Shown here piece by piece: positions 1-64,000 of a stretch of 64,000 bases of DNA. Location of the stretch: contig NZ_SPFY01000006.1 of assembly GCF_005844325.1 (NCBI RefSeq), forward strand, positions 1-64,000, in the 5' to 3' direction. The notes under the pieces are model-generated. The model ran no database searches and had not been told where the DNA came from. It was given only the letters and a program-made list of their open reading frames with translations. Within the stretch, counting starts at the first letter, position 1; each line of letters opens with the position of its first letter. The DNA is from Collinsella aerofaciens. GTDB taxonomy: Bacteria > Actinomycetota > Coriobacteriia > Coriobacteriales > Coriobacteriaceae. Both the position numbers and the translations under genes were made by a program.

Positions 1-2
1 GC

Positions 3-62
3 GACAGGGCAGTGTGGGAGGACCTCCACCACAGGGACCCGTACCCGTTCTGGCTGGATTAA
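3..62 (+). CDS. C-terminal end of an unidentified gene (partial)
   Basis: An open frame enters from the left edge and stops with TAA at 60-62. The visible 19 residues end in PYPFWLD and match no family I recognise. The frame could be chance, because only 60 bases are visible. The following 300 bases are non-coding, which fits a gene ending here. Confidence 0.25.
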   Translation, partial: DRAVWEDLHHRDPYPFWLD

Positions 63-108
63 TGGATGGAAACGGATGTTCTATCGGGACACACATTTTG
101 TCCTATAA

Positions 109-234
109 GCCGGGGATTCGAACCCGAGAGGGCACGGGCGTTAAGCAAACGCGAGAGCGTTTGTAGCCCGTGGGCGAAAAGCCGTCAGGCTTTGAAGCCG
201 GAGGGCATGCGTAGCATGCCCGGACATCCCCAGC
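109..234. repeat. Folded intergenic element with a T-loop-like end
   Basis: A closing stem pairs GGGGAT (112-117) with ATCCCC (226-231). Inside are three hairpins: a nested one (CACGGGC 133-139 with GCCCGTG 166-172, enclosing AAACGC/GCGTTT at 147-162), AAAGCC-GTCA-GGCTTT (178-193) and GGGCATGC-GTA-GCATGCCC (203-221). On the minus strand the element ends in GGGTTCGAATCCCC, like a tRNA T-arm, and the same string recurs just downstream (302-315). No acceptor or anticodon arm can be built, so this is not a tRNA. It may be a repeat that carries a tRNA 3'-end fragment. Confidence 0.5.
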
Positions 235-257
235 TCTCCGCCAGTTTAACTTTAAAG

Positions 258-284
258 AAGGGTCCCATTTGGGGCCCTTTTTTA
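258..284 (+). terminator. Intrinsic terminator
   Basis: A 9-bp stem AAGGGTCCC / GGGGCCCTT (one G-T wobble) with loop ATTT is followed by a T-run. It sits downstream of the folded element, so either that element or the gene entering from the left is transcribed rightward. Confidence 0.6.
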
Positions 285-318
285 ATTAGAAGAATGTTAG
301 CTGGGGATTCGAACCCTC

Positions 319-346
319 AAAAAAGAGGCATCCTTTCGGACGCCTC
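319..346 (-). terminator. Terminator of the D,D-carboxypeptidase gene
   Basis: On the minus strand GAGGCGTCC-GAAA-GGATGCCTC (one mismatch) is followed by six T. It lies about 30 bases after the stop codon of the minus-strand gene at 375-1715. Confidence 0.75.
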
Positions 347-374
347 CTTTCAGTGGACTTATTATTCTTGCGCC

Positions 375-1715
375 CTACACCTCGGGTGCCTTGGCTACGG
401 TCTCGCTCTCTGCCGCAAGTGGGCGGTTGTCGATGCGGCGGCCCAGGCGGTCGAGCTTCACAAGGAGCCACTCAATGGGATTCGGCCCCGAGCCTTCCTC
501 GTCGGCAACCAAATCCACGACGGCAATCTTGGTGCCGTCCTGCTTGAGCGTAACGCTGCCCACCTTGTCGCCCACATGCACCGTGCCCGAAAGATCGTCG
601 TAGCTAACCTTTTCGGTCACCTCGCCGGCAAGGGAAAACACGGTCGCTTGCGCCGTGGGGTCGGCGAGCGTGGCGTCGATCGTCTTGTCCGTCCAATCTG
701 TCTGGCTAATGCGTGCCATAAGCGGGTTGCCGTTGGCGGTCTTTTCCTGCGTGTTGGCGATCGCGACCGTGACCTTGTGGCCGTAGTACCAATTGGCAAG
801 GGTTGCGGTATCGGTAAAGCGCTGGTCGGTGGTGGTGGAGTTCAAAACGACGGTGTAGATCTCGTCGCCGTCGCGGTTGTAGGCGCTCGTAAAGCAATAG
901 CCCGCGTCGTCGGTGGTGCCGGTCTTGCCGCCGATGTTGCCATCTTGGCCCAGCAAATAGTTATGCGTGTCCATGGAATGCGAATGGTCGGTGCCGTCGG
1001 CGCCCGTGACCTCGATCCAGGAATCCTCGCTCGCTACGACCTCGCGGATCGTGTCGTTTTTCATGGCCTCCTGCATCATCAGCGCCACGTCATGTGCGGT
1101 TGAGTGCATATCGCCAGCCCACTCATCAAAGTCCAGACCATGCGGGTTTTCAAAAAGCGTACCGGTGCAGCCGAGCTTCTTAGCGCGCTCGTTCATGGCC
1201 TTCACAAATGTGGCCTCGGCGTCTTTGGTCTTAGGGTCGATTTTCTTGCCCACATATTCGGCGAGCACGATGGCGGCGTCGTTGCCCGAGGGAATCATCA
1301 GGCCGCGCAGTGCCTGCTCCACGGTAAGCTCGTCGCCTTCGAGCAAGCCGGCGGTCGAATTACCCACGGTGGCTGCGGCGTTGCTCACCGTGACCTTCTC
1401 GTCCATCTTGCAATTCTCGACGGTTAGGATTGCGGTCATGACCTTGGTGATCGAGGCAATCTTGACCTGCTCATCGGCGCCGCGCCCATAGTAGACGGTG
1501 CCGTCTTTGCCCATGACGAGGGCATTGGTCGCATCGATATCGGGCAGGTTTTCGGCCGTGATGCCGCGCGCATCGGCGGTTTTGCCGCAAACATTGTCGG
1601 TCGTGAGCACTTGGGCGCCGGCGACGGTGGGCGCGCCAGCGGCAAGGGCGATAGCGCAGACAAAGCCGGCGGCAAGCTGGGCTGAGCGCTTTGCAAAAGA
1701 GGTGAGGGACTTCAC
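375..1715 (-). CDS. dacA: D-alanyl-D-alanine carboxypeptidase (peptidase S11, DacA/PBP5 type)
   Basis: Exported penicillin-binding protein that removes the terminal D-Ala from peptidoglycan stem peptides. All three active-site motifs are present: SITK (residues 88-91), SGN (143-145) and KTG (264-266). Residues 1-34 form a signal peptide ending in AGA. The C terminus carries an amphipathic segment (around PIEWLLVKLDRLGRR) suited to membrane anchoring, as in PBP5. I chose the GTG at 1715 because it puts the signal peptide at the N terminus and lies downstream of a TATACT -10-like box; an ATG at 1784 and a TTG at 1826 are possible but lack a good ribosome site. It is divergent from a VanRS-like two-component system, suggesting wall-stress control (inference). 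Confidence 0.9.
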   Translation of the reverse strand: MKSLTSFAKRSAQLAAGFVCAIALAAGAPTVAGAQVLTTDNVCGKTADARGITAENLPDIDATNALVMGKDGTVYYGRGADEQVKIASITKVMTAILTVENCKMDEKVTVSNAAATVGNSTAGLLEGDELTVEQALRGLMIPSGNDAAIVLAEYVGKKIDPKTKDAEATFVKAMNERAKKLGCTGTLFENPHGLDFDEWAGDMHSTAHDVALMMQEAMKNDTIREVVASEDSWIEVTGADGTDHSHSMDTHNYLLGQDGNIGGKTGTTDDAGYCFTSAYNRDGDEIYTVVLNSTTTDQRFTDTATLANWYYGHKVTVAIANTQEKTANGNPLMARISQTDWTDKTIDATLADPTAQATVFSLAGEVTEKVSYDDLSGTVHVGDKVGSVTLKQDGTKIAVVDLVADEEGSGPNPIEWLLVKLDRLGRRIDNRPLAAESETVAKAPEV

Positions 1716-1912
1716 AGATTTCGCTTTCGACGGGATGGTCTCTTCTGAAACTAGAGTATATCGTTTGCCGGCGTCGGCGATCATCGCGTGCGCGCTTGGC
1801 CCACATCCGCACCCGAACGGGCACAAGGGTGCTTAAGGCCGACTTAATCACCCACGCTTGTTGTGTGTGGCGTGCGTCGCCTCAGGCATAATGGAGCGCG
1901 AGAGGAGCACGC
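1716..1912. promoter_or_regulatory. Divergent control region between dacA and the VanR-like gene
   Basis: Leftward, TATACT near 1758 is a candidate -10 for dacA. Rightward, CATAAT near 1888 precedes the GAGAGGAG ribosome site of the response regulator. Both genes could be controlled from this shared space. I see no clear direct repeat that would mark a response-regulator site. Confidence 0.35.
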
Positions 1913-2608
1913 ATGAACGAGCGCATTTTGGTAGTTGATGACGAGAAGGCCATCGCCGACTTGGTTGGCATCTACCTTACAAAAGAGGGCTTTGATGTCC
2001 AGATTGCCTATAGCGGGGCCGATGCTGCCAAGGCGATTTTGGAGCAGGAGTTCGATCTGGCGCTGCTTGATGTCATGCTGCCCGATATCGATGGCTTTGA
2101 GCTGCTGCGTACGATCCGTTCCAGCCATACCTATCCCGTGATCATGCTGACGGCGCGCGATGCCCAGCAAGACAAGATCGAGGGCCTTTCGCTTGGCGCG
2201 GACGATTACGTGGTTAAGCCGTTCCGCCCGCTGGAGCTCATCGCGCGCGTGCACGCTCAGCTTCGTCGCTACACCAGCTACGGTAGCCGTGCACAGGCGG
2301 CCGAGTCGCCGACCATCCAGTTCGACGGCCTCGAGATCAACCGTGACGCTCGCTCCGTGACGGTGGACGGTGCGCCGGTGCGCCTCACGCCCATCGAGTA
2401 TTCCATCTTGCTGTATCTGGTCGAGCATCGCGGCAGTGTGGTGGCCGTGGAGGATCTGTTCCGCGCGGTGTGGAACGAGGATTTTATGCCCGGCTCCAAC
2501 AATACGGTGATGGTGCATATTCGCCACTTGCGTGAAAAGATCGGCGACGACGCACAAAAGCCACGCTTTATCAAAAACGTCTGGGGCGTCGGCTACATCA
2601 TCGAATAA
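1913..2608 (+). CDS. OmpR-family response regulator, VanR-like
   Basis: 231-residue DNA-binding regulator. The receiver domain has the acidic pair at residues 9-10, phospho-acceptor Asp53 in LLDVMLPDIDG, and the conserved Lys in DYVVKPF. A winged-helix domain follows from about 130 to 231, ending in the typical WGVGYIIE. Overall sequence resembles VanR of glycopeptide-resistance systems, but no vanH, ligase, vanX or vanY gene is nearby. It starts after a GAGAGGAG ribosome site and is 26 bases ahead of its kinase. Probable target: the divergent D,D-carboxypeptidase gene (inference from position). Confidence 0.9.
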   Translation: MNERILVVDDEKAIADLVGIYLTKEGFDVQIAYSGADAAKAILEQEFDLALLDVMLPDIDGFELLRTIRSSHTYPVIMLTARDAQQDKIEGLSLGADDYVVKPFRPLELIARVHAQLRRYTSYGSRAQAAESPTIQFDGLEINRDARSVTVDGAPVRLTPIEYSILLYLVEHRGSVVAVEDLFRAVWNEDFMPGSNNTVMVHIRHLREKIGDDAQKPRFIKNVWGVGYIIE

Positions 2609-2634
2609 CGCTTTTCGCTTGTGAGGATCTTGAT

Positions 2635-3873
2635 ATGACAAAAGACGATAGGCAAGCGTTCGAGGTGCCCGATCGGCTCTTTGAATACGTGAGGTCGGTC
2701 GTCGACAACCGCGCGCTTGCAACGGTGCTGCTCTTTTTGCTGAGCCTGCTGCTGATTGGCATCGACAACATCGTCGGAATCTTGGCGGTGCTGCTTGTCG
2801 GCTTTTTGCTGATCGATCGATTTGAGATCGTGTGCCGCTGCGTGGTGATTGGCGGCGCCGCGTGGGCCATGACGTTGGCGATTGGCGCCATGGCGCTCGG
2901 CGGCATCGAAGGGCCGGTGCTGTTCGATGCCGGCTTTGTATTCAACATGCTTGGCTTTGTGCTGGCGCTTGCAGCGTGCGTGCTGTTCTTGTGTGGCCGC
3001 GCCCTGTACTACCAGGGCTACGAGCAGGGCGAGCAGCATGCCGATTGTGTGCTGGCCGCTCGTATTCAAGATCGCCTGATCGATCACCCCGACACCTGGG
3101 ATAACATCGACGGCGACTTCTTGGAGGTCGAGGGCGCCCTTAACCGCGTGCGTGACCGTGAGCGCAAGGTGCAGCAAGCTCTGCGTGACGAGTCGCATCG
3201 CAAGGACGATTTGGTCACGTACTTGGCACATGACCTACGCACCCCGCTTGCCAGTGTGGTGGGCTATCTTTCGCTGCTGCAAGAGGCTCCCGAGCTGCCG
3301 GTTGAGCAACGTGCGCACTTTACGGGCGTGGCGCTCGACAAGGCGCACCGGCTCGATACGCTCATCGAAGAGTTCTTCGATATCACGCGTTTTGACTTCC
3401 ACGATATCGTGCTCACGCGCGGCTATGTTGATCTGGGGTTGCTGCTGGCTCAGGTGACTGACGAGTTCTATCCCATCCTCAACGAGCAGCATAAGGAAGT
3501 CCAAGTTGATATTCGCGAGGACCTGACGGTGCTCGTGGATGGCGACAAAATGGCTCGCGTGTTCAACAACATCATGAAAAACGCTATTGCCTATAGCTAT
3601 GAGGGCTCGACCATCACGATCGAGGCCAGACGCCGGGACGGCGGTGGCGTGCGCGTGCGCTTTATCAATCAGGGCGATCCCATCCCTGCGGCTAAGCTCA
3701 AGGTGATCTTTGAGAAGTTCTATCGCCTGGATGCGGCGCGTGCGACCAATCGCGGCGGCGCTGGACTGGGGCTTGCCATCGCCAAGGAGATCGTATGCGC
3801 GCACGGCGGTACCGTTGCATGTGAATCGACGCCCGAACACACGATATTCACCATCGAGCTGCCCGCCGCATAG
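2635..3873 (+). CDS. Membrane sensor histidine kinase, VanS-like
   Basis: 412-residue kinase partner of the preceding regulator. Four hydrophobic segments occupy about residues 29-120, with almost no extracytoplasmic loop, so the signal is probably sensed in or near the membrane. The phospho-acceptor is His199 in AHDLRTPLAS, typical of VanS. The ATPase domain has the N box (NNIMKNAIAY) and a GLGLAI G box. Its context is cell-wall related (adjacent D,D-carboxypeptidase). The actual stimulus cannot be read from sequence. Confidence 0.9.
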   Translation: MTKDDRQAFEVPDRLFEYVRSVVDNRALATVLLFLLSLLLIGIDNIVGILAVLLVGFLLIDRFEIVCRCVVIGGAAWAMTLAIGAMALGGIEGPVLFDAGFVFNMLGFVLALAACVLFLCGRALYYQGYEQGEQHADCVLAARIQDRLIDHPDTWDNIDGDFLEVEGALNRVRDRERKVQQALRDESHRKDDLVTYLAHDLRTPLASVVGYLSLLQEAPELPVEQRAHFTGVALDKAHRLDTLIEEFFDITRFDFHDIVLTRGYVDLGLLLAQVTDEFYPILNEQHKEVQVDIREDLTVLVDGDKMARVFNNIMKNAIAYSYEGSTITIEARRRDGGGVRVRFINQGDPIPAAKLKVIFEKFYRLDAARATNRGGAGLGLAIAKEIVCAHGGTVACESTPEHTIFTIELPAA

Positions 3874-3976
3874 CCAGCGTGCCCTTACAAACACTTGACA
3901 ATGCGCTCACGTGCATATGAGCCGCGATTCCTACTATCGATACTGCTGAATTGATATCGATGTGGAGGTATGCGGT

Positions 3977-4852
3977 ATGACGGCTGCTGCGGCTGTGGAG
4001 CCCACGGAGCTTGAAGAACTCATGAAAGCGCAGGCCGAGGCCGCGCACGAGCGCGAGGTTGGGGATGCGACTCGCCCCACGGCAGAGGATCTTGCCGCCT
4101 CGCCGACGCGAATCGATGTTGAGGGCCTCGACCTGTTCTATGGCGACCACCATGCGCTCAAGGACGTGAATATCAAGATCCGCGACAAGCAGATTACCTC
4201 GTTCATCGGGCCTTCGGGCTGCGGAAAGTCCACGTTGCTGCGCTGCTTTAACCGCATGAACGACGGCATCAAGGACTGCCGAATCGAGGGCAAGATTGCG
4301 CTCGATGGTCAAGATATCCTGGGCGACTACGACATCTGCCGCCTTCGCCAGCGCGTGGGCATGGTGTTCCAGCGCCCCAACCCGTTTCCCATGAGCATCT
4401 ACGACAACGTCGCCTATGGGCCGCGCGGTATGGGTGTGCGCGATCGCGTCGTGCTCGACGAGCTGGTCGAAGACTCCCTGCGACGCGCCGCCCTGTGGGA
4501 CGAGGCCAAGGACAAGCTCAAAGAGTCGGGTCTGGGTCTTTCGGGCGGCCAGCAGCAGCGCCTGTGCATCGCCCGCGCACTTGCCGTGCAGCCCGACATT
4601 CTGCTGATGGACGAGCCGACCTCGGCACTCGATCCCGTATCGACGCTGGTGGTGGAGCAGCTGGCCTGCGAGCTCAAAGAGACCTGCACGCTCGTGGTCG
4701 TTACGCACAATATGCAGCAGGCGGCGCGTATCTCCGATTCGGTCGCATTCTTTTTGCTGGGTGAGCTGGTGGAGCACGCGCCCACCGCGCAACTCTTCAA
4801 GAATCCGACCGATCCGCGCACGGCGGATTATTTGACGGGGCGTTTTGGCTGA
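3977..4852 (+). CDS. pstB: Phosphate ABC transporter ATP-binding protein PstB
   Basis: ATPase subunit of the high-affinity phosphate importer, acting at the inner face of the membrane. Walker [10 protein letters not shown] is at residues 78-86; the LSGGQQQR signature and [10 protein letters not shown] Walker B follow, and the [14 protein letters not shown] stretch is PstB-specific. The N terminus is extended by about 45 polar, Glu/Ala-rich residues. The ATG at 3977 is preferred because GGAGG lies 8 bases upstream. No pstS, pstC or pstA gene is in the window; the gene sits alone before a PhoB/PhoR-like pair. PstB also takes part in phosphate signalling in other bacteria, which may explain the linkage. 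Confidence 0.93.
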
Positions 4853-4916
4853 TACCATCTAGTAAAGGTACCTTTAGGGTTAAGATGCGGTCATGCCGGC
4901 CGCAAAGGGGTTCAAC

Positions 4917-5645
4917 ATGATCTATTACGTCGAGGACGATGACAACATCAGGGATTTGACGGTCTATGCGCTGCGCAAGCAGGGGATTGAGGCCGAAGGC
5001 TTTTCGTGCGACGGTGAGTTTAAGGCTGCCGTGGCGCGACGGGTACCCGATGCCGTCCTGCTCGACATCATGCTGCCCGATACCGATGGCTTGGCGATTA
5101 TGCGTCGACTGCGTGCCGATCGCCTGACGGCGACGGTGCCCATCATGATGCTTACCGCCAAGGATACCGAGCTCGACAAGGTGATGGCGCTCGATGGCGG
5201 TGCCGACGATTACCTGACTAAGCCGTTTTCGCTCATGGAGCTCGCCAGCCGCTGCCGCGCACTGCTGCGTCGCGGCGGCATGGTCAAACAGGCAAGCGAT
5301 GTGCTCAGCGTGGGCGACATCGTGCTCTCGCCCAGCCATCGTGAGGTGACTGTTGCCGGCGAGTCGCTTAAGCTCACCCTGCGCGAGTTCGACCTGCTCG
5401 AGTACCTCATGCGCAAGCCCGGCGTGGTCTTTACCCGCGAGTCGTTGCTGCAGAGCGTGTGGGGCTGGGACTTCGACGGCGGTTCGCGCACCGTTGACGT
5501 GCACGTGCAGACGCTTCGCCAAAAACTGGGCGAGCATGCCAGCGCCATCGAGACCGTGCGCGGCGTGGGCTACCGCTTGGCCGAGCCTTCTGCCGGTGAT
5601 GGTGCCGAAGGTGACGACACCGCGGCCACCGCATCGGAGGAGTAA
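4917..5645 (+). CDS. OmpR-family response regulator, PhoB/PhoP type
   Basis: 242-residue regulator: receiver domain with the acidic cluster at residues 6-9, phospho-acceptor Asp50 in LLDIMLPDTDG, Lys in YLTKPFS, then a winged-helix domain ending RGVGYRLAE and a short acidic Ala/Glu tail. The start at 4917 has AAAGGGG seven bases upstream; an ATG at 4893 is less likely. Position after pstB and before a matching kinase suggests control of phosphate-starvation genes. No clear Pho box is visible near pstB, so the assignment rests on homology and neighbourhood. Confidence 0.88.
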   Translation: MIYYVEDDDNIRDLTVYALRKQGIEAEGFSCDGEFKAAVARRVPDAVLLDIMLPDTDGLAIMRRLRADRLTATVPIMMLTAKDTELDKVMALDGGADDYLTKPFSLMELASRCRALLRRGGMVKQASDVLSVGDIVLSPSHREVTVAGESLKLTLREFDLLEYLMRKPGVVFTRESLLQSVWGWDFDGGSRTVDVHVQTLRQKLGEHASAIETVRGVGYRLAEPSAGDGAEGDDTAATASEE

Positions 5646-5648
5646 CCC

Positions 5649-7073
5649 GTGGTCTTCGCCCCCCAGGGAAAACATACGCTGTCGCACCGCGTTTTTGTGA
5701 CGATCTTTGTCTGCGCCATGGCGGTTATCGTGGCGTTTACGGTGCTGGGTGCGTTCTTTGTGCAAAACACCTTGGCGGATGCCACGAGTGCCAACCTGGC
5801 GCAAGAAACCGAGCTCATTGCTGCCGCCCTCGACGAGCAGCAGGAGCCCATCCCGTTCTTGCGTAGCCTCGATCGAGAGGACTTGCGCATCACGCTGATT
5901 AACAAGGATGGATCGGTTGCCTACGACAACGAGGCGCCGCCTTCCACACTGCCCAACCATGGCGATCGCCCCGAGGTCATCGAGGCCTTTGAGAGTGGTT
6001 CGGGTTCCGCGGAGCGCGCAAGCTCTACGCTCGACGAGATTATGCTGTATCGCGCCGTCGCCCTTGATAACGGCCAGGTTGTCCGCTTGGCGCAGGCCCA
6101 GCCTGGCGTTGCGGCGATTTTGCTGTCGATGGTGGCGCCGATGCTGCTTATCGCAGCAGCGGGTGCGGTACTCTCGTTTTTTATGGCGCGCCGCGAGTCC
6201 CGTGCCATCATCGCGCCTTTGCAAGAGGTGGATTTGGACCACCCACGCCGTAGCTATGAGCACGCCTATGCCGAGATGGTCCCCATGCTTGAGCGTATTG
6301 AGTCGCAGCGCCAGGAGCTCAAGCGCCAAATGGCGGTGCTGGCGGACAACGACCGTATGCGCCGCGAGTTCACGGCGAATATCACCCATGAGCTCAAGAC
6401 GCCGCTTACGGCGATTTCGGGCTATGCCGAGCTCATCGCAAACGGCATGGTCGAGGGCGAGGGCGACCTGCGCAACTTTGGCGGTCGCATCTATCGTGAG
6501 GCGGGCCGCTTGGCAGCGCTTGTCAACGATATCCTTACGCTGTCTAACTTGGACGAGGCCGAGCGTGCAGCTGAGGGCGAGGCGGTGCCCATTGGGTCCA
6601 CGGAGCCTATTGAGCTCTCGCGTGCCATCTACGCGGTCGAGCAGCGTCTTGAACAGGTCGCCCGTCAGGCGAATGTGACGATAAGTCATGAGACCAAGCC
6701 TGTGGTCATCGAGGGCGTGTCGCGCTTGATTGACGAGCTCATCTATAATCTGGCAAGCAACGCCATCCGCTACAATCGACCCGGCGGTACGGTTACGCTG
6801 CAGTGCGGCACCAACGACGAAGGCCATCCGTTCCTTGCGGTCGCCGACACGGGAATCGGTATCGCGCCTGAAGAACAGGGCAAGGTATTTGAGCGGTTCT
6901 ATCGCGTGGACAAGAGTAGGTCCAAGGCACGCGGCGGAACCGGTCTGGGGCTTGCCATTGTCAAGCATGCGGCCCTGTATCATCACGCCACGCTCGATCT
7001 GTCGAGCGAGTTGGGCGTGGGAACCACCATTACGGTGACGTTTCCCATACAGCAGGACGAGCCATTCGCATAG
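5649..7073 (+). CDS. Sensor histidine kinase, PhoR type
   Basis: 474 residues, GTG start after a GGAGGAG site that overlaps the end of the upstream regulator gene (3-base gap), so the two are co-translated. Transmembrane segments at about 14-36 and 157-180 flank an extracytoplasmic sensor domain of roughly 120 residues. The kinase core has ITHELKTPLTAISGY with the phospho-acceptor His, an N box (LIYNLASNAIRYN) and G boxes (DTGIGI, GTGLGLAI). Likely phosphate sensing through contact with PstB or the transporter, by analogy with PhoR. Confidence 0.88.
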   Translation: MVFAPQGKHTLSHRVFVTIFVCAMAVIVAFTVLGAFFVQNTLADATSANLAQETELIAAALDEQQEPIPFLRSLDREDLRITLINKDGSVAYDNEAPPSTLPNHGDRPEVIEAFESGSGSAERASSTLDEIMLYRAVALDNGQVVRLAQAQPGVAAILLSMVAPMLLIAAAGAVLSFFMARRESRAIIAPLQEVDLDHPRRSYEHAYAEMVPMLERIESQRQELKRQMAVLADNDRMRREFTANITHELKTPLTAISGYAELIANGMVEGEGDLRNFGGRIYREAGRLAALVNDILTLSNLDEAERAAEGEAVPIGSTEPIELSRAIYAVEQRLEQVARQANVTISHETKPVVIEGVSRLIDELIYNLASNAIRYNRPGGTVTLQCGTNDEGHPFLAVADTGIGIAPEEQGKVFERFYRVDKSRSKARGGTGLGLAIVKHAALYHHATLDLSSELGVGTTITVTFPIQQDEPFA

Positions 7074-7098
7074 CGATATAACATAGATATTGATGCAG

Positions 7099-7140
7099 AC
7101 GCCGCATTTGACTTTCGGGTGCGGCGTTGTTGTGCAATTT
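7099..7140 (+). terminator. Terminator after the PhoR-like gene
   Basis: An 8-bp stem ACGCCGCA / TGCGGCGT (7099-7127) is followed by a T-rich stretch. It separates the signalling operon from the polysaccharide-control operon. Confidence 0.55.
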
Positions 7141-7192
7141 TACGATTGCTTCCGACATTTTTACAGGAGAGCCTGTTTCTTATGTATAGAGT

Positions 7193-7221
7193 TTGGTCTC
7201 GGTAAAAAGATGCGATAACAT
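7193..7221 (+). promoter_or_regulatory. Promoter of the CpsC/CpsD/CpsB operon
   Basis: TTGGTC (7193-7198) and TAACAT (7216-7221) are separated by 17 bases, with a leader of about 40 bases before the start codon at 7269. Confidence 0.55.
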
Positions 7222-7268
7222 ACGGACAGTTTTGTCAATCCGAACTGGGGAAATGAAAGGCAAGCTGC

Positions 7269-7925
7269 ATGACCCTTCTCGAACTGTTCCAGCTGCTGAA
7301 GAAGCACCTTCAGCTGGTCATCACCCTTCCGGTGGTCTGCGCGATCGCCATGGGCATCGTGTCCTTCGTTGCGATGGACAACACCTATACCGCGACGACG
7401 AGCATGTACATTCTCGCCAAGACCGACGATAGCGGTCAGATGAGCTACAACGATCTCTCGGCGAGTCAGATGCTTTCCAACGATATCGCCACGCTGCTGG
7501 ATAGCGATAGCGTTAAGAGCGGCGCAGCCAATGAACTGGGCCTCACCGATCTGGATGACTACAAGGTGTCTGTTTCCTCCGAGACCACCACGCGTGTCAT
7601 TACGCTTTCGGTTACCGGCACCGATGCCAAGGAGACGGCTAAGGTCGCAAAGGCCATGGCCAGCTCGGTGAGTACGGTCGCTCAGAACGTCGGCGCTGCC
7701 CAGAGCATCAACGTTATCGACGAGGCTAAGACCCCCGAAGCCCCCAGCGGTCCCAAGCGTATGCTGTACGTTGCTGTCGCGTTCCTCGCCGGTATCTTTA
7801 TCGCAGTCGCCTATGTCGTTTTGGCAGACATGCTCAATACCCGCATCCGCGGTGCCGAAGAGGCAGAAGAGCTCCTGGGCATTCCCGTTGTTGGCCGAAT
7901 TCCGGCTATGAAAGGTGGTAAATAG
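7269..7925 (+). CDS. Polysaccharide chain-length determinant (Wzz/CpsC/YveK family)
   Basis: 218-residue inner-membrane protein. One transmembrane helix lies near residues 18-38 and a second near 160-183, with the periplasmic/extracellular Wzz domain between them and a short cytoplasmic tail (RIRGAEEAEELLGIPVVGRIP), the family's usual end. In Gram-positive systems this adaptor activates the BY-kinase encoded just downstream. It is first of three closely spaced genes (2- and 17-base gaps). A GAAAGG site precedes the ATG. Confidence 0.88.
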   Translation: MTLLELFQLLKKHLQLVITLPVVCAIAMGIVSFVAMDNTYTATTSMYILAKTDDSGQMSYNDLSASQMLSNDIATLLDSDSVKSGAANELGLTDLDDYKVSVSSETTTRVITLSVTGTDAKETAKVAKAMASSVSTVAQNVGAAQSINVIDEAKTPEAPSGPKRMLYVAVAFLAGIFIAVAYVVLADMLNTRIRGAEEAEELLGIPVVGRIPAMKGGK

Positions 7926-7927
7926 GC

Positions 7928-8665
7928 ATGGCTAAGGCAAAGAACACCGATAAGCTCGTTGTACAGAATGCCGCCAAGACCCTTCTGGCCAACATCCGCT
8001 TTGCGAGCGTGGACGACCCCATTCGCACTATTACCGTCACGTCCTCGATTCCCAACGAGGGCAAGTCTACGGTTTCCATCAACCTTGCCCAGGCTATCGC
8101 CACGAGCGGCAAGTCCGTGCTCCTGGTCGAGGCTGATATGCGCCGCAGGTCCCTTTCCGATATGCTCGGCGTTCGTTCGCGCGGCGGACTCTATGCGGTC
8201 CTTTCCGAGCAGATCTCCATTGACCAGGCAATTGTCGAGACGGGTCAGAAGAACTTCTACTTCCTCGATGCCGAGCCGCATATTCCCAATCCTGCCGACA
8301 TCATTGTCTCTCACCGCTTTGCCAAGTTGGTAAAGGCACTGTCCGCCAAGTTCCAGTACGTCATCTTTGATGCTCCCCCGGTCGGCACCTTCATCGATGC
8401 TGCCGAGATTGCCAGCCTGACCGACGGTACGCTGTTCGTGGTGCGCGAGGACTTCACCAAGCGCGAGGAGGCACTCAACGCTATCGGCCAGCTTAAGAAG
8501 TCCGAAAAGGTCAAGCTCATCGGTACCGTTATGAACTACTGCGAGACCGAGACCAGCGAGTACTACTACTCCTACTACACCAAGGACGGTAAGAAGGTGA
8601 AGAAGGGCTCGGACGATCAGGGGACTTCCAAAAAGGGCATCTTCACCAACCGAGCAAACGTTTAG
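7928..8665 (+). CDS. Bacterial tyrosine kinase (CpsD/CapB/Wze family)
   Basis: 245-residue cytoplasmic BY-kinase. Walker A is SIPNEGKSTVS near residues 40-50, Walker A' LVEADMRRRSLS, and Walker B VIFDAPPVG. The C terminus has a tyrosine cluster (SEYYYSYYTKDGKK), the autophosphorylated tail typical of the family. It works with the preceding Wzz-like activator to control polymerisation or export of surface polysaccharide. Two bases separate it from the upstream gene. Confidence 0.9.
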   Translation: MAKAKNTDKLVVQNAAKTLLANIRFASVDDPIRTITVTSSIPNEGKSTVSINLAQAIATSGKSVLLVEADMRRRSLSDMLGVRSRGGLYAVLSEQISIDQAIVETGQKNFYFLDAEPHIPNPADIIVSHRFAKLVKALSAKFQYVIFDAPPVGTFIDAAEIASLTDGTLFVVREDFTKREEALNAIGQLKKSEKVKLIGTVMNYCETETSEYYYSYYTKDGKKVKKGSDDQGTSKKGIFTNRANV

Positions 8666-8682
8666 TTGATTAAGGCTGACCT

Positions 8683-9333
8683 ATGCGTGACATTCATTGC
8701 CATATCTTGCCGGGTGTAGACGACGGCGCCGCCGATCTCGATGAGAGCTTGGCGATGCTCGAGGCTGCCAAGCGGGCCGGTGTAACCAGAATCGTTTGCA
8801 CTCCTCACTGCCGTGATCCCTATTTTGATTACGACAAGATGTGGGATGCCTTTGAACTGCTGCGTGATAACGCTGACGGTTTTCCGCTCCAGATGGGCTT
8901 CGAGGTCAACCATCGAAAGCTCGTTGAACTTGGTATCGATGCCGCGGAGCACTTGCATTTCGATGGAACCAACGAGTTTCTGCTCGAGCTTTCGACGCAT
9001 GCCGATGCGTATGCGTTTAGAGAGTACGAGAACACGATTTACGATTTGCAGTGCCGTGGCTACCAGGTGATCATCGCTCATCCTGAGCGCTATCGTGCGG
9101 TTCAAAAGGATGTAAGCGTGGCGGAGCGCCTGGTCGATATGGGCTGCAAGCTGCAGGCTTCGGCGGACTTTATTGCCGGCGGTCGCTTTGGTCGCGAAAA
9201 AAAGCCGGCACAGCGCCTGTTCGATCAGAACCTGTACAGCTTCATCGCGAGCGATGCCCATAACGTGGGTCATTACGACTGCCTGGCGAAGGCTCGCGCG
9301 AAGTTTAGCGTGCGCGGAGCTCATTTTCGCTAA
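8683..9333 (+). CDS. Tyrosine-protein phosphatase (CpsB/CapC/YwqE, PHP fold)
   Basis: 216-residue manganese-type phosphatase that dephosphorylates the BY-kinase tail. It opens with the PHP metal motif HCHILPGVDDGAAD, followed by RIVCTPHCRDP, an AHPERY motif and a final SDAHNVG metal motif. It completes the kinase/activator/phosphatase triad. Normally glycosyltransferase and wzx/wzy genes follow; here an unrelated acetyltransferase follows, so the polymer locus must be elsewhere or absent. Confidence 0.9.
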   Translation: MRDIHCHILPGVDDGAADLDESLAMLEAAKRAGVTRIVCTPHCRDPYFDYDKMWDAFELLRDNADGFPLQMGFEVNHRKLVELGIDAAEHLHFDGTNEFLLELSTHADAYAFREYENTIYDLQCRGYQVIIAHPERYRAVQKDVSVAERLVDMGCKLQASADFIAGGRFGREKKPAQRLFDQNLYSFIASDAHNVGHYDCLAKARAKFSVRGAHFR

Positions 9334-9372
9334 TATCTGTCCCTAACGTTCGCATTGAATGAAAGGGCAGCC

Positions 9373-9873
9373 ATGGATATCCAACTTAAGACGGGATGCT
9401 TTGATGACGCGGCGTTGGTGCGCCGCGTCGTTTTTATGGACGAGCAGGGCTACGAGAATGAGTTCGACGCTATCGACGAGGATCAGAACTGCATTCATGT
9501 GACGCTCTATGTAGACGGCGAGCTTGCCGGTTGCTCGCGCGTGTTTCCCGAGGAGCTTGAGCGCGTGGCTGACGCAGAGGCCCCGGTGTTGCCGGCATGC
9601 GACATGGACGAAGGCGTTGCGGCGGGGGAGGCCTACATTATGGGGCGCGTCGCCGTGCTGCCGGCTATGCGTCGTCGCGGACTGGCGAGTGCGATCGTCG
9701 AGGCCAGTGCTTCGTGTGCACGCGATGCCGGCGCTAAGCTTATTAAGCTGCATGCGCAGGAATACGTGTTGCCGCTCTATGCAAAGGCGGGCTACACGCA
9801 AATTGCCCCGGTAGATTACGAAGACGAGGGCCAGCCCCATGTCTGGATGGCCAAGCGCGTAGATGGCAGATAG
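9373..9873 (+). CDS. GNAT-family N-acetyltransferase (ElaA-like)
   Basis: 166 residues after choosing the ATG at 9373, which has GAAAGG 9 bases upstream. The acetyl-CoA binding motif is seen in GRVAVLPAMRRRGLASAIV (around residues 87-105). The N-terminal RRVVFMDEQGYENEFDAIDEDQNCIHV resembles the ElaA/YitH branch of GNAT proteins with a conserved VRxxVFxxEQ start. The substrate is unknown. It is 40 bases from the phosphatase gene and may be read through from it. Confidence 0.82.
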   Translation: MDIQLKTGCFDDAALVRRVVFMDEQGYENEFDAIDEDQNCIHVTLYVDGELAGCSRVFPEELERVADAEAPVLPACDMDEGVAAGEAYIMGRVAVLPAMRRRGLASAIVEASASCARDAGAKLIKLHAQEYVLPLYAKAGYTQIAPVDYEDEGQPHVWMAKRVDGR

Positions 9874-10020
9874 GGACGTTCCTTTTCTGCCGGCAGCTGG
9901 GGACACTCCTTGGCAATTGACGCATTGGAGCGCTCGGACATACAGTTTTTCGATTCCGTATGTATATATGCGCGCTATTGGGTTATAAAATCTAAGTCTG
10001 AACATAGCAGGTCTGCGATG

Positions 10021-10045
10021 CGGCTCGGGCAACCGGGCCGTTTTT
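10021..10045 (+). terminator. Terminator or leader attenuator ahead of htpG
   Basis: An 8-bp stem CGGCTCGG-GCAA-CCGGGCCG is followed by TTTTT, ending 30 bases before the htpG start. A TATAAAAT box at 9984-9991 lies upstream of it, so if that box is the htpG promoter the hairpin is within the leader. Otherwise it ends the acetyltransferase transcript. Confidence 0.65.
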
Positions 10046-10075
10046 GCGGACGGGGGTAGCGCGAAAGGACTGCAC

Positions 10076-12100
10076 ATGCGTCAATTTAAGACCGAGAGCA
10101 AAAAACTGCTCGACCTCATGATCAACTCCATCTACACCAATAAGGAAATCTTCCTGCGTGAGCTTATCTCTAACGCGAGCGACGCCGTCGACAAGCTCAA
10201 CTTTAAGAGCCTGCAGGATCCGAGCGTCAAGATCAACCAGGGCGACCTGGCCATTCGCGTCTCCTTTGATAAAGACGCCCGCACCATTACCATCTCGGAT
10301 AACGGCATTGGCATGACCGCCGAGGAGCTCGAGCGCAATCTGGGCACCATCGCCCATTCCGGCTCCGAGGAGTTTAAGACCGAGAACGCCGAGCAGCAGG
10401 GCTCCGATGTCGACATCATCGGCCAGTTTGGCGTGGGCTTCTACTCGGCTTTTATGGTCGCCAGCCATGTGAAGGTCGTCAGCCGCGCCTACGGCGAGGA
10501 TGTCGCCCATGTGTGGGAATCCGACGGTCTTGAGGGCTACACCATCGAGGACGGCGAGCGTGCCGAGCACGGTACCGATGTCATCCTGACGCTGCGCGAG
10601 AACGAGAAGCTCGATGCCGACGGCGAGGCCGAGACCTACGATCGCTTCCTGACCGAGTGGGGCCTCAAGAGCCTAATTCAGCAGTACAGTAACTATGTGC
10701 GTTACCCGATCCAGATGATGGTGTCCAAGAGCCGCCAGAAGCCCAAGCCCGAGGATGCTGGCGATGACTACACGCCCGAGTACGAGGACTACCAGGAGCT
10801 CGAGACCGTCAACTCCATGACGCCGATCTGGAAGAAGCACAGCTCCGATGTCGAGCAGAAGGACTACGACGAGTTCTACAAGTCCACGTTCCACGACTTT
10901 GACGATCCTGCGCGCACCATCAGCTTCCATGCCGAGGGCACGCTCGAGTACGATGCCCTGCTGTTTGTGCCGGGCCGCGCGCCGTTCGATCTGTACAGCA
11001 AGGATTACGAGAAGGGTCTGGCACTCTACAGCTCCAACGTCCTGATCATGGAGAAGTGCGACGACCTGCTGCCCGACTACTACAACTTTGTCCGCGGCGT
11101 CGTGGATTCCGCCGATGTGTCGCTCAACATCTCGCGTGAGACGCTGCAGCAGAACCGTCAGCTCAAGGCCATCGCCAAGCGTGTGGAAAAGAAGATCACC
11201 GCCGACCTTGAGGATATGCGTGACAACGACCGCGAGGCCTACGAGAAGTTCTTTGAGAACTTTGGCCGCGGTCTTAAGTACGGCATCTACTCGAGCTATG
11301 GCATGAAGGCCGATGAGCTCGCCGATCTGTTGCTGTTCTGGTCTGCCAAGGAACAGAAGATGATTACCCTGGCCGAGTATGCCAAGGGCATGCCCGAGGA
11401 TCAGAAGGCCATCTACTACGCCGCCGGCGACTCGCGTGAGCGCTTGGCCAAGATGCCCGTGGTAAAGGGCGTGCTCGACCGCGGCTATGACGTGCTGCTG
11501 CTGACGCAGGACGTGGATGAGTTCACCTTCCAGGCTATGCGTGAGTACGTTGCCGCTGATATGCCCAAGATCTACGAGGACGATGCCGCCCGCGAGGCTG
11601 CCGAGAAGGCCGTGGCCGATGGTGCCGAGCCCGAGGTTGAGGATCGTCACCTGGAGCTCAAGAACGTCGCAACCGGTGATCTTGACCTGGCGACCGAGGA
11701 CGAGAAAAAGGAGGCCGAGGACGCCACCAAGGAGAACGAGGACCTCTTTAACGCCATGAAGGAGGCACTCGGCGACAAGGTCGAGAAGGTTGCCGTCTCT
11801 GCGCGCCTGACCGATGCCCCCGCGTGCATCACCACCGAGGGCCCGCTTTCGCTCGAGATGGAGAAGGTGCTCCAGAAGGGTCCCGAGGGCGCGCCCGACG
11901 GTATGCCCAAGAGCCAGCGCGTGCTCGAGCTCAACGCCAAGCACCCGGTCTTTTCCAAGCTCGTCGCCGCTCAGAAGGCGGGCGACGCCGACAAGATCAA
12001 GCAGTACTCCGGTTTGCTCTATGACCAGGCCCTGCTGGTCGAGGGCATTCTGCCCGAGGACCCCGTTGCCTTCGCAGCAGCTGTTTGCAACTTGATGTAG
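10076..12100 (+). CDS. htpG: Molecular chaperone HtpG (bacterial Hsp90)
   Basis: 674-residue cytosolic ATP-dependent chaperone. The N-terminal GHKL ATPase shows all motifs: NASDAVDKL, DNGIGM and GQFGVGFYSAF. The middle domain carries LNISRETLQQNRQLK with the catalytic Arg region, followed by a C-terminal dimerisation domain. An acidic, Lys/Glu-rich insert lies near residues 538-565 (ATEDEKKEAEDATKENED). Length is slightly above the usual 620-640 because of this. The start is fixed by GAAAGG ten bases upstream. Monocistronic; three hairpins follow. Confidence 0.96.
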   Translation: MRQFKTESKKLLDLMINSIYTNKEIFLRELISNASDAVDKLNFKSLQDPSVKINQGDLAIRVSFDKDARTITISDNGIGMTAEELERNLGTIAHSGSEEFKTENAEQQGSDVDIIGQFGVGFYSAFMVASHVKVVSRAYGEDVAHVWESDGLEGYTIEDGERAEHGTDVILTLRENEKLDADGEAETYDRFLTEWGLKSLIQQYSNYVRYPIQMMVSKSRQKPKPEDAGDDYTPEYEDYQELETVNSMTPIWKKHSSDVEQKDYDEFYKSTFHDFDDPARTISFHAEGTLEYDALLFVPGRAPFDLYSKDYEKGLALYSSNVLIMEKCDDLLPDYYNFVRGVVDSADVSLNISRETLQQNRQLKAIAKRVEKKITADLEDMRDNDREAYEKFFENFGRGLKYGIYSSYGMKADELADLLLFWSAKEQKMITLAEYAKGMPEDQKAIYYAAGDSRERLAKMPVVKGVLDRGYDVLLLTQDVDEFTFQAMREYVAADMPKIYEDDAAREAAEKAVADGAEPEVEDRHLELKNVATGDLDLATEDEKKEAEDATKENEDLFNAMKEALGDKVEKVAVSARLTDAPACITTEGPLSLEMEKVLQKGPEGAPDGMPKSQRVLELNAKHPVFSKLVAAQKAGDADKIKQYSGLLYDQALLVEGILPEDPVAFAAAVCNLM

Positions 12101-12108
12101 TTAGGTAT

Positions 12109-12134
12109 TTACGCGGTTTTACCAAACCGCGTAA
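12109..12134. repeat. Perfect 11-bp hairpin downstream of htpG
   Basis: TTACGCGGTTT and AAACCGCGTAA flank a 4-base loop. No T-run follows, so it is not a standard terminator. It is followed by a linker (CGGCTCGACGCTG) that recurs after the next hairpin, making it the first unit of a composite element extending to 12293. Confidence 0.7.
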
Positions 12135-12156
12135 CGGCTCGACGCTGCCCTCAGTT

Positions 12157-12178
12157 CCGCCGTTCTAACGAACGGCGG
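12157..12178. repeat. REP-like hairpin, copy 1
   Basis: CCGCCGTTC-TAAC-GAACGGCGG, a perfect 9-bp stem. The identical stem with a different loop occurs at 17712-17733 in opposite context. It is followed by ACCAGTCGACGCTGCGCG, a linker that is also found next to the second copy. Confidence 0.75.
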
Positions 12179-12193
12179 ACCAGTCGACGCTGC

Positions 12194-12293
12194 GCGGGCG
12201 CCAGAGCGACAACTTGTCATTCAAAGAGGACGGCATGACCAGAAGGTCTATGCCGTCCTCTTTTCATGCCAATTTGTTCGCTCTGGCGCCCGC
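12194..12293. repeat. Nested inverted repeat with inner terminator
   Basis: Outer arms 12194-12209 and 12278-12293 are perfect 16-bp complements. Inside, AAAGAGGACGGCAT (12223-12236) pairs with its complement (12250-12263), capped by GACC-AGAA-GGTC with one bulged T. TTTT follows, so the inner hairpin probably terminates htpG. The GACCAGAAGGTC core recurs at 17641-17652 within different stems. Confidence 0.8.
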
Positions 12294-12336
12294 TCGCTGG
12301 CATTGCCAAAACATCGACGTTGCCGTGGTCCTAAGT

Positions 12337-12390
12337 AGTCATTGGGGACGTTTTTGTTTGACTAGTCGTTTAAGAACGTCCCCGATGACT
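12337..12390. repeat. Inverted repeat with GGGGAC core
   Basis: 16-base arms 12337-12352 and 12375-12390 match at 15 positions, with the remaining pair a wobble; loop 22 bases. The rest of the gap up to the promoter at 12516 is AT-richer and holds GTACATCTGTAC (12451-12462), a short inverted repeat that could be an operator. Confidence 0.6.
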
Positions 12391-12515
12391 ATTTGAATTG
12401 CTAATTTGTGCGGGTTGTGGTTTTGTGACCTGCTGAAATTTAGGATACTGTACATCTGTACGTTAACTCATCTTCGTAGTATATTGCTACCCGCAAAACT
12501 CAACACCATTGTGCT

Positions 12516-12542
12516 TTGAGACGTTAAAGCGCCTACTACAAT
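12516..12542 (+). promoter_or_regulatory. Candidate promoter for the YhgE pair
   Basis: TTGAGA (12516-12521) and TACAAT (12537-12542) lie 15 bases apart. If real, transcription starts near 12549, so the ATG at 12541 cannot be the start codon and translation begins at 12577 or 12592. Confidence 0.4.
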
Positions 12543-12576
12543 GGTTGTCGATAGTACGATTCGATTTAACGACAGG

Positions 12577-15366
12577 ATGGATGGTCCAAGCGTGAGTCTC
12601 GGCAGCAAACTATCCAATGCAAAGGTGTCCTTTGCGATATTTAAGCGCGACATTAAGCGACTGCTTGTGAACCCCGTCGCCCTGGTGGTTACCCTAGGCG
12701 TGTGCGTTATTCCCTCGCTGTATGCCTGGTATAACATCGTGGCAAACTGGGATCCGTATGGAAACACCCAAGGCATCAAGATTGCTATCGCCAACAACGA
12801 TCGAGGCACCCAAAACGACTTGGTGGGTGAGCTCAACGCTGGCGACAAAGTGGTCGACCAGCTCAAGGAGAATCATCAGTTGGGCTGGACGTTCGTCGAC
12901 TCGACGGCCGATGCCAAGGAGGGCGTCGAGAGCGGCGAGTACTATGCCGCTATCGTGATTCCCAAGAACTTCTCGGATAACCTGGTTTCGATGCTCGACG
13001 GCAACTACCATCAGCCCAAGCTCACGTACTACGTCAATGAGAAGAAGAGCGCCATTGCGCCCAAGGTTACCGATACCGGTGCAAACACCATCGAGGAGCA
13101 GATCAACTCGGAATTTGTCTCTACGGTAGGCAAGACTGTTGCCGGTATCGCCAAGGATGCCGGTGTCGATTTAAAGGACAAGGCAACCCAGACTCAGGAC
13201 TCGCTGGCAAGTTCGGTGTCCGAGGCGTCCGACACCTTGGGCGAGGTGCGCGATTCGATTGGCGATATGAATGCCGCCATCGATAAGACGAGCGGCGCTA
13301 TCGCCTCGGCTGATGCGGCACTTGCCGGCTTGCAAGGCCAGGCACCGTCGCTGACGCAGGCGATCTCCCAGGGCAACGACCTGCTGAGCGAAGCTCGCAC
13401 CACGGCGGGCAACTCCATCACCTCGCTCTCCAAGGCGCTCTCGGAAGGCAGCCTTGCGCTCACCAAGACGTCGGCCTCTGCGAACGCTGCCATCGGCAAG
13501 CTGACGGGCGCGGTCACATCTACGACCACCCGTATCGACAACTCGCTCGAGTCTCTTCAAGCGACGATCGACCACAATAAGGCCGTTATCGGGCACTTGG
13601 AGATTCTCGCCAATGACACGTCGACAGGTTCCGAGGAAATTGACGCGCGCATTGTATCGACCATCGATTTGCTTCGAGAGCAGAATGAAAAGCTTCAGAG
13701 CATCAAGGACGGTCTGTCCGCGCAGTCGAGCGCCATGGCGAATGACGCAGCGGCTGTTTCGGGTGCCAGTGACGCTATCAATAACGCAATTCATACCGGT
13801 GCGACCAACCTTGGCCAAGCCCAGACGGACTTGGGCCAAAACGCGCTGCCGAAGGCCTCGAGCGCGCTCGACTCTTTTGCTGCCGTTTCGGGCGACCTGA
13901 CCGGTATCGTCTCGGGTATGACACCTACACTTGCAAATGCGCGCGGCACGCTGGCGCAGCTCGACGCCACGCTCAAGCAGGCAAAGACCACGCTGTCCCA
14001 AACCGACGCCTCCCTTGCCAAGGTTCAGGACAAGCTCGCGACCGCCGCCAATGACATTGCGGCGCTACAGACCTCTGAGTCTATGGGCGAGTTAGCCGAC
14101 CTCATGGACGTCGACGTCGATGACGTGGCAGATTTCATGGCATCTCCGGTTGAGCTGACGTCCAAGTCAATCTATCCAGTCAAGAGCTTTGGCTCGGGCA
14201 TCGCTCCCTTCTACACCAATCTGGCGCTGTGGGTAGGCGGCTATGTGCTCATCGCTATCTACAAGCTCGAGGTCGACCGCGAGGGCATCGGTAGCTTTAC
14301 GGCGCGTCAGGGCTACTTTGGCCGCTGGCTGCTGATGGTGATCCTGGGTGCGTTCCAGGCCATCATCGTTACGGTGGGCGATTTGGTGATTGGCGTGCAG
14401 TGCGTCAACCCGCTGCTGTTCGTGCTGGGCGGCATCGCTATCTCGTTCACCTACGTCAACATCATCTATGCGCTGTCCACCACCTTTAAGCATATCGGTA
14501 AAGCCATTGGCGTCATCCTCGTCATTGTGCAGATCCCCGGCTCGTCGGGCATGTATCCCATCGAGATGATGCCCGGCTTCTTCCAATGGCTGCATCCGCT
14601 GCTGCCCTTCACCTATGGCATCAACCTGCTGCGCGAGACCGTCGGCGGCATGTACTCGTTCAACTACCTGTTCAACCTGTGCATCCTGGGCGTGTTCTTG
14701 ATCGTGGCGCTCTTTATCGGTCTGCAGCTGCGCCCGTTGCTGCTCAACCTCAATCTGCTCTTTGATAAGCAGCTTTCCACGACGGGCCTCATGATCTGCG
14801 AGTCCAACGACCTGCCGCGCCAGCGCTATTCGCTGCGCACGGCCATGCGCGTCATGCTCGATTCGGATTCGTACCGTCGCGAGCTGCTCGATCATGCCGT
14901 GGCGTTTGAGCATCGCTACCCGTACTACATCAAGGGCGGTTTTGCTGCCGTGGTAGGCGTGCAGGTCCTGCTCTTTGTGCTCTCGACGGTGCTCGATATC
15001 GACAATAACGGCAAGATCATCCTGCTCGTTATCTGGATCATTTCGGTTATCGCCATCTGTGGCTGGCTCATCAACATCGAGTATATCCGTGCGAGCCTCA
15101 ATACCCAGATGCGTATCTCGGCGCTTTCGGACGAGGACCTTCGCCGTGAGATGCGCGAGCACACGGCCGCCATCCCTGCTGCCCGTCGCATGTTTGGTCT
15201 CAACGCCAGCGAGCGGGGCACCAAGGACAGCGAACAGCCCACGAGCCGTCTGCCGCATATCGGTGTGCATCGTAAGGCTCAAGATGCCGACGACGTTGAC
15301 AACGTAAGCGGAAACGACGGGGACACCACCCCGCTTGGCAAGCACTCTAAAGGAGGTGAGGCATAA
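12577..15366 (+). CDS. YhgE/Pip-family membrane protein (first of two)
   Basis: About 929 residues. One N-terminal transmembrane helix (LVVTLGVCVIPSLYAWYNI) is followed by the family's WDPYGNT motif, then a long extracytoplasmic region of Ala/Ser-rich heptad-like coiled coil (about residues 190-500), then a C-terminal block of six or more membrane helices related to ABC-2 permeases, and a cytoplasmic polar tail. The family includes phage-infection protein Pip and is related to EsaA of type VII secretion. The exact role is unknown. The start is uncertain (ATG 12541, ATG 12577 or GTG 12592). The tail ends at the ribosome site of the second gene. Confidence 0.85.
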   Translation: MDGPSVSLGSKLSNAKVSFAIFKRDIKRLLVNPVALVVTLGVCVIPSLYAWYNIVANWDPYGNTQGIKIAIANNDRGTQNDLVGELNAGDKVVDQLKENHQLGWTFVDSTADAKEGVESGEYYAAIVIPKNFSDNLVSMLDGNYHQPKLTYYVNEKKSAIAPKVTDTGANTIEEQINSEFVSTVGKTVAGIAKDAGVDLKDKATQTQDSLASSVSEASDTLGEVRDSIGDMNAAIDKTSGAIASADAALAGLQGQAPSLTQAISQGNDLLSEARTTAGNSITSLSKALSEGSLALTKTSASANAAIGKLTGAVTSTTTRIDNSLESLQATIDHNKAVIGHLEILANDTSTGSEEIDARIVSTIDLLREQNEKLQSIKDGLSAQSSAMANDAAAVSGASDAINNAIHTGATNLGQAQTDLGQNALPKASSALDSFAAVSGDLTGIVSGMTPTLANARGTLAQLDATLKQAKTTLSQTDASLAKVQDKLATAANDIAALQTSESMGELADLMDVDVDDVADFMASPVELTSKSIYPVKSFGSGIAPFYTNLALWVGGYVLIAIYKLEVDREGIGSFTARQGYFGRWLLMVILGAFQAIIVTVGDLVIGVQCVNPLLFVLGGIAISFTYVNIIYALSTTFKHIGKAIGVILVIVQIPGSSGMYPIEMMPGFFQWLHPLLPFTYGINLLRETVGGMYSFNYLFNLCILGVFLIVALFIGLQLRPLLLNLNLLFDKQLSTTGLMICESNDLPRQRYSLRTAMRVMLDSDSYRRELLDHAVAFEHRYPYYIKGGFAAVVGVQVLLFVLSTVLDIDNNGKIILLVIWIISVIAICGWLINIEYIRASLNTQMRISALSDEDLRREMREHTAAIPAARRMFGLNASERGTKDSEQPTSRLPHIGVHRKAQDADDVDNVSGNDGDTTPLGKHSKGGEA

Positions 15367-17556
15367 ATGAAAAACATCCTGCACCTGTTTAAGCGCGATG
15401 TCCAAAACGTGTCTCGCTCCGTGATCGGCTTGGTTGTTGTGATGGGCCTGATCATCGTGCCATGCCTGTACGCGTGGTTTAACATCGCCGGAAGCTGGGA
15501 TCCCTACGGCAATACCGGCAACCTTAAGATTGCAGTGGTCAACACCGATGAGGGCTACGAGAGCGATCTGATTCCCGTCGAGGTCAACGTGGGCGAAAAC
15601 GTAACCGCCACCCTGCGCGGCAACGAGAACTTCGATTGGGTCGTCCTCAACGACCGTGATAAGGCGATTGAGGGCGTTAAGTCGGGCGCGTACTACGCTG
15701 CCGTTGTTATCCCTAAAAGTTTTAGCGCAGACATGATGACGCTCTTCTCGACCGACGTGAAGCACGCCGATATCGAGTTCTATGAGAACCAGAAGGCCAA
15801 CGCCATCGCACAGATCGTGACCGAGAAGGGCTCGAGCGCCGTCCAGAGCCAGGTCAACGAGACCTTTACCAAGACCATCACGTCCATCGGCCTTAAGACG
15901 GTGTCCAGCCTGCTCGATTACATGAGCACCGACCAAGTGAGCAACTTTATCGCCAATCTGTCCTCTACGCTGGGCGATTCGGTCGAGGACCTGCAGGACG
16001 TTCAGGCGAGCGCGACGTCGCTCGCGGGCATTTTGAGCTCTACGTCCGATTCGCTGACATCGGCGGGCGGCATGCTCGAGCAGACGGGCACCGTTGATGA
16101 GTCGACGAAGCAGCTGATGGAGCACGCCAAGAGCGGCATCAATGATTCCAAGGAAGCGCTCAAGGCCGCCAACGATGCCGTTGACGCGGCGATTGACGGA
16201 AGCGCGGGCTCGTTCGACAACGTGTCCGCCGAGCTTGCGAAGGCATTCGATGCCGCGAATCAGCATGTTGACCTTACGGTGTCTCAGCTCAACGAAGCCG
16301 CAGCGGCGCTCAATACGCGTGCTGACGATATCGATGCGATGGCCGATCGGCTCCGCAACCTTGCCGACCAGATGAGCGATGACAAGCTCAAAGACGGCCT
16401 CAAGTCCGCTGCGACGTCGCTGGGCAGAATTGCCGTGGAGTACCGCAACAATGCGAAGGATCTGACGGCGACCGCAAAGTCCCTTTCGGACAGCATGGCG
16501 GAGGTCAACAACTCGCGTGCCGAGGTCGACCAGGCCATCGCCGATGCCAAGGCGGGTATCTCGGGAGCCAAGTCCGACTACGATTCTACGTTCTCGGTTA
16601 AGGCCAAGGAACTCAAGAAGACCATTTCGGGCGTTCTGGATTCCCTGAACGGTATCTCGGGTGACTTGGATAGCGCCGTGAGCGGTCTGACCGACGCCTC
16701 TGGTTCGCTCGCGAAGGGTCTCTCCAAGGCTGCAAAGCTGGTCAACAAGGCTTCCGATCAGCTGGGCGAGGCGTCGAACAAGATCAGTGCCTTTAAGGAC
16801 GAGCTTGATAGCGCTCTGATCTCGGGTGACCTGGCCATGATTAAGACAATGATCGGCAACGACCCCGAGGGCCTCGCCGTGTCGCTTTCCGGCCCTGTCG
16901 CACTCGATCGCAAGCCGGTCTATCCGATCCGCAACTACGGCTCGGCTATGGCGCCGTTCTACACGATTCTGTCGCTATGGGTCGGCTCGATCGTACTGGC
17001 GGCCATGATGAAGGTTTCGGTTGACGATGAGCTTATCAACGAGCTCATCCCCGTGCGCCTGCACGAGATCTACCTGGGTCGCTACCTGTTCTTTGGCGGT
17101 CTGGCTCTGCTGCAGGCAACGCTCGTGTGCGCGGGCGACATTCTGTTCTTTGGCATCCAGTGCGACAATCCCCTGCAGTTTGTGCTGGCGGGCTGGGTCG
17201 CGAGTCTAGTGTTCTCCAATATCGTCTACACGCTTACGGTATCGTTTGGAGATATCGGCAAGGCCCTCGCCGTCGTGCTGCTGGTCATGCAGGTCGGCGG
17301 TTCGGGCGGTACGTTCCCCATCGAGATGACCGGCCCCGTGTTCCAGGCGATCTACCCGTTCCTGCCGTTTACTCACGGCATCAACGCCATGCACGCCGCC
17401 ATGGCCGGTGCCTACCATATGGAGTACTGGATTGAGCTGGGTATCTTGGCGAGCTACCTGATTCCGTCGCTGGCCCTGGGCGTCGTCTTCCGCCGTCCGG
17501 TTATCAAAGCTAACGACTGGATCATCGAAAAGCTGGAGAGTACTAAATTAATCTAG
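15367..17556 (+). CDS. YhgE/Pip-family membrane protein (second of two)
   Basis: 729 residues, with the same plan as its neighbour: N-terminal helix (VIGLVVVMGLIIVPCLYAW), FNIAGSWDPYGNTG motif, a long coiled-coil extracytoplasmic domain, and a C-terminal permease-like membrane block. It lacks the neighbour's extra membrane segment and cytoplasmic tail. The ATG directly follows the upstream stop codon, with AAAGGAGGTGAGG as ribosome site, so the pair is translated together and probably forms a hetero-complex (inference). The two are diverged paralogues. Confidence 0.87.
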   Translation: MKNILHLFKRDVQNVSRSVIGLVVVMGLIIVPCLYAWFNIAGSWDPYGNTGNLKIAVVNTDEGYESDLIPVEVNVGENVTATLRGNENFDWVVLNDRDKAIEGVKSGAYYAAVVIPKSFSADMMTLFSTDVKHADIEFYENQKANAIAQIVTEKGSSAVQSQVNETFTKTITSIGLKTVSSLLDYMSTDQVSNFIANLSSTLGDSVEDLQDVQASATSLAGILSSTSDSLTSAGGMLEQTGTVDESTKQLMEHAKSGINDSKEALKAANDAVDAAIDGSAGSFDNVSAELAKAFDAANQHVDLTVSQLNEAAAALNTRADDIDAMADRLRNLADQMSDDKLKDGLKSAATSLGRIAVEYRNNAKDLTATAKSLSDSMAEVNNSRAEVDQAIADAKAGISGAKSDYDSTFSVKAKELKKTISGVLDSLNGISGDLDSAVSGLTDASGSLAKGLSKAAKLVNKASDQLGEASNKISAFKDELDSALISGDLAMIKTMIGNDPEGLAVSLSGPVALDRKPVYPIRNYGSAMAPFYTILSLWVGSIVLAAMMKVSVDDELINELIPVRLHEIYLGRYLFFGGLALLQATLVCAGDILFFGIQCDNPLQFVLAGWVASLVFSNIVYTLTVSFGDIGKALAVVLLVMQVGGSGGTFPIEMTGPVFQAIYPFLPFTHGINAMHAAMAGAYHMEYWIELGILASYLIPSLALGVVFRRPVIKANDWIIEKLESTKLI

Positions 17557-17594
17557 CGCAACAATGTAAACGCTGATGCTGCGGCAATGTCAGC

Positions 17595-17698
17595 GAGCGA
17601 GCCGCATTTGCGCCAAGGTGACGTGAAATGAAAGGGCGCTGACCTTCTGGTCGCGCCCTTGAAATTGAACGTCAGATTGGTGTGAATGCGGCTCGCGC
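17595..17698. repeat. Nested inverted repeat (inverted copy of the 12194 family)
   Basis: Outer arms about 17596-17631 and 17662-17697 are complementary at roughly three quarters of positions, perfect over the outermost 12 bp (GCGAGCCGCATT). The inner hairpin AAGGGCGC / GCGCCCTT is capped by GACC-TTCT-GGTC with one bulged T. Read on the minus strand the cap is GACCAGAAGGTC, identical to 12237-12248. No good T-run follows on the plus strand. Confidence 0.75.
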
Positions 17699-17711
17699 AG
17701 CGTCGGCCGGT

Positions 17712-17733
17712 CCGCCGTTCGGTAGAACGGCGG
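17712..17733. repeat. REP-like hairpin, copy 2
   Basis: CCGCCGTTC-GGTA-GAACGGCGG has the same stem as 12157-12178. The linker between it and the nested repeat (17694-17711), read on the minus strand, is ACCGGCCGACGCTGCGCG and matches the linker of copy 1 at 16 of 18 positions. Confidence 0.75.
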
Positions 17734-17757
17734 AACAAAACGCTTTAGTGGGCTGGA

Positions 17758-17787
17758 TTGCACGGGTTGCTTGGTTGTTGCTACAGT
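17758..17787 (+). promoter_or_regulatory. Promoter of the EamA transporter gene
   Basis: TTGCAC (17758-17763) and TACAGT (17782-17787) with an 18-base spacer. The predicted transcript start (near 17794) falls within the hairpin described next. Confidence 0.45.
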
Positions 17788-17789
17788 AG

Positions 17790-17825
17790 CGGGGCGTGCC
17801 GGGGGTCCGGCGCGTCCCGTTTTTA
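17790..17825 (+). terminator. Terminator-like hairpin at the 5' end of the EamA transcript
   Basis: A 13-bp stem (17790-17802 with 17807-17819, two wobbles) with loop GGGT is followed by TTTTTATTT. It lies 70 bases before the start codon and overlaps the expected transcript start, so it may act on readthrough from upstream or stabilise the 5' end. Confidence 0.6.
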
Positions 17826-17895
17826 TTTGACCATGAGGCGGCACGCAGCCTTACGCGTGCGGACACCACGCCCAGTTTGAGTGTGAGGATGTTCC

Positions 17896-18879
17896 ATGGC
17901 CCAATACGCTGCCAACGAAATCGAAAACTTGCCCGATAGCCCTGTTGCTCGCGAGGACCTAGGCGCGGGCGGCACCTCCCGCGGCGCCGGCGCTCGCTCG
18001 CCGCTGTTCTGGAAAGTTCTGCTGCTTTCGGTGGCGATTATCTGGGGCTACTCCTTTACCACTATGAAGGATGCGCTCGACACCATTCCGGTGTTCGAGC
18101 TGCTCTATGTACGCTTTCTGCCCGCAGCGTTGGTCATGTTTGCCGTCTTCCACAAGCGCATCATTGCACATTTCAACGCTCGCAACCTGATCGTTGGCCT
18201 GAGTATGGGCGTGCTCATGTGGGCGGCCTATGCGTTGCAGACGGTCGGTCTGGCACATACTACGGCGGGCAAGAATGCTTTTTTGACGGGCACGTACTGC
18301 ATCCTTGTGCCGTTCGCGAGCTATTTTCTGAGCGGCGAAAAACTCACCCGCTATAACCTGGGCGCGGCACTGCTGTGCTTGGCGGGCATTGGTTTGGTGG
18401 CGCTCGATAGCGTTGAATTCAACATCGGTGACGTCATTACGCTGGCGGGTGCGGTCTTTTTCGCCATCCAGATGGCGGTGACTGCCAAGTACGGTCGCAA
18501 AATGGACATCAACGTCATCACGTTTTGGATGTTTGTGGGCAACGGCGTGCTGAGCCTGGCAACGTCGCTGCTATTCGAGACCCAAGCGCCTCTGTCCGTG
18601 TGGACGCCGAGCTTTATCACTGCGATGGCGTTTCTCTCGGTGGGCTGCACATGCGTGGCTCTGCTCATCCAAAACGTCGGCCTGGCGCATGTCCCGGCCT
18701 CGACGGGCTCGCTGCTCCTTTCGATGGAGTCGCCTTCGGGTGTGCTGTTCTCGGTGCTGCTGATGGGGGAGGCGCTCACCTCGCGCCTGCTCGCCGGCTT
18801 CGCGCTCATCTTCCTGTCGATTATCTTGAGCGAGACTCACTTCGATTTTTTGCGTCGAAAGCCGCGCCCGCAATTGTAA
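17896..18879 (+). CDS. EamA/DMT-family transporter (RhaT/YdcZ-like exporter)
   Basis: 327-residue inner-membrane protein with ten predicted helices in two EamA repeats (about residues 35-160 and 175-315). The start of each repeat shows the family pattern, e.g. SVAIIWGYSFTTMKDALDTIP with a conserved aromatic/Gly cluster. A polar N-terminal stretch of about 35 residues precedes helix 1. Members export amino acids, nucleosides or other metabolites; the substrate cannot be told. Monocistronic, with its own promoter and a good terminator. Confidence 0.87.
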   Translation: MAQYAANEIENLPDSPVAREDLGAGGTSRGAGARSPLFWKVLLLSVAIIWGYSFTTMKDALDTIPVFELLYVRFLPAALVMFAVFHKRIIAHFNARNLIVGLSMGVLMWAAYALQTVGLAHTTAGKNAFLTGTYCILVPFASYFLSGEKLTRYNLGAALLCLAGIGLVALDSVEFNIGDVITLAGAVFFAIQMAVTAKYGRKMDINVITFWMFVGNGVLSLATSLLFETQAPLSVWTPSFITAMAFLSVGCTCVALLIQNVGLAHVPASTGSLLLSMESPSGVLFSVLLMGEALTSRLLAGFALIFLSIILSETHFDFLRRKPRPQL

Positions 18880-18891
18880 ACAACTTGTTGC

Positions 18892-18917
18892 GCCGCCCTC
18901 CCGGGGCGGCATTTTTT
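18892..18917 (+). terminator. Terminator of the EamA gene
   Basis: GCCGCCC / GGGCGGC stem with a 5-base loop followed by ATTTTTT. Confidence 0.85.
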
Positions 18918-18943
18918 ATGCCTCGCCCTTAAAGTAGTACCTT

Positions 18944-18965
18944 GCACTTTATGCTATCAAAGTGC
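18944..18965 (+). promoter_or_regulatory. Inverted repeat upstream of the M20 hydrolase gene
   Basis: GCACTTT (18944-18950) and AAAGTGC (18959-18965) are separated by 8 bases, and TTGCAC overlaps the left arm as a possible -35. The layout fits an operator, 30 bases before the start codon. The cognate regulator is not in the window. Confidence 0.35.
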
Positions 18966-18995
18966 TTGCTGCAAAAACGATACTGGAGGGCATCT

Positions 18996-20291
18996 ATGGC
19001 ACCAGCTTTGTCCGATCTTCAACCGCAATCAGCGCCCAAGGCCACCGCAGCGGCGCAGACCGCTATCGGTGACGGTCTTGTTGCAGAAGCTCAGGCTTTT
19101 GCAGACGAGCTCGCTGCGTGGCGACACGATCTACACCAGATGCCCGAGCTGGGTAATAGCCTCCCACAGACCTCTGCGTATATCCAAGCGCGCCTGACCG
19201 AGATGGACATCCCGTTTGCCACGCTCGTCGATGGTTCCTGCGTTGTGGGCCTTGTCGGCGCCGGTGCCGCCGCGGCCCAGGGTAATGGCGTCTGCACGAA
19301 TGAGCAGGCCGGTACGGTCATCATGCTCCGTGGCGACATGGACGCCCTGCCCGTTGCCGAGGAATCCGGCGAGCCCTTTGCATCCACCAACGGCTGCATG
19401 CACGCTTGCGGTCACGATATGCACGCGACGGCGCTGCTTGGTGCGGCTCGTATGCTCAAAGCGCGCGAGGCAGAGCTTGTTGATGCCAACGCCACGGTTA
19501 AGTTGCTGTTCCAGCCGGGCGAGGAAACCTTTGAGGGTGCCCGCGCCGCCATCGCCGACGGTCTGCTGCAGAACCCGCGTCCTCAGGTCGCCTTTGCCAT
19601 GCATGTCAATAGCCAGTCGCCGCTTGGTTTGGTGCTCTACGGCAGCCCGGCGCTCTCGGGCGTGTACGGTTTTCGCATCACGCTTCAAGGCAAGGGCGGC
19701 CATGGCTCGAGCCCCGAGATTTGCATCGACCCCATCACGGCCGGCGTGCATGTGCATCTGGCACTTCAGGAGCTCATCTCCCGCGAGGTGCCGGCGGCCA
19801 AGGAAGTCGCACTTACCGTTGGTAAGTTTGCCGGCGGCTTGGCGGCCAACGTCATCCCCGACACCTGCGTGCTTGAGGGAACGCTGCGCGGCTTTGATGT
19901 TGAGCTCATGGAGCACCTAAAGACCCGCATCGCGGAGGTCGTTAACGGCGTTGCCGCAACATATCGTACGCCGGCGACCATCGAGACGCTTTCGGATGTT
20001 CCGCCGCTTGTACTCGACAGCGATATGACTCAGGCGTCGCTTGGCTACGTGGGCGCAGTGCTGCCCAAGGTGGCTTTCTTGCCGCTTTTCCATGCCATGG
20101 CGAGTGAGGACTTTGCGCTTATCTCGAGCGAGATTCCGAGTGCGTACTTTACCGTGGGCGCGGCCGTAACCGACACGGACGAACACTTTGCCCAGCACCA
20201 TCCCAAGGCACGTTTTAACGATGCCGAGCTTCCTCTCGGCGCCGCGGCCTATACCGCCGTCGCTTTGGGCTATATCGCCGACCACCGGTAG
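18996..20291 (+). CDS. M20-family amidohydrolase (HipO/AbgB-like)
   Basis: 431-residue cytosolic metal-dependent hydrolase that removes acyl or aryl groups from amino acids or splits small peptides. Metal ligands lie in RGDMDALPVAEESGEPF, GCMHACGHDMHATALLGAARML and FQPGEE; a dimerisation insert spans about residues 215-335. The start at 18996 is chosen for the GGAGGG site 6 bases upstream. It is followed by an MFS remnant; amidohydrolase/MFS pairs are common, the transporter supplying the substrate. The stop codon lies inside the left arm of an inverted repeat (20285-20374). Confidence 0.9.
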   Translation: MAPALSDLQPQSAPKATAAAQTAIGDGLVAEAQAFADELAAWRHDLHQMPELGNSLPQTSAYIQARLTEMDIPFATLVDGSCVVGLVGAGAAAAQGNGVCTNEQAGTVIMLRGDMDALPVAEESGEPFASTNGCMHACGHDMHATALLGAARMLKAREAELVDANATVKLLFQPGEETFEGARAAIADGLLQNPRPQVAFAMHVNSQSPLGLVLYGSPALSGVYGFRITLQGKGGHGSSPEICIDPITAGVHVHLALQELISREVPAAKEVALTVGKFAGGLAANVIPDTCVLEGTLRGFDVELMEHLKTRIAEVVNGVAATYRTPATIETLSDVPPLVLDSDMTQASLGYVGAVLPKVAFLPLFHAMASEDFALISSEIPSAYFTVGAAVTDTDEHFAQHHPKARFNDAELPLGAAAYTAVALGYIADHR

Positions 20292-20374
20292 CACCCAACC
20301 TTGCCTTTCAAGCCTGCGGGCATGGCCGTAAGGCCTATGCCCTTGTCTTTCAAGGCAATCTTGGGCACTACCGG
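20285..20374. repeat. Nested inverted repeat starting inside the M20 gene end
   Basis: Outer arms of about 28 bases (20285-20312 and 20346-20373) match at over 20 positions; the left arm includes the stop codon TAG at 20289-20291. The inner hairpin is GGGCAT-GGCC-GTAA-GGCC-ATGCCC with one bulged T, the same architecture as 12223-12263. A CGGCGCCCGGCGCCG palindrome overlaps the right end. Confidence 0.65.
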
Positions 20375-20414
20375 CGCCCGGCGCCGGCTATTCGTTTGTT
20401 AAATAAGGAGCAGT

Positions 20415-20864
20415 ATGTCCCAGCAGCGTAAGTTCTTCCCCGGCTGGCTCGTTGTGACCTCCGGCTTCGTGATCATGGCCACGTGCTACACGATTTTCGT
20501 CAACTGCATGAGCCTGTTCCAGCCGCTGATCGTCAGCGACCTGGGCATTTCCCTTGCGCAGTACAACATCTCCAATGCCATCTCCACCGTGGTGAGTGTC
20601 GTGGGTTCGCTCGTTATCGGCCATGTTGCCGATAAGGTGAGTGGCCGCGTATTGGGCTCGCTTACCGTTATCGCCACCTCGACGGTGCTCGCGGGCATGA
20701 GCTTTGTGGGTGAGCTTTGGCAGGTCTATGTGCTCTTTGCCGTCTCGGGCTCCTTTGCGAGCACCTGGATCGTGTGCCTGGCGTGCTCCGTGGTCATGCT
20801 CGTGTTCCTGCTGGCATCCGAGCCCATCGCCGCCAAGCTGCGCGCGAGCGTGGCGGGGGAGTAG
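20415..20864 (+). pseudogene. MFS transporter remnant with an in-frame internal deletion
   Basis: The 149-residue product begins like a full major-facilitator protein (FFPGWLVVTSGFVIMATCYTI, then a loop-2 motif GHVADKVSGR) and runs through about four helices to residue ~117. It then jumps directly to what looks like the last helix and C-terminal tail (WIVCLACSVVMLVFLLASEPIAAKLR). Normal length is 400-430 residues, so about 250-280 are missing. The frame is intact with no stop, which points to one in-frame deletion near nucleotides 20750-20770. Transport activity is unlikely. It follows the hydrolase gene and was probably its importer. Confidence 0.75.
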
Positions 20865-20900
20865 GTAGGCCAAAGCGCATCGCCGCTTGTCCGCTTCGTC

Positions 20901-20962
20901 CGCGGCGGCGCGTCTGGCCGAACGAGTCCCCATACCCTCGTTCGGTCAGGCGCGCCGCCGCG
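20901..20962. repeat. 26-bp-stem palindrome upstream of hisS
   Basis: Arms 20901-20926 and 20937-20962 pair at all 26 positions (two wobbles) around a 10-base loop. No T-run follows. It ends 17 bases before the hisS -10 box and could act as terminator, insulator or repeat. Confidence 0.75.
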
Positions 20963-20978
20963 TTGCTGCTTTGTGCCG

Positions 20979-20984
20979 TATAAT
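20979..20984 (+). promoter_or_regulatory. -10 box of hisS
   Basis: A consensus TATAAT 42 bases before the start codon. The -35 region overlaps the palindrome's right arm and is poor. No T-box leader is present between it and the gene. Confidence 0.5.
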
Positions 20985-21026
20985 GTCCACTACCTATGAC
21001 GCGATACAAAAGAAAGGTGTTTGCCC

Positions 21027-22340
21027 ATGCAGGCACAGAAGGCGGAGGGAACCCGCGACCTTATCGGCGCCGAGATGCGCGCCTGGCAAAAGATGCAGCA
21101 GATTGCGGCCGGCGTGTTCGAGCCGTTTGGTTTTAAACCCATCGAGACGCCCGCGATCGAGCAGGTTGACGTGTTTGTCCACGGTATCGGCCAGTCGACC
21201 GACGTCGTGCGCAAGGAAATGTTCCGCGTGTTCAGCGGTGCCAACCTGGAGCGCGTCTTTACCGAGGGCACCGACACCAAACTCAAGCCCAAGCAGCGCC
21301 TGGCACTTCGCCCCGAGGGCACGGCCGGCGTGGTGCGCGCCGTCGTCGAGAACAATCTGGTGCCCCAGGGCTCCACGCCGTTTAAGGCTTACTACGCCGA
21401 GGCCATGTTCCGCGGCGAGCGTCCCCAGAAGGGCCGCCTGCGCCAGTTCCACCAGGTGGGCATCGAGTGGCTCGGCGCTCCCGATCCGGCGGCAGACGCC
21501 GAGTGCATCATCATGCTCATGGAGTTCTACAAGCGCCTGGGCTTCGATCTTTCCAAGCTTCGTCTGCTCATCAACTCGATGGGTGACGCCCAGTGCCGTC
21601 CGGCTTACCGCGAGCAGGTCAAGCAGTTCATCCTCGATCACGCAGACGAGATGTGTGACGAGTGCCGCGAGCGCGCCGAGCTCAACCCGCTGCGTGCCTT
21701 CGACTGCAAGAACGACCACTGCCGCGAGATCATGGCCGAGGCTCCGCTGATGGGTGACAACCTGTGCGATGAGTGCCGCGAGCACTACGAGCAGGTCAAG
21801 CGCTATCTGGATGCCGCCGGTATCGAGTATGTCGAGGATCCCACCTTGGTGCGCGGCCTGGACTACTACACCCGTACTGTCTTTGAGGTCGAGGCCCCTG
21901 GCGCCGGCGTCGGCTCCATCGGCGGCGGCGGCCGCTACGATGGCCTGGTCGAGCTCGAGGGTGGCAAGCCCACGGCGGGCGTCGGCTTTGCTGTCGGTTT
22001 TGAGCGCGCCCTGCTGGCCCTGCAGGCCTTTGGCAGCGATTTGGGTGCCGATGAGGCCCCGTGCGTCTATGTCGCCAACGCCGGCAAGGAGCTGCGTCAG
22101 AACGTCTTTGCCATTACGCAGGAGCTTCGCGCCGCAGGTATCGTGACCGAGGCCGACTATCAGGGTCGTTCGCTCAAGGCCCAGTTTAAGCAAGCCGATA
22201 AGGTAGGCGCCAAGCTCATCTTGGTCCTGGGTGGCGACGAGCTTGCCGCCGGCAAGGTCAAAGTGCGCGACATGCAGAGCCATGACGAGGTGCTCGCCGA
22301 TCTGGACAACGTCGTCGAGGCGGTTCGCGAGCGCCTGTAG
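21027..22340 (+). CDS. hisS: Histidyl-tRNA synthetase
   Basis: 437-residue class II synthetase charging tRNA-His. Motif 2 and the His-specific signatures are clear: LRPEGTAGVVRA, QFHQVGIEWLG, LVRGLDYYTRTVFE and GGGGRYDGLV. The C-terminal anticodon-binding domain runs from about residue 335. An insert with CDEC...DCKNDHC...CDEC (about residues 213-252) suggests a metal-binding knuckle. The ATG at 21027 has GAAAGG 9 bases upstream; an in-frame TTG at 21021 is not needed. Unlike many bacteria, aspS is not adjacent (it lies at 32020). Confidence 0.96.
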   Translation: MQAQKAEGTRDLIGAEMRAWQKMQQIAAGVFEPFGFKPIETPAIEQVDVFVHGIGQSTDVVRKEMFRVFSGANLERVFTEGTDTKLKPKQRLALRPEGTAGVVRAVVENNLVPQGSTPFKAYYAEAMFRGERPQKGRLRQFHQVGIEWLGAPDPAADAECIIMLMEFYKRLGFDLSKLRLLINSMGDAQCRPAYREQVKQFILDHADEMCDECRERAELNPLRAFDCKNDHCREIMAEAPLMGDNLCDECREHYEQVKRYLDAAGIEYVEDPTLVRGLDYYTRTVFEVEAPGAGVGSIGGGGRYDGLVELEGGKPTAGVGFAVGFERALLALQAFGSDLGADEAPCVYVANAGKELRQNVFAITQELRAAGIVTEADYQGRSLKAQFKQADKVGAKLILVLGGDELAAGKVKVRDMQSHDEVLADLDNVVEAVRERL

Positions 22341-22397
22341 CGCATCTTTTTGAGCTTCGGGCCTGCTAACGTGCCCTGCTCATGGAGAGCGATTGTT

Positions 22398-22436
22398 ACG
22401 GGGGTGTTTCGCTTTTATGCGGAATGCCCCCGTTTA
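22398..22436 (+). terminator. Terminator of hisS
   Basis: A 15-bp stem with wobble and mismatch (ACGGGGGTGTTTCGC with GCGGAATGCCCCCGT) followed by TTTACG. Confidence 0.65.
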
Positions 22437-22523
22437 CGTATGCCGCCCACCGAGAAATACGACCATTTAGGGCAAAAACCTTTGCAATGCAGAAAATACT
22501 TTTGTGTGGTAAAGCGCAATCAG

Positions 22524-22553
22524 TGTCGAAAGTATTTCTCAAGCGCCTATAAT
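22524..22553 (+). promoter_or_regulatory. Promoter of ppc
   Basis: A consensus TATAAT (22548-22553) with TGTCGA 18 bases upstream. An inverted repeat, AGAAAATACTTT (22490-22501) with AAAGTATTTCT (22529-22539), overlaps the promoter region and may bind a regulator. Confidence 0.5.
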
Positions 22554-22585
22554 GAATACCGCATGTTACGTGCATAGAAGGAGGA

Positions 22586-25411
22586 ATGGGAGGAAACGTG
22601 GCTGAGAACCTAAGCAACCAGTCTGTACCCGAAGCCGCGGCGCGCGTCGCTGCCGTGGTCAACCGCCTCGTTAACCGAATCGGCTCGAATGCCGAGTCCA
22701 GGGAGCGTCTCGCCGAGATCGAGATCCCCGAGGAGCTGCGCGACAATCTGGCGCTGTTCTTGCGCCTGGAGCGCCGTGTGCTTAGCGAGTATGATCCCGA
22801 GATCGCGGACCTGTTCGACAAGATTTTGACAGCCGAGATTGTGGTCAATGCCGGCAACCCCGGTACCTGCGCTGCCGACGAAGCCGTCGACGAGCAGGGC
22901 GTGCCCACCGCCGACGAGCCCACTGCCGTGGCATTTCGTGAGGTCGTCGATTTGATCGACAGCCTGCCGCTCGATAAGCAGCAGGTCATCGTTCGCGCCT
23001 TTACGAGCTTTTTCCATCTGGCAAACCTGTCGGAGGAGAACTACCGTGTGGCGCAGCTGCGCGAGCGCGAGGCCGGTGCGTCGACCGATACCGAGGTCGA
23101 TCCTGCCAACGAGCTTACCGTTGCCTATCACCAGCTGGTGAATGAGCTGGGTGTCGAGGGTGCCAACGAGCTGCTCGACAAGCTCGAGTTCCACCCTGTC
23201 TTTACCGCACATCCCACCGAGGCCCGTCGTAAGGCCGTCGAGGGCAAGATCCGCCGTATCTCCAACCTGCTGGAGGAGCGTCCGCGTCTGGGCGGCTCCG
23301 ACCTGGTGGAGAACGAGCGCCATATGCTGCAGGAGATCGACGCCCTGGTGCGTACGAGCCCCATCGCGCTCAAGAAGCCCACGCCGGTCGAGGAAGCCGA
23401 TACCATCATCGACATCTTCGATAACACGCTGTTCGACGTTATCCCCGTTATCTATCGTCGTTTTGACGATTGGGTGCTGGGCGACAAGGCCGGTACTGTG
23501 CCGCCGCTGTGCCCGGCGTTCTTCCATCCCGGCAGCTGGATCGGTTCCGACCGCGACGGTAACCCCAACGTCACCGCCAAGGTGAGCCGTGAGGTCGCCG
23601 CCAAGTACTTTACGCACATGGTGCTCAAGCTCGAGGACAAGTGCCGCCACATCGGCCGCAACCTCACGCTCGAGGCCACCTACAGCAAGCCGTCGGCCGA
23701 GCTCATTAACCTGTGGAACCATCAGGTCGAGATGAGCCCTCGGTACACGGCCCGCGCCGAGCTGATCTCCGAGCACGAGCCGCATCGCGCCGTCATGCTC
23801 GTCATGGCCGACCGTCTGAACGCCACCGTGCGCCGTATCACCGACACCATGTACCACAGCGCCGACGAGTTCCTGGATGACCTGCGCGTCGTCCAGCGTT
23901 CGCTGGCCGCCTGCGGTGCCGTCCGTGCCGCCTACGGCCCGGTCCAGACCATCATCTGGCAAGTCGAGTCCTTCGGCTTCCATATGGTCGAGATGGAGTT
24001 CCGTCAGCACTCCGTGGTGCATGCCCGCGCCCTCAAGGATATCCACGAGAACGGTATCCATGGCGACCTGCAGCCCATGACGCGCGAAGTCATCGATACC
24101 TTCCGTGCTATCGGCTCCATCCAAAAGCGCTACGGCAAGAAGATGGCGCACCGCTACATCATCTCGTTTACCAAGAGCGCCCAGCATGTGGCCGACGTCT
24201 TTGAGCTTGCCCATCTGTCCTTTGCGCACGAGGAGGATGTCCCCGAGCTCGACGTGATTCCGCTGTTCGAGCAGCTCGAGGACCTCGAGGGCTGCGTCGA
24301 CGTGCTCGACCAGATGCTTACGCTCCCCGTGGTGCAGAAGCGCCTTGCCCAGACCAACCGCCGCATGGAGGTCATGCTGGGCTATTCCGACTCCTCCAAG
24401 GATGCCGGTCCTACCACGGCCATGCTCGCGCTGCACTCCGCGCAGGAGCGCATTGCCAAGTGGGCCGAGAAGAACGATATCGACTTGGTGCTCATGCACG
24501 GTCGCGGCGGTGCCGTGGGCCGTGGCGGCGGCCCGGCCAACAAGGCCGTGCTGGCTCAGCCCAAGGGTTCGGTCAACTGCTTCTTTAAGCTCACCGAGCA
24601 GGGCGAGGTCATCTTTGCCCGTTACGGCAACCGCACGCTGGCTCAGCGCCATGTTGAGTCCGTTGCCGCCGCAACGCTTTTGCAGTCGGCCCCGAGTGTC
24701 GAGAAGACCAACACCGAGACCACGCAGAAGTTCTGGGATATGGCCGAGAAGCTCAACGCCGCAAGCCACGAGCGCTATCTGGACCTGCTGAACACCGAGG
24801 ACTTTACACCGTGGTTCTCGACCGTGACGCCGCTGACCGAGGTCGGTCTGCTGCCGATCGGCTCGCGTCCCGCCAAGCGCGGCTTGGGTGCAAAGTCGCT
24901 CGACGACCTGCGTACCATTCCGTGGATCTTCAGCTGGAGCCAGGCGCGCATCAATCTGGCTGCTTGGTACGGCCTGGGTACCGCCTGCGAGCAGTTTGGC
25001 GATCTGGACCAGCTTAAGGCTGCCTACCAGGAGTGGCCGTTCTTCCGCACCTTTATCGACAACATCGAGATGTCGATCGCCAAGACCGACCAGCGCATCG
25101 CCAAGATGTATCTGCACCTGGGCGATCGCCAGGATCTGTCCGAGAAGGTCTTCACCGAGATGCAGCTCACGCGTAAGTGGGTCCTTGCCATCGTCGGTGA
25201 CGAATGGCCGCTGCAGCGCCGCCGCGTGCTCGGCTGCGCCGTTCGCGTGCGTAACCCCTACGTCGACGCTCTGTCCATCGCCCAGGTCCGCGCCCTTCGC
25301 GAGGTGCGCATGAATCAGGACGAGATGGCCGAGGAGAAGAAGGCCGAGTACATGAGCCTGATTCTTTCGACTGTGACCGGCGTCTCGGCAGGTCTGCAGA
25401 ACACGGGGTAA
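22586..25411 (+). CDS. ppc: Phosphoenolpyruvate carboxylase
   Basis: 941-residue cytosolic enzyme making oxaloacetate from PEP and bicarbonate, the anaplerotic step into succinate and aspartate families. Catalytic His is in FHPVFTAHPTEARRK, and the glycine-rich active-site loop is HGRGGAVGRGGGP; the family's C-terminal end (SAGLQNTG) is intact. Length matches the usual 880-970. Start is either ATG 22586 (very close to its AGGAGG) or GTG 22598 (GGAGG 4 bases upstream); the difference is four residues. Confidence 0.96.
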   Translation: MGGNVAENLSNQSVPEAAARVAAVVNRLVNRIGSNAESRERLAEIEIPEELRDNLALFLRLERRVLSEYDPEIADLFDKILTAEIVVNAGNPGTCAADEAVDEQGVPTADEPTAVAFREVVDLIDSLPLDKQQVIVRAFTSFFHLANLSEENYRVAQLREREAGASTDTEVDPANELTVAYHQLVNELGVEGANELLDKLEFHPVFTAHPTEARRKAVEGKIRRISNLLEERPRLGGSDLVENERHMLQEIDALVRTSPIALKKPTPVEEADTIIDIFDNTLFDVIPVIYRRFDDWVLGDKAGTVPPLCPAFFHPGSWIGSDRDGNPNVTAKVSREVAAKYFTHMVLKLEDKCRHIGRNLTLEATYSKPSAELINLWNHQVEMSPRYTARAELISEHEPHRAVMLVMADRLNATVRRITDTMYHSADEFLDDLRVVQRSLAACGAVRAAYGPVQTIIWQVESFGFHMVEMEFRQHSVVHARALKDIHENGIHGDLQPMTREVIDTFRAIGSIQKRYGKKMAHRYIISFTKSAQHVADVFELAHLSFAHEEDVPELDVIPLFEQLEDLEGCVDVLDQMLTLPVVQKRLAQTNRRMEVMLGYSDSSKDAGPTTAMLALHSAQERIAKWAEKNDIDLVLMHGRGGAVGRGGGPANKAVLAQPKGSVNCFFKLTEQGEVIFARYGNRTLAQRHVESVAAATLLQSAPSVEKTNTETTQKFWDMAEKLNAASHERYLDLLNTEDFTPWFSTVTPLTEVGLLPIGSRPAKRGLGAKSLDDLRTIPWIFSWSQARINLAAWYGLGTACEQFGDLDQLKAAYQEWPFFRTFIDNIEMSIAKTDQRIAKMYLHLGDRQDLSEKVFTEMQLTRKWVLAIVGDEWPLQRRRVLGCAVRVRNPYVDALSIAQVRALREVRMNQDEMAEEKKAEYMSLILSTVTGVSAGLQNTG

Positions 25412-25435
25412 TCGATAGCCCTGTAGTCATTGTCC

Positions 25436-25562
25436 GGGGCCGCCGTTTGTTTTCTTTCCGGCGCGTCCTCGGACATGCAAGAAGCCCTCGCTGCGCACTT
25501 CGTGCGGCGAGGGCTTCTTGCGTCCTGCGGAATGCGCCGGAAAGAAAACAAACGGCGGCCCC
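25436..25562. repeat. Cruciform-type nested inverted repeat, copy 1
   Basis: Outer arms 25436-25464 and 25534-25562 are perfect 29-bp complements. An inner hairpin (25477-25521) has a 15-bp stem (GCAAGAAGCCCTCGC) topped by CGCAC-TTC-GTGCG. The two junction spacers, GTCCTCGGACAT (25465-25476) and GTCCTGCGGAAT (25522-25533), can each form a tiny hairpin, giving a four-way cloverleaf. Spacers and apex are identical in the copy at 28487-28609, while the arms differ. The minus-strand or plus-strand inner hairpin lacks a strong T-run. Confidence 0.9.
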
Positions 25563-25596
25563 TACGATGTCCGGTCTTCGGTGGATTACTTGCTGG

Positions 25597-25815
25597 GGAA
25601 ATAAAGGCGCGCTTCGCGCGTTTGGAAAGGGCTTCGTGCTGCGGAATGCATTCAGGGGGAAACCCATCGGGTTCCTTCGTCCTCGGTTTTCAGGGATTAA
25701 AGCTGATGAAAATAAAGTGCGCTTCGCGCCTAATGTGGAGTGCGGCGAGGGCTTCTTGCGTCCTGTGGAGTGTGCCTAAAAGTAAACCTATGGCGGGCCC
25801 TGCGATGTCCGACCT
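25597..25815. repeat. Degenerate tandem half-copies of the cruciform element
   Basis: Positions 25738-25815 repeat the right half of the element at 25501-25576 with scattered changes (for instance GTGCGGCGAGGGCTTCTTGC is shared exactly, then GTCCTGTGGAGTG replaces GTCCTGCGGAATG). Positions 25597-25680 hold another decayed copy (GTGCTGCGGAATGC). AATAAAG followed by GCGCTTCGCGC occurs twice (25600 and 25711). Pairing is lost, so these are relics. No gene is seen. Confidence 0.65.
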
Positions 25816-26217
25816 TTGGCGAATCAGCCGCTGGGTGAGGGTGGTGCTTGGGGCGACGTGCAAAAAACGGAGTTTTCAGCAGCCAAAGATTGATGCATAA
25901 GGCCATAGCCGGCTTTCGCTACCTTTGTTGATGCTTTTGCACGACAATTGGGCCTTGGCGATGCCCGTATATGGCTGGTTTCTCGCCGCATGCTATCCAG
26001 ATGGGACGAGTCATGAGGACTATCTACCTTTTGAAAGACTTTTGACACCAAAATCTTATCCCGCGATGCTGAATACTCGCAAAAATGCACGCTCCGGAGG
26101 GTACTACCCTGTTACGGCTAGAAATCCATGCGCCATTTTATGCAATTAGTTGACGTATTTATACAAGATGACTTACGCGCGCATGCCATCGGGGTGAACG
26201 TTCGTCTCGGCATTGCG
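25816..26217. other. Intergenic stretch without recognisable gene
   Basis: Base composition is clearly AT-richer than the flanks, especially 25900-26160. Short open frames exist on both strands but lack ribosome sites and resemble nothing. A GCAAAAAACGGAGTTTTCAGC stretch near 25860 looks like a short repeat. The segment may be decayed mobile DNA; I cannot support a feature in it. Confidence 0.4.
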
Positions 26218-26249
26218 TTGACCATCCTGCCCATAGTGTCTTTTACAGG

Positions 26250-26287
26250 CGGCTGCGGTTCCGTTTGGGATCGCGGCCGTTTTGTTG
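26250..26287 (+). terminator. Terminator-like hairpin in the larA leader
   Basis: CGGCTGCG (26250-26257) pairs with CGCGGCCG (26272-26279), extended inward by five more pairs around loop GTTT, then TTTTGTTG. TTGACC at 26218-26223 with a weak -10 17-18 bases on could be the promoter, leaving this hairpin between promoter and gene (attenuator layout). Confidence 0.5.
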
Positions 26288-26405
26288 TGGGTCAAATATG
26301 AACGTTGTGTTAATGACTCGGTGGACGGTGGTGTTTTTCGGTGAGCGGCGTATCCTTCCAACGGTTTATCTAGTGTGTCAGTTGAAAGGAAGAGGGCGCT
26401 CGTCA

Positions 26406-27683
26406 TTGTTTGAATGTGAACTACCGTTTGACCACAAGACGTTGCATCTAGAGCTCGAGGATAAGAACTTCGTGGGTGTGATGGAAGGTCATCAAAACGA
26501 GTTTAAGACTACAAAATCGCAGGAAGAGCTGGTAGAAGAGTCGCTTGCCAACCCTTACGGCTCACCTTCGCTCGAGGAGCTTTGTGCTGGCAAGAAGGAT
26601 ATTGTCATTATTAGCTCCGATCATACGCGTCCCGTCCCCTCGCGTGTGACGATGCCTATTCTGCTGCATCACATCCATTCCGCTGCGCCCGAGGCTCGCG
26701 TGCGCATTCTGGTTGCTACGGGTATGCACCGTCCGTCGACGCACGAGGAGCTCGTCAACAAGTACGGCGAGGAGATCGTTGCCAACGAGGAAATCGTTAT
26801 GCACGTCGCGACTGACGACAGCATGATGAAAAAGATCGGCACCCTGCCTTCTGGCGGCGAGTGCATCATCAACAAGATTGCGGCCGATTGCGATCTGCTG
26901 CTTGCCGAGGGCTTTATTGAGCCGCACTTCTTTGCTGGCTTCTCTGGCAGCCGCAAGTCCGTGCTGCCCGGCATTGCCAGCTATAAGACCATCATGTACA
27001 ACCATAACGGTCAGTTTGTGAACGATTCCCATTCGCGTGCCGGCAACCTGTGCCACAACCACGTGAGCGAGGACATGTTTGCCGCTGCCGAGATGGCTCA
27101 CCTTGCCTTTGTGCTTAACGTGGTGCTCAACGGCAAGCACGAGGTCATCGGCTCCTTTGCCGGCGATATCCACAAGGCGCACGAGGCTGGCTGCGAGTTC
27201 GTGAAGAGCCTTGCCGGCGTTGAGCCCGTTGAGTGCGAGATTGCCATCACCACCAACGGCGGCTACCCGCTCGACCAGAACATCTACCAGGCCGTGAAGG
27301 GCATGTGCTCTGCCGAGGCCACGCTTCCCGAGGGCGGCGTGATTATTGATGTCGCCGGTTGCGCCGACGGTCACGGTGGCGAAGGCTTCTATCACAACAT
27401 CGCCGACAACGATCCGGCGGAGTTTGAGCGCGCCTGCATCGACCGTCCTAAGGACGAGACCCTGCCCGACCAGTGGACGAGCCAGATTTTCGCCCGCATC
27501 CTGGCGCATCACCCTGTGATTATGGTCACCGACCTGTGCGATCACCAGATGCTCAAGGATATGCACATGACGCCGGTCAACACTATCGAGGAGGCGCTCA
27601 AGCTCGCCTTTGAGATGAAGGGTGCCGATGCCAAGGTTGCCGTCATTCCCGATGGCCTGGGCGTTGTCGTCGCGCAGCACTAG
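26406..27683 (+). CDS. larA: Nickel-pincer lactate racemase LarA
   Basis: 425-residue enzyme interconverting D- and L-lactate (or a related 2-hydroxy acid) with a nickel-pincer nucleotide covalently bound to Lys. Starting at TTG 26406, the residues align exactly with Lactiplantibacillus plantarum LarA numbering: His108 in ATGMHR, His174 and Lys184 in EPHFFAGFSGSRKS, His200 in MYNH. That supports this start, which also has GGAAGAGGG 9 bases upstream; in-frame codons upstream to 26265 add unrelated residues. It is 49 bases ahead of the MIP-channel gene. Cofactor genes larB and larC lie on the opposite strand at 29.3-31.0 kb; larE is not in the window. Related DUF2088 racemases act on other substrates. 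Confidence 0.92.
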   Translation: MFECELPFDHKTLHLELEDKNFVGVMEGHQNEFKTTKSQEELVEESLANPYGSPSLEELCAGKKDIVIISSDHTRPVPSRVTMPILLHHIHSAAPEARVRILVATGMHRPSTHEELVNKYGEEIVANEEIVMHVATDDSMMKKIGTLPSGGECIINKIAADCDLLLAEGFIEPHFFAGFSGSRKSVLPGIASYKTIMYNHNGQFVNDSHSRAGNLCHNHVSEDMFAAAEMAHLAFVLNVVLNGKHEVIGSFAGDIHKAHEAGCEFVKSLAGVEPVECEIAITTNGGYPLDQNIYQAVKGMCSAEATLPEGGVIIDVAGCADGHGGEGFYHNIADNDPAEFERACIDRPKDETLPDQWTSQIFARILAHHPVIMVTDLCDHQMLKDMHMTPVNTIEEALKLAFEMKGADAKVAVIPDGLGVVVAQH

Positions 27684-27732
27684 TGCACGGCCCAAACGAA
27701 TCGTTTATAACCGACAAGAAAGATAAGGTTTT

Positions 27733-28464
27733 ATGCTTACCAAACTCCTCTGCGAATTCGGCGCAACGGCCCTCATGATCATCTTTGGCGTGGGCGTACA
27801 CTGCGATACCGTGCTTAAGGGCACCAAGTATCAGGGCTCCGGCCACATGTTTGCCATCACCACCTGGTCTTTTGGCATCTCGGTCGCTCTGTTTATCTTT
27901 GGCGGCGCCGTGTGCATGAACCCCGCCATGGTGCTTGCCCAGTGCATCGTAGGCCTGGTGCCGTGGAGCAGCTGCATTCCCTTCATGATTGCCGATATGC
28001 TCGGCGGCTTTGCGGGCGCCGTGATTGCGTGGTTGATGTATGCCGATGAGTTCAAGGCTTCCGATGGCGTCGTCGACCCCATTGCCCAGCGCAACATCTT
28101 CTCGACCAACCCCACCACCGAGGGTACGAACTACGCCCGTAACTTCTTCTGCGAGGCTATCTGCACCTTTGTGTTCATCAGCGCCATCCTCGCTGCCGCT
28201 AGCCGCGCCGGCGAGAACGTTCTGATGCTCGCCATCTGCGTCGGCCTGATCGTTTGGGCCGTTGGCATGGGCATGGGCGGCATCACCGGCTTCGCCATGA
28301 ACCAGGCTCGCGACCTTGGTCCTCGCATGGCCTATCAGGTGCTGCCGATCAAGAACAAGGCTGACAACAACTGGAAGTACGGCCTGCTCGTTCCTGGCAT
28401 CGCTCCGTTTGTCGGTGCCGCTCTGGCTGCACTGTTTGTGCACGGTTTCTTGGGCATGTTCTAG
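27733..28464 (+). CDS. MIP-family channel, LarD-like (aquaglyceroporin)
   Basis: 243-residue inner-membrane channel with six helices. The first pore half-helix has CMNPAMV (NPA motif); the second has FAMNQARDLGPR, where the usual NPA is NQA. The ARDLGPR context is that of glycerol facilitators. In lactobacilli a MIP protein (LarD) of the lar operon passes lactic acid, and the position directly after larA suggests the same job here. It ends 23 bases before a cruciform repeat. Confidence 0.85.
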   Translation: MLTKLLCEFGATALMIIFGVGVHCDTVLKGTKYQGSGHMFAITTWSFGISVALFIFGGAVCMNPAMVLAQCIVGLVPWSSCIPFMIADMLGGFAGAVIAWLMYADEFKASDGVVDPIAQRNIFSTNPTTEGTNYARNFFCEAICTFVFISAILAAASRAGENVLMLAICVGLIVWAVGMGMGGITGFAMNQARDLGPRMAYQVLPIKNKADNNWKYGLLVPGIAPFVGAALAALFVHGFLGMF

Positions 28465-28486
28465 TCCAAGGCTACATAGTTGTCCG

Positions 28487-28609
28487 CTGTCCGCATGGGG
28501 TAACTTCCCAGCGCGTCCTCGGACATGAAAGAACCCCCGCTGCGCACTTCGTGCGGCGGGGGTTCTTTCGTCCTGCGGAATGCGCTGGGAAGTTACCCCA
28601 TGCGGACAG
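28487..28609. repeat. Cruciform-type nested inverted repeat, copy 2
   Basis: Outer arms 28487-28514 and 28582-28609 are perfect 28-bp complements. The inner hairpin (28527-28569) has a 14-bp stem GAAAGAACCCCCGC with the apex CGCAC-TTC-GTGCG. Junction spacers GTCCTCGGACAT and GTCCTGCGGAAT are identical to copy 1; most of the outer arm is not similar. Between 28610 and the next gene (28767) the sequence is GT-rich and I see nothing in it. Confidence 0.9.
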
Positions 28610-28766
28610 CTGCGGGATCTTAGTCGCGTTGGAACAAGCAACCCGACATATATATCTGAATTTGGATGGGAGGGGCTTGTTGCTGGTAGGGGCGTTGAAG
28701 TGCGAGTGACGCTTTGGGATGCGTGGCGGCCTGGGTTGGGGCGATGCTTTGGGATGAGGTTCTTAC

Positions 28767-29306
28767 TTAGTTGAAGAGGGGTTTTATGGCTGAGAGGTAG
28801 TCTTTGGCTACGTCCTCTTTTGGGGCTTGGAAGTTGTGCCAGGCCCACCATTGGACCATTCCTACGAAGCTTGAGGCTATGTGGTGTAGTAGGAAGCTTC
28901 GGTCCATGGTGGCGGCGGGGCCGTTTGGGTCGGTAGGGACGGTTTCGGCTGCGCGCGACATGATGGTCTTGCGGAGGCAGTCGGCGAAGACGCGTGAGCC
29001 GGCGCCGGCTACGAGGGCTCGAACGCCCTGGCGGCGCTCCCAGAGGTTGTTGAGGATATGCTCGACCTGTACGAGCGGGTCATCGAGGGGCGTACCGTCA
29101 TCGTCGAGGGCATGGGTGCAGATGTCGCGCACGAGCTCAGCGAGCAGGTCATCTTTGCTCTTGAAGAGGCCGTAGAACGTGGCCCGACCCACATGGGCGC
29201 GAGCAATGATGTCGCCGACGGTGATCTTGCCGTAGTCCTCCTCGCGAAGGAGCTCGGAAAACGCCGCAACGATGGCGGCACGGCTTTTTGCCTTGCGGGC
29301 ATCCAT
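28767..29306 (-). CDS. TetR/AcrR-family regulator of the lar region
   Basis: 179-residue repressor-type protein. The N-terminal HTH is typical (KITVGDIIARAHVGRATFYGLFKSKDDLL, about residues 26-54), and the rest is a ligand-binding helical domain. Its ATG lies two bases after the larC stop, so it is co-translated as the last gene of larB-larC-tetR. A 32-bp inverted repeat at the larB promoter (31059-31090) is the likely operator (inference). The ligand may be lactate or nickel-related, but this is not visible. Confidence 0.88.
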   Translation of the reverse strand: MDARKAKSRAAIVAAFSELLREEDYGKITVGDIIARAHVGRATFYGLFKSKDDLLAELVRDICTHALDDDGTPLDDPLVQVEHILNNLWERRQGVRALVAGAGSRVFADCLRKTIMSRAAETVPTDPNGPAATMDRSFLLHHIASSFVGMVQWWAWHNFQAPKEDVAKDYLSAIKPLFN

Positions 29307-29308
29307 GG

Positions 29309-30220
29309 TTATGCGTCCGCGTCAACGAGCAGGCAGCGGAGCGTACCGGAGCAACCCTCGTAGGGGCGCTTACCGGCGCCGTAGCCGACGGCCTCGATGC
29401 GGTAGCGGGCCGGCAGGTGCTCGGACGTGCGCAGCGCGGCGACGATGGCGGCGCCCGTGGGCGTCACGAGCTCGCCGGCGACCGGTGCAGGCGTGAGGGC
29501 GATATTGCCCGCCTGACACAGGTTGACGACAGCGGGGACGGGAATGGGCATGAGGCCGTGGGCGCAGCGGATGGTGCCGTGGCCCTCGGAGAGCGACTCG
29601 ACTACGATGTCCTCAATACCCAGGTCGTCGAGGCAGATGGCGACAGAGCAGACGTCGACGATGGAGTCGACGGCGCCCACCTCGTGGAACATGACGGTGT
29701 CGGGCGTTTTGCCGTGAGCCTTTGCCTCGGCAGCGGCGAGTGCGGAAAAAATGGCGAGGGCGCGACGCTTGGCGCCATCGCTTAGCTGTGAACCGTCGAT
29801 GATGGCGGTGACGTCCGCCAAAGAGCGGTGGTGATGGTGGTGGGCGTGATGATGGCCCTCGTGGCCATGGCCGTGGGCCTCATGCTCATGCGTGTGCTCG
29901 TGTTCGTGCTCGTCATGGTCATGATGATGGTGTTCGTGCTCATGTGCGTGCTCGGCAGCTGCTTCGTTGCCGTAGAGCCAGGCCATGTCGTGGTCGTGGT
30001 TCTCGAGCCCCTCTGCCAACTGAACGTCAAAGTCGCAGGCGTCGATGCCATGCTTGTTTACGCGCGTTACAGCGATCGAAAAGCCGTCGACCGGCAGCGT
30101 GGCGAGCTGTTCGCGCAGGTGCTCCTCGCTGGCGCCCAGGTCGAGCAGGGCCGCGACGGTCATATCGCCGCTGATGCCCGAAGTGCCGTCGATGATAAGC
30201 GTGTGCTGATGGTTGGACAT
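29309..30220 (-). CDS. larC: Nickel insertion protein LarC, N-terminal (LarC1) form only
   Basis: 303-residue protein of the LarC family, the CTP-dependent nickel insertase that completes the LarA cofactor. The family start (IIDGTSGISGDMTVAALLDLGA) and core (FHEVGAVDSIVDVC, TPTGAAIVAAL, GYGAGKRPYEG) are clear. Residues 75-131 are a histidine-rich stretch with about 26 His, a likely nickel reservoir. The protein stops after the GYGAG region, where other LarC proteins continue with a C-terminal domain (LarC2, starting near a TNIDDM motif) that binds CTP. In L. plantarum LarC2 is joined by frameshifting; here the next bases encode the TetR gene. AAGGAG precedes the start. Confidence 0.9.
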   Translation of the reverse strand: MSNHQHTLIIDGTSGISGDMTVAALLDLGASEEHLREQLATLPVDGFSIAVTRVNKHGIDACDFDVQLAEGLENHDHDMAWLYGNEAAAEHAHEHEHHHHDHDEHEHEHTHEHEAHGHGHEGHHHAHHHHHRSLADVTAIIDGSQLSDGAKRRALAIFSALAAAEAKAHGKTPDTVMFHEVGAVDSIVDVCSVAICLDDLGIEDIVVESLSEGHGTIRCAHGLMPIPVPAVVNLCQAGNIALTPAPVAGELVTPTGAAIVAALRTSEHLPARYRIEAVGYGAGKRPYEGCSGTLRCLLVDADA

Positions 30221-30230
30221 GGAATGCTCC

Positions 30231-31013
30231 TTAACGGGCGCAGGATGTGCCGGCGCTCAGATGATTGATAAGACTTGCCTGGTAGGCGGCACCAAAGCCG
30301 TTATCGATATTGACGACCGATACGCCGCTGGCGCAGGAGTTGAGCATGGCGAGCAGCGCGGCTACGCCTCCAAAATTTGCGCCGTAGCCCACGCTGGTGG
30401 GAACGGCGATGACCGGACAGCTCACCAGACCGCCGATAACGCTCGCCAGGGCGCCCTCCATGCCGGCGATGGCGATGACCACCTGCGCCTGGGCAAGTTC
30501 CTCGGCATGCGCGAGCAGGCGGTGCAGGCCTGCGACACCTACGTCGTAGAGGCGGTCGACCTCGTTGCCATAGAATTCGGCCGTCAACGCGGCTTCCTCG
30601 GCGACGGGCAGGTCGCTCGTACCGGCGCAGGCGACAACGATGCGTCCGTTGCCGGTAGGGGAGGGCTTGCCGCCCACGAGGGCGAGCTGTGCGTCTGGGA
30701 CATATCCCAGGTCGATGCCGTTGCCGAGGAGCTTCGAGGCGCGGGCTGCCTTTTCGGCGTCCAGGCGCGTGACCAGGATGCGCACCTGGCCGGCATTGAG
30801 TAATGCTTTGATAATGGCGGCAATCTGCTCGGCGGTTTTACCGGCGCCGTAGACAACCTCGCCGGCTCCCTGGCGCACCCCGCGCGAAAGATCGAGCTGC
30901 GCAAAACCCAGATCGGCGGTTGGCGCCGTCTGGAGGCGCGTGAGGGCGACTGCCGGGGTGACTACTCCGTCGGCAACATCGCTCAGCAATTGCTCAAGAT
31001 CTCGCTTATCCAT
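30231..31013 (-). CDS. larB: LarB, pyridinium-3,5-biscarboxylate mononucleotide synthase
   Basis: 260-residue cytosolic enzyme that carboxylates and hydrolyses nicotinic acid adenine dinucleotide in the first step of the LarA cofactor pathway. It is related to PurE; the C-terminal half shows VVIAIAGMEGALASVIGGLVSCPVIAVPTSVGYG and the LLAMLNSCASGVSVVNIDNGFGAA ending. The ATG at 31013 has GAAGGGAA 6 bases upstream. It heads the operon larB-larC-tetR, with 10- and 2-base gaps. Confidence 0.93.
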   Translation of the reverse strand: MDKRDLEQLLSDVADGVVTPAVALTRLQTAPTADLGFAQLDLSRGVRQGAGEVVYGAGKTAEQIAAIIKALLNAGQVRILVTRLDAEKAARASKLLGNGIDLGYVPDAQLALVGGKPSPTGNGRIVVACAGTSDLPVAEEAALTAEFYGNEVDRLYDVGVAGLHRLLAHAEELAQAQVVIAIAGMEGALASVIGGLVSCPVIAVPTSVGYGANFGGVAALLAMLNSCASGVSVVNIDNGFGAAYQASLINHLSAGTSCAR

Positions 31014-31058
31014 ATATGTTCCCTTCGACGGCGCAAAGTCTAGCACTCAAAGGGTATG

Positions 31059-31090
31059 TTTCCGAACACTAAGACAAAATTGTTCGGAAA
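31059..31090. promoter_or_regulatory. Inverted repeat at the larB promoter, likely TetR operator
   Basis: TTTCCGAACA (31059-31068) and TGTTCGGAAA (31081-31090), perfect 10-base arms 12 bases apart, lie 46-77 bases upstream of the larB start. The spacing suits two turns of a TetR dimer pair or a wide operator. No copy is seen upstream of larA. Confidence 0.6.
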
Positions 31091-31127
31091 CTATAGGACA
31101 GACTGATTCTCTTGTTAGAAAGATCGA

Positions 31128-31763
31128 CTAGTCGCGCAGGATGATGTCCATGGCGAGCATCAGGTTGCGCTCATCGATGGCAAACGGGGCGGCTTCGCGC
31201 GTCTTGGGCTTGGCGCAAAACGCGATGCCCGTGCCCGCGGCCTGAATCATGGGGATGTCGTTGGCGCCGTCACCGATCGCGACGGTGTGGGCCATGTCGA
31301 CACCGCACTCAACCGCCCAATCCAGCAGCTGGATGAGCTTGGACTCCTTGGTCACAATGTCTGCCGCCAGCTTGCCGGTGAGCTTGCCGTCCACGACTTC
31401 CAGACGGTTGGCCAGGCAAAAATCGATGCCCGCGGCGGCCACGATCTTGTCAGCGACCTCGTGAAAGCCGCCGCTTACCACGCCGACCTTCCAGCCTTTG
31501 CTGTGCGCCGAGCGCACAAGCTCCAGCGCGCCGGGGGTAAACGTCACGCGCTCAAAGGTGCGCTCGAACACACTCTCGTCCAAGCCGGCAAGCAGCCCCA
31601 CGCGCTCCTCGAGCGCCTGCTTAAAGTCCAGCTCGCCGCGCATAGCGCGCTCGGTGATTTGCGCAACTTGCTCGCCCACGCCGGCCTCCTCGCCCAACAG
31701 GTCGATGACCTCCTGGTTGATGAGCGTGGAGTCGATATCCATAACAATGAGGCGTGCAGTCAT
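31128..31763 (-). CDS. serB: Phosphoserine phosphatase SerB
   Basis: 211-residue HAD-superfamily hydrolase, last step of serine synthesis. Nucleophile motif is VMDIDSTLINQE, motif II VVSGGF, motif III/IV VAIGDGANDIPMI. The protein lacks the N-terminal ACT domain of longer SerB forms, typical of the short type. The ATG at 31763 is chosen for the GGAAAGG site 7 bases upstream. Monocistronic on the minus strand, between larB and the divergent aspS. Confidence 0.92.
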   Translation of the reverse strand: MTARLIVMDIDSTLINQEVIDLLGEEAGVGEQVAQITERAMRGELDFKQALEERVGLLAGLDESVFERTFERVTFTPGALELVRSAHSKGWKVGVVSGGFHEVADKIVAAAGIDFCLANRLEVVDGKLTGKLAADIVTKESKLIQLLDWAVECGVDMAHTVAIGDGANDIPMIQAAGTGIAFCAKPKTREAAPFAIDERNLMLAMDIILRD

Positions 31764-32019
31764 GACGGGCCTTTCCAAGTGCTGTTTTATTGGGGCATAT
31801 TGTCGCACGTGAATAGCGCGGGCGGGTGCCGCGGTGCGTCAATTGTTTCGTCTCCGTCAAGTCTTTGGGCAAGAGCTACTTTTTCGTGGTACATCGACGC
31901 GGGTGCGATAAGATAGAACGCCATGTCCGGCTGCGCGGTTTACGCAGGCTGGGCAAATCTGTACGACGCCGCCCGGAACGACACGGGGCGGCACAGATCC
32001 ATAAAGGAGGATCACTGGT

Positions 32020-33807
32020 ATGAGCCAGACCCGTCCCATCGATGAGCATTCCATGCACACCCGTACCTGCGGCGAGCTTCGCTTCGAGAACGTGGGCGAA
32101 GAGGTCACCCTCACCGGTTGGGTGAGCCGTCGCCGCGACCACGGCGGCCTTATCTTCTGCGACCTTCGCGACCGCGAGGGCATCACGCAGCTCACCTTCG
32201 ACCCCGAGCACTCCGATGGCGATGCCTTTAAGATCGCCGAGACCATGCGTCCCGAGTGGCCCATCAAGATCCACGGCGTCGTGCGCGCCCGTGGCGAGGA
32301 GACCACCAACACCAAGCTCGCGACCGGCGAGATCGAGGTCCTGACCGACCACGCCGAGGTGCTCAACACGTCCGTCACCCCGCCGTTCCAGATCGAGGAC
32401 GGCATCGAGACGAGCGAGGACACCCGCCTGCGCTATCGCTATCTGGACCTCCGTCGTCCCGAGATGATGGCCAACCTCAAGCTGCGCTCCGACTTTACCT
32501 TTGCCATTCGCGAGGCGCTGCACAACCGTGAGTTCATGGAGGTCGAGACGCCCTCCCTGTTCAAGTCCACGCCCGAGGGCGCTCGCGACTTCATCGTTCC
32601 CAGCCGTATTCAGCCGGGTAACTTCTACGCCCTGCCGCAGTCCCCGCAGCTCCTGAAGCAGCTGCTCATGGTCGGTGGCGTCGAGCGCTACTACCAGGTT
32701 GCCAAGTGCTTCCGCGACGAGGACCTGCGCGCCGACCGTCAGCCCGAGTTCACCCAGGTCGATATCGAGATGTCCTTCGTGGACCAGAACGATGTCATGA
32801 GCGCGCTCGAGGAGGTTCTTGCCGATGCCTTCGGTCGCATGGGTGTCGAGATGCCCACGCCGCTGCGTCGCATGAACTACTGGGAGGCCATGGACACCTA
32901 TGGCTCCGACAAGCCCGATACCCGCTACGGCATGCACCTGGTCGACCTGACCGACATCTTTGCCAACTCCAAGTTCAAGGTCTTCGCGACCGCTGCGAAC
33001 GAGGAGGGCTCTGTCGTCAAGGCCATCAACGCCAAGGGCGCCGGTGCCTGGGCGCGTGCCAAGATCGATAAGCTCGCCGGCGTGGCCTCCACGTTTGGCG
33101 CCAAGGGCCTGGCCTGGATCGCCTTCCGCGAGGACGGTTCCATCAACAGCCCCATCGTCAAGTTCTTCTCGGACGAGGAGATGGCGGCTCTGCGCGAGCG
33201 CATGGACGTCGAGCCCGGCGACCTTGTGATGTTCGCCGCCGGCCCGCGCCTGCTTTCTGATGAGATCCTGGGCGGTATGCGTTCGCACATGGCCAATGCG
33301 CTCGAGATCAAGCGCGAGGGTCACGACTTCCTGTGGGTCGTCAACTTCCCGCTGTTCCATTGGGACGAGGATCGCAAGGCCTATGCTGCCGAGCATCAGC
33401 CCTTTACCCTGCCGACCGAGACCGACATCGCCAAGATCGAGGCCGATCCGCTGGCAGCCGGTTCGTGCACCTACGACTTTGTCATGGACGGCTTTGAGGC
33501 CGGCGGCGGCGGTATGCGTATCCACAACGCCGAGATGCAGATGTCCATGCTCAAGCTCCTGGGCTTTACCGAGGAGCGCGCCGAGTCTCAGTTTGGCTTC
33601 CTCATGGAGGCCCTCAAGTTTGGTGCGCCCCCGATGGGCGGTTTCGCTCTGGGTCTGGACCGCGCGTGCATGCTGCTCACCGGTTCCGACTCCATCCGCG
33701 ATGTCATGGCGTTCCCCAAGACGGCCAGTGGCTCCGACCTTATGTCGGGTGCTCCGAGTGCCGTTTCCGGCGCCCAGCTCAAGGACGTCAGCCTGCGCTT
33801 GATGTAG
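32020..33807 (+). CDS. aspS: Aspartyl-tRNA synthetase, bacterial type
   Basis: 595-residue class IIb synthetase. N-terminal OB-fold anticodon domain with GWVSRRRDHGGLIFCDLRDREG, catalytic domain with PQSPQLLKQLLMVGG and CFRDEDLRADRQPEFTQVD, and motif 3 GLDRACMLLTGSDSIRDV. The GAD insertion domain (about residues 295-420) marks the bacterial type. No GatCAB genes are nearby, so whether it also mischarges tRNA-Asn is open. AAAGGAGG lies 9 bases before the start. No T-box is visible in the leader. Confidence 0.96.
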   Translation: MSQTRPIDEHSMHTRTCGELRFENVGEEVTLTGWVSRRRDHGGLIFCDLRDREGITQLTFDPEHSDGDAFKIAETMRPEWPIKIHGVVRARGEETTNTKLATGEIEVLTDHAEVLNTSVTPPFQIEDGIETSEDTRLRYRYLDLRRPEMMANLKLRSDFTFAIREALHNREFMEVETPSLFKSTPEGARDFIVPSRIQPGNFYALPQSPQLLKQLLMVGGVERYYQVAKCFRDEDLRADRQPEFTQVDIEMSFVDQNDVMSALEEVLADAFGRMGVEMPTPLRRMNYWEAMDTYGSDKPDTRYGMHLVDLTDIFANSKFKVFATAANEEGSVVKAINAKGAGAWARAKIDKLAGVASTFGAKGLAWIAFREDGSINSPIVKFFSDEEMAALRERMDVEPGDLVMFAAGPRLLSDEILGGMRSHMANALEIKREGHDFLWVVNFPLFHWDEDRKAYAAEHQPFTLPTETDIAKIEADPLAAGSCTYDFVMDGFEAGGGGMRIHNAEMQMSMLKLLGFTEERAESQFGFLMEALKFGAPPMGGFALGLDRACMLLTGSDSIRDVMAFPKTASGSDLMSGAPSAVSGAQLKDVSLRLM

Positions 33808-33830
33808 GCGAGCGGCTACATATTGCCCGC

Positions 33831-33865
33831 AACGAGGGAAGGACGCGTGCCTTCCCTCGTTTTTT
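33831..33865 (+). terminator. Terminator of aspS
   Basis: Perfect 12-bp stem AACGAGGGAAGG / CCTTCCCTCGTT with a 7-base loop, followed by TTTT. Confidence 0.9.
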
Positions 33866-33938
33866 ATACGCCGAGATTGTGAGGGCATGGGGTGACCGGG
33901 CGTCGCGGAAAGTGCGTCCCGGAATCTGGGTCCAGAAC

Positions 33939-33982
33939 GGGTCGCGCTTTCCCAAAGGGGGTCCTCTGGGAAAGCGCGACCC
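33939..33982. repeat. Hairpin A of a three-member array
   Basis: Perfect 16-bp arms GGGTCGCGCTTTCCCA / TGGGAAAGCGCGACCC with a 12-base loop. CCAGAA motifs flank the stem. It belongs with the next two hairpins by layout. Confidence 0.75.
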
Positions 33983-34000
33983 AGAATTTGGCAAAATAAT

Positions 34001-34044
34001 GGGGCACAGTTTCCGGTTGAGCTGTCTAACGGAAACTGTGCCCC
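34001..34044. repeat. Hairpin B of a three-member array
   Basis: Perfect 15-bp arms GGGGCACAGTTTCCG / CGGAAACTGTGCCCC with a 14-base loop containing CTGTCT. CAGAAT follows. Confidence 0.8.
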
Positions 34045-34062
34045 AGAATGAGCGCTCAAAAC

Positions 34063-34106
34063 GGGGCAGGCTTTCCGCAACAACTGTCTGGCGGAAAGCC
34101 TGCCCC
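34063..34106. repeat. Hairpin C of a three-member array
   Basis: Perfect 16-bp arms GGGGCAGGCTTTCCGC / GCGGAAAGCCTGCCCC with a 12-base loop also containing CTGTCT. It ends 7 bases before the LacI stop codon and could also terminate that minus-strand gene. Confidence 0.8.
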
Positions 34107-34112
34107 AATATC

Positions 34113-35129
34113 TTATAGCGAGTCTCTCTGGATTAGCTGCATGTGCATCACGGAGGTGGTGGGCTCGGCACCCTTGATCATATCGAGCGCAATGTTGGCG
34201 GCCATGTGGCCTTCTTCGCGCAGGGGCTGGCGGACGGTCGTGAGCGCGGGGACGCAGCGCGTCGCAATCTCGTGATCGTCGAAGCCGACGACAGAAACGT
34301 CCGCCGGAACGGATAGGCCTGCCTCGTTGAGTGCGGTGATGACGCCAGCCGCGATACGGTCCGATCCGCAGAGCACGCCATCGAAAGCAATCTCGCGCGC
34401 GAGAATCTGGTGCATGGCCTGATAGCCGTCTCCGCTGTTCCAGCCGGTATAGATAACGTTTGCGTCTGGGAGGTCTTCGCACAAGACGGCGCGGTAGCCG
34501 CGCAGGCGGTCGACAACAGCGAGGTTGTCTTGCGGTCCCAACACGGCGACGATATCCTTACGCCCGCGCTCTTTCATAGCGAGCGCTGCAAAGCGTCCGC
34601 CCTCTTCGTCGTCAGAGTAGACCGTCGAGAACACATCGCGATAGGGATGACCCTCGAGCTGGCCGCACAACACGGTGGGTACGCCCAGCTCGCGCAGCAC
34701 CTCGAGCAGCTCGCTGCCCTTGTAGGGGGAGACATCGATCACGGCGTCGAACGAGCGGCGCTCAAAGTGCTCGCGTGCGCGGTTGCGCTCATGCGTAGAA
34801 GACGCCTGCAAGATAACGGGCAGATAGGACGACTCCGACAGCTCCTCGGTAATGCCGCTCAAAAACTCGCTATAGGTGGGGTCGCTGAAGAGTTCACTCA
34901 GGGGCTCGGTCACGAGCACGGCGATGATTTCCGTGCGCCCGACAGCGAGCGCTCGGCCACGAGCGTTGGGGACAAAATTGACTTCCTTGGCCGCCGCGCG
35001 GACGCGCTTTTTGGTTTCCTCGCTAATGCGGGGCGAATCGTTGAGGGCGCGCGATGCCGTGGAGCGCGACACGCCGGCAGCTGCGGCAACCTCGGCAAGC
35101 GTAGGTGCGGTGCGAACTGGTTGGGTCAT
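34113..35129 (-). CDS. LacI-family repressor of the beta-galactosidase operon
   Basis: 338-residue regulator: LacI HTH (TLAEVAAAAGVSRSTASRALND, residues 10-31) with hinge region, then a periplasmic-binding-protein fold that senses a sugar or its derivative. It is divergent from lacZ, whose upstream region holds three copies of ACAACCGGTTGCAC, a LacI-type palindromic operator. Control of that operon is therefore likely. It may also repress itself, although the operators lie about 240 bases from its own start. Confidence 0.9.
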   Translation of the reverse strand: MTQPVRTAPTLAEVAAAAGVSRSTASRALNDSPRISEETKKRVRAAAKEVNFVPNARGRALAVGRTEIIAVLVTEPLSELFSDPTYSEFLSGITEELSESSYLPVILQASSTHERNRAREHFERRSFDAVIDVSPYKGSELLEVLRELGVPTVLCGQLEGHPYRDVFSTVYSDDEEGGRFAALAMKERGRKDIVAVLGPQDNLAVVDRLRGYRAVLCEDLPDANVIYTGWNSGDGYQAMHQILAREIAFDGVLCGSDRIAAGVITALNEAGLSVPADVSVVGFDDHEIATRCVPALTTVRQPLREEGHMAANIALDMIKGAEPTTSVMHMQLIQRDSL

Positions 35130-35372
35130 GGCGTCTCCTGGAAAATGCGGTCGATGTTGTCACTGATACGGGCTAGTGCGGATACAGCTTACTATAGTGC
35201 GCCTGAACAGCGTTCATGATATCCGGTGACCGGTGTCGTTTTGCAACCAAGCCGAAATCGAATACGTCTCGTGTGGGTGAGATATTAGCGGGCGTGGCGG
35301 TTGCCTACGAGCTTGAGAACGATGTCTTGCGCCGAGTTTCGATACTCAGGGTGACATAAGTGCCGCGGTTGT

Positions 35373-35386
35373 ACAACCGGTTGCAC
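35373..35386. promoter_or_regulatory. LacI-type operator O1
   Basis: ACAACCGGTTGCAC around the palindrome CAACCGGTTG. Preceded by GTTGT, which extends dyad symmetry. It is the most upstream of three copies, 45 bases before the second. Confidence 0.75.
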
Positions 35387-35417
35387 CGTTAACCCGGTCA
35401 AATCGACCGTTCAGCGG

Positions 35418-35431
35418 ACAACCGGTTGCAC
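35418..35431. promoter_or_regulatory. LacI-type operator O2, overlapping the -35 box
   Basis: ACAACCGGTTGCAC, with its last six bases forming the -35 element TTGCAC of the lacZ promoter. Binding here would block RNA polymerase. Confidence 0.8.
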
Positions 35432-35455
35432 AGCTTTTTGCATCGCCCGTAAGAT
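35426..35455 (+). promoter_or_regulatory. Promoter of the lacZ operon
   Basis: TTGCAC (35426-35431) and TAAGAT (35450-35455) with an 18-base spacer, lying between operators O2 and O3. The predicted transcript starts near 35462, inside O3. Confidence 0.65.
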
Positions 35456-35459
35456 AAGG

Positions 35460-35473
35460 ACAACCGGTTGCAC
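35460..35473. promoter_or_regulatory. LacI-type operator O3, at the transcript start
   Basis: ACAACCGGTTGCAC again, 42 bases after O2. It covers the expected transcription start of lacZ. Confidence 0.8.
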
Positions 35474-35490
35474 AAGAATCACTACGATGA

Positions 35491-38514
<3,024 letters not shown>

Positions 38515-38517
38515 GTC

Positions 38518-38973
38518 ATGCATATCTTTAACTCGCGTGCCGATTTCGACGCCCAGATGAAGTCCGTCAAGAAGTGGATGCGTACCGGTCAGGCACTCGA
38601 CGGCGTTTCTGAACTGCAGCACGATGTGGCGTACTCTATCGGCGACTCGCTGGTGTATTGGTGGGTGAACGCCCACGAGGCGGCTACTGCCGATCTGGTC
38701 GGTCACCGTCGCTACCATGCCGTGCTCGCCCCGCTCGACGGCAATCTGACCGTTGAGGTGGCTTCCAAGGCCGATCTTACCTGTACGCGCGCCTACAGCG
38801 ATATCGATGATCGCGAGCGCTTTGAGGGTACGGGGGAGACCGTGACGATTCCCACCGGCGGCGTTGCCGTCGTCGAAATTGACGAGGCCTACCGTGTCGT
38901 GGCCGATGCCGCGGATCCCCGCGTCGTGGTACTGCACGTGACAGTCGAAGGTTATTCCTTCCCCAACAAGTAG
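38518..38973 (+). CDS. Beta-galactosidase small subunit, EbgC/YhcH/YjgK family
   Basis: 151-residue cupin-fold protein of the YhcH/YjgK/YiaL (DUF386) family. In E. coli the homologue EbgC forms a complex with EbgA beta-galactosidase and is needed for full activity. Here it directly follows lacZ with a 3-base gap and an AAGGAGG-type site inside the lacZ end. Conserved HRRYHAVL (a family His motif) and acidic/His pairs such as ELQHDV are visible. The role as LacZ partner is inferred from homology and linkage. Confidence 0.87.
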   Translation: MHIFNSRADFDAQMKSVKKWMRTGQALDGVSELQHDVAYSIGDSLVYWWVNAHEAATADLVGHRRYHAVLAPLDGNLTVEVASKADLTCTRAYSDIDDRERFEGTGETVTIPTGGVAVVEIDEAYRVVADAADPRVVVLHVTVEGYSFPNK

Positions 38974-39114
38974 TATTCGTCCGCCTGGACGTTTGCTTCG
39001 CGCCGTTAAGGGGGATGGCTTTGTTGACTCCCTTTTCCCCATTCCCCTTAGCAGGTGCGCCGTCCGTGTTTGCACTTGCAGCTCGGACGGTTTTAGATGA
39101 CATTTAACAGATGA

Positions 39115-40590
<1,476 letters not shown>

Positions 40591-40637
40591 CGGCTAGGAT
40601 TAATCTGCGGCTGTGGAATAAATCGATTCCCTTTCCT

Positions 40638-40669
40638 AAGGAGGGGCCTTACGAGGCCCCTCCTTTTGT
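40638..40669 (+). terminator. Terminator of the lacZ operon
   Basis: A perfect 12-bp stem AAGGAGGGGCCT / AGGCCCCTCCTT with loop TACG, followed by TTGTGTTTT. Confidence 0.85.
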
Positions 40670-40690
40670 GTTTTGGGGCATGGTTTTGGC

Positions 40691-40918
40691 CCCCGTGGTC
40701 AAAAAATGCCAAATATGAGTACTGTTGCAAAAGAAGTGCCATATTTTTCGGCCTGCTCTGAGCGAAAATGGGCTCAAAATCGATTTATCTAACTCCCTTT
40801 AAAGGGCGTTTGACGGCTTTCAACCTCTTCGAATCGCTCAAGCTAGGCAATTTGCTCTCGATTTTGCTGCTACTAAATTTGTGACAGTACTCATATTTGC
40901 CACTTTTTGACCACGGGG
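40691..40918. repeat. 228-bp MITE-like element with 35-bp terminal inverted repeats
   Basis: The ends 40691-40725 and 40884-40918 are inverted repeats matching at 33 of 35 positions (CCCCGTGGTCAAAAA at the tips, AAATATGAGTACTGT at the inner ends). The 158-bp interior is AT-rich and non-coding. A second, shorter CATATTTTT match follows the left repeat. No clear target-site duplication is visible at the borders. It lies between the lac terminator and the HPr gene. Confidence 0.7.
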
Positions 40919-41011
40919 TATCCGGAGGGGCCCTCGATAAACATCTAACGCTACAATAACTACCACGTGGCTGGGTTTGCCGGCCGAATGTGTGATGTCG
41001 TGGGAGGGGAC

Positions 41012-41260
41012 ATGGTCGAGTTTACAAAGACGATTAAAGATCCGTTGGGACTACACGCCCGCCCGGTTGCGCTGCTCTATGACATCATTGCCAAGCACCG
41101 TAGCGACGTGTCGGTCAGCATCGGCGACCGCCATACCGACGGTCGCGATGTCATGGGCCTCATGGCTCTCTACGGCGAGTGCGGCGAGGACATCATCTTT
41201 CGCGTTTCGGGCGTAGACGAGGCTTCCTGCGTTACGTCGATCAGAAACCTCTCGCTCTAA
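41012..41260 (+). CDS. ptsH: Phosphocarrier protein HPr with Asp at position 46
   Basis: 82-residue cytosolic phosphotransferase-system carrier, taking phosphate from EI onto His15 (GLHARPVALL) and passing it to EIIA proteins. Starting at ATG 41012, which has GGGAGGGG close upstream, the numbering gives His15 and puts Asp at 46 (GRDVMGLMAL) where HPr kinase would phosphorylate Ser46 in Firmicutes. Other PTS genes are not adjacent. An upstream ATG at 40988 would add 8 residues. A strong terminator follows. Confidence 0.9.
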   Translation: MVEFTKTIKDPLGLHARPVALLYDIIAKHRSDVSVSIGDRHTDGRDVMGLMALYGECGEDIIFRVSGVDEASCVTSIRNLSL

Positions 41261-41267
41261 GCATGAC

Positions 41268-41306
41268 AAGGCGCGGCAAAGGACAGCTCTTTGCCGCGCC
41301 TTTTTG
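41268..41306 (+). terminator. Terminator of ptsH
   Basis: Perfect 14-bp stem AAGGCGCGGCAAAG / CTTTGCCGCGCCTT with a 7-base loop, then TTTG. Confidence 0.9.
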
Positions 41307-41352
41307 TTTCGTATAGGAAACTTTTTCGAAATCTGAATGGGGACCCTTTCCA

Positions 41353-41406
41353 AAAAGTTAACCACGTGTTAGTTTACTAAAGCAAACATAGGCGTGGTTA
41401 ACTTTT
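41353..41406. promoter_or_regulatory. Large inverted repeat upstream of feoA
   Basis: AAAAGTTAACCACG and CGTGGTTAACTTTT are perfect 14-bp arms around 26 bases. The loop contains TTAGTTTACTAA (41369-41380), itself an inverted repeat like a metal-regulator site. It ends 43 bases before the feoA start. GTGGTTAACT also occurs upstream of the small Feo partner gene (44551-44560). Confidence 0.5.
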
Positions 41407-41448
41407 ACCGCGTCGATGTTGAGGACGAACTGACGTTAGGAGCCACTC

Positions 41449-41691
41449 ATGTCTTGCGGACCGCAGATGCCGGCAATGCCGCTTTCGATGGTAAAAGCGG
41501 GCGAAACCGTGCGCGTGTCTCGTGTAAAGGGCAATGAGGATATGAAGCACCACCTCAAGGACCTCGGCTTTGTCGAGGGCAGCGAAATTCACGTGGTGAG
41601 CTCGAGTGGCGCCAATATCATCGTCACGGTGCTGGGCGCACGCTTTGGTATCGATTCCAAGGTTGCCATGCACATCATGACCGTCGGTTAG
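41449..41691 (+). CDS. feoA: FeoA-family protein (first)
   Basis: 80-residue SH3-like cytosolic protein that assists ferrous-iron transporter FeoB. The core (KAGETVRVSRVKGNEDMKHHLKDLGFVEGSEIHVVS) matches the FeoA domain, with a short N-terminal tail containing one Cys. It begins the feoA-feoA-feoB cluster and has AGGAG ahead of the ATG. Confidence 0.9.
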   Translation: MSCGPQMPAMPLSMVKAGETVRVSRVKGNEDMKHHLKDLGFVEGSEIHVVSSSGANIIVTVLGARFGIDSKVAMHIMTVG

Positions 41692-41730
41692 TCCGCAGCA
41701 TTTCATAAAAACCGAAAGGGGGACAAGAGG

Positions 41731-41952
41731 ATGAAGACGTTGGGTGACGTTAAGGTGGGCGAGAGCTCCACCATCGTCAAGCTTCACGGTGAGGGTGCGC
41801 TTCGCCGCCACCTTATGGACCTGGGGCTCATCAAGGGCACTTCGTTCAAGGTCGTGAAGGTTGCACCGCTCGGTGATCCGGTCGAGATCAACGTGCGCGG
41901 CTACGAGCTTTCCATCCGCAAGGAGGAGGCTGCCGTCGTCGAGGTTCAGTAA
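41731..41952 (+). CDS. feoA: FeoA-family protein (second)
   Basis: 73-residue FeoA paralogue: TLGDVKVGESSTIVKLHGEGALRRHLMDLGLIKGTSFKVVKVAPLGDP shows the full fold, ending in the usual EIxVRGYELSIRKEEA pattern. GAAAGGGGG is 9 bases upstream. Two different FeoA proteins before one FeoB are frequent in anaerobes; they may act as a pair. Confidence 0.92.
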   Translation: MKTLGDVKVGESSTIVKLHGEGALRRHLMDLGLIKGTSFKVVKVAPLGDPVEINVRGYELSIRKEEAAVVEVQ

Positions 41953-41983
41953 GGGCTCGCGGCGCATATATCTGCAGATAAAG

Positions 41984-42002
41984 TTAGGTTTTTCTAACTT
42001 AA
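41984..42002. promoter_or_regulatory. DtxR/IdeR-type iron box upstream of feoB
   Basis: TTAGGTTTTTCTAACTTAA matches the DtxR consensus TTAGGTTAGCCTAACCTAA at 15 of 19 positions, all mismatches being in the centre or one flank. It lies 74 bases before feoB, in the gap after the second feoA. It suggests an internal, iron-repressed promoter. Confidence 0.65.
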
Positions 42003-42075
42003 TGCAGCAACTTTAAAGCACATTATCCAGCCTGCGCGGAGAAAGCAGCGCAGGCACACAAGGAAGAAGGATTGA

Positions 42076-44403
42076 ATGGCGGATTCTCAGATCCATGTCG
42101 CGCTGGCGGGTAACCCCAACTGCGGCAAGACCACGCTTTTCAACCTGATCACCGGCGCCAACGGCTACGTTGGCAACTGGCCCGGCGTCACGGTTGAGAA
42201 AAAGGAGGCCAAGCTCCTAAGCGACAAGAACGTTACCATCACGGACCTCCCTGGCATCTACTCGCTTTCCCCCTACAGCCCTGAGGAGCAGTGCTCGCGC
42301 GATTACCTCATGAGCGGCGAGCCCGATGTCGTCGTCCAGGTGGTCGACGCCACCAACCTCGAGCGTAACCTGTACCTGGCGCTTCAGGTTATCGAGACCG
42401 GCCTGCCCGTGGTCGTTGCCCTCAACATGGCCGACCTGGTCGAGAAGAACGGCGATAAGATCGACACGGACAAGCTCTCCAAGAAGCTCGGTTGTCCGGT
42501 CATGATGATCTCGGCCCTTAAGAACAAGGGCATCAAGGAGCTGTTCGAGCAGGTCAAGAAGTCCGCTGCTTCCAAGGGCCAGGTGCCGGAGCACAAGTTC
42601 GATTCCTCCATCGAGGACGTTCTGGACCACATCGAGAACAATCTGCCGGCGAGCGTTCCCGCCAACAAGCGCCGCTACTACGCTGTCAAGCTGTTCGAGC
42701 GCGATGCGGACGCCTGCAAGCTCATCAACCTCACCAAGGAGAAGACCGCTCGCGTCGAAGGTCTGGTCGCTCAGTGCGAGCAGGACTGCGACGATGACGC
42801 CGAGTCCATCATCACCGGCGAGCGTTACGGCGTGATTGCCCACATCATTGACGAGTGCCTCACCAAGGCTCCGGCAAAGATGAGCACCTCCGAGAAGATC
42901 GACCGCGTGGTTACCAACCGTATCCTGGGCCTGCCGATCTTTGTGGTCATCATGTTCTGCGTGTACTACATCGCCGTTTCTACCTTGGGCGGCACGGTGA
43001 CCGACTTCACCAACGACCAGCTCTTCGGTACCGACGGTTGGTACGTGCTCGGTCAGGGCCGCGACGCCTACGACGCGGCCGTCGAGGCTGCGGGCGACAA
43101 TGCCGACTCGGTCGACCCGGCACAGTACGGCCCCTATGTTCCTGGTATTACCACCATGGTCCACGACGCCCTTGTGGCGGGCGGCACCGAGGACGGTGGC
43201 CTGGTCGATTCGCTCGTCTGTGACGGCATCGTCGGCGGCCTGGGCGCCATCTTCGGCTTTGTCCCGCAGATGTTCCTGCTGTTCGTGATGCTGTCCTTCC
43301 TGGAGGACTGCGGCTATATGGCCCGCGTCGCCTTCATCATGGACCGCGTGTTCCGTCGCTTTGGCCTGTCCGGTAAGTCCTTCATTCCTATGCTCGTGTC
43401 TTCGGGCTGCGGTGTCCCCGGCGTCATGGCTACCAAGACCATCGAGAACGAGAAGGACCGCCGTATGACGGTCATGACCACCACGTTTATTCCCTGCGGC
43501 GCTAAGCTGCCGATCATCGCCCTGCTCATGGGCTCCATCATCGGCGATTCTTCCACCACCGCCGCGTGGATCAGCCCGCTCTTCTACTTCCTGGGCGTCT
43601 TTGCCGTCATCGCCTCGGGCCTCATGCTCAAGAAGACCAAGCTCTTCGCCGGCCGTCCGACCCCGTTTGTCATGGAGCTTCCTGCCTACCACTTCCCGGC
43701 GATCCGTTCCTGGGCGCTGCACGTGTGGGAGCGCTGCTGGGCCTTTATCAAGAAGGCCGGCACGGTCATCTTTGCGTCCACCGTCGTCGTTTGGTTCCTC
43801 TCCAACTTTGGTAGCTATAACGGTTCCTTTGGCTTCCTGCCTGCGATGGACGGCATCCCCGAGGAGTTTATGGACTACTCCGTGCTTGCCATGCTGGGCA
43901 ACCTGGTCGCTTGGATCTTCGCCCCGCTCGGCTTTAGCACCTGGCAGGCCACCGCGCTGACTGTCTCTGGCCTCGTCGCCAAGGAGAACGTCGTCGCCAC
44001 CGCCGGCTCGCTGCTGTCCGTCGCCGACGCGGGCGAGACCGACCCGAGCCTGTGGACCGCGTTTGCCGGCATGTTCCCCACCATGGGCGCTTGCGTTGCC
44101 TTCGGCGCCTTCAACCTGCTGTGCGCTCCGTGCTTTGCCGCCATTGGCACCATCCGCAACCAGATGGATTCCGGCAAGTGGACTGCGATCGCCATCGGTT
44201 ACGAGTGCGCCTTCGCTTGGGTGATCGGCCTGTTCATCAACCAGTTCTACAACTTGCTTGTTCTTGGACAATTTGGTATCTGGACGATTGTGGCCATTGT
44301 GCTGCTGGTTGCGATGCTCTTCCAGATCTTCCGCCCCATGCCCAAACATGCATGGACCGACGAGGACGAGACCAACACTGCTTCCGCCGCAGTTTCCGCT
44401 TAA
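42076..44403 (+). CDS. feoB: Ferrous iron transporter FeoB
   Basis: 775-residue inner-membrane Fe2+ importer. N-terminal G domain: G1 AGNPNCGKTTLFN, switch region GNWPGVTVEKKEA, G3 DLPGIYSLSPYSPEE and NMAD as the G4 motif. A GDI helical domain follows (about residues 170-270), then two Gate-type membrane repeats with the Cys of SGCGVPGVMATKT and PCGAKLPI. The C terminus is short and polar. The start at 42076 has GAAGGA upstream. Part of feoA-feoA-feoB; iron regulation by the DtxR-like box is likely. Confidence 0.96.
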   Translation: MADSQIHVALAGNPNCGKTTLFNLITGANGYVGNWPGVTVEKKEAKLLSDKNVTITDLPGIYSLSPYSPEEQCSRDYLMSGEPDVVVQVVDATNLERNLYLALQVIETGLPVVVALNMADLVEKNGDKIDTDKLSKKLGCPVMMISALKNKGIKELFEQVKKSAASKGQVPEHKFDSSIEDVLDHIENNLPASVPANKRRYYAVKLFERDADACKLINLTKEKTARVEGLVAQCEQDCDDDAESIITGERYGVIAHIIDECLTKAPAKMSTSEKIDRVVTNRILGLPIFVVIMFCVYYIAVSTLGGTVTDFTNDQLFGTDGWYVLGQGRDAYDAAVEAAGDNADSVDPAQYGPYVPGITTMVHDALVAGGTEDGGLVDSLVCDGIVGGLGAIFGFVPQMFLLFVMLSFLEDCGYMARVAFIMDRVFRRFGLSGKSFIPMLVSSGCGVPGVMATKTIENEKDRRMTVMTTTFIPCGAKLPIIALLMGSIIGDSSTTAAWISPLFYFLGVFAVIASGLMLKKTKLFAGRPTPFVMELPAYHFPAIRSWALHVWERCWAFIKKAGTVIFASTVVVWFLSNFGSYNGSFGFLPAMDGIPEEFMDYSVLAMLGNLVAWIFAPLGFSTWQATALTVSGLVAKENVVATAGSLLSVADAGETDPSLWTAFAGMFPTMGACVAFGAFNLLCAPCFAAIGTIRNQMDSGKWTAIAIGYECAFAWVIGLFINQFYNLLVLGQFGIWTIVAIVLLVAMLFQIFRPMPKHAWTDEDETNTASAAVSA

Positions 44404-44432
44404 GTCCGAATAAGGATTAGCCCCTTTTCACG

Positions 44433-44466
44433 AGCCCGGGTGTCCCAGCGACACTCGGGCTTTTTG
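44433..44466 (+). terminator. Terminator of feoB
   Basis: Stem AGCCCG-GTGTC / GACAC-CGGGCT with one internal mismatch, loop of 5, then TTTTT. Confidence 0.85.
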
Positions 44467-44497
44467 GTGGGGGAGATGTGGCGTTTCCGCAGATAAA

Positions 44498-44532
44498 ACC
44501 GACCAAAATAAACCTGTCCCTTTTTGGTAGGT
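44498..44532. repeat. Hairpin with GGGACAGG core (minus orientation)
   Basis: ACCGACCAAAA pairs with TTTTGGTAGGT (one mismatch). Read on the minus strand the loop holds AAGGGACAGG, the same core as the hairpin at 59539-59569, whose stem differs. Confidence 0.55.
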
Positions 44533-44578
44533 GGAGGATGGGGTAAAGTAAGTGGTGGTTAACTAGGGGAGGCTTGCT

Positions 44579-44779
44579 ATGGCACCTATCGATATTGTTG
44601 TACTGGCTGTTATCGGCGTTGCGTTTGTCGCGGTATGCGTGCGCATCTACCGCAAGGGCACCTGCGCCGACTGCGCTCAGGGTGGCGTTTGCACGGGGCA
44701 TTGCTCCAACAAAAAGACGTGCGCCGCGCTGAAAGGCGTCGACAAAATCGCCGAAGACTTGGGCCGCGGTATCAAGTAA
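44579..44779 (+). CDS. FeoB-associated Cys-rich membrane protein
   Basis: 66 residues: an N-terminal transmembrane helix (IDIVVLAVIGVAFVAVCV) followed by a short cysteine motif (TCADC...VCTGHCSNKKTC, five Cys in about 20 residues), the hallmark of the FeoB-associated Cys-rich family. A role in assembling FeoB or handling Fe2+ is presumed. GGGGAGG lies 8 bases upstream. It is separated from feoB by a terminator, so it probably has its own promoter. Confidence 0.85.
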   Translation: MAPIDIVVLAVIGVAFVAVCVRIYRKGTCADCAQGGVCTGHCSNKKTCAALKGVDKIAEDLGRGIK

Positions 44780-44792
44780 GGCCCAGACATCT

Positions 44793-44829
44793 AAGCGCCT
44801 CGCGAGCATCCGTTCGCGGGGCGTTTTTC
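44793..44829. terminator. Terminator between the Feo partner gene and kdpE
   Basis: GCGCCTCGCGA pairs with TTCGCGGGGCG around a short loop, followed by TTTTTC on the plus strand. It sits between converging genes and ends the plus-strand transcript. Confidence 0.7.
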
Positions 44830-44845
44830 ACTTTTGTGGGGTGGG

Positions 44846-45550
44846 CTAGAGACGCTGCATGCGGTACCCGACACCCATGTGCGTCTGAATCATCTTGGGG
44901 TGAGAGGGGTCTGCCTCGATCTTCTTGCGCAGGGTGCGCATGAACACGCGCAGGCTCGCCAGATCGCTGTCCCAGCTCGTGCCCCATATCTCGCGGGTGA
45001 TGAAGGTGTGGGTGAGCACCTTGTCGACGTTTTTCGCCAGAAGGACGAGCAATTTGTACTCGGTTGGGGTGAGCGAGAGCTCGCGTCCGTCTTTCGTTGC
45101 GTATCCCGCGGCGTAGTCGATATGCAGCGGACCGTTGTCGAACGTGCTCGCTTCTGTCGACTCGCTCGACGCCATCGAGGAGCGCCTCAAATTCGCACGG
45201 ACGCGCGCGAGCAACTCATCCACAGAAAAGGGCTTGGTGAGGTAGTCGTCTGCCCCTGCGTCAAGTGCTGCAATCTTGTCGGAATCTTCGGTGCGCGCCG
45301 AAATGACGATAATGGGGACTGCCGACCAGCTTCGGATCTTCGTGATGACCTCGATACCGTCAATGTCGGGAAGGCCGAGGTCGAGCATGATGAGGCTGGG
45401 GCCGTGCGACACCGCATCCATGATGGCGGCCTGGCCGTTGCAAACCTTGCTCACGACATAGCCGTGGAGGTCAAGCGCGGTCGAAACGAGGTTTTGAACG
45501 GTCAGGTCATCTTCGACCAGGAGGATGCGTGGCTTAGCGGCATTATTCAT
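44846..45550 (-). CDS. kdpE: Response regulator KdpE
   Basis: 234-residue OmpR-family activator of the kdp operon. Receiver with ILLVEDD, phospho-acceptor Asp57 in IMLDLGLPDIDG and Lys in YLTKPF; winged-helix domain from about residue 135, with TPTEYKLLVLLAKN and the end HMGVGYRM. Its start overlaps the kdpD stop by 8 bases, so translation is coupled. Confidence 0.93.
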   Translation of the reverse strand: MNNAAKPRILLVEDDLTVQNLVSTALDLHGYVVSKVCNGQAAIMDAVSHGPSLIMLDLGLPDIDGIEVITKIRSWSAVPIIVISARTEDSDKIAALDAGADDYLTKPFSVDELLARVRANLRRSSMASSESTEASTFDNGPLHIDYAAGYATKDGRELSLTPTEYKLLVLLAKNVDKVLTHTFITREIWGTSWDSDLASLRVFMRTLRKKIEADPSHPKMIQTHMGVGYRMQRL

Positions 45551-48278
45551 GAATCTCAATCTCCTCGGCGGGCAGGGTAAAACGGAAGACGGCCCCATGG
45601 GGGTGGTTGTCGCGAACCTCGATGACGCCGCCATGCGCCTCCACGATGGAGCGGCAGAGCGACAGCCCAAGGCCGATGCTTCGGCGTGAATCCACGGGCC
45701 GCGTATCGCTTGAGGTGAAGAAGCGCTCAAAGATATGAGGCTTGTCGCAGTCTGCCACACCCGGCCCATCGTCTGCGACGTCCACCACGACGAACGCACC
45801 CTCGCGACATGCGCTGATGGTGACAGTCGAGTCCTCGGGCGTGTATTTGAAGGCGTTCATGATGAGATTCGTAAGCACCTGCATGATGAGATGGACGTCG
45901 ATGCGTACCAGCAGGATGTCGTCAGTGTGCTCGATGGTGACGGCGCGTCCATGCGATGCTTGGGCGACATGGCTGAGGGCGGCCTCGATGACCTCGTCGA
46001 TAAGCTCGGATGTTAAGTTGAGGCGAATGGTGCCGTCCTCGACGCGTGTGATGGCGAGGAGGTTCTCCACGGTATCGATAAGCCAGAGGGAGTCGTCGTA
46101 GATGGCATCGGCAAGATCGCAGCGTTGTTCGAGGCTGAGCTTCTCGTCGCTCTTCCGAAGGATTGCCGCAGATCCGGATATAGCCGTGAGGGGTGTTCTC
46201 AAATCGTGGCCGATGGAGCGCAAAAGGTTGGCGCGCAGCTGCTCGTTTTTCGCCAAGACCGCAGCCTCTTCGCGCTCTTGCGCCGCTCGGTCGCTTTCGA
46301 GCGCCAAGGCGCATTCACCTACGATAGATAGGACGATCGAATGCTCGAAGGCTTCGATCTCGCGCCCCTCCAGGGCGATACCGATGACACCGAATACCTT
46401 GTCGCCGGTGCGAACCGCGAGGTAGAGACAGCGCGCCTCAGGCAGGGTCCGCGTGCTTGCGCCCGCGCGCTTGTTGTTGGTGTAGGTCCAGGTTGCAACG
46501 GCGCGCTCGTAGTCGGTGAGCAGCGACGCGGATCGGTTTTCGGTGCCAGCGGACTCATAGAGCGCCTTGTCGAGCGTGCCGTGTTCGGCGGGGTAGAAGA
46601 CCACGTCGAGTTTTAGCAGTTTGACGAGTTGGTTCATGGCGACGCGGGCGCACTCCTCCGCGCTATGGGCTTGCTGCAAGAGCTGGTTCGTTTCGAGGAG
46701 TACGCGCGTTTTGAATGCGTTCTCGGCGGATGTACGGGCGTTGTCGGCGATGCGCGCAGTTAACTCGCCGGCGACCATAGCGGTAGCGAACATGATGCCG
46801 AACGTGACCAGATAGCTTCGGTCGTAGCTGGCGAGCGAAAACAGAGGCGTGACGAAGCAGAAGTTGTAAAGCACTACAGAGAGCACGCTCGATACGATTG
46901 TGCAGATACGTCCCGTCGTGGTGACGGCGGTCAGCAGGGCCGTGAGGATATAGAGGGATATGATGCTGGAATCGGCAAATCCCAGATGGCGGAAAGCCGT
47001 GCCGATCGCCGTGGCGGCAAGAGAGAGGGCCAGCGTGCGAAGCACGTTTCGGCTGCTGGGCGGCTGCAGGGCGAGCGCATGGCGGCGTCCTTTGGGTCGG
47101 GAGGGCGGAGTCGACTGGTCTGGAATGATGTAAATGTCGAGATTCGGGGCGAATGTTATGAGCTGTTCTACGAGAGATTTGCGGCCGAAGAGGGCCTGAC
47201 GGACGCTGCTGTGCTCGCCCGTGCGCCCCATGACGATCTTCGAAATACCCGACAGGCGCGCGAACTCGGAGATCTGAAACGCGACGTCGTCGCCATAGAC
47301 GGTTTCCATATGTGCTCCGAGCTGCTCGGCTAGGGCGATATTGGCTGCAAGCTTGGCGCGCTCATCATCGCTCATGGCTTGCGTGCGCGGGCTCTCTACG
47401 AACAGGGCGACGAGCTCGCTGCGAAACGCTTTCGCCATGCGTGCGGCGGCACGGACGATGCGGGGATTGGTCGGCGCCGGGGAGACACAGACTAAGATAC
47501 GCTCCCTGGTGTAGTAGTCACGGTTTCCCAGCACGCGTGCGGCGTCTGTGAGGTGACCGGTGCGATCGGCGCAGCGGCGCAGCGCGATTTCTCGGAGTGC
47601 GGTGAGGTTCTCGACGGTAAAAAAATGCTGTTGCGCTCGGTCGGCTTGTGCGGGACGGTAGACGAGGCCGGCGCGAAGGCGCTCAAGTAGGTCTTCGGGC
47701 TCTATGTCGACGAGCTCGACCTGGTCGGCATCATCGAAGATACGGTCGGGGATTCGTTCGCTCACGACAACGCCGGTGATGGATGCAACCATGTCGTTTA
47801 GGCTCTCGATATGCTGAACGTTCACGGTCGTATAGACGTCGATGCCCGCATGTAGAAGTTCCTCGACGTCTTGATAGCGTTTGTCGTGGCGAGACCCCGG
47901 CGCATTCGTATGGGCGAGCTCGTCGACAAGGATGAGCTGAGGGGCGCGCTCGATAGCCGCATCTAGATCGAACTCGCTGAGCGCAATGCCGTTGTGCTCG
48001 ATGAGTTTACAGGGCACGTTCTCAAGCCCTTGTGCAAGATGGGCAGTTGCCGGACGTTCGTGCGGCTCGATGTATCCCGCGACGACGTCGACACCTCGCC
48101 GCTTGGCGGCGTGGGCGGCTTGAAGCATCGCATAGGTTTTGCCTGTGCCAGCAGCGTAGCCAAAGAAAATCTTGAGGTGTCCCCGGCTGGTTCGAGTGTC
48201 ATCGGCGACCTCGTCTTTCTCAATTGCCTTGAGGATGAGGTCTGGATTGACGCGAGTGTCCGATGCGTCGCGCTGCAT
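45543..48278 (-). CDS. kdpD: Osmosensitive K+ sensor kinase KdpD
   Basis: 911-residue sensor kinase for turgor or low potassium. Domains in order: KdpD N-terminal domain with Walker A GYAAGTGKT and DELAHTNAPGSRH, a UspA-like domain (ILVCVSPAPTNPRIVRAA), four membrane helices (DUF4118, about residues 405-500), a GAF-type region, and the kinase core with phospho-acceptor His in SIGHDLRTPLTAISG. The ATG at 48278 has AGAAAGG 8 bases upstream. Divergent from kdpFABC, which it controls together with KdpE. Confidence 0.94.
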   Translation of the reverse strand: MQRDASDTRVNPDLILKAIEKDEVADDTRTSRGHLKIFFGYAAGTGKTYAMLQAAHAAKRRGVDVVAGYIEPHERPATAHLAQGLENVPCKLIEHNGIALSEFDLDAAIERAPQLILVDELAHTNAPGSRHDKRYQDVEELLHAGIDVYTTVNVQHIESLNDMVASITGVVVSERIPDRIFDDADQVELVDIEPEDLLERLRAGLVYRPAQADRAQQHFFTVENLTALREIALRRCADRTGHLTDAARVLGNRDYYTRERILVCVSPAPTNPRIVRAAARMAKAFRSELVALFVESPRTQAMSDDERAKLAANIALAEQLGAHMETVYGDDVAFQISEFARLSGISKIVMGRTGEHSSVRQALFGRKSLVEQLITFAPNLDIYIIPDQSTPPSRPKGRRHALALQPPSSRNVLRTLALSLAATAIGTAFRHLGFADSSIISLYILTALLTAVTTTGRICTIVSSVLSVVLYNFCFVTPLFSLASYDRSYLVTFGIMFATAMVAGELTARIADNARTSAENAFKTRVLLETNQLLQQAHSAEECARVAMNQLVKLLKLDVVFYPAEHGTLDKALYESAGTENRSASLLTDYERAVATWTYTNNKRAGASTRTLPEARCLYLAVRTGDKVFGVIGIALEGREIEAFEHSIVLSIVGECALALESDRAAQEREEAAVLAKNEQLRANLLRSIGHDLRTPLTAISGSAAILRKSDEKLSLEQRCDLADAIYDDSLWLIDTVENLLAITRVEDGTIRLNLTSELIDEVIEAALSHVAQASHGRAVTIEHTDDILLVRIDVHLIMQVLTNLIMNAFKYTPEDSTVTISACREGAFVVVDVADDGPGVADCDKPHIFERFFTSSDTRPVDSRRSIGLGLSLCRSIVEAHGGVIEVRDNHPHGAVFRFTLPAEEIEIHE

Positions 48279-48522
48279 AGCGTAGCCTTTCTGAAGCGTT
48301 GTCCATGCGTGCATACGCGGTGAGGACACCACTGTATGCTCGCGAGGTCGAGTATAGGCGCACTGCAGCTGCAATAGTGCTTTCTACCTGCATCTTTACG
48401 GCATCTTAAGGACGTGAGCCCCGGCCCTCACGCCTCTTTAATCCCTAGAAGCGTTTACTGTCCCCAGACGCTTGCGAGGGCAGGCGTCCGAGACATCGGA
48501 CCGCGTGTGAAAGGGGCGGTAA
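48279..48522. promoter_or_regulatory. kdpDE / kdpFABC divergent control region
   Basis: The 244-base gap must hold both promoters. Visible structure is a CGTGAG-CTCACG hairpin (48413-48434) and GACGC...GCGTC (48468-48488). I find no c-di-AMP riboswitch consensus and no unmistakable promoter boxes. Confidence 0.4.
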
Positions 48523-48609
48523 ATGGACATCCTCATTCCCATCATCGGAGTCGTCTGCATTGGACTTCTTATCTATTACATCTACATTCTGATGAGGAGT
48601 GATTCGTAA
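48523..48609 (+). CDS. kdpF: KdpF small subunit
   Basis: 28-residue single-helix membrane peptide (ILIPIIGVVCIGLLIYYIYIL core), as expected for KdpF, which stabilises the KdpFABC complex (29 residues in E. coli). It starts after GAAAGGGG and stops three bases before kdpA. Its AGGAG-containing end supplies the kdpA ribosome site. Confidence 0.85.
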   Translation: MDILIPIIGVVCIGLLIYYIYILMRSDS

Positions 48610-48612
48610 ACT

Positions 48613-50436
48613 ATGGACGCTGCGATTCAGTACATCTTGTACTTTGCCGTGCTCGTCGTCCTGGCCGTTCCGCTCGGTCGGTTCATGGCCCATATCATGG
48701 ATGGTGAGCATACGTTCCTGTCGCCTGTGATTGCTCCTGTGGAGCGTGGCGTCTATCGTCTGCTTCGCATCGACGCGGCAGAACAGATGGGGTGTAGGCG
48801 CTATCTGGCGAGCGTGCTGGTCTTTTCGGGGATCGGCCTCGTGACTCTTGTGGCACTCCAGGCGCTTCAGTCCTTCTTGCCAGGCAATCCCCAGCACCTG
48901 CCGGGTGTGTCATGGGACCTGTCGTTCAATACGGCTGCTTCCTTCATAACCAACACCAACTGGCAGTCCTACTCCGGTGAGACCACCCTGTCCTACCTTG
49001 TGCAGTTCATGGGTCTCACTGTGCAGAACTTCGTTTCCGCTGGCACCGGTATCGCGGTCATGTTCGCGCTGATCCGCGGCTTCCGTCAGGTCAAGGAGCA
49101 GGGTCTGGGTTCCTTCTGGGTCGACCTCACCCGCACCGTCCTGTATGTGCTCATCCCGCTGAACCTCGTGTTCGGCATCTGCCTGGCTGCCGGTGGCGTC
49201 ATCTCCAACTTCCAGCCGGCTCAGAAGGCTGAGCTCGTAGAACCCGTCGCTGTTCAGCCTAATGCAGACGGCGGCTGGAGCGTCATCGACGGCGCCCAGA
49301 TTGAGGGCGACACGGTCAAGGTCGACGGCAAGGTTGTCGAGGGCGCGCGCGTGGTCACCGAGCAGTTCCTGCCCCAGGGTCCCGCAGCTCCTCAGGTCGC
49401 CATCAAGCAGTCCGGCACCAACGGCGGCGGCTTCTTCGGCGTGAACTCCGCCCATCCGTATGAGAACCCCAGTGCCTTCACCAACATCATCGAGATGACC
49501 AGCCTGCTGCTGATCCCGGCCGCCTGTTGCTTCGCCTTCGGTATCGGCGTCAAGAACACCAAGCAGGGCAAGGCCATCTTTGCCGCCATGTTCATCCTGC
49601 TGGTGATCTTCACCGGCATCATCGCCGTCAACGAGCATGCGAGCACCCCGCAGCTGGCCGATGGCGGAGCGGTCAATATCGAGATGACCGACGGCCAGGC
49701 CGGCGGCAACATGGAGGGCAAGGAGAGCCGTTTCGGTATCGCCTCCTCTTCTACCTGGTCCGCTTTTACGACGGCTGCTTCCAACGGCTCGGTTAACTCC
49801 ATGCACGACTCCTACACCCCGCTGGGCGGTTTTGTCCAGATGCTCCAGATTGCTCTGGGCGAGGTCGTCTTCGGCGGCGTGGGCTGCGGCCTGTACGGCA
49901 TGATCGGCTTCGCCATCCTCACAGTGTTCATCGCCGGCCTTATGGTTGGCCGCACGCCCGAGTTCCTGGGCAAGAAGATCGAGCCGACCGAGATGCGCTG
50001 GGCGGTGGTTCTGTGTCTCGCAACTCCGTTTGCCATTCTGGTGTGCTCGGCCATCGCCTGCATGGTGCCCGGTCTTGCCGACCAGCTCAACAATGGTGGC
50101 GCGCACGGCTTCTCCGAGGCGCTGTATGCCTTCACCTCATGCGGCGGCAACAACGGCTCGGCGTTTGCAGGCATGAACTGCAACATTCCCTGGATCAACG
50201 TCATGCTCGGCCTCGAGATGCTGTTCGCCCGCTTCATGCCCATCATCGGTGCGCTGGCTATCGCCGGCTCGCTGGCCAAGAAGGGCAAGGTCGCCGAGAG
50301 CGCCGGTACCCTGTCTACCACCAACGGCATGTTCGTATTCCTGCTCGTGTTCATCGTTCTGCTGATCGGTGCCCTGAGCTTCTTCCCGGCCCTGGCGCTT
50401 GGCCCCGTTGCCGAGTTCTTCCAGATGATTGCGTAA
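48613..50436 (+). CDS. kdpA: Potassium-transporting ATPase subunit KdpA
   Basis: 607-residue K+-binding channel-like subunit with about ten helices and four pore-loop repeats. Selectivity segments include [23 protein letters not shown] and [14 protein letters not shown] polar insert near residues 200-255 carries [16 protein letters not shown]. Length is slightly above the usual 560. Second gene of kdpFABC; the stop lies upstream of the kdpB ribosome site AAAGGAGGG. Confidence 0.96.
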
Positions 50437-50452
50437 AGGAGGGCGCAGATTT

Positions 50453-52507
50453 ATGACTATGCAAAAAGACATGATGGGCCGCGCGGTCCGCGACTCGTTT
50501 GCCAAGCTGGATCCTCGCGTCCAGATTCAAAACCCGGTCATGTTCCTGGTGTGGCTTTCCGCCGTCATGACCTCCGTCCTGGCCGTCGCTTCCATTTTCG
50601 GTGTGCAGGACGCGGGTGTGCCCACCTACTATGTGGTCGCCATCGCGGTCATCCTGTGGCTTACCGACCTGTTCTCGAACTTCGCCGAGGCGCTTGCCGA
50701 GGGCCGCGGTAAGGCCCAGGCCGATTCCCTGCGTGCGGCCAAGAAGGATGTCGAGGCCCATCGCATCGAGTCCGTTGAGGACAAGGAGCACTTCACCGTC
50801 GTTCCCGGCACCGAGCTCACGCGCGGCGACCTGGTGATCGTACGCGCCGGCGAGCAGATTCCCGGCGACGGCGACGTCATCGAGGGCGCTGCTTCCGTTG
50901 ACGAGTCCGCCATCACCGGCGAGTCCGCCCCCGTGGTCCGCGAGGCCGGCGGCGACCGCTCTGCCGTTACCGGCGGTACCACGGTGCTGTCCGACTGGAT
51001 CATCGTCAAGATCTCCAGTGAGCCCGGCCAGAGCTTCCTGGACAAAATGATCGCGATGGTCGAGGGTGCCGCGCGCAAGAAGACCCCTAACGAGATCGCT
51101 CTGGAGATCTTCCTGGTGGCCCTCTCCATCGTCTTTATCCTGGTCACGCTGGCCCTGTATTGTTACTCCTGCTTCTCGGTCGGTCTTAACGACATGGACA
51201 ACCCCACGGCCGTGACCACGCTCGTGGCGCTGCTCGTGTGCCTGGCTCCTACTACCATCGGCGCCCTTCTTTCCGCCATCGGCATCGCCGGCATGAGCCG
51301 TCTGAACGAGGCCAACGTGCTGGCCATGTCCGGCCGCGCCATCGAGGCCGCCGGCGACGTCGACATCCTCATGCTCGACAAGACCGGCACCATCACCCTG
51401 GGTAACCGCCAAGCCGCCGAGTTCATCCCGGTCGATGGCGTCGATCCCGCGGAGCTGGCCGATGCCGCCCAGCTTTCCTCGCTGGCCGACGAGACCCCCG
51501 AGGGTCGTTCCATCGTCGTGCTCGCCAAGGAGCAGTTCGGTCTGCGCGGTCGCACGCTCGAGGATAAGGGTATGGAGTTCATCCCCTTCACCGCGGCAAC
51601 GCGCATGTCCGGTGTGAACTACGAGGGCAATGAGATCCGCAAGGGCGCTGCCGATTCCGTGCGCACCTATGTGGAGGCAGCTGGCGGCGTGTTCTCCCAG
51701 GAGTGCGACGAGGCCGTCGAGCGCATCGCCAAGGCCGGCGGCACCCCGCTGGTCGTGACCAAGAACTGTCGCGTGCTGGGCGTTGTGTACCTCAAGGACA
51801 TCATCAAGTCCGGCGTTAAGGAGAAGTTCGCCGACCTGCGCAAGATGGGCATCAAGACCATCATGGTGACGGGCGACAACCCGCTCACCGCCGCGGCAAT
51901 CGCCGCCGAGGCCGGCGTTGACGACTTCCTGGCCGAGGCCACCCCTGAAGGCAAGCTCGAGAAGATCCGCGAGTTCCAGCGTGAGGGGCACCTGGTCGCC
52001 ATGACCGGTGACGGCACCAACGACGCGCCCGCTCTGGCCCAGGCCGACGTCGCCGTGGCCATGAACACGGGCACCCAGGCTGCCAAGGAGGCCGGCAACA
52101 TGGTCGACCTCGACTCCAGCCCCACCAAGCTCATCGAGGTCGTGCGTATCGGCAAGCAGCTGCTCATGACCCGCGGTTCGCTCACGACCTTCTCGGTGGC
52201 CAACGACATGGCGAAGTACTTCGCTATCATCCCGGCCCTGTTCTCGCCGATCTACCCGGGCCTTGGCGCGCTCAACATCCTTGGTCTGGCAAGCCCGCTG
52301 TCCGCGGTTCTTTCGGCCATCATCTATAACGCGCTCGTTATCGTCGCGCTGATCCCGGCCGCGCTGAAGGGCGTTAAGTACCGCGAGGTCCCGTCCGGAC
52401 AGCTGCTGACCCACAACCTGCTCGTGTGGGGTCTGGGCGGCATCGTTGCCCCGTTCGTATTCATCAAGCTCATCGACATGCTGCTCGCGTTCTGCGGCAT
52501 TATGTAA
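50453..52507 (+). CDS. kdpB: Potassium-transporting P-type ATPase KdpB
   Basis: 684-residue catalytic subunit. Phosphorylation site Asp is in [13 protein letters not shown], the actuator motif is ITGESAPV, and the nucleotide/hinge motifs are [11 protein letters not shown] and [15 protein letters not shown]. Seven membrane helices are expected. The ATG at 50453 has AAAGGAGGG 9 bases upstream; the upstream frame overlapping kdpA is not needed. Confidence 0.97.
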
Positions 52508-52519
52508 GTGGAGGTTTGT

Positions 52520-53110
52520 ATGTTCAAAGGTGTTGCATCGCGCGCACTGGGCGTGTTCGCGCTGTTTACCGTTGTCTGCGGCCTGGGCTATACGCTCGTC
52601 GTGACCGGCATCGCCCAGGTTGCGTTCCCGTACCAGGCGAACGGATCGCTCATTACGGTTGACGGCAAGGTTGTGGGTTCCGAGCTCATCGGCCAGAACT
52701 TCGATGGCGAAGCCCATATGTGGGGTCGTATCCAGAACGTGTCAATTGTCGAAGGCGAAGACGGCGAGCTCATGGCGTATGGTGCCCCGTCCAACCTGTC
52801 CCCGGCGAGTGAGGAGTATCGGCAGCTGATAGATGCGCGCGTGAAGAAGATCCGCGCCGCCAACCCCGATGCTGATATGGACGCTGTGCCCGTCGACCTG
52901 GTGACGTGTTCGGGGTCCGGCCTCGACCCGGAGATCTCTCCCGATGCCGCCGAGTACCAGGTCCCGCGCCTGGCGAAGGCCACGGGCAAGAGCGAAGGCG
53001 AGGTGCGCGAGATCATCGCCCAGTGCACCAAGGGCCGATTCCTGGGCGTCTTCGGCGAGCCCACGGTCAACGTGCTCAAGGTGAACCTTATGCTGGACGG
53101 CGCGCTGTAG
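52520..53110 (+). CDS. kdpC: Potassium-transporting ATPase subunit KdpC
   Basis: 196-residue subunit with one N-terminal membrane helix (ALGVFALFTVVCGLGYTLVVTGIAQVAF) and an extracytoplasmic domain; signature stretches are GSELIGQNF, SGSGLDPEISPDAAEYQVPR and GEPTVNVLKVNLML, the last near the end as usual. GGAGG precedes the start by 6 bases. Last gene of the kdp operon. Confidence 0.95.
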   Translation: MFKGVASRALGVFALFTVVCGLGYTLVVTGIAQVAFPYQANGSLITVDGKVVGSELIGQNFDGEAHMWGRIQNVSIVEGEDGELMAYGAPSNLSPASEEYRQLIDARVKKIRAANPDADMDAVPVDLVTCSGSGLDPEISPDAAEYQVPRLAKATGKSEGEVREIIAQCTKGRFLGVFGEPTVNVLKVNLMLDGAL

Positions 53111-53173
53111 GTGAGGGAGTGGCGGATGAGGGCATGACTGACTATCTGAGCCCTCAATTCCACCCCGCCCATC

Positions 53174-53245
53174 AGTTGCGGTGAAATACGGACTGTTTTG
53201 GCTGTCAAAGGCCTCATCTACTCCGTATTCCACCGCAACTTTTTA
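53174..53245 (+). terminator. Large hairpin terminator of the kdp operon
   Basis: 19-base arms 53174-53192 and 53222-53240 match at 18 positions around a 29-base loop, and TTTTT starts at the end of the right arm. The arms contain a TTTCACCGCAACT-type motif that is repeated at 55430. Confidence 0.75.
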
Positions 53246-53355
53246 TGGGTCGAGCAGAAGTTGGGGAAGCGCGTGCGGTCGGGTGCTGCGCGGTTACTGA
53301 TATGATAAGTACGTTAGCAACTGCCGCCGAGCGGCTCAAACGAAAGGAACCCTGT

Positions 53356-55305
53356 ATGGAGTCCTCTGCCTATCCGATGCTCTTTAGCCCGATCAAGGTC
53401 GGTACGACCGAGGTCAAGAACCGCGTCTTTATGCCGCCGGTGTCCACCAACCTGGCCGATCATGGCTATGTGACCGACGATTTGGTCGATCATTACCGTG
53501 CCCGTGCCAAGGGCGGCGTGGGCCTCATCATCACCGAGGTCGTGACGGTCGAGCCTACCTATACCTATCTGCCGGGTGACATGTGCTGCTACGACGACAC
53601 GTTTATCCCTGGCTGGGAAAAGCTCGCCGCGGCCGTCCACGAGTATGGCTGCAAGATCATGCCGCAGCTCTTCCACCCCGCCTACATGGCCTTTAACATT
53701 CCGGGCACGCCGCGCCTGATCGCTCCATCCTTTGTGGGCCCGTCCTATGCCCGCGAGGCGCCGCGTCCTATCACGGTCGATGAGATTCACGAGCTCACGC
53801 ATCAGTTTGGCGACGCTGCCGTGCGTATGCAGAAGGCCGGTGTCGATGGCGTTGAGGTCCACGCAGCGCACGCCCACGGTATGCTCGGCGGCTTTTTGAC
53901 CCCGCTCTACAACAAGCGTACCGACGAGTACGGCGGCTCGCTCGATGCCCGCATGCGCTTCCTGCTCGAGGTCATCGCCGAGATTCGCGAGCGCTGCGGC
54001 AAGGACTTTATCATCGACGTCCGCATCTCGGGCGATGAGTACACCGATGGCGGTCTGACCCTCAACGATATGATCTACGTCTCGCGTCGCCTGGAGAAGG
54101 CCGGCGTCGACATGATTCATGTGTCGGGCGGCACCACCATCAAGCGCGGTTCCGCGATTCCTGCCGCCGGTACCCAGCAGGCCTCGCACGCTGCCTGCTC
54201 GCGCGAGATCAAAAAGCACGTCAACATTCCTGTCGCCACCGTCGGCCGCATCAACGAGGCCTGGATCGCCGAGGAGCTGATCGAGGACGGCGCTGCCGAC
54301 ATCTGCATGATGGGCCGCGCCAATCTGTGCGATGCCGAGTTCTGCAATAAGGCCGCTGCCGGCAACGCCGACGACATCCGCCCCTGCATCGGTTGCCTGC
54401 GCTGCCTGAACGGCATTATGTTCGGCAAGCGCATCTCCTGCACCGTCAACCCGGACGTGGAGCGCGACGAGGCTGGTTACGAGCCTGCCGCCGAGGCTAA
54501 GAACGTGCTGGTTGTGGGCGCTGGTCCTGCGGGCATGGAGGCAGCTTACATTGCCGCCAAGCGCGGACACAACGTGGTGCTCGTGGATAAGCAGGATGAG
54601 CCGGGCGGCGAGATGCGCATCGCGGCCGTTCCGCCGGCAAAGCAGGAACTCACCCGCGTGATCAAGTATCAGTACCGTCGCCTGGCCGAGGTCGGCGTGA
54701 AGTGCGTATTTGGCACCGAGCTTACTGCCGAGGACATTCAACGCGACTACGCGGGCTACGAGGTTGTCCTGGCTTATGGCGCCGAGCCCATCGCTCCGGC
54801 CTTCATGCAGGGCTTTAAGCAGGTTATGACGGCCGATGACCTGCTGGGTGGCAAGGCTTTCCCGGGCAAGAAGATCGTCATTGTGGGCGGCGGCACCGTT
54901 GGCTGCGAGACGGCCGATTACCTGGCCCCGTTGGTCAACGACCTGTCGCCGGCCAACCGCGATGTCACCGTCATCGAGATGACCAAGACGCTCGCCGCCA
55001 ACGAGGGCGGTGCCGGTCGCGCGGTGCTCATCACGCGCATGCTCTCCAAGGGTGTCCACGTGCTGACTGAGGCCAAGGTGACCGAAATCACAGAGGACAC
55101 CATCAGCTACGAGAAGGACGGCGAGGTCCACACCATCGCCGGTGCCGATACGCTGGTGCTTGCCATGGGCTATCGTCCCAATACCAAGCTGGCCGACGAC
55201 CTTGCCGCTGCCGGCGTTGCCACCCACGTGCTGGGTGACGCCAACAAGTGCGGCAACATCCGCGACGCCATCGGCGATGGCTACAAGGTTGCCTGCGAGC
55301 TCTAG
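53356..55305 (+). CDS. Old Yellow Enzyme-type Fe-S flavoenzyme (2,4-dienoyl-CoA / enoate reductase family)
   Basis: 649-residue cytosolic oxidoreductase. The N-terminal TIM barrel binds FMN (LFSPIKVGTTEVKNRVFMPP, HAAHAHGMLGGFLTPLYNKRTDEYGGS). The 4Fe-4S ligands are in CIGCLRCLNGIMFGKRISC. The C-terminal half has an FAD Rossmann motif (VLVVGAGPAGMEAA) and an NAD(P)H motif (IVIVGGGTVGCETA). The family reduces C=C bonds of enoates, dienoyl-CoA, trimethylamine-type or bile acid intermediates; the substrate is not evident. A GntR regulator follows. GAAAGGA precedes the start by 9 bases. Confidence 0.88.
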   Translation: MESSAYPMLFSPIKVGTTEVKNRVFMPPVSTNLADHGYVTDDLVDHYRARAKGGVGLIITEVVTVEPTYTYLPGDMCCYDDTFIPGWEKLAAAVHEYGCKIMPQLFHPAYMAFNIPGTPRLIAPSFVGPSYAREAPRPITVDEIHELTHQFGDAAVRMQKAGVDGVEVHAAHAHGMLGGFLTPLYNKRTDEYGGSLDARMRFLLEVIAEIRERCGKDFIIDVRISGDEYTDGGLTLNDMIYVSRRLEKAGVDMIHVSGGTTIKRGSAIPAAGTQQASHAACSREIKKHVNIPVATVGRINEAWIAEELIEDGAADICMMGRANLCDAEFCNKAAAGNADDIRPCIGCLRCLNGIMFGKRISCTVNPDVERDEAGYEPAAEAKNVLVVGAGPAGMEAAYIAAKRGHNVVLVDKQDEPGGEMRIAAVPPAKQELTRVIKYQYRRLAEVGVKCVFGTELTAEDIQRDYAGYEVVLAYGAEPIAPAFMQGFKQVMTADDLLGGKAFPGKKIVIVGGGTVGCETADYLAPLVNDLSPANRDVTVIEMTKTLAANEGGAGRAVLITRMLSKGVHVLTEAKVTEITEDTISYEKDGEVHTIAGADTLVLAMGYRPNTKLADDLAAAGVATHVLGDANKCGNIRDAIGDGYKVACEL

Positions 55306-55357
55306 TCAACCCCTGGTGCATTGGGAGGGGCATCCCTGCGCCATCCGATAGCAAAAC

Positions 55358-55400
55358 AGCGGCGGGGTCCCGGGTTTCGGGATGCCGCCGCTTGCTCTTG
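55358..55400 (+). terminator. Terminator of the flavoenzyme gene
   Basis: AGCGGCGG pairs with CCGCCGCT, with an inner TCCCG / CGGGA stem, then a TTGCTCTTG tail. Confidence 0.7.
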
Positions 55401-55425
55401 TGATCCTGGCGACGCGAGCGCGCCC

Positions 55426-55450
55426 TATTTCACCGCAACTGATGAGATAG
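55426..55450. repeat. CACCGCAACT repeat, second location
   Basis: CCCTAT (near 55425) and ATAGGG (near 55447) enclose TTCACCGCAACTGATG. The minus strand at 53167-53190 carries the same TATTTCACCGCAACTGATG string, so the two copies flank the flavoenzyme gene in inverted orientation. Confidence 0.55.
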
Positions 55451-55509
55451 GGGATGCGATAGTATTACGGGTGATATTCGACAAACCGTGAGCTTCATCC
55501 GAGGGCTTT

Positions 55510-56202
55510 ATGGAACAACACCAGCATTATCAGAGCTTGCAAGATCAGGCATACAACGCATTGCGCTCCAAGATCATCTATGCCGAGTTCAAGCCCGGCA
55601 CGCGTCTTTCGGCGATTGGTCTGGAAAAGGAGACAGGAATCGGGCGCACGCCCATTCGCGAGTCCTTTGTGCGCCTGCGTGAGCAGGAGCTGGTGGAAAC
55701 GCGTCCCAAAAGCGGCACCTATGTCTCAAAAATCAGCATGGAGCGCGCCGAGAACGCCTGTTTCTTGCGCGAGAAACTCGAGAGAAGCGTGCTTATTAAA
55801 TGCTGTTCGGCCGCCTCGCCTGAGCAAAAGCATCGGCTCGAGCAGATTCTTGCCGAGTCTGAGTCACTCGACCATGGCGAAACGCGTCGCTTTTTCGATC
55901 TGGACAACCTGTTTCATGAGACGTGTTTTGAGATTGCCGGTCGTCACATGTTGTGGGATTGGATGAAGAGCGTCAACACTCATTTTGAGCGATACAACTG
56001 GTTGCGTATGGTGTCGCAGGACCTGGATTGGGAGCCGATTCGTCGGCAGCATCGCCGGATTCTCGAGGCCATTAAGAGGGGCGATACCGATGCGGCGAGT
56101 TATCTGGCAGAGACGCACTTGCACCTGATGCCCGAGGAGCAGGGCCCGGTTATCGCCTTACATCCCGACTATTTTGAGCTGCCTAAAGACTCGAATAACT
56201 AG
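55510..56202 (+). CDS. GntR-family regulator (FadR/FCD subfamily)
   Basis: 230 residues. An N-terminal winged helix (LRSKIIYAEFKPGTRLSAIGLEKETGIGRTPIRESFVRL) is followed by an all-helical FCD ligand domain with metal-type His/Asp positions (for instance DNLFHETCFEIAG and RRQHRRILEAI). GAGGG precedes the ATG. Its location after the flavoenzyme gene suggests that it controls it in response to a carboxylic acid (inference). Confidence 0.87.
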   Translation: MEQHQHYQSLQDQAYNALRSKIIYAEFKPGTRLSAIGLEKETGIGRTPIRESFVRLREQELVETRPKSGTYVSKISMERAENACFLREKLERSVLIKCCSAASPEQKHRLEQILAESESLDHGETRRFFDLDNLFHETCFEIAGRHMLWDWMKSVNTHFERYNWLRMVSQDLDWEPIRRQHRRILEAIKRGDTDAASYLAETHLHLMPEEQGPVIALHPDYFELPKDSNN

Positions 56203-56325
56203 CCCATCATTGCATCTGCTCGAGACGCAAAAACGATGCTGCTCACCTACAGCGCTTTGCAACCGAGATTTTTAAAAAATGCCTAAAATGGCTCAGACTT
56301 CCGACATTGGGAAACGGGGTGCGCT

Positions 56326-57348
56326 ATGGCGCAGATGAGAATCAAGGACATTGCCGCCGAGGCGGGCGTGAGTCCGGCCACGGTCTCGCGCTATCTCAAC
56401 AACCGCCCCGGGCAAATGACCGAGGAAACCCGTGCTCGCATCGCGGCGGTTATCGAGCGCACCGGCTATCGCCCGCGTGCCGCCGCGCGCAATCTGCGCA
56501 GCTCGCGGACCAACCTCATCGGTGTGATCCTGGCCGACATCGCCAACCCGTTCTCCAGCGCCATGCTCGAAGGACTTTCCGCCAGCGCCGCCGCGCGCGG
56601 CTGCTCGCTCATGACGGCCATTAGTGGCAACGACTCCGCTAAGGAAGCGGAGTCGCTCACCAGACTTATCGATGCCGGCGTGGACGGCCTGGTCGTCAAC
56701 ACCTGCGGAGGTAATGACGAGGCGATCGCCGCGGCAGCGGGACGTCTGCCGGTTGTGCTGCTTGACCGCGATGTTGCCGACGGCGGTGTCGATCTGGTGA
56801 CATCTAACAACCGTGAGCTAGTCGCCGGCTTGGTAGACGCCTTGGCCGTTGCGGGCAGCGAGCGTCTGTGCCTGCTCACCGAGGCAAGCGACGATAGCCC
56901 CGTGCGTCGAGAGCGCGCTGAAGCCTTTACCGATGAGCTTTCGCGACGCGGCCTTGCGGGTGAGGTTGTCACCTTGGCCGATGGCGGTGCCACGGGCGTC
57001 GGTCGCTTGGACGAGACTATCCGCGGCTATGCAGGCAAAAAGCTCGGCCTTATCGCTGTCAACGGCTTGGTCTTCCTGCGTCTGACCGAGGCCCTGGCGC
57101 AGTTGGGACCTTCGTTGCCGGCGGGTCTCAAAATCGCGACGTTTGACGATTGCCCCTGGAACCGCGTGCTCTTTGGCGGCGTCACCACGGCCGCGCAAGA
57201 CACCCTTACCATTGCCGAGTGCGTAGTCGAGCGCCTCTCCGAGCGCATCGACGTCGTTACCACCACCGTGGGCGAGGCCGCAAAGCTGGCGCCCAAACGC
57301 ATCGAGATCCCCGGCCACATCGAGCACCGCGCATCGACCTCGCGCTAG
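56326..57348 (+). CDS. LacI-family regulator (KdgR-like)
   Basis: 340-residue repressor: HTH IKDIAAEAGVSPATVSRYLNNRPGQMTEETRARI, hinge NLRSSRTNLIGVILADIANPFSSAMLEG, and sugar-binding domain. The TFDDCPWNRVLFGGVTTAAQD stretch resembles KdgR-type proteins. No sugar-catabolic gene is adjacent, so the target is elsewhere. The alternative start ATG 56335 removes three residues. GGGGTG lies 6 bases upstream. Confidence 0.88.
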   Translation: MAQMRIKDIAAEAGVSPATVSRYLNNRPGQMTEETRARIAAVIERTGYRPRAAARNLRSSRTNLIGVILADIANPFSSAMLEGLSASAAARGCSLMTAISGNDSAKEAESLTRLIDAGVDGLVVNTCGGNDEAIAAAAGRLPVVLLDRDVADGGVDLVTSNNRELVAGLVDALAVAGSERLCLLTEASDDSPVRRERAEAFTDELSRRGLAGEVVTLADGGATGVGRLDETIRGYAGKKLGLIAVNGLVFLRLTEALAQLGPSLPAGLKIATFDDCPWNRVLFGGVTTAAQDTLTIAECVVERLSERIDVVTTTVGEAAKLAPKRIEIPGHIEHRASTSR

Positions 57349-57401
57349 TCACTCGTTCGCAACTGCCTGTTCGCGCACGTTTTTTGAGCGCTTGATACGC
57401 T

Positions 57402-57417
57402 TTAACCCTGCGGAAAC
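57402..57417 (+). promoter_or_regulatory. GlnR-type box upstream of glnA
   Basis: TTAAC-CCTGCG-GAAAC fits the actinobacterial GlnR half-site pair (GTNAC/TTAAC, six bases, GAAAC). TATAGA at 57442-57447 is a candidate -10 with a poor -35, placing the box about 44 bases before the transcript start, the usual activator position. A GlnR-like gene lies just after glnA. Confidence 0.6.
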
Positions 57418-57482
57418 ATTTTTCTGCGATAGTATCTGCGATATAGACCAGTCGAAACCCGCCCGAAAGAAAGGGGAGCGAC

Positions 57483-58820
57483 ATGAACCAGCAGAACATC
57501 GATTACGTACTCCGCTCCGTAGAGCAGCGTGACATCCGCTTTGTGCGTCTGTGGTTTGTCGACATTCTCGGCCGCCTCAAGAACTTTGCCATTAGCCCCG
57601 AGGACCTTGAGGTCGCTTTTGAGGAGGGTATTGGCTTTGACGGCTCCGCCATCGAGGGCTTTGCCACGCCCGAGGAAGCCGACATGCTCGCATTCCCCGA
57701 TGCTTCGACCTTCCAGATTTTGCCGTGGCGCCCGAGCCACAACGGCGTCGCCCGCGTGTTCTGCGACGTGTGCACTCCCGACCGCAAGCCCTTCGCTGGG
57801 GACCCGCGCGATGCCCTGCGCCGCATGTTCCACAAGGCCGAGAAGGCTGGCTATCTGCTCAACGTGGGCGCCGAGCTGGAGTATTACTACTTCCCCGACG
57901 AGCACACCCCCGAGCCGCTCGACAACGTGGGCTACTTCGATCTTTCGGTGAGCGATGCCGCCCGCGACCTGCGCCGCAACACGGTCCTCACGCTCGAGAA
58001 GATGTCCGTGCCCGTGGAGTACACCTTCCATGCCGCCGGCCGCTCGCAGCACGGCATGAGCCTGCGCCACGCCGAGGCCCTGAGCATGTCCGACGCCATC
58101 ACCACGGCCAAACTCATCATTAAGCAGCAGGCCTACGAGAGCGGGTGCCACGCCTCCTTTATGCCCAAGCCGTTGGCGGGCGAGGACGGCAGCGCTATGT
58201 TCCTGTGCCAGTCGCTATTCGACCACGACGGCAACAATGTCTTTTGGGGCGAGGACGACGAGAAGTACCATCTTTCCGACATCGCCAAACACTACATGGC
58301 CGGCATTCTGGCGCATGCCCGCGAGATCAGCGCCATCACCAACCCCACGGTCAACTCGTACAAGCGCATCACCACGGGCGGCGACTCCGTGCCGCAGTAC
58401 GCCACGTGGGGCCTGCGCAACCGCGCGAGCATGGTCCGCATCCCGGTCTACAAGCCCGGCAAGCAGCTGTCCACGCGCATCGAGCTGCGCAGTCCCGACC
58501 CCATGGCCAACCCGTACCTGGTCAACGCCGTCACGCTGGCGGCTGGTCTGGACGGCATCGAGCGCAAGCTGGAACTCCCGCCCGAGGCAACGGCCGAGAC
58601 GCTCAAGCTCACCGACCGTCAGATGCTCGAGGCCGGCTACACGCCGCTGCCGCGCTCGCTCAAAGAGGCGCTCGACGTGTTTGAGGACTCGCAGTTTATG
58701 AAGGATGCCCTCGGCGAGCACATCCACAGCTTCTTCCTCAAAAAGAAGCGCGACGAGTGGCATAAGTTTGAGTCTACGATCACCGAGTGGGAGATCAAGC
58801 ACTACCTGGCGAACTCCTAA
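57483..58820 (+). CDS. glnA: Glutamine synthetase, type I-alpha
   Basis: 445-residue cytosolic dodecameric enzyme making glutamine from glutamate, ammonia and ATP. Signatures: VDILGRLKNFAI, FDGSAIEGF, metal/glutamate sites around GAELEYYYFPD and AGRSQHGMSLRH, ATP site region FMPKPLAGEDGSAMFLCQS and NPTVNSYKR. Length and lack of the 25-residue insert and NLYDLP adenylylation loop make it the I-alpha form. Position 62, Arg in B. subtilis (feedback control), is Thr here. AAAGGGGAG precedes the start. The GlnR-like gene follows 50 bases downstream. Confidence 0.95.
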   Translation: MNQQNIDYVLRSVEQRDIRFVRLWFVDILGRLKNFAISPEDLEVAFEEGIGFDGSAIEGFATPEEADMLAFPDASTFQILPWRPSHNGVARVFCDVCTPDRKPFAGDPRDALRRMFHKAEKAGYLLNVGAELEYYYFPDEHTPEPLDNVGYFDLSVSDAARDLRRNTVLTLEKMSVPVEYTFHAAGRSQHGMSLRHAEALSMSDAITTAKLIIKQQAYESGCHASFMPKPLAGEDGSAMFLCQSLFDHDGNNVFWGEDDEKYHLSDIAKHYMAGILAHAREISAITNPTVNSYKRITTGGDSVPQYATWGLRNRASMVRIPVYKPGKQLSTRIELRSPDPMANPYLVNAVTLAAGLDGIERKLELPPEATAETLKLTDRQMLEAGYTPLPRSLKEALDVFEDSQFMKDALGEHIHSFFLKKKRDEWHKFESTITEWEIKHYLANS

Positions 58821-58870
58821 TCGCGCTGGCTTGTTCCAGTACGATTGAGCTCATTTCTTTGGAGGCCGAT

Positions 58871-59533
58871 ATGTCCGAAAAGAGTGCCCTGTTCATGGCG
58901 CGCACGACGCGCTTCCACGAGTTTGCCCGCAGCTTGACGACCACCCTGGGTGTCGAGGTGAGCCTGGCAACCCCCGATTCGCCGACTGCGGCGCACGACT
59001 TTGACCTGCTGATCCTCGATTCCGACGGCATTCGCAGCGACCGCATCGATCAGATTGCCAAGTGGCTTGACGATCGTGGCGGCGTCCCCATGCTGGTGAT
59101 CGTCGACGATGAGGCCCTTGGCACCCTGCGCCTGCCGAATCACGCGCATGCCGACTTTGTGTGCCCCACGGCGACGCCCAACGAGCTCAAGGCTCGTGCG
59201 CAGCGCCTGATGGGCGAGGAGGAGACCGTCACCGCCGACGATGTACTCAACATCGATAACCTCGAGATTAACCTGGCCACCTACCAGGTGACGCTCGATG
59301 ATGAGCCCATCGACCTGACGCTGATGGAGTACTCGCTGCTGAGCTTTTTGGCGACGCACCCCAACCGCGCCTACAGCCGCGAGGTGCTGCTGCACCGCGT
59401 GTGGGGCTTTGAGTACTGCGGCGGCACGCGCACCGTCGACGTGCACATTCGACGCATCCGCTCCAAGGTGGGTCCGCAGATCGCGGCGCACATCACCACC
59501 GTCCGCGGCGTGGGCTATCTGTTTAAGGACTAG
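58871..59533 (+). CDS. GlnR-like OmpR-family regulator with degenerate receiver
   Basis: 220 residues. The C-terminal winged helix (about 125-220; DLTLMEYSLLSFLATHPNRAYSREVLLHRVWG...VDVHIRRIRSKVG...RGVGYLFKD) is a clear OmpR type. The N-terminal receiver keeps Asp50 (LLILDSDG) but lacks the acidic pair near residues 8-12 and the conserved Lys, so ordinary phosphorylation is unlikely. That is the pattern of actinobacterial GlnR. No kinase is adjacent. Linkage to glnA and the GlnR-type box support a nitrogen role. GGAGG fixes the ATG at 58871. Confidence 0.8.
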   Translation: MSEKSALFMARTTRFHEFARSLTTTLGVEVSLATPDSPTAAHDFDLLILDSDGIRSDRIDQIAKWLDDRGGVPMLVIVDDEALGTLRLPNHAHADFVCPTATPNELKARAQRLMGEEETVTADDVLNIDNLEINLATYQVTLDDEPIDLTLMEYSLLSFLATHPNRAYSREVLLHRVWGFEYCGGTRTVDVHIRRIRSKVGPQIAAHITTVRGVGYLFKD

Positions 59534-59538
59534 CTTTT

Positions 59539-59575
59539 CACCACAAAGGGGACAGGCACTTTTGTGGTGGTTTTG
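59539..59575 (+). terminator. Hairpin with GGGGACAGG core, probable terminator
   Basis: CACCACAAA pairs with TTTGTGGTG (9 bp) around GGGGACAGGCACT-type sequence, followed by GTTTTGAC. It is a sister of 44498-44532: same core, different stem. Confidence 0.65.
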
Positions 59576-59688
59576 ACGCAGGTACGGATTCCTTTCGGGT
59601 CTGCGGCAGAACTTAAGCCTTCCTAAAAGATTGCGTTCTCATACACTTGCGCCCGCATATTGGGGTACAACTCAACGTGAACAATGAT

Positions 59689-59722
59689 GGCCCGCCACAT
59701 GTTTGGCGGGCCTTTGGTTATT
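59689..59722 (+). terminator. Terminator-like hairpin in the htrA leader
   Basis: GGCCCGCC (59689-59696) and GGCGGGCC (59705-59712) with an 8-base loop are followed by TTTGGTTATTT, 30 bases before the htrA start. TACAAC at 59666-59671 upstream is a candidate -10. Confidence 0.6.
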
Positions 59723-59741
59723 TGACGAAAGGATCGCAGCT

Positions 59742-61202
59742 ATGAGCGAGAACGATTCCCAGCACCCCCAGGATGCGGGCAACGCTGGCGAGACCCAGCA
59801 GCAGCCGCGTGTGCAGGTGGAGTCGACGCCTGCCGGTAGCAACATTCCCTACGTGCAGGCATACGATACGCAGACCGGCAAGCCGCTGGGCGGCCAACAG
59901 GTCGTGAACAAGCACACGGTGGTCAAGACCAAGACCAAAAAGCTGCCGATCTTTATTACGGCACTCGCCGGCTGCGCCTGCGGCGCCCTGCTGGTCATCG
60001 CGCTCATTATGAGCGGCACGCTCGATATCGGCGGCGGCAAGAATGCCGTGACGGCGGGCGCTTCGGGTTCATCGACGCAAAAGATCACGATCGACTCCGA
60101 GGACACCACGCTGGCCGAGGCCGTTTCTGCTAAGGCCCTGCCCTCCGTCGTTTCCATTACCGCCACTTCGAGCGGCAGCCAGAATGGCTCGCTTTCGCAG
60201 TCTGCTGATGAGTCGGATAGCTCGGGCAGCGTCGGTTCGGGCGTCGTGCTCGATACCGAGGGCCACATCCTCACCAACAACCACGTGGTCGACGGCTACG
60301 ACCAGTACGTGGTCACCATGGACGACGGCACCACCTACGAGGCCGAGTTCGTGGGCAACGATGCTTCGAGTGACCTCGCCGTCATCAAGCTCAAGGACGC
60401 CGACGCCTCCAAGCTCACGCCGATCGAGATCGGTGATTCCTCCAAGCTCAACGTGGGCGAGTGGGTCATGGCGATCGGTTCGCCGTTTGGCAACGAGCAG
60501 TCTGTCTCCACCGGTATCGTGTCGGCGCTGTATCGCTCCACGGCCATGAGCTCTACCAGCGGCAACACTATCTACGCCAACATGATCCAGACCGATGCCG
60601 CCATCAACCCAGGCAACTCCGGCGGCGCGCTCGTTAACGACAACGGCGAGCTGGTGGGCATCAACTCGCTCATCGAGAGCTACTCGGGCTCTAGCTCGGG
60701 CGTGGGCTTTGCTATTCCCGTTAACTACGCCAAGAACATTGCCGACCAGATCATCGGCGGCAAGACGCCGGTGCACCCGTACCTGGGAGCCACGCTTTCG
60801 AGCGTCAACGCGCTCAACGCTCGCACTAACAAGCTGAGCACCGATAGCGGCGCGTACGTGGCGAGCGTCGTTGAGGACGGTCCTGCCGCAAAGGCCGGCA
60901 TCCAAGAGGGCGATGTCATTACCAAGCTGGGCGACGACGAGATCACGAGCGCCGATGGCCTGATCATCGCGCTGCGCAGCCACGAGGTGGGCGAGAAGGT
61001 CGAGATCACGCTTATGCGCGGCAAGGACGAGAAGAAGGTCACCGTCGAGCTGGGCTCCGACGAGGAGCTGCAGAACCAGCAGCAGGACGACAGCTCGACC
61101 GACACCGGCAACGGCGGTATTACCGACGAGCAGCTGCGCCAGTATCTGGAGGAGCTGCTGGGCCAGCAGGGCCAGGGTCAAGGCTACGGCCAGGGTTTCT
61201 AA
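59742..61202 (+). CDS. HtrA/DegP-type serine protease with PDZ domain
   Basis: 486-residue membrane-anchored envelope protease/chaperone. A polar, Gln-rich cytoplasmic N terminus (about 67 residues) precedes one membrane helix (PIFITALAGCACGALLVIALIM). The trypsin-like domain shows the catalytic triad: His in LTNNHVVDGY, Asp in NDASSDLAVIKL, Ser in NPGNSGGALVND. One PDZ domain follows (about residues 340-435), then a Gln/Gly-rich tail (QGQGQGYGQGF). GAAAGGA is 8 bases upstream. It handles misfolded exported proteins. Confidence 0.93.
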   Translation: MSENDSQHPQDAGNAGETQQQPRVQVESTPAGSNIPYVQAYDTQTGKPLGGQQVVNKHTVVKTKTKKLPIFITALAGCACGALLVIALIMSGTLDIGGGKNAVTAGASGSSTQKITIDSEDTTLAEAVSAKALPSVVSITATSSGSQNGSLSQSADESDSSGSVGSGVVLDTEGHILTNNHVVDGYDQYVVTMDDGTTYEAEFVGNDASSDLAVIKLKDADASKLTPIEIGDSSKLNVGEWVMAIGSPFGNEQSVSTGIVSALYRSTAMSSTSGNTIYANMIQTDAAINPGNSGGALVNDNGELVGINSLIESYSGSSSGVGFAIPVNYAKNIADQIIGGKTPVHPYLGATLSSVNALNARTNKLSTDSGAYVASVVEDGPAAKAGIQEGDVITKLGDDEITSADGLIIALRSHEVGEKVEITLMRGKDEKKVTVELGSDEELQNQQQDDSSTDTGNGGITDEQLRQYLEELLGQQGQGQGYGQGF

Positions 61203-61228
61203 CGAGCTGTATCGCACATACCGATGCC

Positions 61229-61268
61229 AGAGGGGCTGTCCCATCAACGTGGGACAGCTCCTCTTTTC
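61229..61268 (+). terminator. Terminator of the htrA gene
   Basis: A 15-bp stem AGAGGGGCTGTCCCA / TGGGACAGCTCCTCT (one wobble), loop of 6, then TTTCTT. Confidence 0.9.
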
Positions 61269-61417
61269 TTATTGATCCGTTGGGGACGGAGGAAAACGGG
61301 TCATTTAGAACTGACAAGGGCATGGGTTGATCGCGCGATCCACCCCGGTCCGTCGGCTGCCGATTCGGTGCGGTTCGAAAGGGCTATTCGGCGCCATGGT
61401 GACCGGTGGTACTCTAG

Positions 61418-63757
<2,340 letters not shown>

Positions 63758-63767
63758 GGAGACTGTC

Positions 63768-64000
63768 ATGGCGGCAGACGTACTGTTTTTGGATGTTGAA
63801 ACTCCAAATGGACACAATGATCGAATTAGCTCAATTGGACTAATTCGATGTGACTGCAATGGTGCCGTCCTTGCAGAGGATTCCTATTTGGTTGATCCTG
63901 AGGAGCCGTTTTCGGAAATAAACATGAGGCTAACGGGCATTTCCCACGCTGATGTTGCCGGTGCTCCTACATTTCCGGAAATATGGTCACGCTCATTGAA
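63768..64000 (+). CDS. DnaQ-type 3'-5' exonuclease (partial, runs off the window)
   Basis: The first 77 codons are visible. VLFLDVETPNGHNDRISSIGLI carries the DxE metal motif (ExoI) of DEDD exonucleases, and LTGISHADVAGAPTFPEIW matches the region that follows it in DNA polymerase III epsilon-like proteins. The start is 10 bases after ligA, so the two are co-transcribed. Base composition is AT-rich like the 3' part of ligA. Whether it carries further domains cannot be seen. Confidence 0.75.
   Translation, partial: MAADVLFLDVETPNGHNDRISSIGLIRCDCNGAVLAEDSYLVDPEEPFSEINMRLTGISHADVAGAPTFPEIWSRSL

Follow-up and report, generated by a model that had tools for sequence, protein, structure and literature searches.

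The two palindromic elements of the window (the whole 64,000-nt stretch of Collinsella DNA that was analysed) belong to a family of long hairpins found at gene ends in Coriobacteriia. At orthologous sites the outer arms of these hairpins change together in Watson-Crick fashion, transversions and an indel included, with the joint between outer stem and inner hairpin being kept. We think it somewhat probable that they are REP-like gene-end hairpins whose arms are maintained mainly by template-switch copying and whose bulged joint is held by selection.

Architecture and fold of the elements

Both elements (Table 1) contain the shared junctions GTCCTCGGACAT and GTCCTGCGGAAT and the apex CGCAC-TTC-GTGCG that the first-pass annotation had pointed out. 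The outer arms are perfect in each copy, as it had claimed, with lengths of 29 and 29 bp and not of 29 and 28 bp, element 2 having been drawn one base short at each end. The 12-nt junctions had been described as single-stranded spacers of a cruciform; their sequence stands, but they are not open, given that 8 of the 12 nucleotides on each side pair mutually in the DNA fold (TCC/GGA, C/G and GGAC/GTCC), leaving G, T and AT unpaired on the left and T, C and AT on the right. The fold is thus not a cruciform but a single long hairpin interrupted by a bulged joint, in which stem and inner hairpin together form about 49 pairs. It is far more stable than expected from shuffled sequences, with z values of -14.55 (element 1) and -13.73 (element 2) and none of 200 shuffles equally stable.

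Table 1. Features of the two elements and their surroundings in the window.
Feature	Coordinates	Strand	Remarks
ppc, gene before element 1	22586..25411	+	stop codon 24 nt before arm
Element 1, left outer arm, 29 nt	25436..25464	+	perfect complement of 25534-25562
Element 1, bulged joint, left side, GTCCTCGGACAT	25465..25476	+	
Element 1, inner hairpin, A type, TTC apex	25477..25521	+	same inner module at three family sites
Element 1, bulged joint, right side, GTCCTGCGGAAT	25522..25533	+	
Element 1, right outer arm, 29 nt	25534..25562	+	
Remnant, right half of C-type element	25628..25675	+	matches right half of full C-type element at same site in genome G023 (L089)
Remnant, right half of A-type element	25740..25800	+	79% repeat of 25502-25597 over 96 nt
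larD, gene before element 2	27733..28464	+	stop codon 21 nt before arm
Element 2, left outer arm, 29 nt	28486..28514	+	perfect complement of 28582-28610
Element 2, bulged joint, left side	28515..28526	+	
Element 2, inner hairpin	28527..28569	+	other inner modules at same site in other species
Element 2, bulged joint, right side	28570..28581	+	
Element 2, right outer arm, 29 nt	28582..28610	+	

The proposed covariation test was positive: in an alignment of nine copies from the same genome, 97.9% of the pairing cells are paired (80.7% in shuffles) and two-sided changes are seen in 27 of 48 pairs (12.7 in shuffles). The arms of the two window copies do differ over most of their length, as had been noted, but a weak family-wide consensus, about GGGTTACYTYCC, is present beside the junction. 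The joint is conserved across the family, reading GTCCTCG on the left and CTGCGGA on the right, and the arm is steady at 29 bp, no further pair being formed past this position in 115 of 167 copies. The A-type right half that is left as a remnant near element 1 could also be seen behind full C-type elements at least in genomes G004, G011, G017 and G023.

Size and spread of the family

Three individually searched Collinsella genomes hold elements at 14, 14 and 13 distinct places, the family model matches 29 of 43 congeners, and the set of 167 gathered copies covers about 16 sites and 24 genomes. Additional copies that retain the junctions, whose absence would have spoken against the earlier reading, are thus present in the genus, and their orthologous arms change together (see below). 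Three inner modules recur across different sites; the outer arms do not.

A pattern scan of genome contigs gave at least 119 stretches, and in six of the 119 listed the arms pair at 18 or more of 29 positions. Five of these six belong to Coriobacteriia (Collinsella sp. An307, C. aerofaciens MCC370, C. tanakaei ET30, an Atopobiaceae MAG and a Coriobacteriaceae MAG), and the sixth, from a Myxococcales MAG, looks like a separate tandem repeat. Phage carriage or a wide spread was rejected, since none of 61 viral contigs passes and, among the stretches listed, five of the six with paired arms are from Coriobacteriia. A 12-mer match at C33:29818 was set aside as due to chance, as no arms accompany it. 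Arms derived from the insertion target were likewise discarded: they carry a family consensus and evolve at fixed sites, and the one element-free ppc site read (in genome G012) is without any single arm. Rfam models at gathering score left the elements unmatched, their sole match in the whole window being aspS at 31925-32008, and a search of one literature library found no earlier paper on such Collinsella repeats.

Position behind stop codons

Elements start 9-35 nt past a stop codon, in the orientation of that gene, at 14 of the 16 sites, which are all of the 14 resolved ones. The genes concerned are core metabolic and include ppc, larD, PFOR, groEL and pta, among others. In the window, the product of ppc scores 679.9 bits with the NCBIfam PEP carboxylase model (below the curated cut-off of 815) and that of larD 418.6 bits with the LarD model (above the cut-off of 390). 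The two elements had been viewed as a pair flanking larA/larD; this view was abandoned, element 1 lying behind ppc and element 2 behind larD, each in the orientation of the preceding gene. Neither is followed by a U tract, the next letters being TACGATGTCC and TGCGGGATCT. In 21 other congeners the corresponding position behind groEL and pta is occupied by a U-tract hairpin or a long hairpin, and the joint is present at 6 of the 21 groEL ends and 4 of the 21 pta ends. Place and orientation suggest that the elements probably stand in for a gene's terminator and end or protect its transcript.

Mirrored changes in the outer arms

A comparison of arms at orthologous sites had been proposed, and it revealed 68 mirrored two-arm changes on 85 tree edges, where 3.39 would be expected if the arms were independent. 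Among the 68 there are 24 transversions, including swaps that pass through no wobble intermediate (11 between C:G and G:C, 6 between A:T and T:A). At the groEL site an indel is mirrored too: in 14 of 14 copies the G run is as long as the C run (5/5 or 4/4). The same edges carry 99 one-sided or mismatch-involving changes, so mirroring is incomplete. Seven edges account for 32 of the 68 mirrored changes, which may reflect replacement or recombination; those on the other edges comprise 28 transitions and 8 transversions.

Mismatches between the arms arose in 34 events of G·T type, 27 of A·C type and 18 of other types. These counts leave out the outermost arm position, which held 50 mismatches, and, like the tree counts, 4 of the 167 copies, in which the arms match at fewer than 25 of 29 positions. 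The control, an ordinary terminator that precedes larA in the same species, showed no two-sided change; it had a single A·C cell and, with one invariant column set aside, 14 G·T cells. The stretch was obtained from 21 of 27 loci, of which 17 fitted the pattern (13 haplotypes); G003, G030, G034 (two G·T in the stem) and G012 (differing stem) were excluded. The contrast in wobble between the elements and this one terminator gives p = 0.007 when counted by cells and p = 0.23 by distinct events.

Explanations for the mirrored arms

Strong selection on the folded form and the copying of one arm onto the other had both been put forward for the perfect arms. Copying fits the data well; selection on the fold alone fits less well because wobble pairs are not preferred and because transversions and an indel are mirrored. 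One arm would be copied onto the other during DNA synthesis through a quasipalindrome template switch, a process that may be tolerated in a genus with no recognisable SbcD. The SbcD profile found none of 43 genomes above its cut-off and weak matches below it in two; of 14 controls, 13 give a match, only 8 of them above the cut-off. Since copying would also erase the bulge, selection must hold the joint, either by way of a protein that recognises it or at the level of the transcript. No joint-corrected copies were seen with a finder that requires the joint and so mostly misses such copies.

Selection at the RNA level alone, in which the transcribed hairpin acts as a terminator or 3' stabiliser and is kept by ordinary compensatory mutation, agrees with the uniform gene orientation directly past the stop codon and with the exchange for U-tract hairpins at groEL and pta. 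We regard it as rather unlikely, as G·T mismatches are not favoured over A·C ones, many mirrored changes are transversions, the indel is mirrored as well, and individual pairs in such a long stem should feel weak selection. Arms mirrored by Watson-Crick pairs only and of steady length could also point to selection for a DNA cruciform or a protein-bound hairpin, relieving for example supercoils between highly transcribed genes; a near-symmetric cruciform, however, needs no fixed gene orientation, yet all resolved sites share one, which makes this reading highly improbable.

REP-like mobility, with a Y1 (HUH) transposase reading the bulged joint in single-stranded DNA, fits the recurrence of one inner module at up to three sites, and an unpaired bulge does matter for TnpA-REP of E. 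coli (PMC8266576). Y1_Tnp is found in 37 of 43 genomes, including all 29 matched by the model (Fisher p = 0.0005, uncorrected for kinship), and in genome G001 about 200 bp separate an IS200-type gene from an element. The proposed look for an associated RAYT-like transposase turned up none: no element lies in any of 15 stretches around Y1 genes, mostly of RAYT size, and of the 25 distinct Y1 places covered one, that of the IS200-type gene in G001, has an element. The Y1 genes read have other flanking repeats (reading frames being wrong at several of these loci), genome G042 bears a joint-containing hairpin behind pta yet has no Y1_Tnp, and mobility leaves the mirrored changes at fixed sites unexplained. 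We therefore consider it quite improbable. A combined scheme seems to us unlikely, if a little less so: a bulge-reading single-stranded DNA protein, perhaps a domesticated Y1, would move inner hairpins as mobile cassettes among terminator loops, the outer arm would derive in part from the terminator stem of the gene itself, and the arms would be continually re-mirrored without SbcD.

The family is a natural record in which two DNA arms evolve jointly, covering about 16 sites and more than 20 related species. The natural strength of quasipalindrome correction would thereby become measurable, and an ordinary terminator from the same intergenic region could serve as the control. Strong covariation in long stems, which searches for structured RNAs take as proof of RNA function, may come from DNA copying. 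If the hairpins end transcripts, they would constitute a class of long, U-less terminators in a common gut genus.

Comparison with known systems

Intrinsic terminators, including the U-tract-poor ('I-shaped') ones, are GC-rich hairpins directly behind a stop codon. The elements resemble them in stability, GC-rich composition, distance from the stop codon and orientation, and differ in their length, their conserved joint and, in the window, the lack of a U tract. Another bulged palindrome is the attC site of integrons.

The elements had been called REPIN-like, without the GTAG signature and of no described family. GTAG is indeed absent from the palindrome base, where the nine aligned copies of the genome read GTCC and CTGCGG, but a CGTC-tagged super-family has been described (Di Nocera et al. 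2013, PMC3733652), and of the named families it comes closest. These are short extragenic palindromes, mostly near gene 3' ends and without associated transposase, with stems of 8-9 bp that begin with AT, loops of 4-5 nt and a CCA-like tail, some CGTC dimers lying within longer palindromes. Both window elements carry CGTC at their left joint, with most of GTCC paired in the fold. The stem, loop and tail layout described there is not found: the Collinsella stems are long and nested, the joint runs CGTCCTCG ... CTGCGGAATG with CGTCC partly paired and CTGCGGAATG on the right side, the inner stem has about 20 pairs and the arms are site-specific. With the GTAG REPs and REPINs (PMC8266576) the elements share an imperfect palindrome, a conserved bulge and an adjoining conserved motif; unlike those, which are associated with RAYT (TnpA-REP), the Collinsella copies are far fewer and longer.

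Quasipalindrome correction makes the arms of inverted repeats identical and, in yeast, has been seen in highly transcribed DNA (PMC8604942, PMC3820800). The Collinsella arms show changes of this kind, with transitions, transversions and an indel being mirrored. What is known as a mutation process is here proposed to maintain, over the long term, a family of repeats whose bulge stays uncorrected.

Architecture of the two elements

Elements 1 and 2, the hairpins behind ppc and larD, are real and common in their clade. They share the apex of the inner hairpin (CGCAC-TTC-GTGCG) and the joint, the bulged stretch between outer arms and inner hairpin (GTCCTCGGACAT on the left, GTCCTGCGGAAT on the right), in agreement with the first-pass annotation, and their stability is well beyond that of shuffled DNA (folding z-scores of -14.55 for element 1 and -13.73 for element 2, with 0 of 200 shuffles as stable). 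That annotation had described cruciforms with outer arms of 29 and 28 bp. The perfect outer stems and the common apex stand, but the arms of element 2 are as long as those of element 1, and the supposed spacers are mostly paired in the DNA fold, with few bulged bases, so that each element is one long bulged hairpin. The manner of evolution of these elements is more interesting than the cruciform picture.

Coordinates of the elements and neighboring features in the window
Feature	Position	Strand	Description
Element 1	25436-25562		Perfect 29-bp outer stem, joint and inner hairpin
Small GCGCTTCGCGC hairpin	25607-25620		Just before half-copies
Small GCGCTTCGCGC hairpin	25718-25729		Just before half-copies
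Element 2	28486-28610		Perfect 29-bp outer stem, joint and inner hairpin
larC and larB	29309-31046	-	Downstream of element 2
Rfam aspS RNA (RF02930)	31925-32008	+	77.6 bits against a gathering score of 42.5

Family size and genomic location

The elements form a family. A covariance model built from nine copies of the window's own genome, a search proposed in the first-pass annotation, matched 29 of 43 Collinsella genomes. The distinct places number 14 each in the window's genome and in G002, and 13 in G023; at many of them the model hits both strands. The 29 genomes are an undercount, since joint-bearing hairpins were also seen in genomes without a model match (e.g. G035, and behind pta in G019, G036 and G042). 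The 167 copies gathered from 24 genomes fall into 18 flank groups, two of which look like splits of one site, and thus represent about 16 sites. All 29 arm pairs are formed in 77 copies and 28 pairs in 46, and pairing stops at 29, with no further pair, in 115 of the 167. In other Collinsella the long arms sometimes enclose just a short stem-loop, bounded by CGTCCTCG and CTGCGGAATG; 8 of 14 such stretches passed the arm test (18 of 29 positions). A joint-like tandem GC-rich palindrome, GTCCTCGCGGGCCAAGGCCCGCTGCGGAC, in a Myxococcales MAG (stretch L292, SKON01000299.1; also the source of L222 and L226) is probably unrelated.

The upstream ORF was resolved at 14 of the 16 or so sites, ending 9-35 nt before the arm and oriented like the element at 14 of 14. 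Named by family search (some queries partial, some matches under the curated cut-off), the upstream genes encode ppc, larD, branched-chain aminotransferase, pyruvate:ferredoxin oxidoreductase, groEL, a glycyl-radical protein, 6-phosphofructokinase, class II aldolase, pta, lactaldehyde reductase, an OppF/DppF-type ATPase, homoserine kinase, a P-type ATPase and asd, and are presumably highly expressed. The elements may function at transcript ends. Downstream of element 2, larC and larB lie on the opposite strand, which divides the lactate racemase genes into convergent blocks.

When the ends of groEL and pta were scanned in 21 further congeners, the joint was scored behind groEL in 6 and behind pta in 4. 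At least five T in seven bases were present at 0 of 6 groEL ends with the joint versus 8 of 15 without it, and at 1 of 4 pta ends with the joint versus 11 of 17 without it. The pta end of G041, scored as lacking the joint, combines a decayed joint with a T5 tract; that of G029 has a 40-position hairpin without joint, whose outer 16 bases are common to G041. From this distribution, the element and the terminator seem to substitute for one another at gene ends, and intermediates exist. Behind groEL, the arms in G028, G040 and G041 have no relation to their counterparts in the C. aerofaciens clade. Behind groEL in G015, G021, G029 and G039 (L462 region, L460, L461, L465, L469), there are long hairpins that are U-less and lack the GTCCTCG/CTGCGG joint; they share another inner module, which has a small internal loop and is of GAACACC or CGACCG type, and are possibly a sister family.

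Evolution of the arms

The arms evolve in mirror. Within each site the arm haplotypes were linked by minimum spanning trees, a comparison of orthologous sites also proposed in the first-pass annotation. On the 85 edges of these trees, with 110 left-arm and 130 right-arm changes, both arms changed with Watson-Crick pairing kept at 68 positions, against 3.39 expected for independent arms. These mirrored changes, 44 transitions and 24 transversions (including 11 C:G/G:C and 6 A:T/T:A swaps), speak for the earlier idea that one arm is copied onto the other, a step that we infer; a further 99 differences on the same edges, one-sided or involving mismatches, speak against it. Seven edges with at least three mirrored changes each (16 transitions, 16 transversions) may reflect recombination or replacement; 28 transitions and 8 transversions lie outside them. 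Behind groEL, 14 of 14 clade copies have a run of 5 or 4 G opposite a run of 5 or 4 C, G028 with its other arms being left out.

One rival reading is compensation at the RNA level. Arm mismatch events comprise 34 of G·T type, 27 of A·C type and 18 others, whereas in the terminator before larA, used as the control for wobble, G·T accounts for 27 cells over 13 haplotypes, 13 of these cells lying in one invariant column, A·C accounts for 1 cell, and no change is two-sided; the contrast reaches significance when cells are counted (p 0.007) but not when distinct events are (p 0.23). Together with the mirrored changes, this favors, without proving, a DNA-level process, in which the arms would be kept up by template switching, over RNA compensation.

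Inner modules and half-copies

Inner modules are shared between sites, three of them being identical letter for letter across different sites, one at three sites. Three inner classes occur at each of the pta, oppF and glycyl-radical sites, and at pta they differ between closely related outer arms. A fourth apparent case of sharing was discarded as one site split in two groups. The same split site accounts for the only one of 92 distinct left arms that is common to two groups.

Of 21 species, 13 have an element with the A-type inner hairpin at the ppc site and 8 have one of the C type. Among the sequences listed, a C-type right half lies behind a full A type in G003, G007, G010 and G025, an A-type right half lies behind a full C type in G004, G011, G017 and G023, and no halves appear in G002, G008, G018, G030 and G033; in the window, halves of both types lie behind a full A type. 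The halves start near the apex, which fits breakage and repair of the hairpin as well as replacement of the site by a new copy. The small hairpins before the half-copies of the ppc-larA region recur in other species.

Candidate factors

SbcCD cuts hairpins, and its loss would therefore let such palindromes persist. No SbcD exceeded the cut-off in the 43 genomes, where two weak matches stayed under it; of the 14 controls, 13 gave a signal and 8 passed the cut-off. Of the 43 genomes, 37 have Y1_Tnp, a candidate transposase domain, among them each of the 29 that the model matched (p 0.0005, kinship ignored), yet G042 has a joint-bearing hairpin without it. The RAYT-like transposase sought beside the elements at the suggestion of the first-pass annotation did not appear: 0 of 15 stretches around Y1 genes, mostly of RAYT size, hold an element, and among the 25 distinct Y1 places covered one contains an element. 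The Y1 link is a lead only.

In L433 (G001, contig C1) about 200 bp separate an IS200-type transposase ORF (1423-1923) from an element (2118-2244). This region has two convergent elements, about 8-9 kb apart in G001 and about 300 bp apart in G002 and G023, so DNA seems to have been inserted between them in G001. The Y1 transposases encoded in the stretches L440, L447, L448, L451 and L454 are about 265-340 aa long, and several of their genes (e.g. in L440, L451 and L454) are flanked by their own repeats, unlike the elements; in L440 these include TTTGGGACGGGGCTATTTTAGCTACC and its complement, behind the gene.

Comparison with known systems

The main text of an inverted-repeat survey of 118,019 genomes does not mention Collinsella (PMC13155455), and the one Collinsella candidate named in a human-microbiome survey of structured RNAs lies upstream of a ribosomal protein gene (PMC8040213). 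CGTC-tagged REPs are depicted as transposase-free and near gene ends, but the Collinsella elements differ from them in the stem, loop and tail features outlined there (PMC3733652). For E. coli TnpA-REP the unpaired bulge is described as important (PMC8266576); the bulge of the Collinsella elements may be recognized. Template switching is portrayed as evening out the arms of inverted repeats (PMC8604942, PMC3820800), in yeast in highly transcribed DNA (PMC3820800).

Follow-up and report, generated by a model that had tools for sequence, protein, structure and literature searches.

A LarC nickel-insertion enzyme probably encoded by two distant genes in Collinsella aerofaciens

The window, the whole stretch of 64,000 nucleotides of Collinsella aerofaciens DNA that was analysed, carries a lar locus whose larC gene ends after the first domain (LarC1). 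The locus raises the question of how nickel is inserted into the lactate racemase of this organism. A preliminary description of the sequence left two readings: either the gene of the second, CTP-binding domain (LarC2) lies elsewhere, or LarC1 acts on its own.

The standalone LarC1 matches the Pfam profile PF01969 at positions 1-234 of 375 (E 1e-80) and the NCBIfam model TIGR00299 nickel_LarC1 with 193.7 bits (cut-off 90). The motifs GISGDM, FHEVGAVD, HG.MP.P, ELVTPTGA and G.GAG, expected of a LarC cyclometallase, are present, as are the residues invariant across 32 LarC1s. In alignment, the C-terminus (...VGYGAGKRPYEGCSGTLRCLLVDADA*) falls where the LarC1 half of fused LarCs ends. The larC1 stop, a 2-base gap and the tetR start read TAA CC ATG, so that the early end described for this gene is borne out. 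A sequencing error at this point, which the preliminary description had named as a possible refutation, is excluded because 18 other genomes have the stop at the identical position, followed by the same 2-base gap. The AlphaFold model of LarC1 has a mean pLDDT of 84, with disorder mainly in residues 86-128. A fold search of this model against the PDB gave no match at E <= 0.001, and the sequence match among solved structures is PDB 12bi, a full-length LarC that may postdate the structures covered by the fold search.

The protein contains 35 His, most of them in one acidic stretch (Table 1) whose content of 26 exceeds the maximum per 57 residues in 10,000 shuffles of LarC1, which was 17. The count given for the supposed His reservoir is confirmed, but the stretch is not special to the window LarC1, because its relatives, one-chain LarCs included, also have His-rich stretches; the LarC1 half of fused Collinsella/Enorma LarCs holds 16-50 His. 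Such stretches are ordinary for the LarC family, and nickel storage as the role of this one is a guess.

Table 1. Features of the lar genes in the window and elsewhere in the genome (positions without a prefix refer to the window).
Feature	Position	Strand	Basis or remark
larA, nickel-dependent lactate racemase; the TTG at 26265 probably lies upstream of the real start	26265-27683	plus	NF033504 Ni_dep_LarA, 598.7 bits (cut-off 460)
larD, D/L-lactic acid channel	27733-28464	plus	NF043012 LarD, 418.6 bits (cut-off 390)
tetR-family regulator, 2 bases past the larC1 stop	28767-29306	minus	PF00440, E 1.7e-10
larC1, standalone gene, 303 aa; covers the whole N-terminal half of LarC up to the domain boundary	29309-30220	minus	ATG start
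His-rich acidic stretch, LarC1 residues 75-131, 26 His and 14 Asp/Glu	29828-29998	minus	residue count
larB, upstream gene of the larC1 operon; the ATG at 31013 is the likely start	30231-31046	minus	NF033503 LarB, 285.9 bits (cut-off 175)
Inverted repeat GTTTCCGAACA-N12-TGTTCGGAAAC, upstream of larB	31058-31091	no strand	conserved across larC1 loci
larC2, standalone gene, 161 aa	L003 8226-8711	minus	ribosome-binding-like GGAAAGGAG before ATG
larC2, profile match	G000:C55:72261-72680		PF01969, 162 bits
larE	G000:C12:24896-25771		213 bits (cut-off 150)

The inverted repeat upstream of larB is exact in both arms at most larC1 loci and in one arm or both at every one of them, and is a possible operator of the neighbouring TetR. 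An operator shared by the larB operon and larC2 was considered and rejected: the repeat is absent at the larC2 loci, and for this reason the two halves may not be co-regulated. Within the window no LarC2-like sequence or remnant was found (best tblastn E 0.29), and tetR follows larC1 after 2 bases, which leaves no frameshifted LarC of the Lactobacillus plantarum type at this locus.

The missing domain is located elsewhere in the genome. The source assembly consists of 60 contigs with a total length of 2.19 Mb and a completeness of 99.94%. Searched with PF01969, it contains exactly two matches, one covering positions 1-235 of the profile on contig C57 and the other positions 237-375 on contig C55. 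The two partial matches lie on different contigs and do not form a one-chain LarC, and no full-length LarC was found by this search, although a separate full-length copy had been named as the other possible refutation. A LarC2 profile built from 15 rows also gives a single LarC2 in this genome. By sequence, the closest relative of the encoded protein among solved structures is L. plantarum LarC2 (6bwo), with an identity of approximately 40%. An AlphaFold model of the protein (pLDDT 90) fits 6bwq at 1.4 A with a TM score of 0.93. Residues invariant across 35 LarC2s are kept, e.g. D27, K57, R60, G89, K117 and E131. The domain also resembles the PII/CutA fold, with weak scores.

The genome search proposed in the preliminary description thus returned one standalone larC2 and one larE. 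The absence of LarC2 and LarE holds for the locus only; the genome encodes LarA, LarB and LarE as well as the LarC2 domain. Judged from the genes, the pathway of LarB, LarE, LarC1, LarC2 and LarA, together with the LarD channel, is complete and scattered over three loci.

The same arrangement was looked for in 37 Collinsella genomes, the source genome included. Both standalone halves are present in 17 of them, a fused LarC in 15 and neither in three, with one genome holding LarC2 only (G004) and one, a 72% complete genome, LarC1 only (G028). Where both halves lie on one large contig they are 616-621 kb apart (2.117 versus 1.496 Mb in G014; 1.132 versus 0.517 Mb in G025). Within the group formed by C. 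aerofaciens and its close relatives, every near-complete genome keeps both halves together except G004. In this genome larC1 may simply be unassembled, because the larA contig breaks 35 bases into larD. A strong LarA and LarE occur in every split-LarC genome tested, and LarB in all of these but G004; on the other hand, in G015 LarC, LarA, LarB and LarE are all missing. Pairwise dN/dS is 0.076 across 18 genomes for larC2 and 0.106 across 19 genomes for larC1. These values show strong purifying selection on both genes, neither of which is decaying, and the split arrangement is fixed in the C. aerofaciens complex.

The genomic context indicates how the lone larC2 may have arisen. The common gene order in other Collinsella is his genes - (PHP) - larB - larC (fused) - yfcE - mazG - eno. 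Exactly this site, between PHP and yfcE-mazG, is taken by the lone larC2 in the aerofaciens group, where larB and the first half of larC are missing from it. The LarC2 start, SPLSRETDAPETIVKLECDIDD, matches the linker of the Collinsella bouchesdurhonensis fused LarC, PSLSAETQAPNCIVKLECDIDD, and the lone gene starts inside the former linker of a fused LarC. Upstream of it, a search for a remnant of the LarC1 half gave nothing convincing (best E 0.012, strands inconsistent). As for the surroundings of this gene, the interval between larC2 and the PHP gene contains a long inverted repeat (AAACATGTACATCAGCCTCCAAA...TTTGGAGGCTGATGTACATGTTT, L003 about 8848-8912) that resembles a terminator or a small mobile repeat. 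Approximately 4 kb of extra sequence separates the same two genes in two genomes (L066/L101 and L061/L097), and the site looks insertion-prone.

In maximum-likelihood trees the standalone LarC2 nests among the fused LarC2 of Coriobacteriaceae (support 100/99) and adjoins C. bouchesdurhonensis at 87/71. The standalone LarC1 lies outside the clade of Coriobacteriaceae fused LarC1 (96/86) and is placed, with support of only 93/78, beside a fused LarC from a different family of the order (G038). By these separate placements, larC1 and larC2 are the complementary remains of two different ancestral LarCs. The LarC1 lineage probably also lost a second half, because its nearest relatives in the sample are fused LarCs. 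Two lar loci occur in C. bouchesdurhonensis (L039, L073): one with a fused LarC that has lost its neighbouring larB, the other a copy of the lar locus in the window. This second locus was probably transferred recently between species, since it shares 87-96% DNA identity with the window versus 78-79% for the adjoining ppc and serB. The view of C. bouchesdurhonensis as a simple frozen intermediate is weakened by this probable transfer.

Taken as a whole, the LarC nickel-insertion enzyme of C. aerofaciens is very probably encoded as two separate polypeptides from distant genes that act in trans. LarC1 would be supplied by the larB-larC1-tetR operon, the CTP-binding LarC2 by the lone gene and LarE by a third locus. 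The two LarC chains would then associate and jointly perform the CTP-dependent nickel insertion of the one-chain LarC. That enzyme cytidinylylates P2TMN with CTP, inserts nickel and hydrolyses the intermediate, and its CTP dependence is established (PMC11796402 and work cited there). Regarding the history of the system, a lineage with an ancestral larB-larC locus would have gained a second lar locus, that of the window, with the first half of larC only. Subsequently, the old locus would have shed larB and its own LarC1 half, and LarC2, which the new locus could not supply, would have stayed.

LarC genes of other bacteria bear on the alternatives. LarC occurs in 183 of 299 sampled genomes of a clostridial phylum, with neighbouring larC1 and larC2 in about 20 and both unlinked in four. 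The family of G195 comprises 46 genomes, 42 of them with any PF01969 match and about 22 with LarC1 and neither LarC2 nor a full LarC by this profile. G195 itself has larE-larB-larC1 in a row (L179 3992-6481) and a strong LarA, and no LarC2 was detected there by the 15-row profile at E <= 1. This family is a candidate for a LarC2-free nickel-pincer pathway, outside C. aerofaciens. Further LarC1-only genomes are G294 (L180 3971-4705), where larC1 lies between groEL and guaA, and G306 (L181 3803-4768) and G082 (L182 531-1388), where it lies beside parB-type genes. All three have LarA homologues, and no LarC2 was found in them by profile.

The LarC1-only clostridial genomes, together with the weak PII/CutA resemblance of LarC2, favour the reading in which LarC1 alone inserts nickel in C. 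aerofaciens while the lone LarC2 has taken on a different function, e.g. as a CTP sensor. This reading is nevertheless improbable: the near-complete genomes of the aerofaciens group keep both halves apart from the contig break in G004, the tested genomes without LarC are also without the rest of the pathway, LarC2 retains the residues invariant in bona fide LarC2, and LarC is known to depend on CTP. Of the two readings in the preliminary description, the one placing LarC2 elsewhere is right (contig C55). The other, with LarC1 alone, finds no support in this organism, because every near-complete genome of the group retains larC2 under purifying selection. Equally doubtful is the related claim that LarC1 catalyses nickel insertion unaided, with LarC2 being dispensable or regulatory. 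If it were true, the unlinking in Collinsella and the apparent absence of LarC2 from about half of the clostridial family would be steps of one trend, and the view of LarC2 CTP binding as essential would be overturned.

A broken larC whose halves are relics of a non-functional pathway would agree with the fact that neither half is a whole LarC. This explanation is very improbable given the low dN/dS over 18-19 genomes, two intact open reading frames with ribosome-binding-like sequence, and intact larA, larB, larD and larE. Least credible, to the point of being nearly discounted, are a programmed frameshift that joins LarC1 to LarC2, the way in which L. plantarum makes its LarC, and an assembly error behind the split. 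The two genes are on different contigs or, in near-closed genomes, separated by approximately 0.6 Mb, larC1 is not followed by any LarC2 sequence, and the arrangement is repeated in 17 genomes.

A LarC acting in trans from two distant genes would constitute a natural experiment suggesting that the LarC domains need not be one chain. Each domain can be purified, swapped and assayed alone, which gives access to the share of LarC1 and of the CTP-binding LarC2 in an unusual organometallic reaction. The contrast with clostridial genomes seemingly without LarC2 makes the requirement for this domain directly testable, and if LarC1 can work alone, the G195 family is the place to look. The case also illustrates that a pathway judged from one locus leads to wrong calls of missing genes.

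The larC1 and larC2 of L. plantarum are adjacent reading frames joined by a programmed frameshift. The resulting LarC has the same two domains and, in the LarC2 structures 6bwo, 6bwq and 6bwr, the same fold as the C. aerofaciens protein, whereas the C. aerofaciens halves are unlinked genes that cannot be joined. The LarC of Moorella thermoacetica, a single chain examined in studies that PMC11796402 cites, and the one-chain LarCs of other Collinsella/Enorma have the same domain order and conserved motifs as the two halves. The fused LarC of other Collinsella, at whose site the C. aerofaciens larC2 is found, is however one polypeptide, and its LarC1 half is only about 44-58% identical to the window LarC1. 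MK0293 of Methanopyrus kandleri (3c19) is a standalone LarC2-like protein whose fold matches that of the C. aerofaciens LarC2 (E 1e-10); unlike the latter, it is archaeal, and the PDB lists it as uncharacterized. The four clostridial genomes with unlinked genes (G274, G311, G129 and G192) resemble C. aerofaciens in having LarC1 and a standalone LarC2, at distant positions or on separate contigs, with no full-length copy, but belong to a separate lineage; no LarA was found in G274. In Anaerobutyricum soehngenii, larC1 and larC2 are likewise two separate genes (EHLA_1342 and EHLA_1341), both detected in the proteome (PMC7702098). There the genes are neighbouring, as inferred from the consecutive locus tags, whereas the C. 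aerofaciens halves are distant and of different ancestry. In a literature search covering open-licence papers, unlinked larC1 and larC2 with reciprocal domain loss appear undescribed. Separate larC1 and larC2 genes were known before, and what appears new here is their location at distant loci together with the reciprocal loss of domains.
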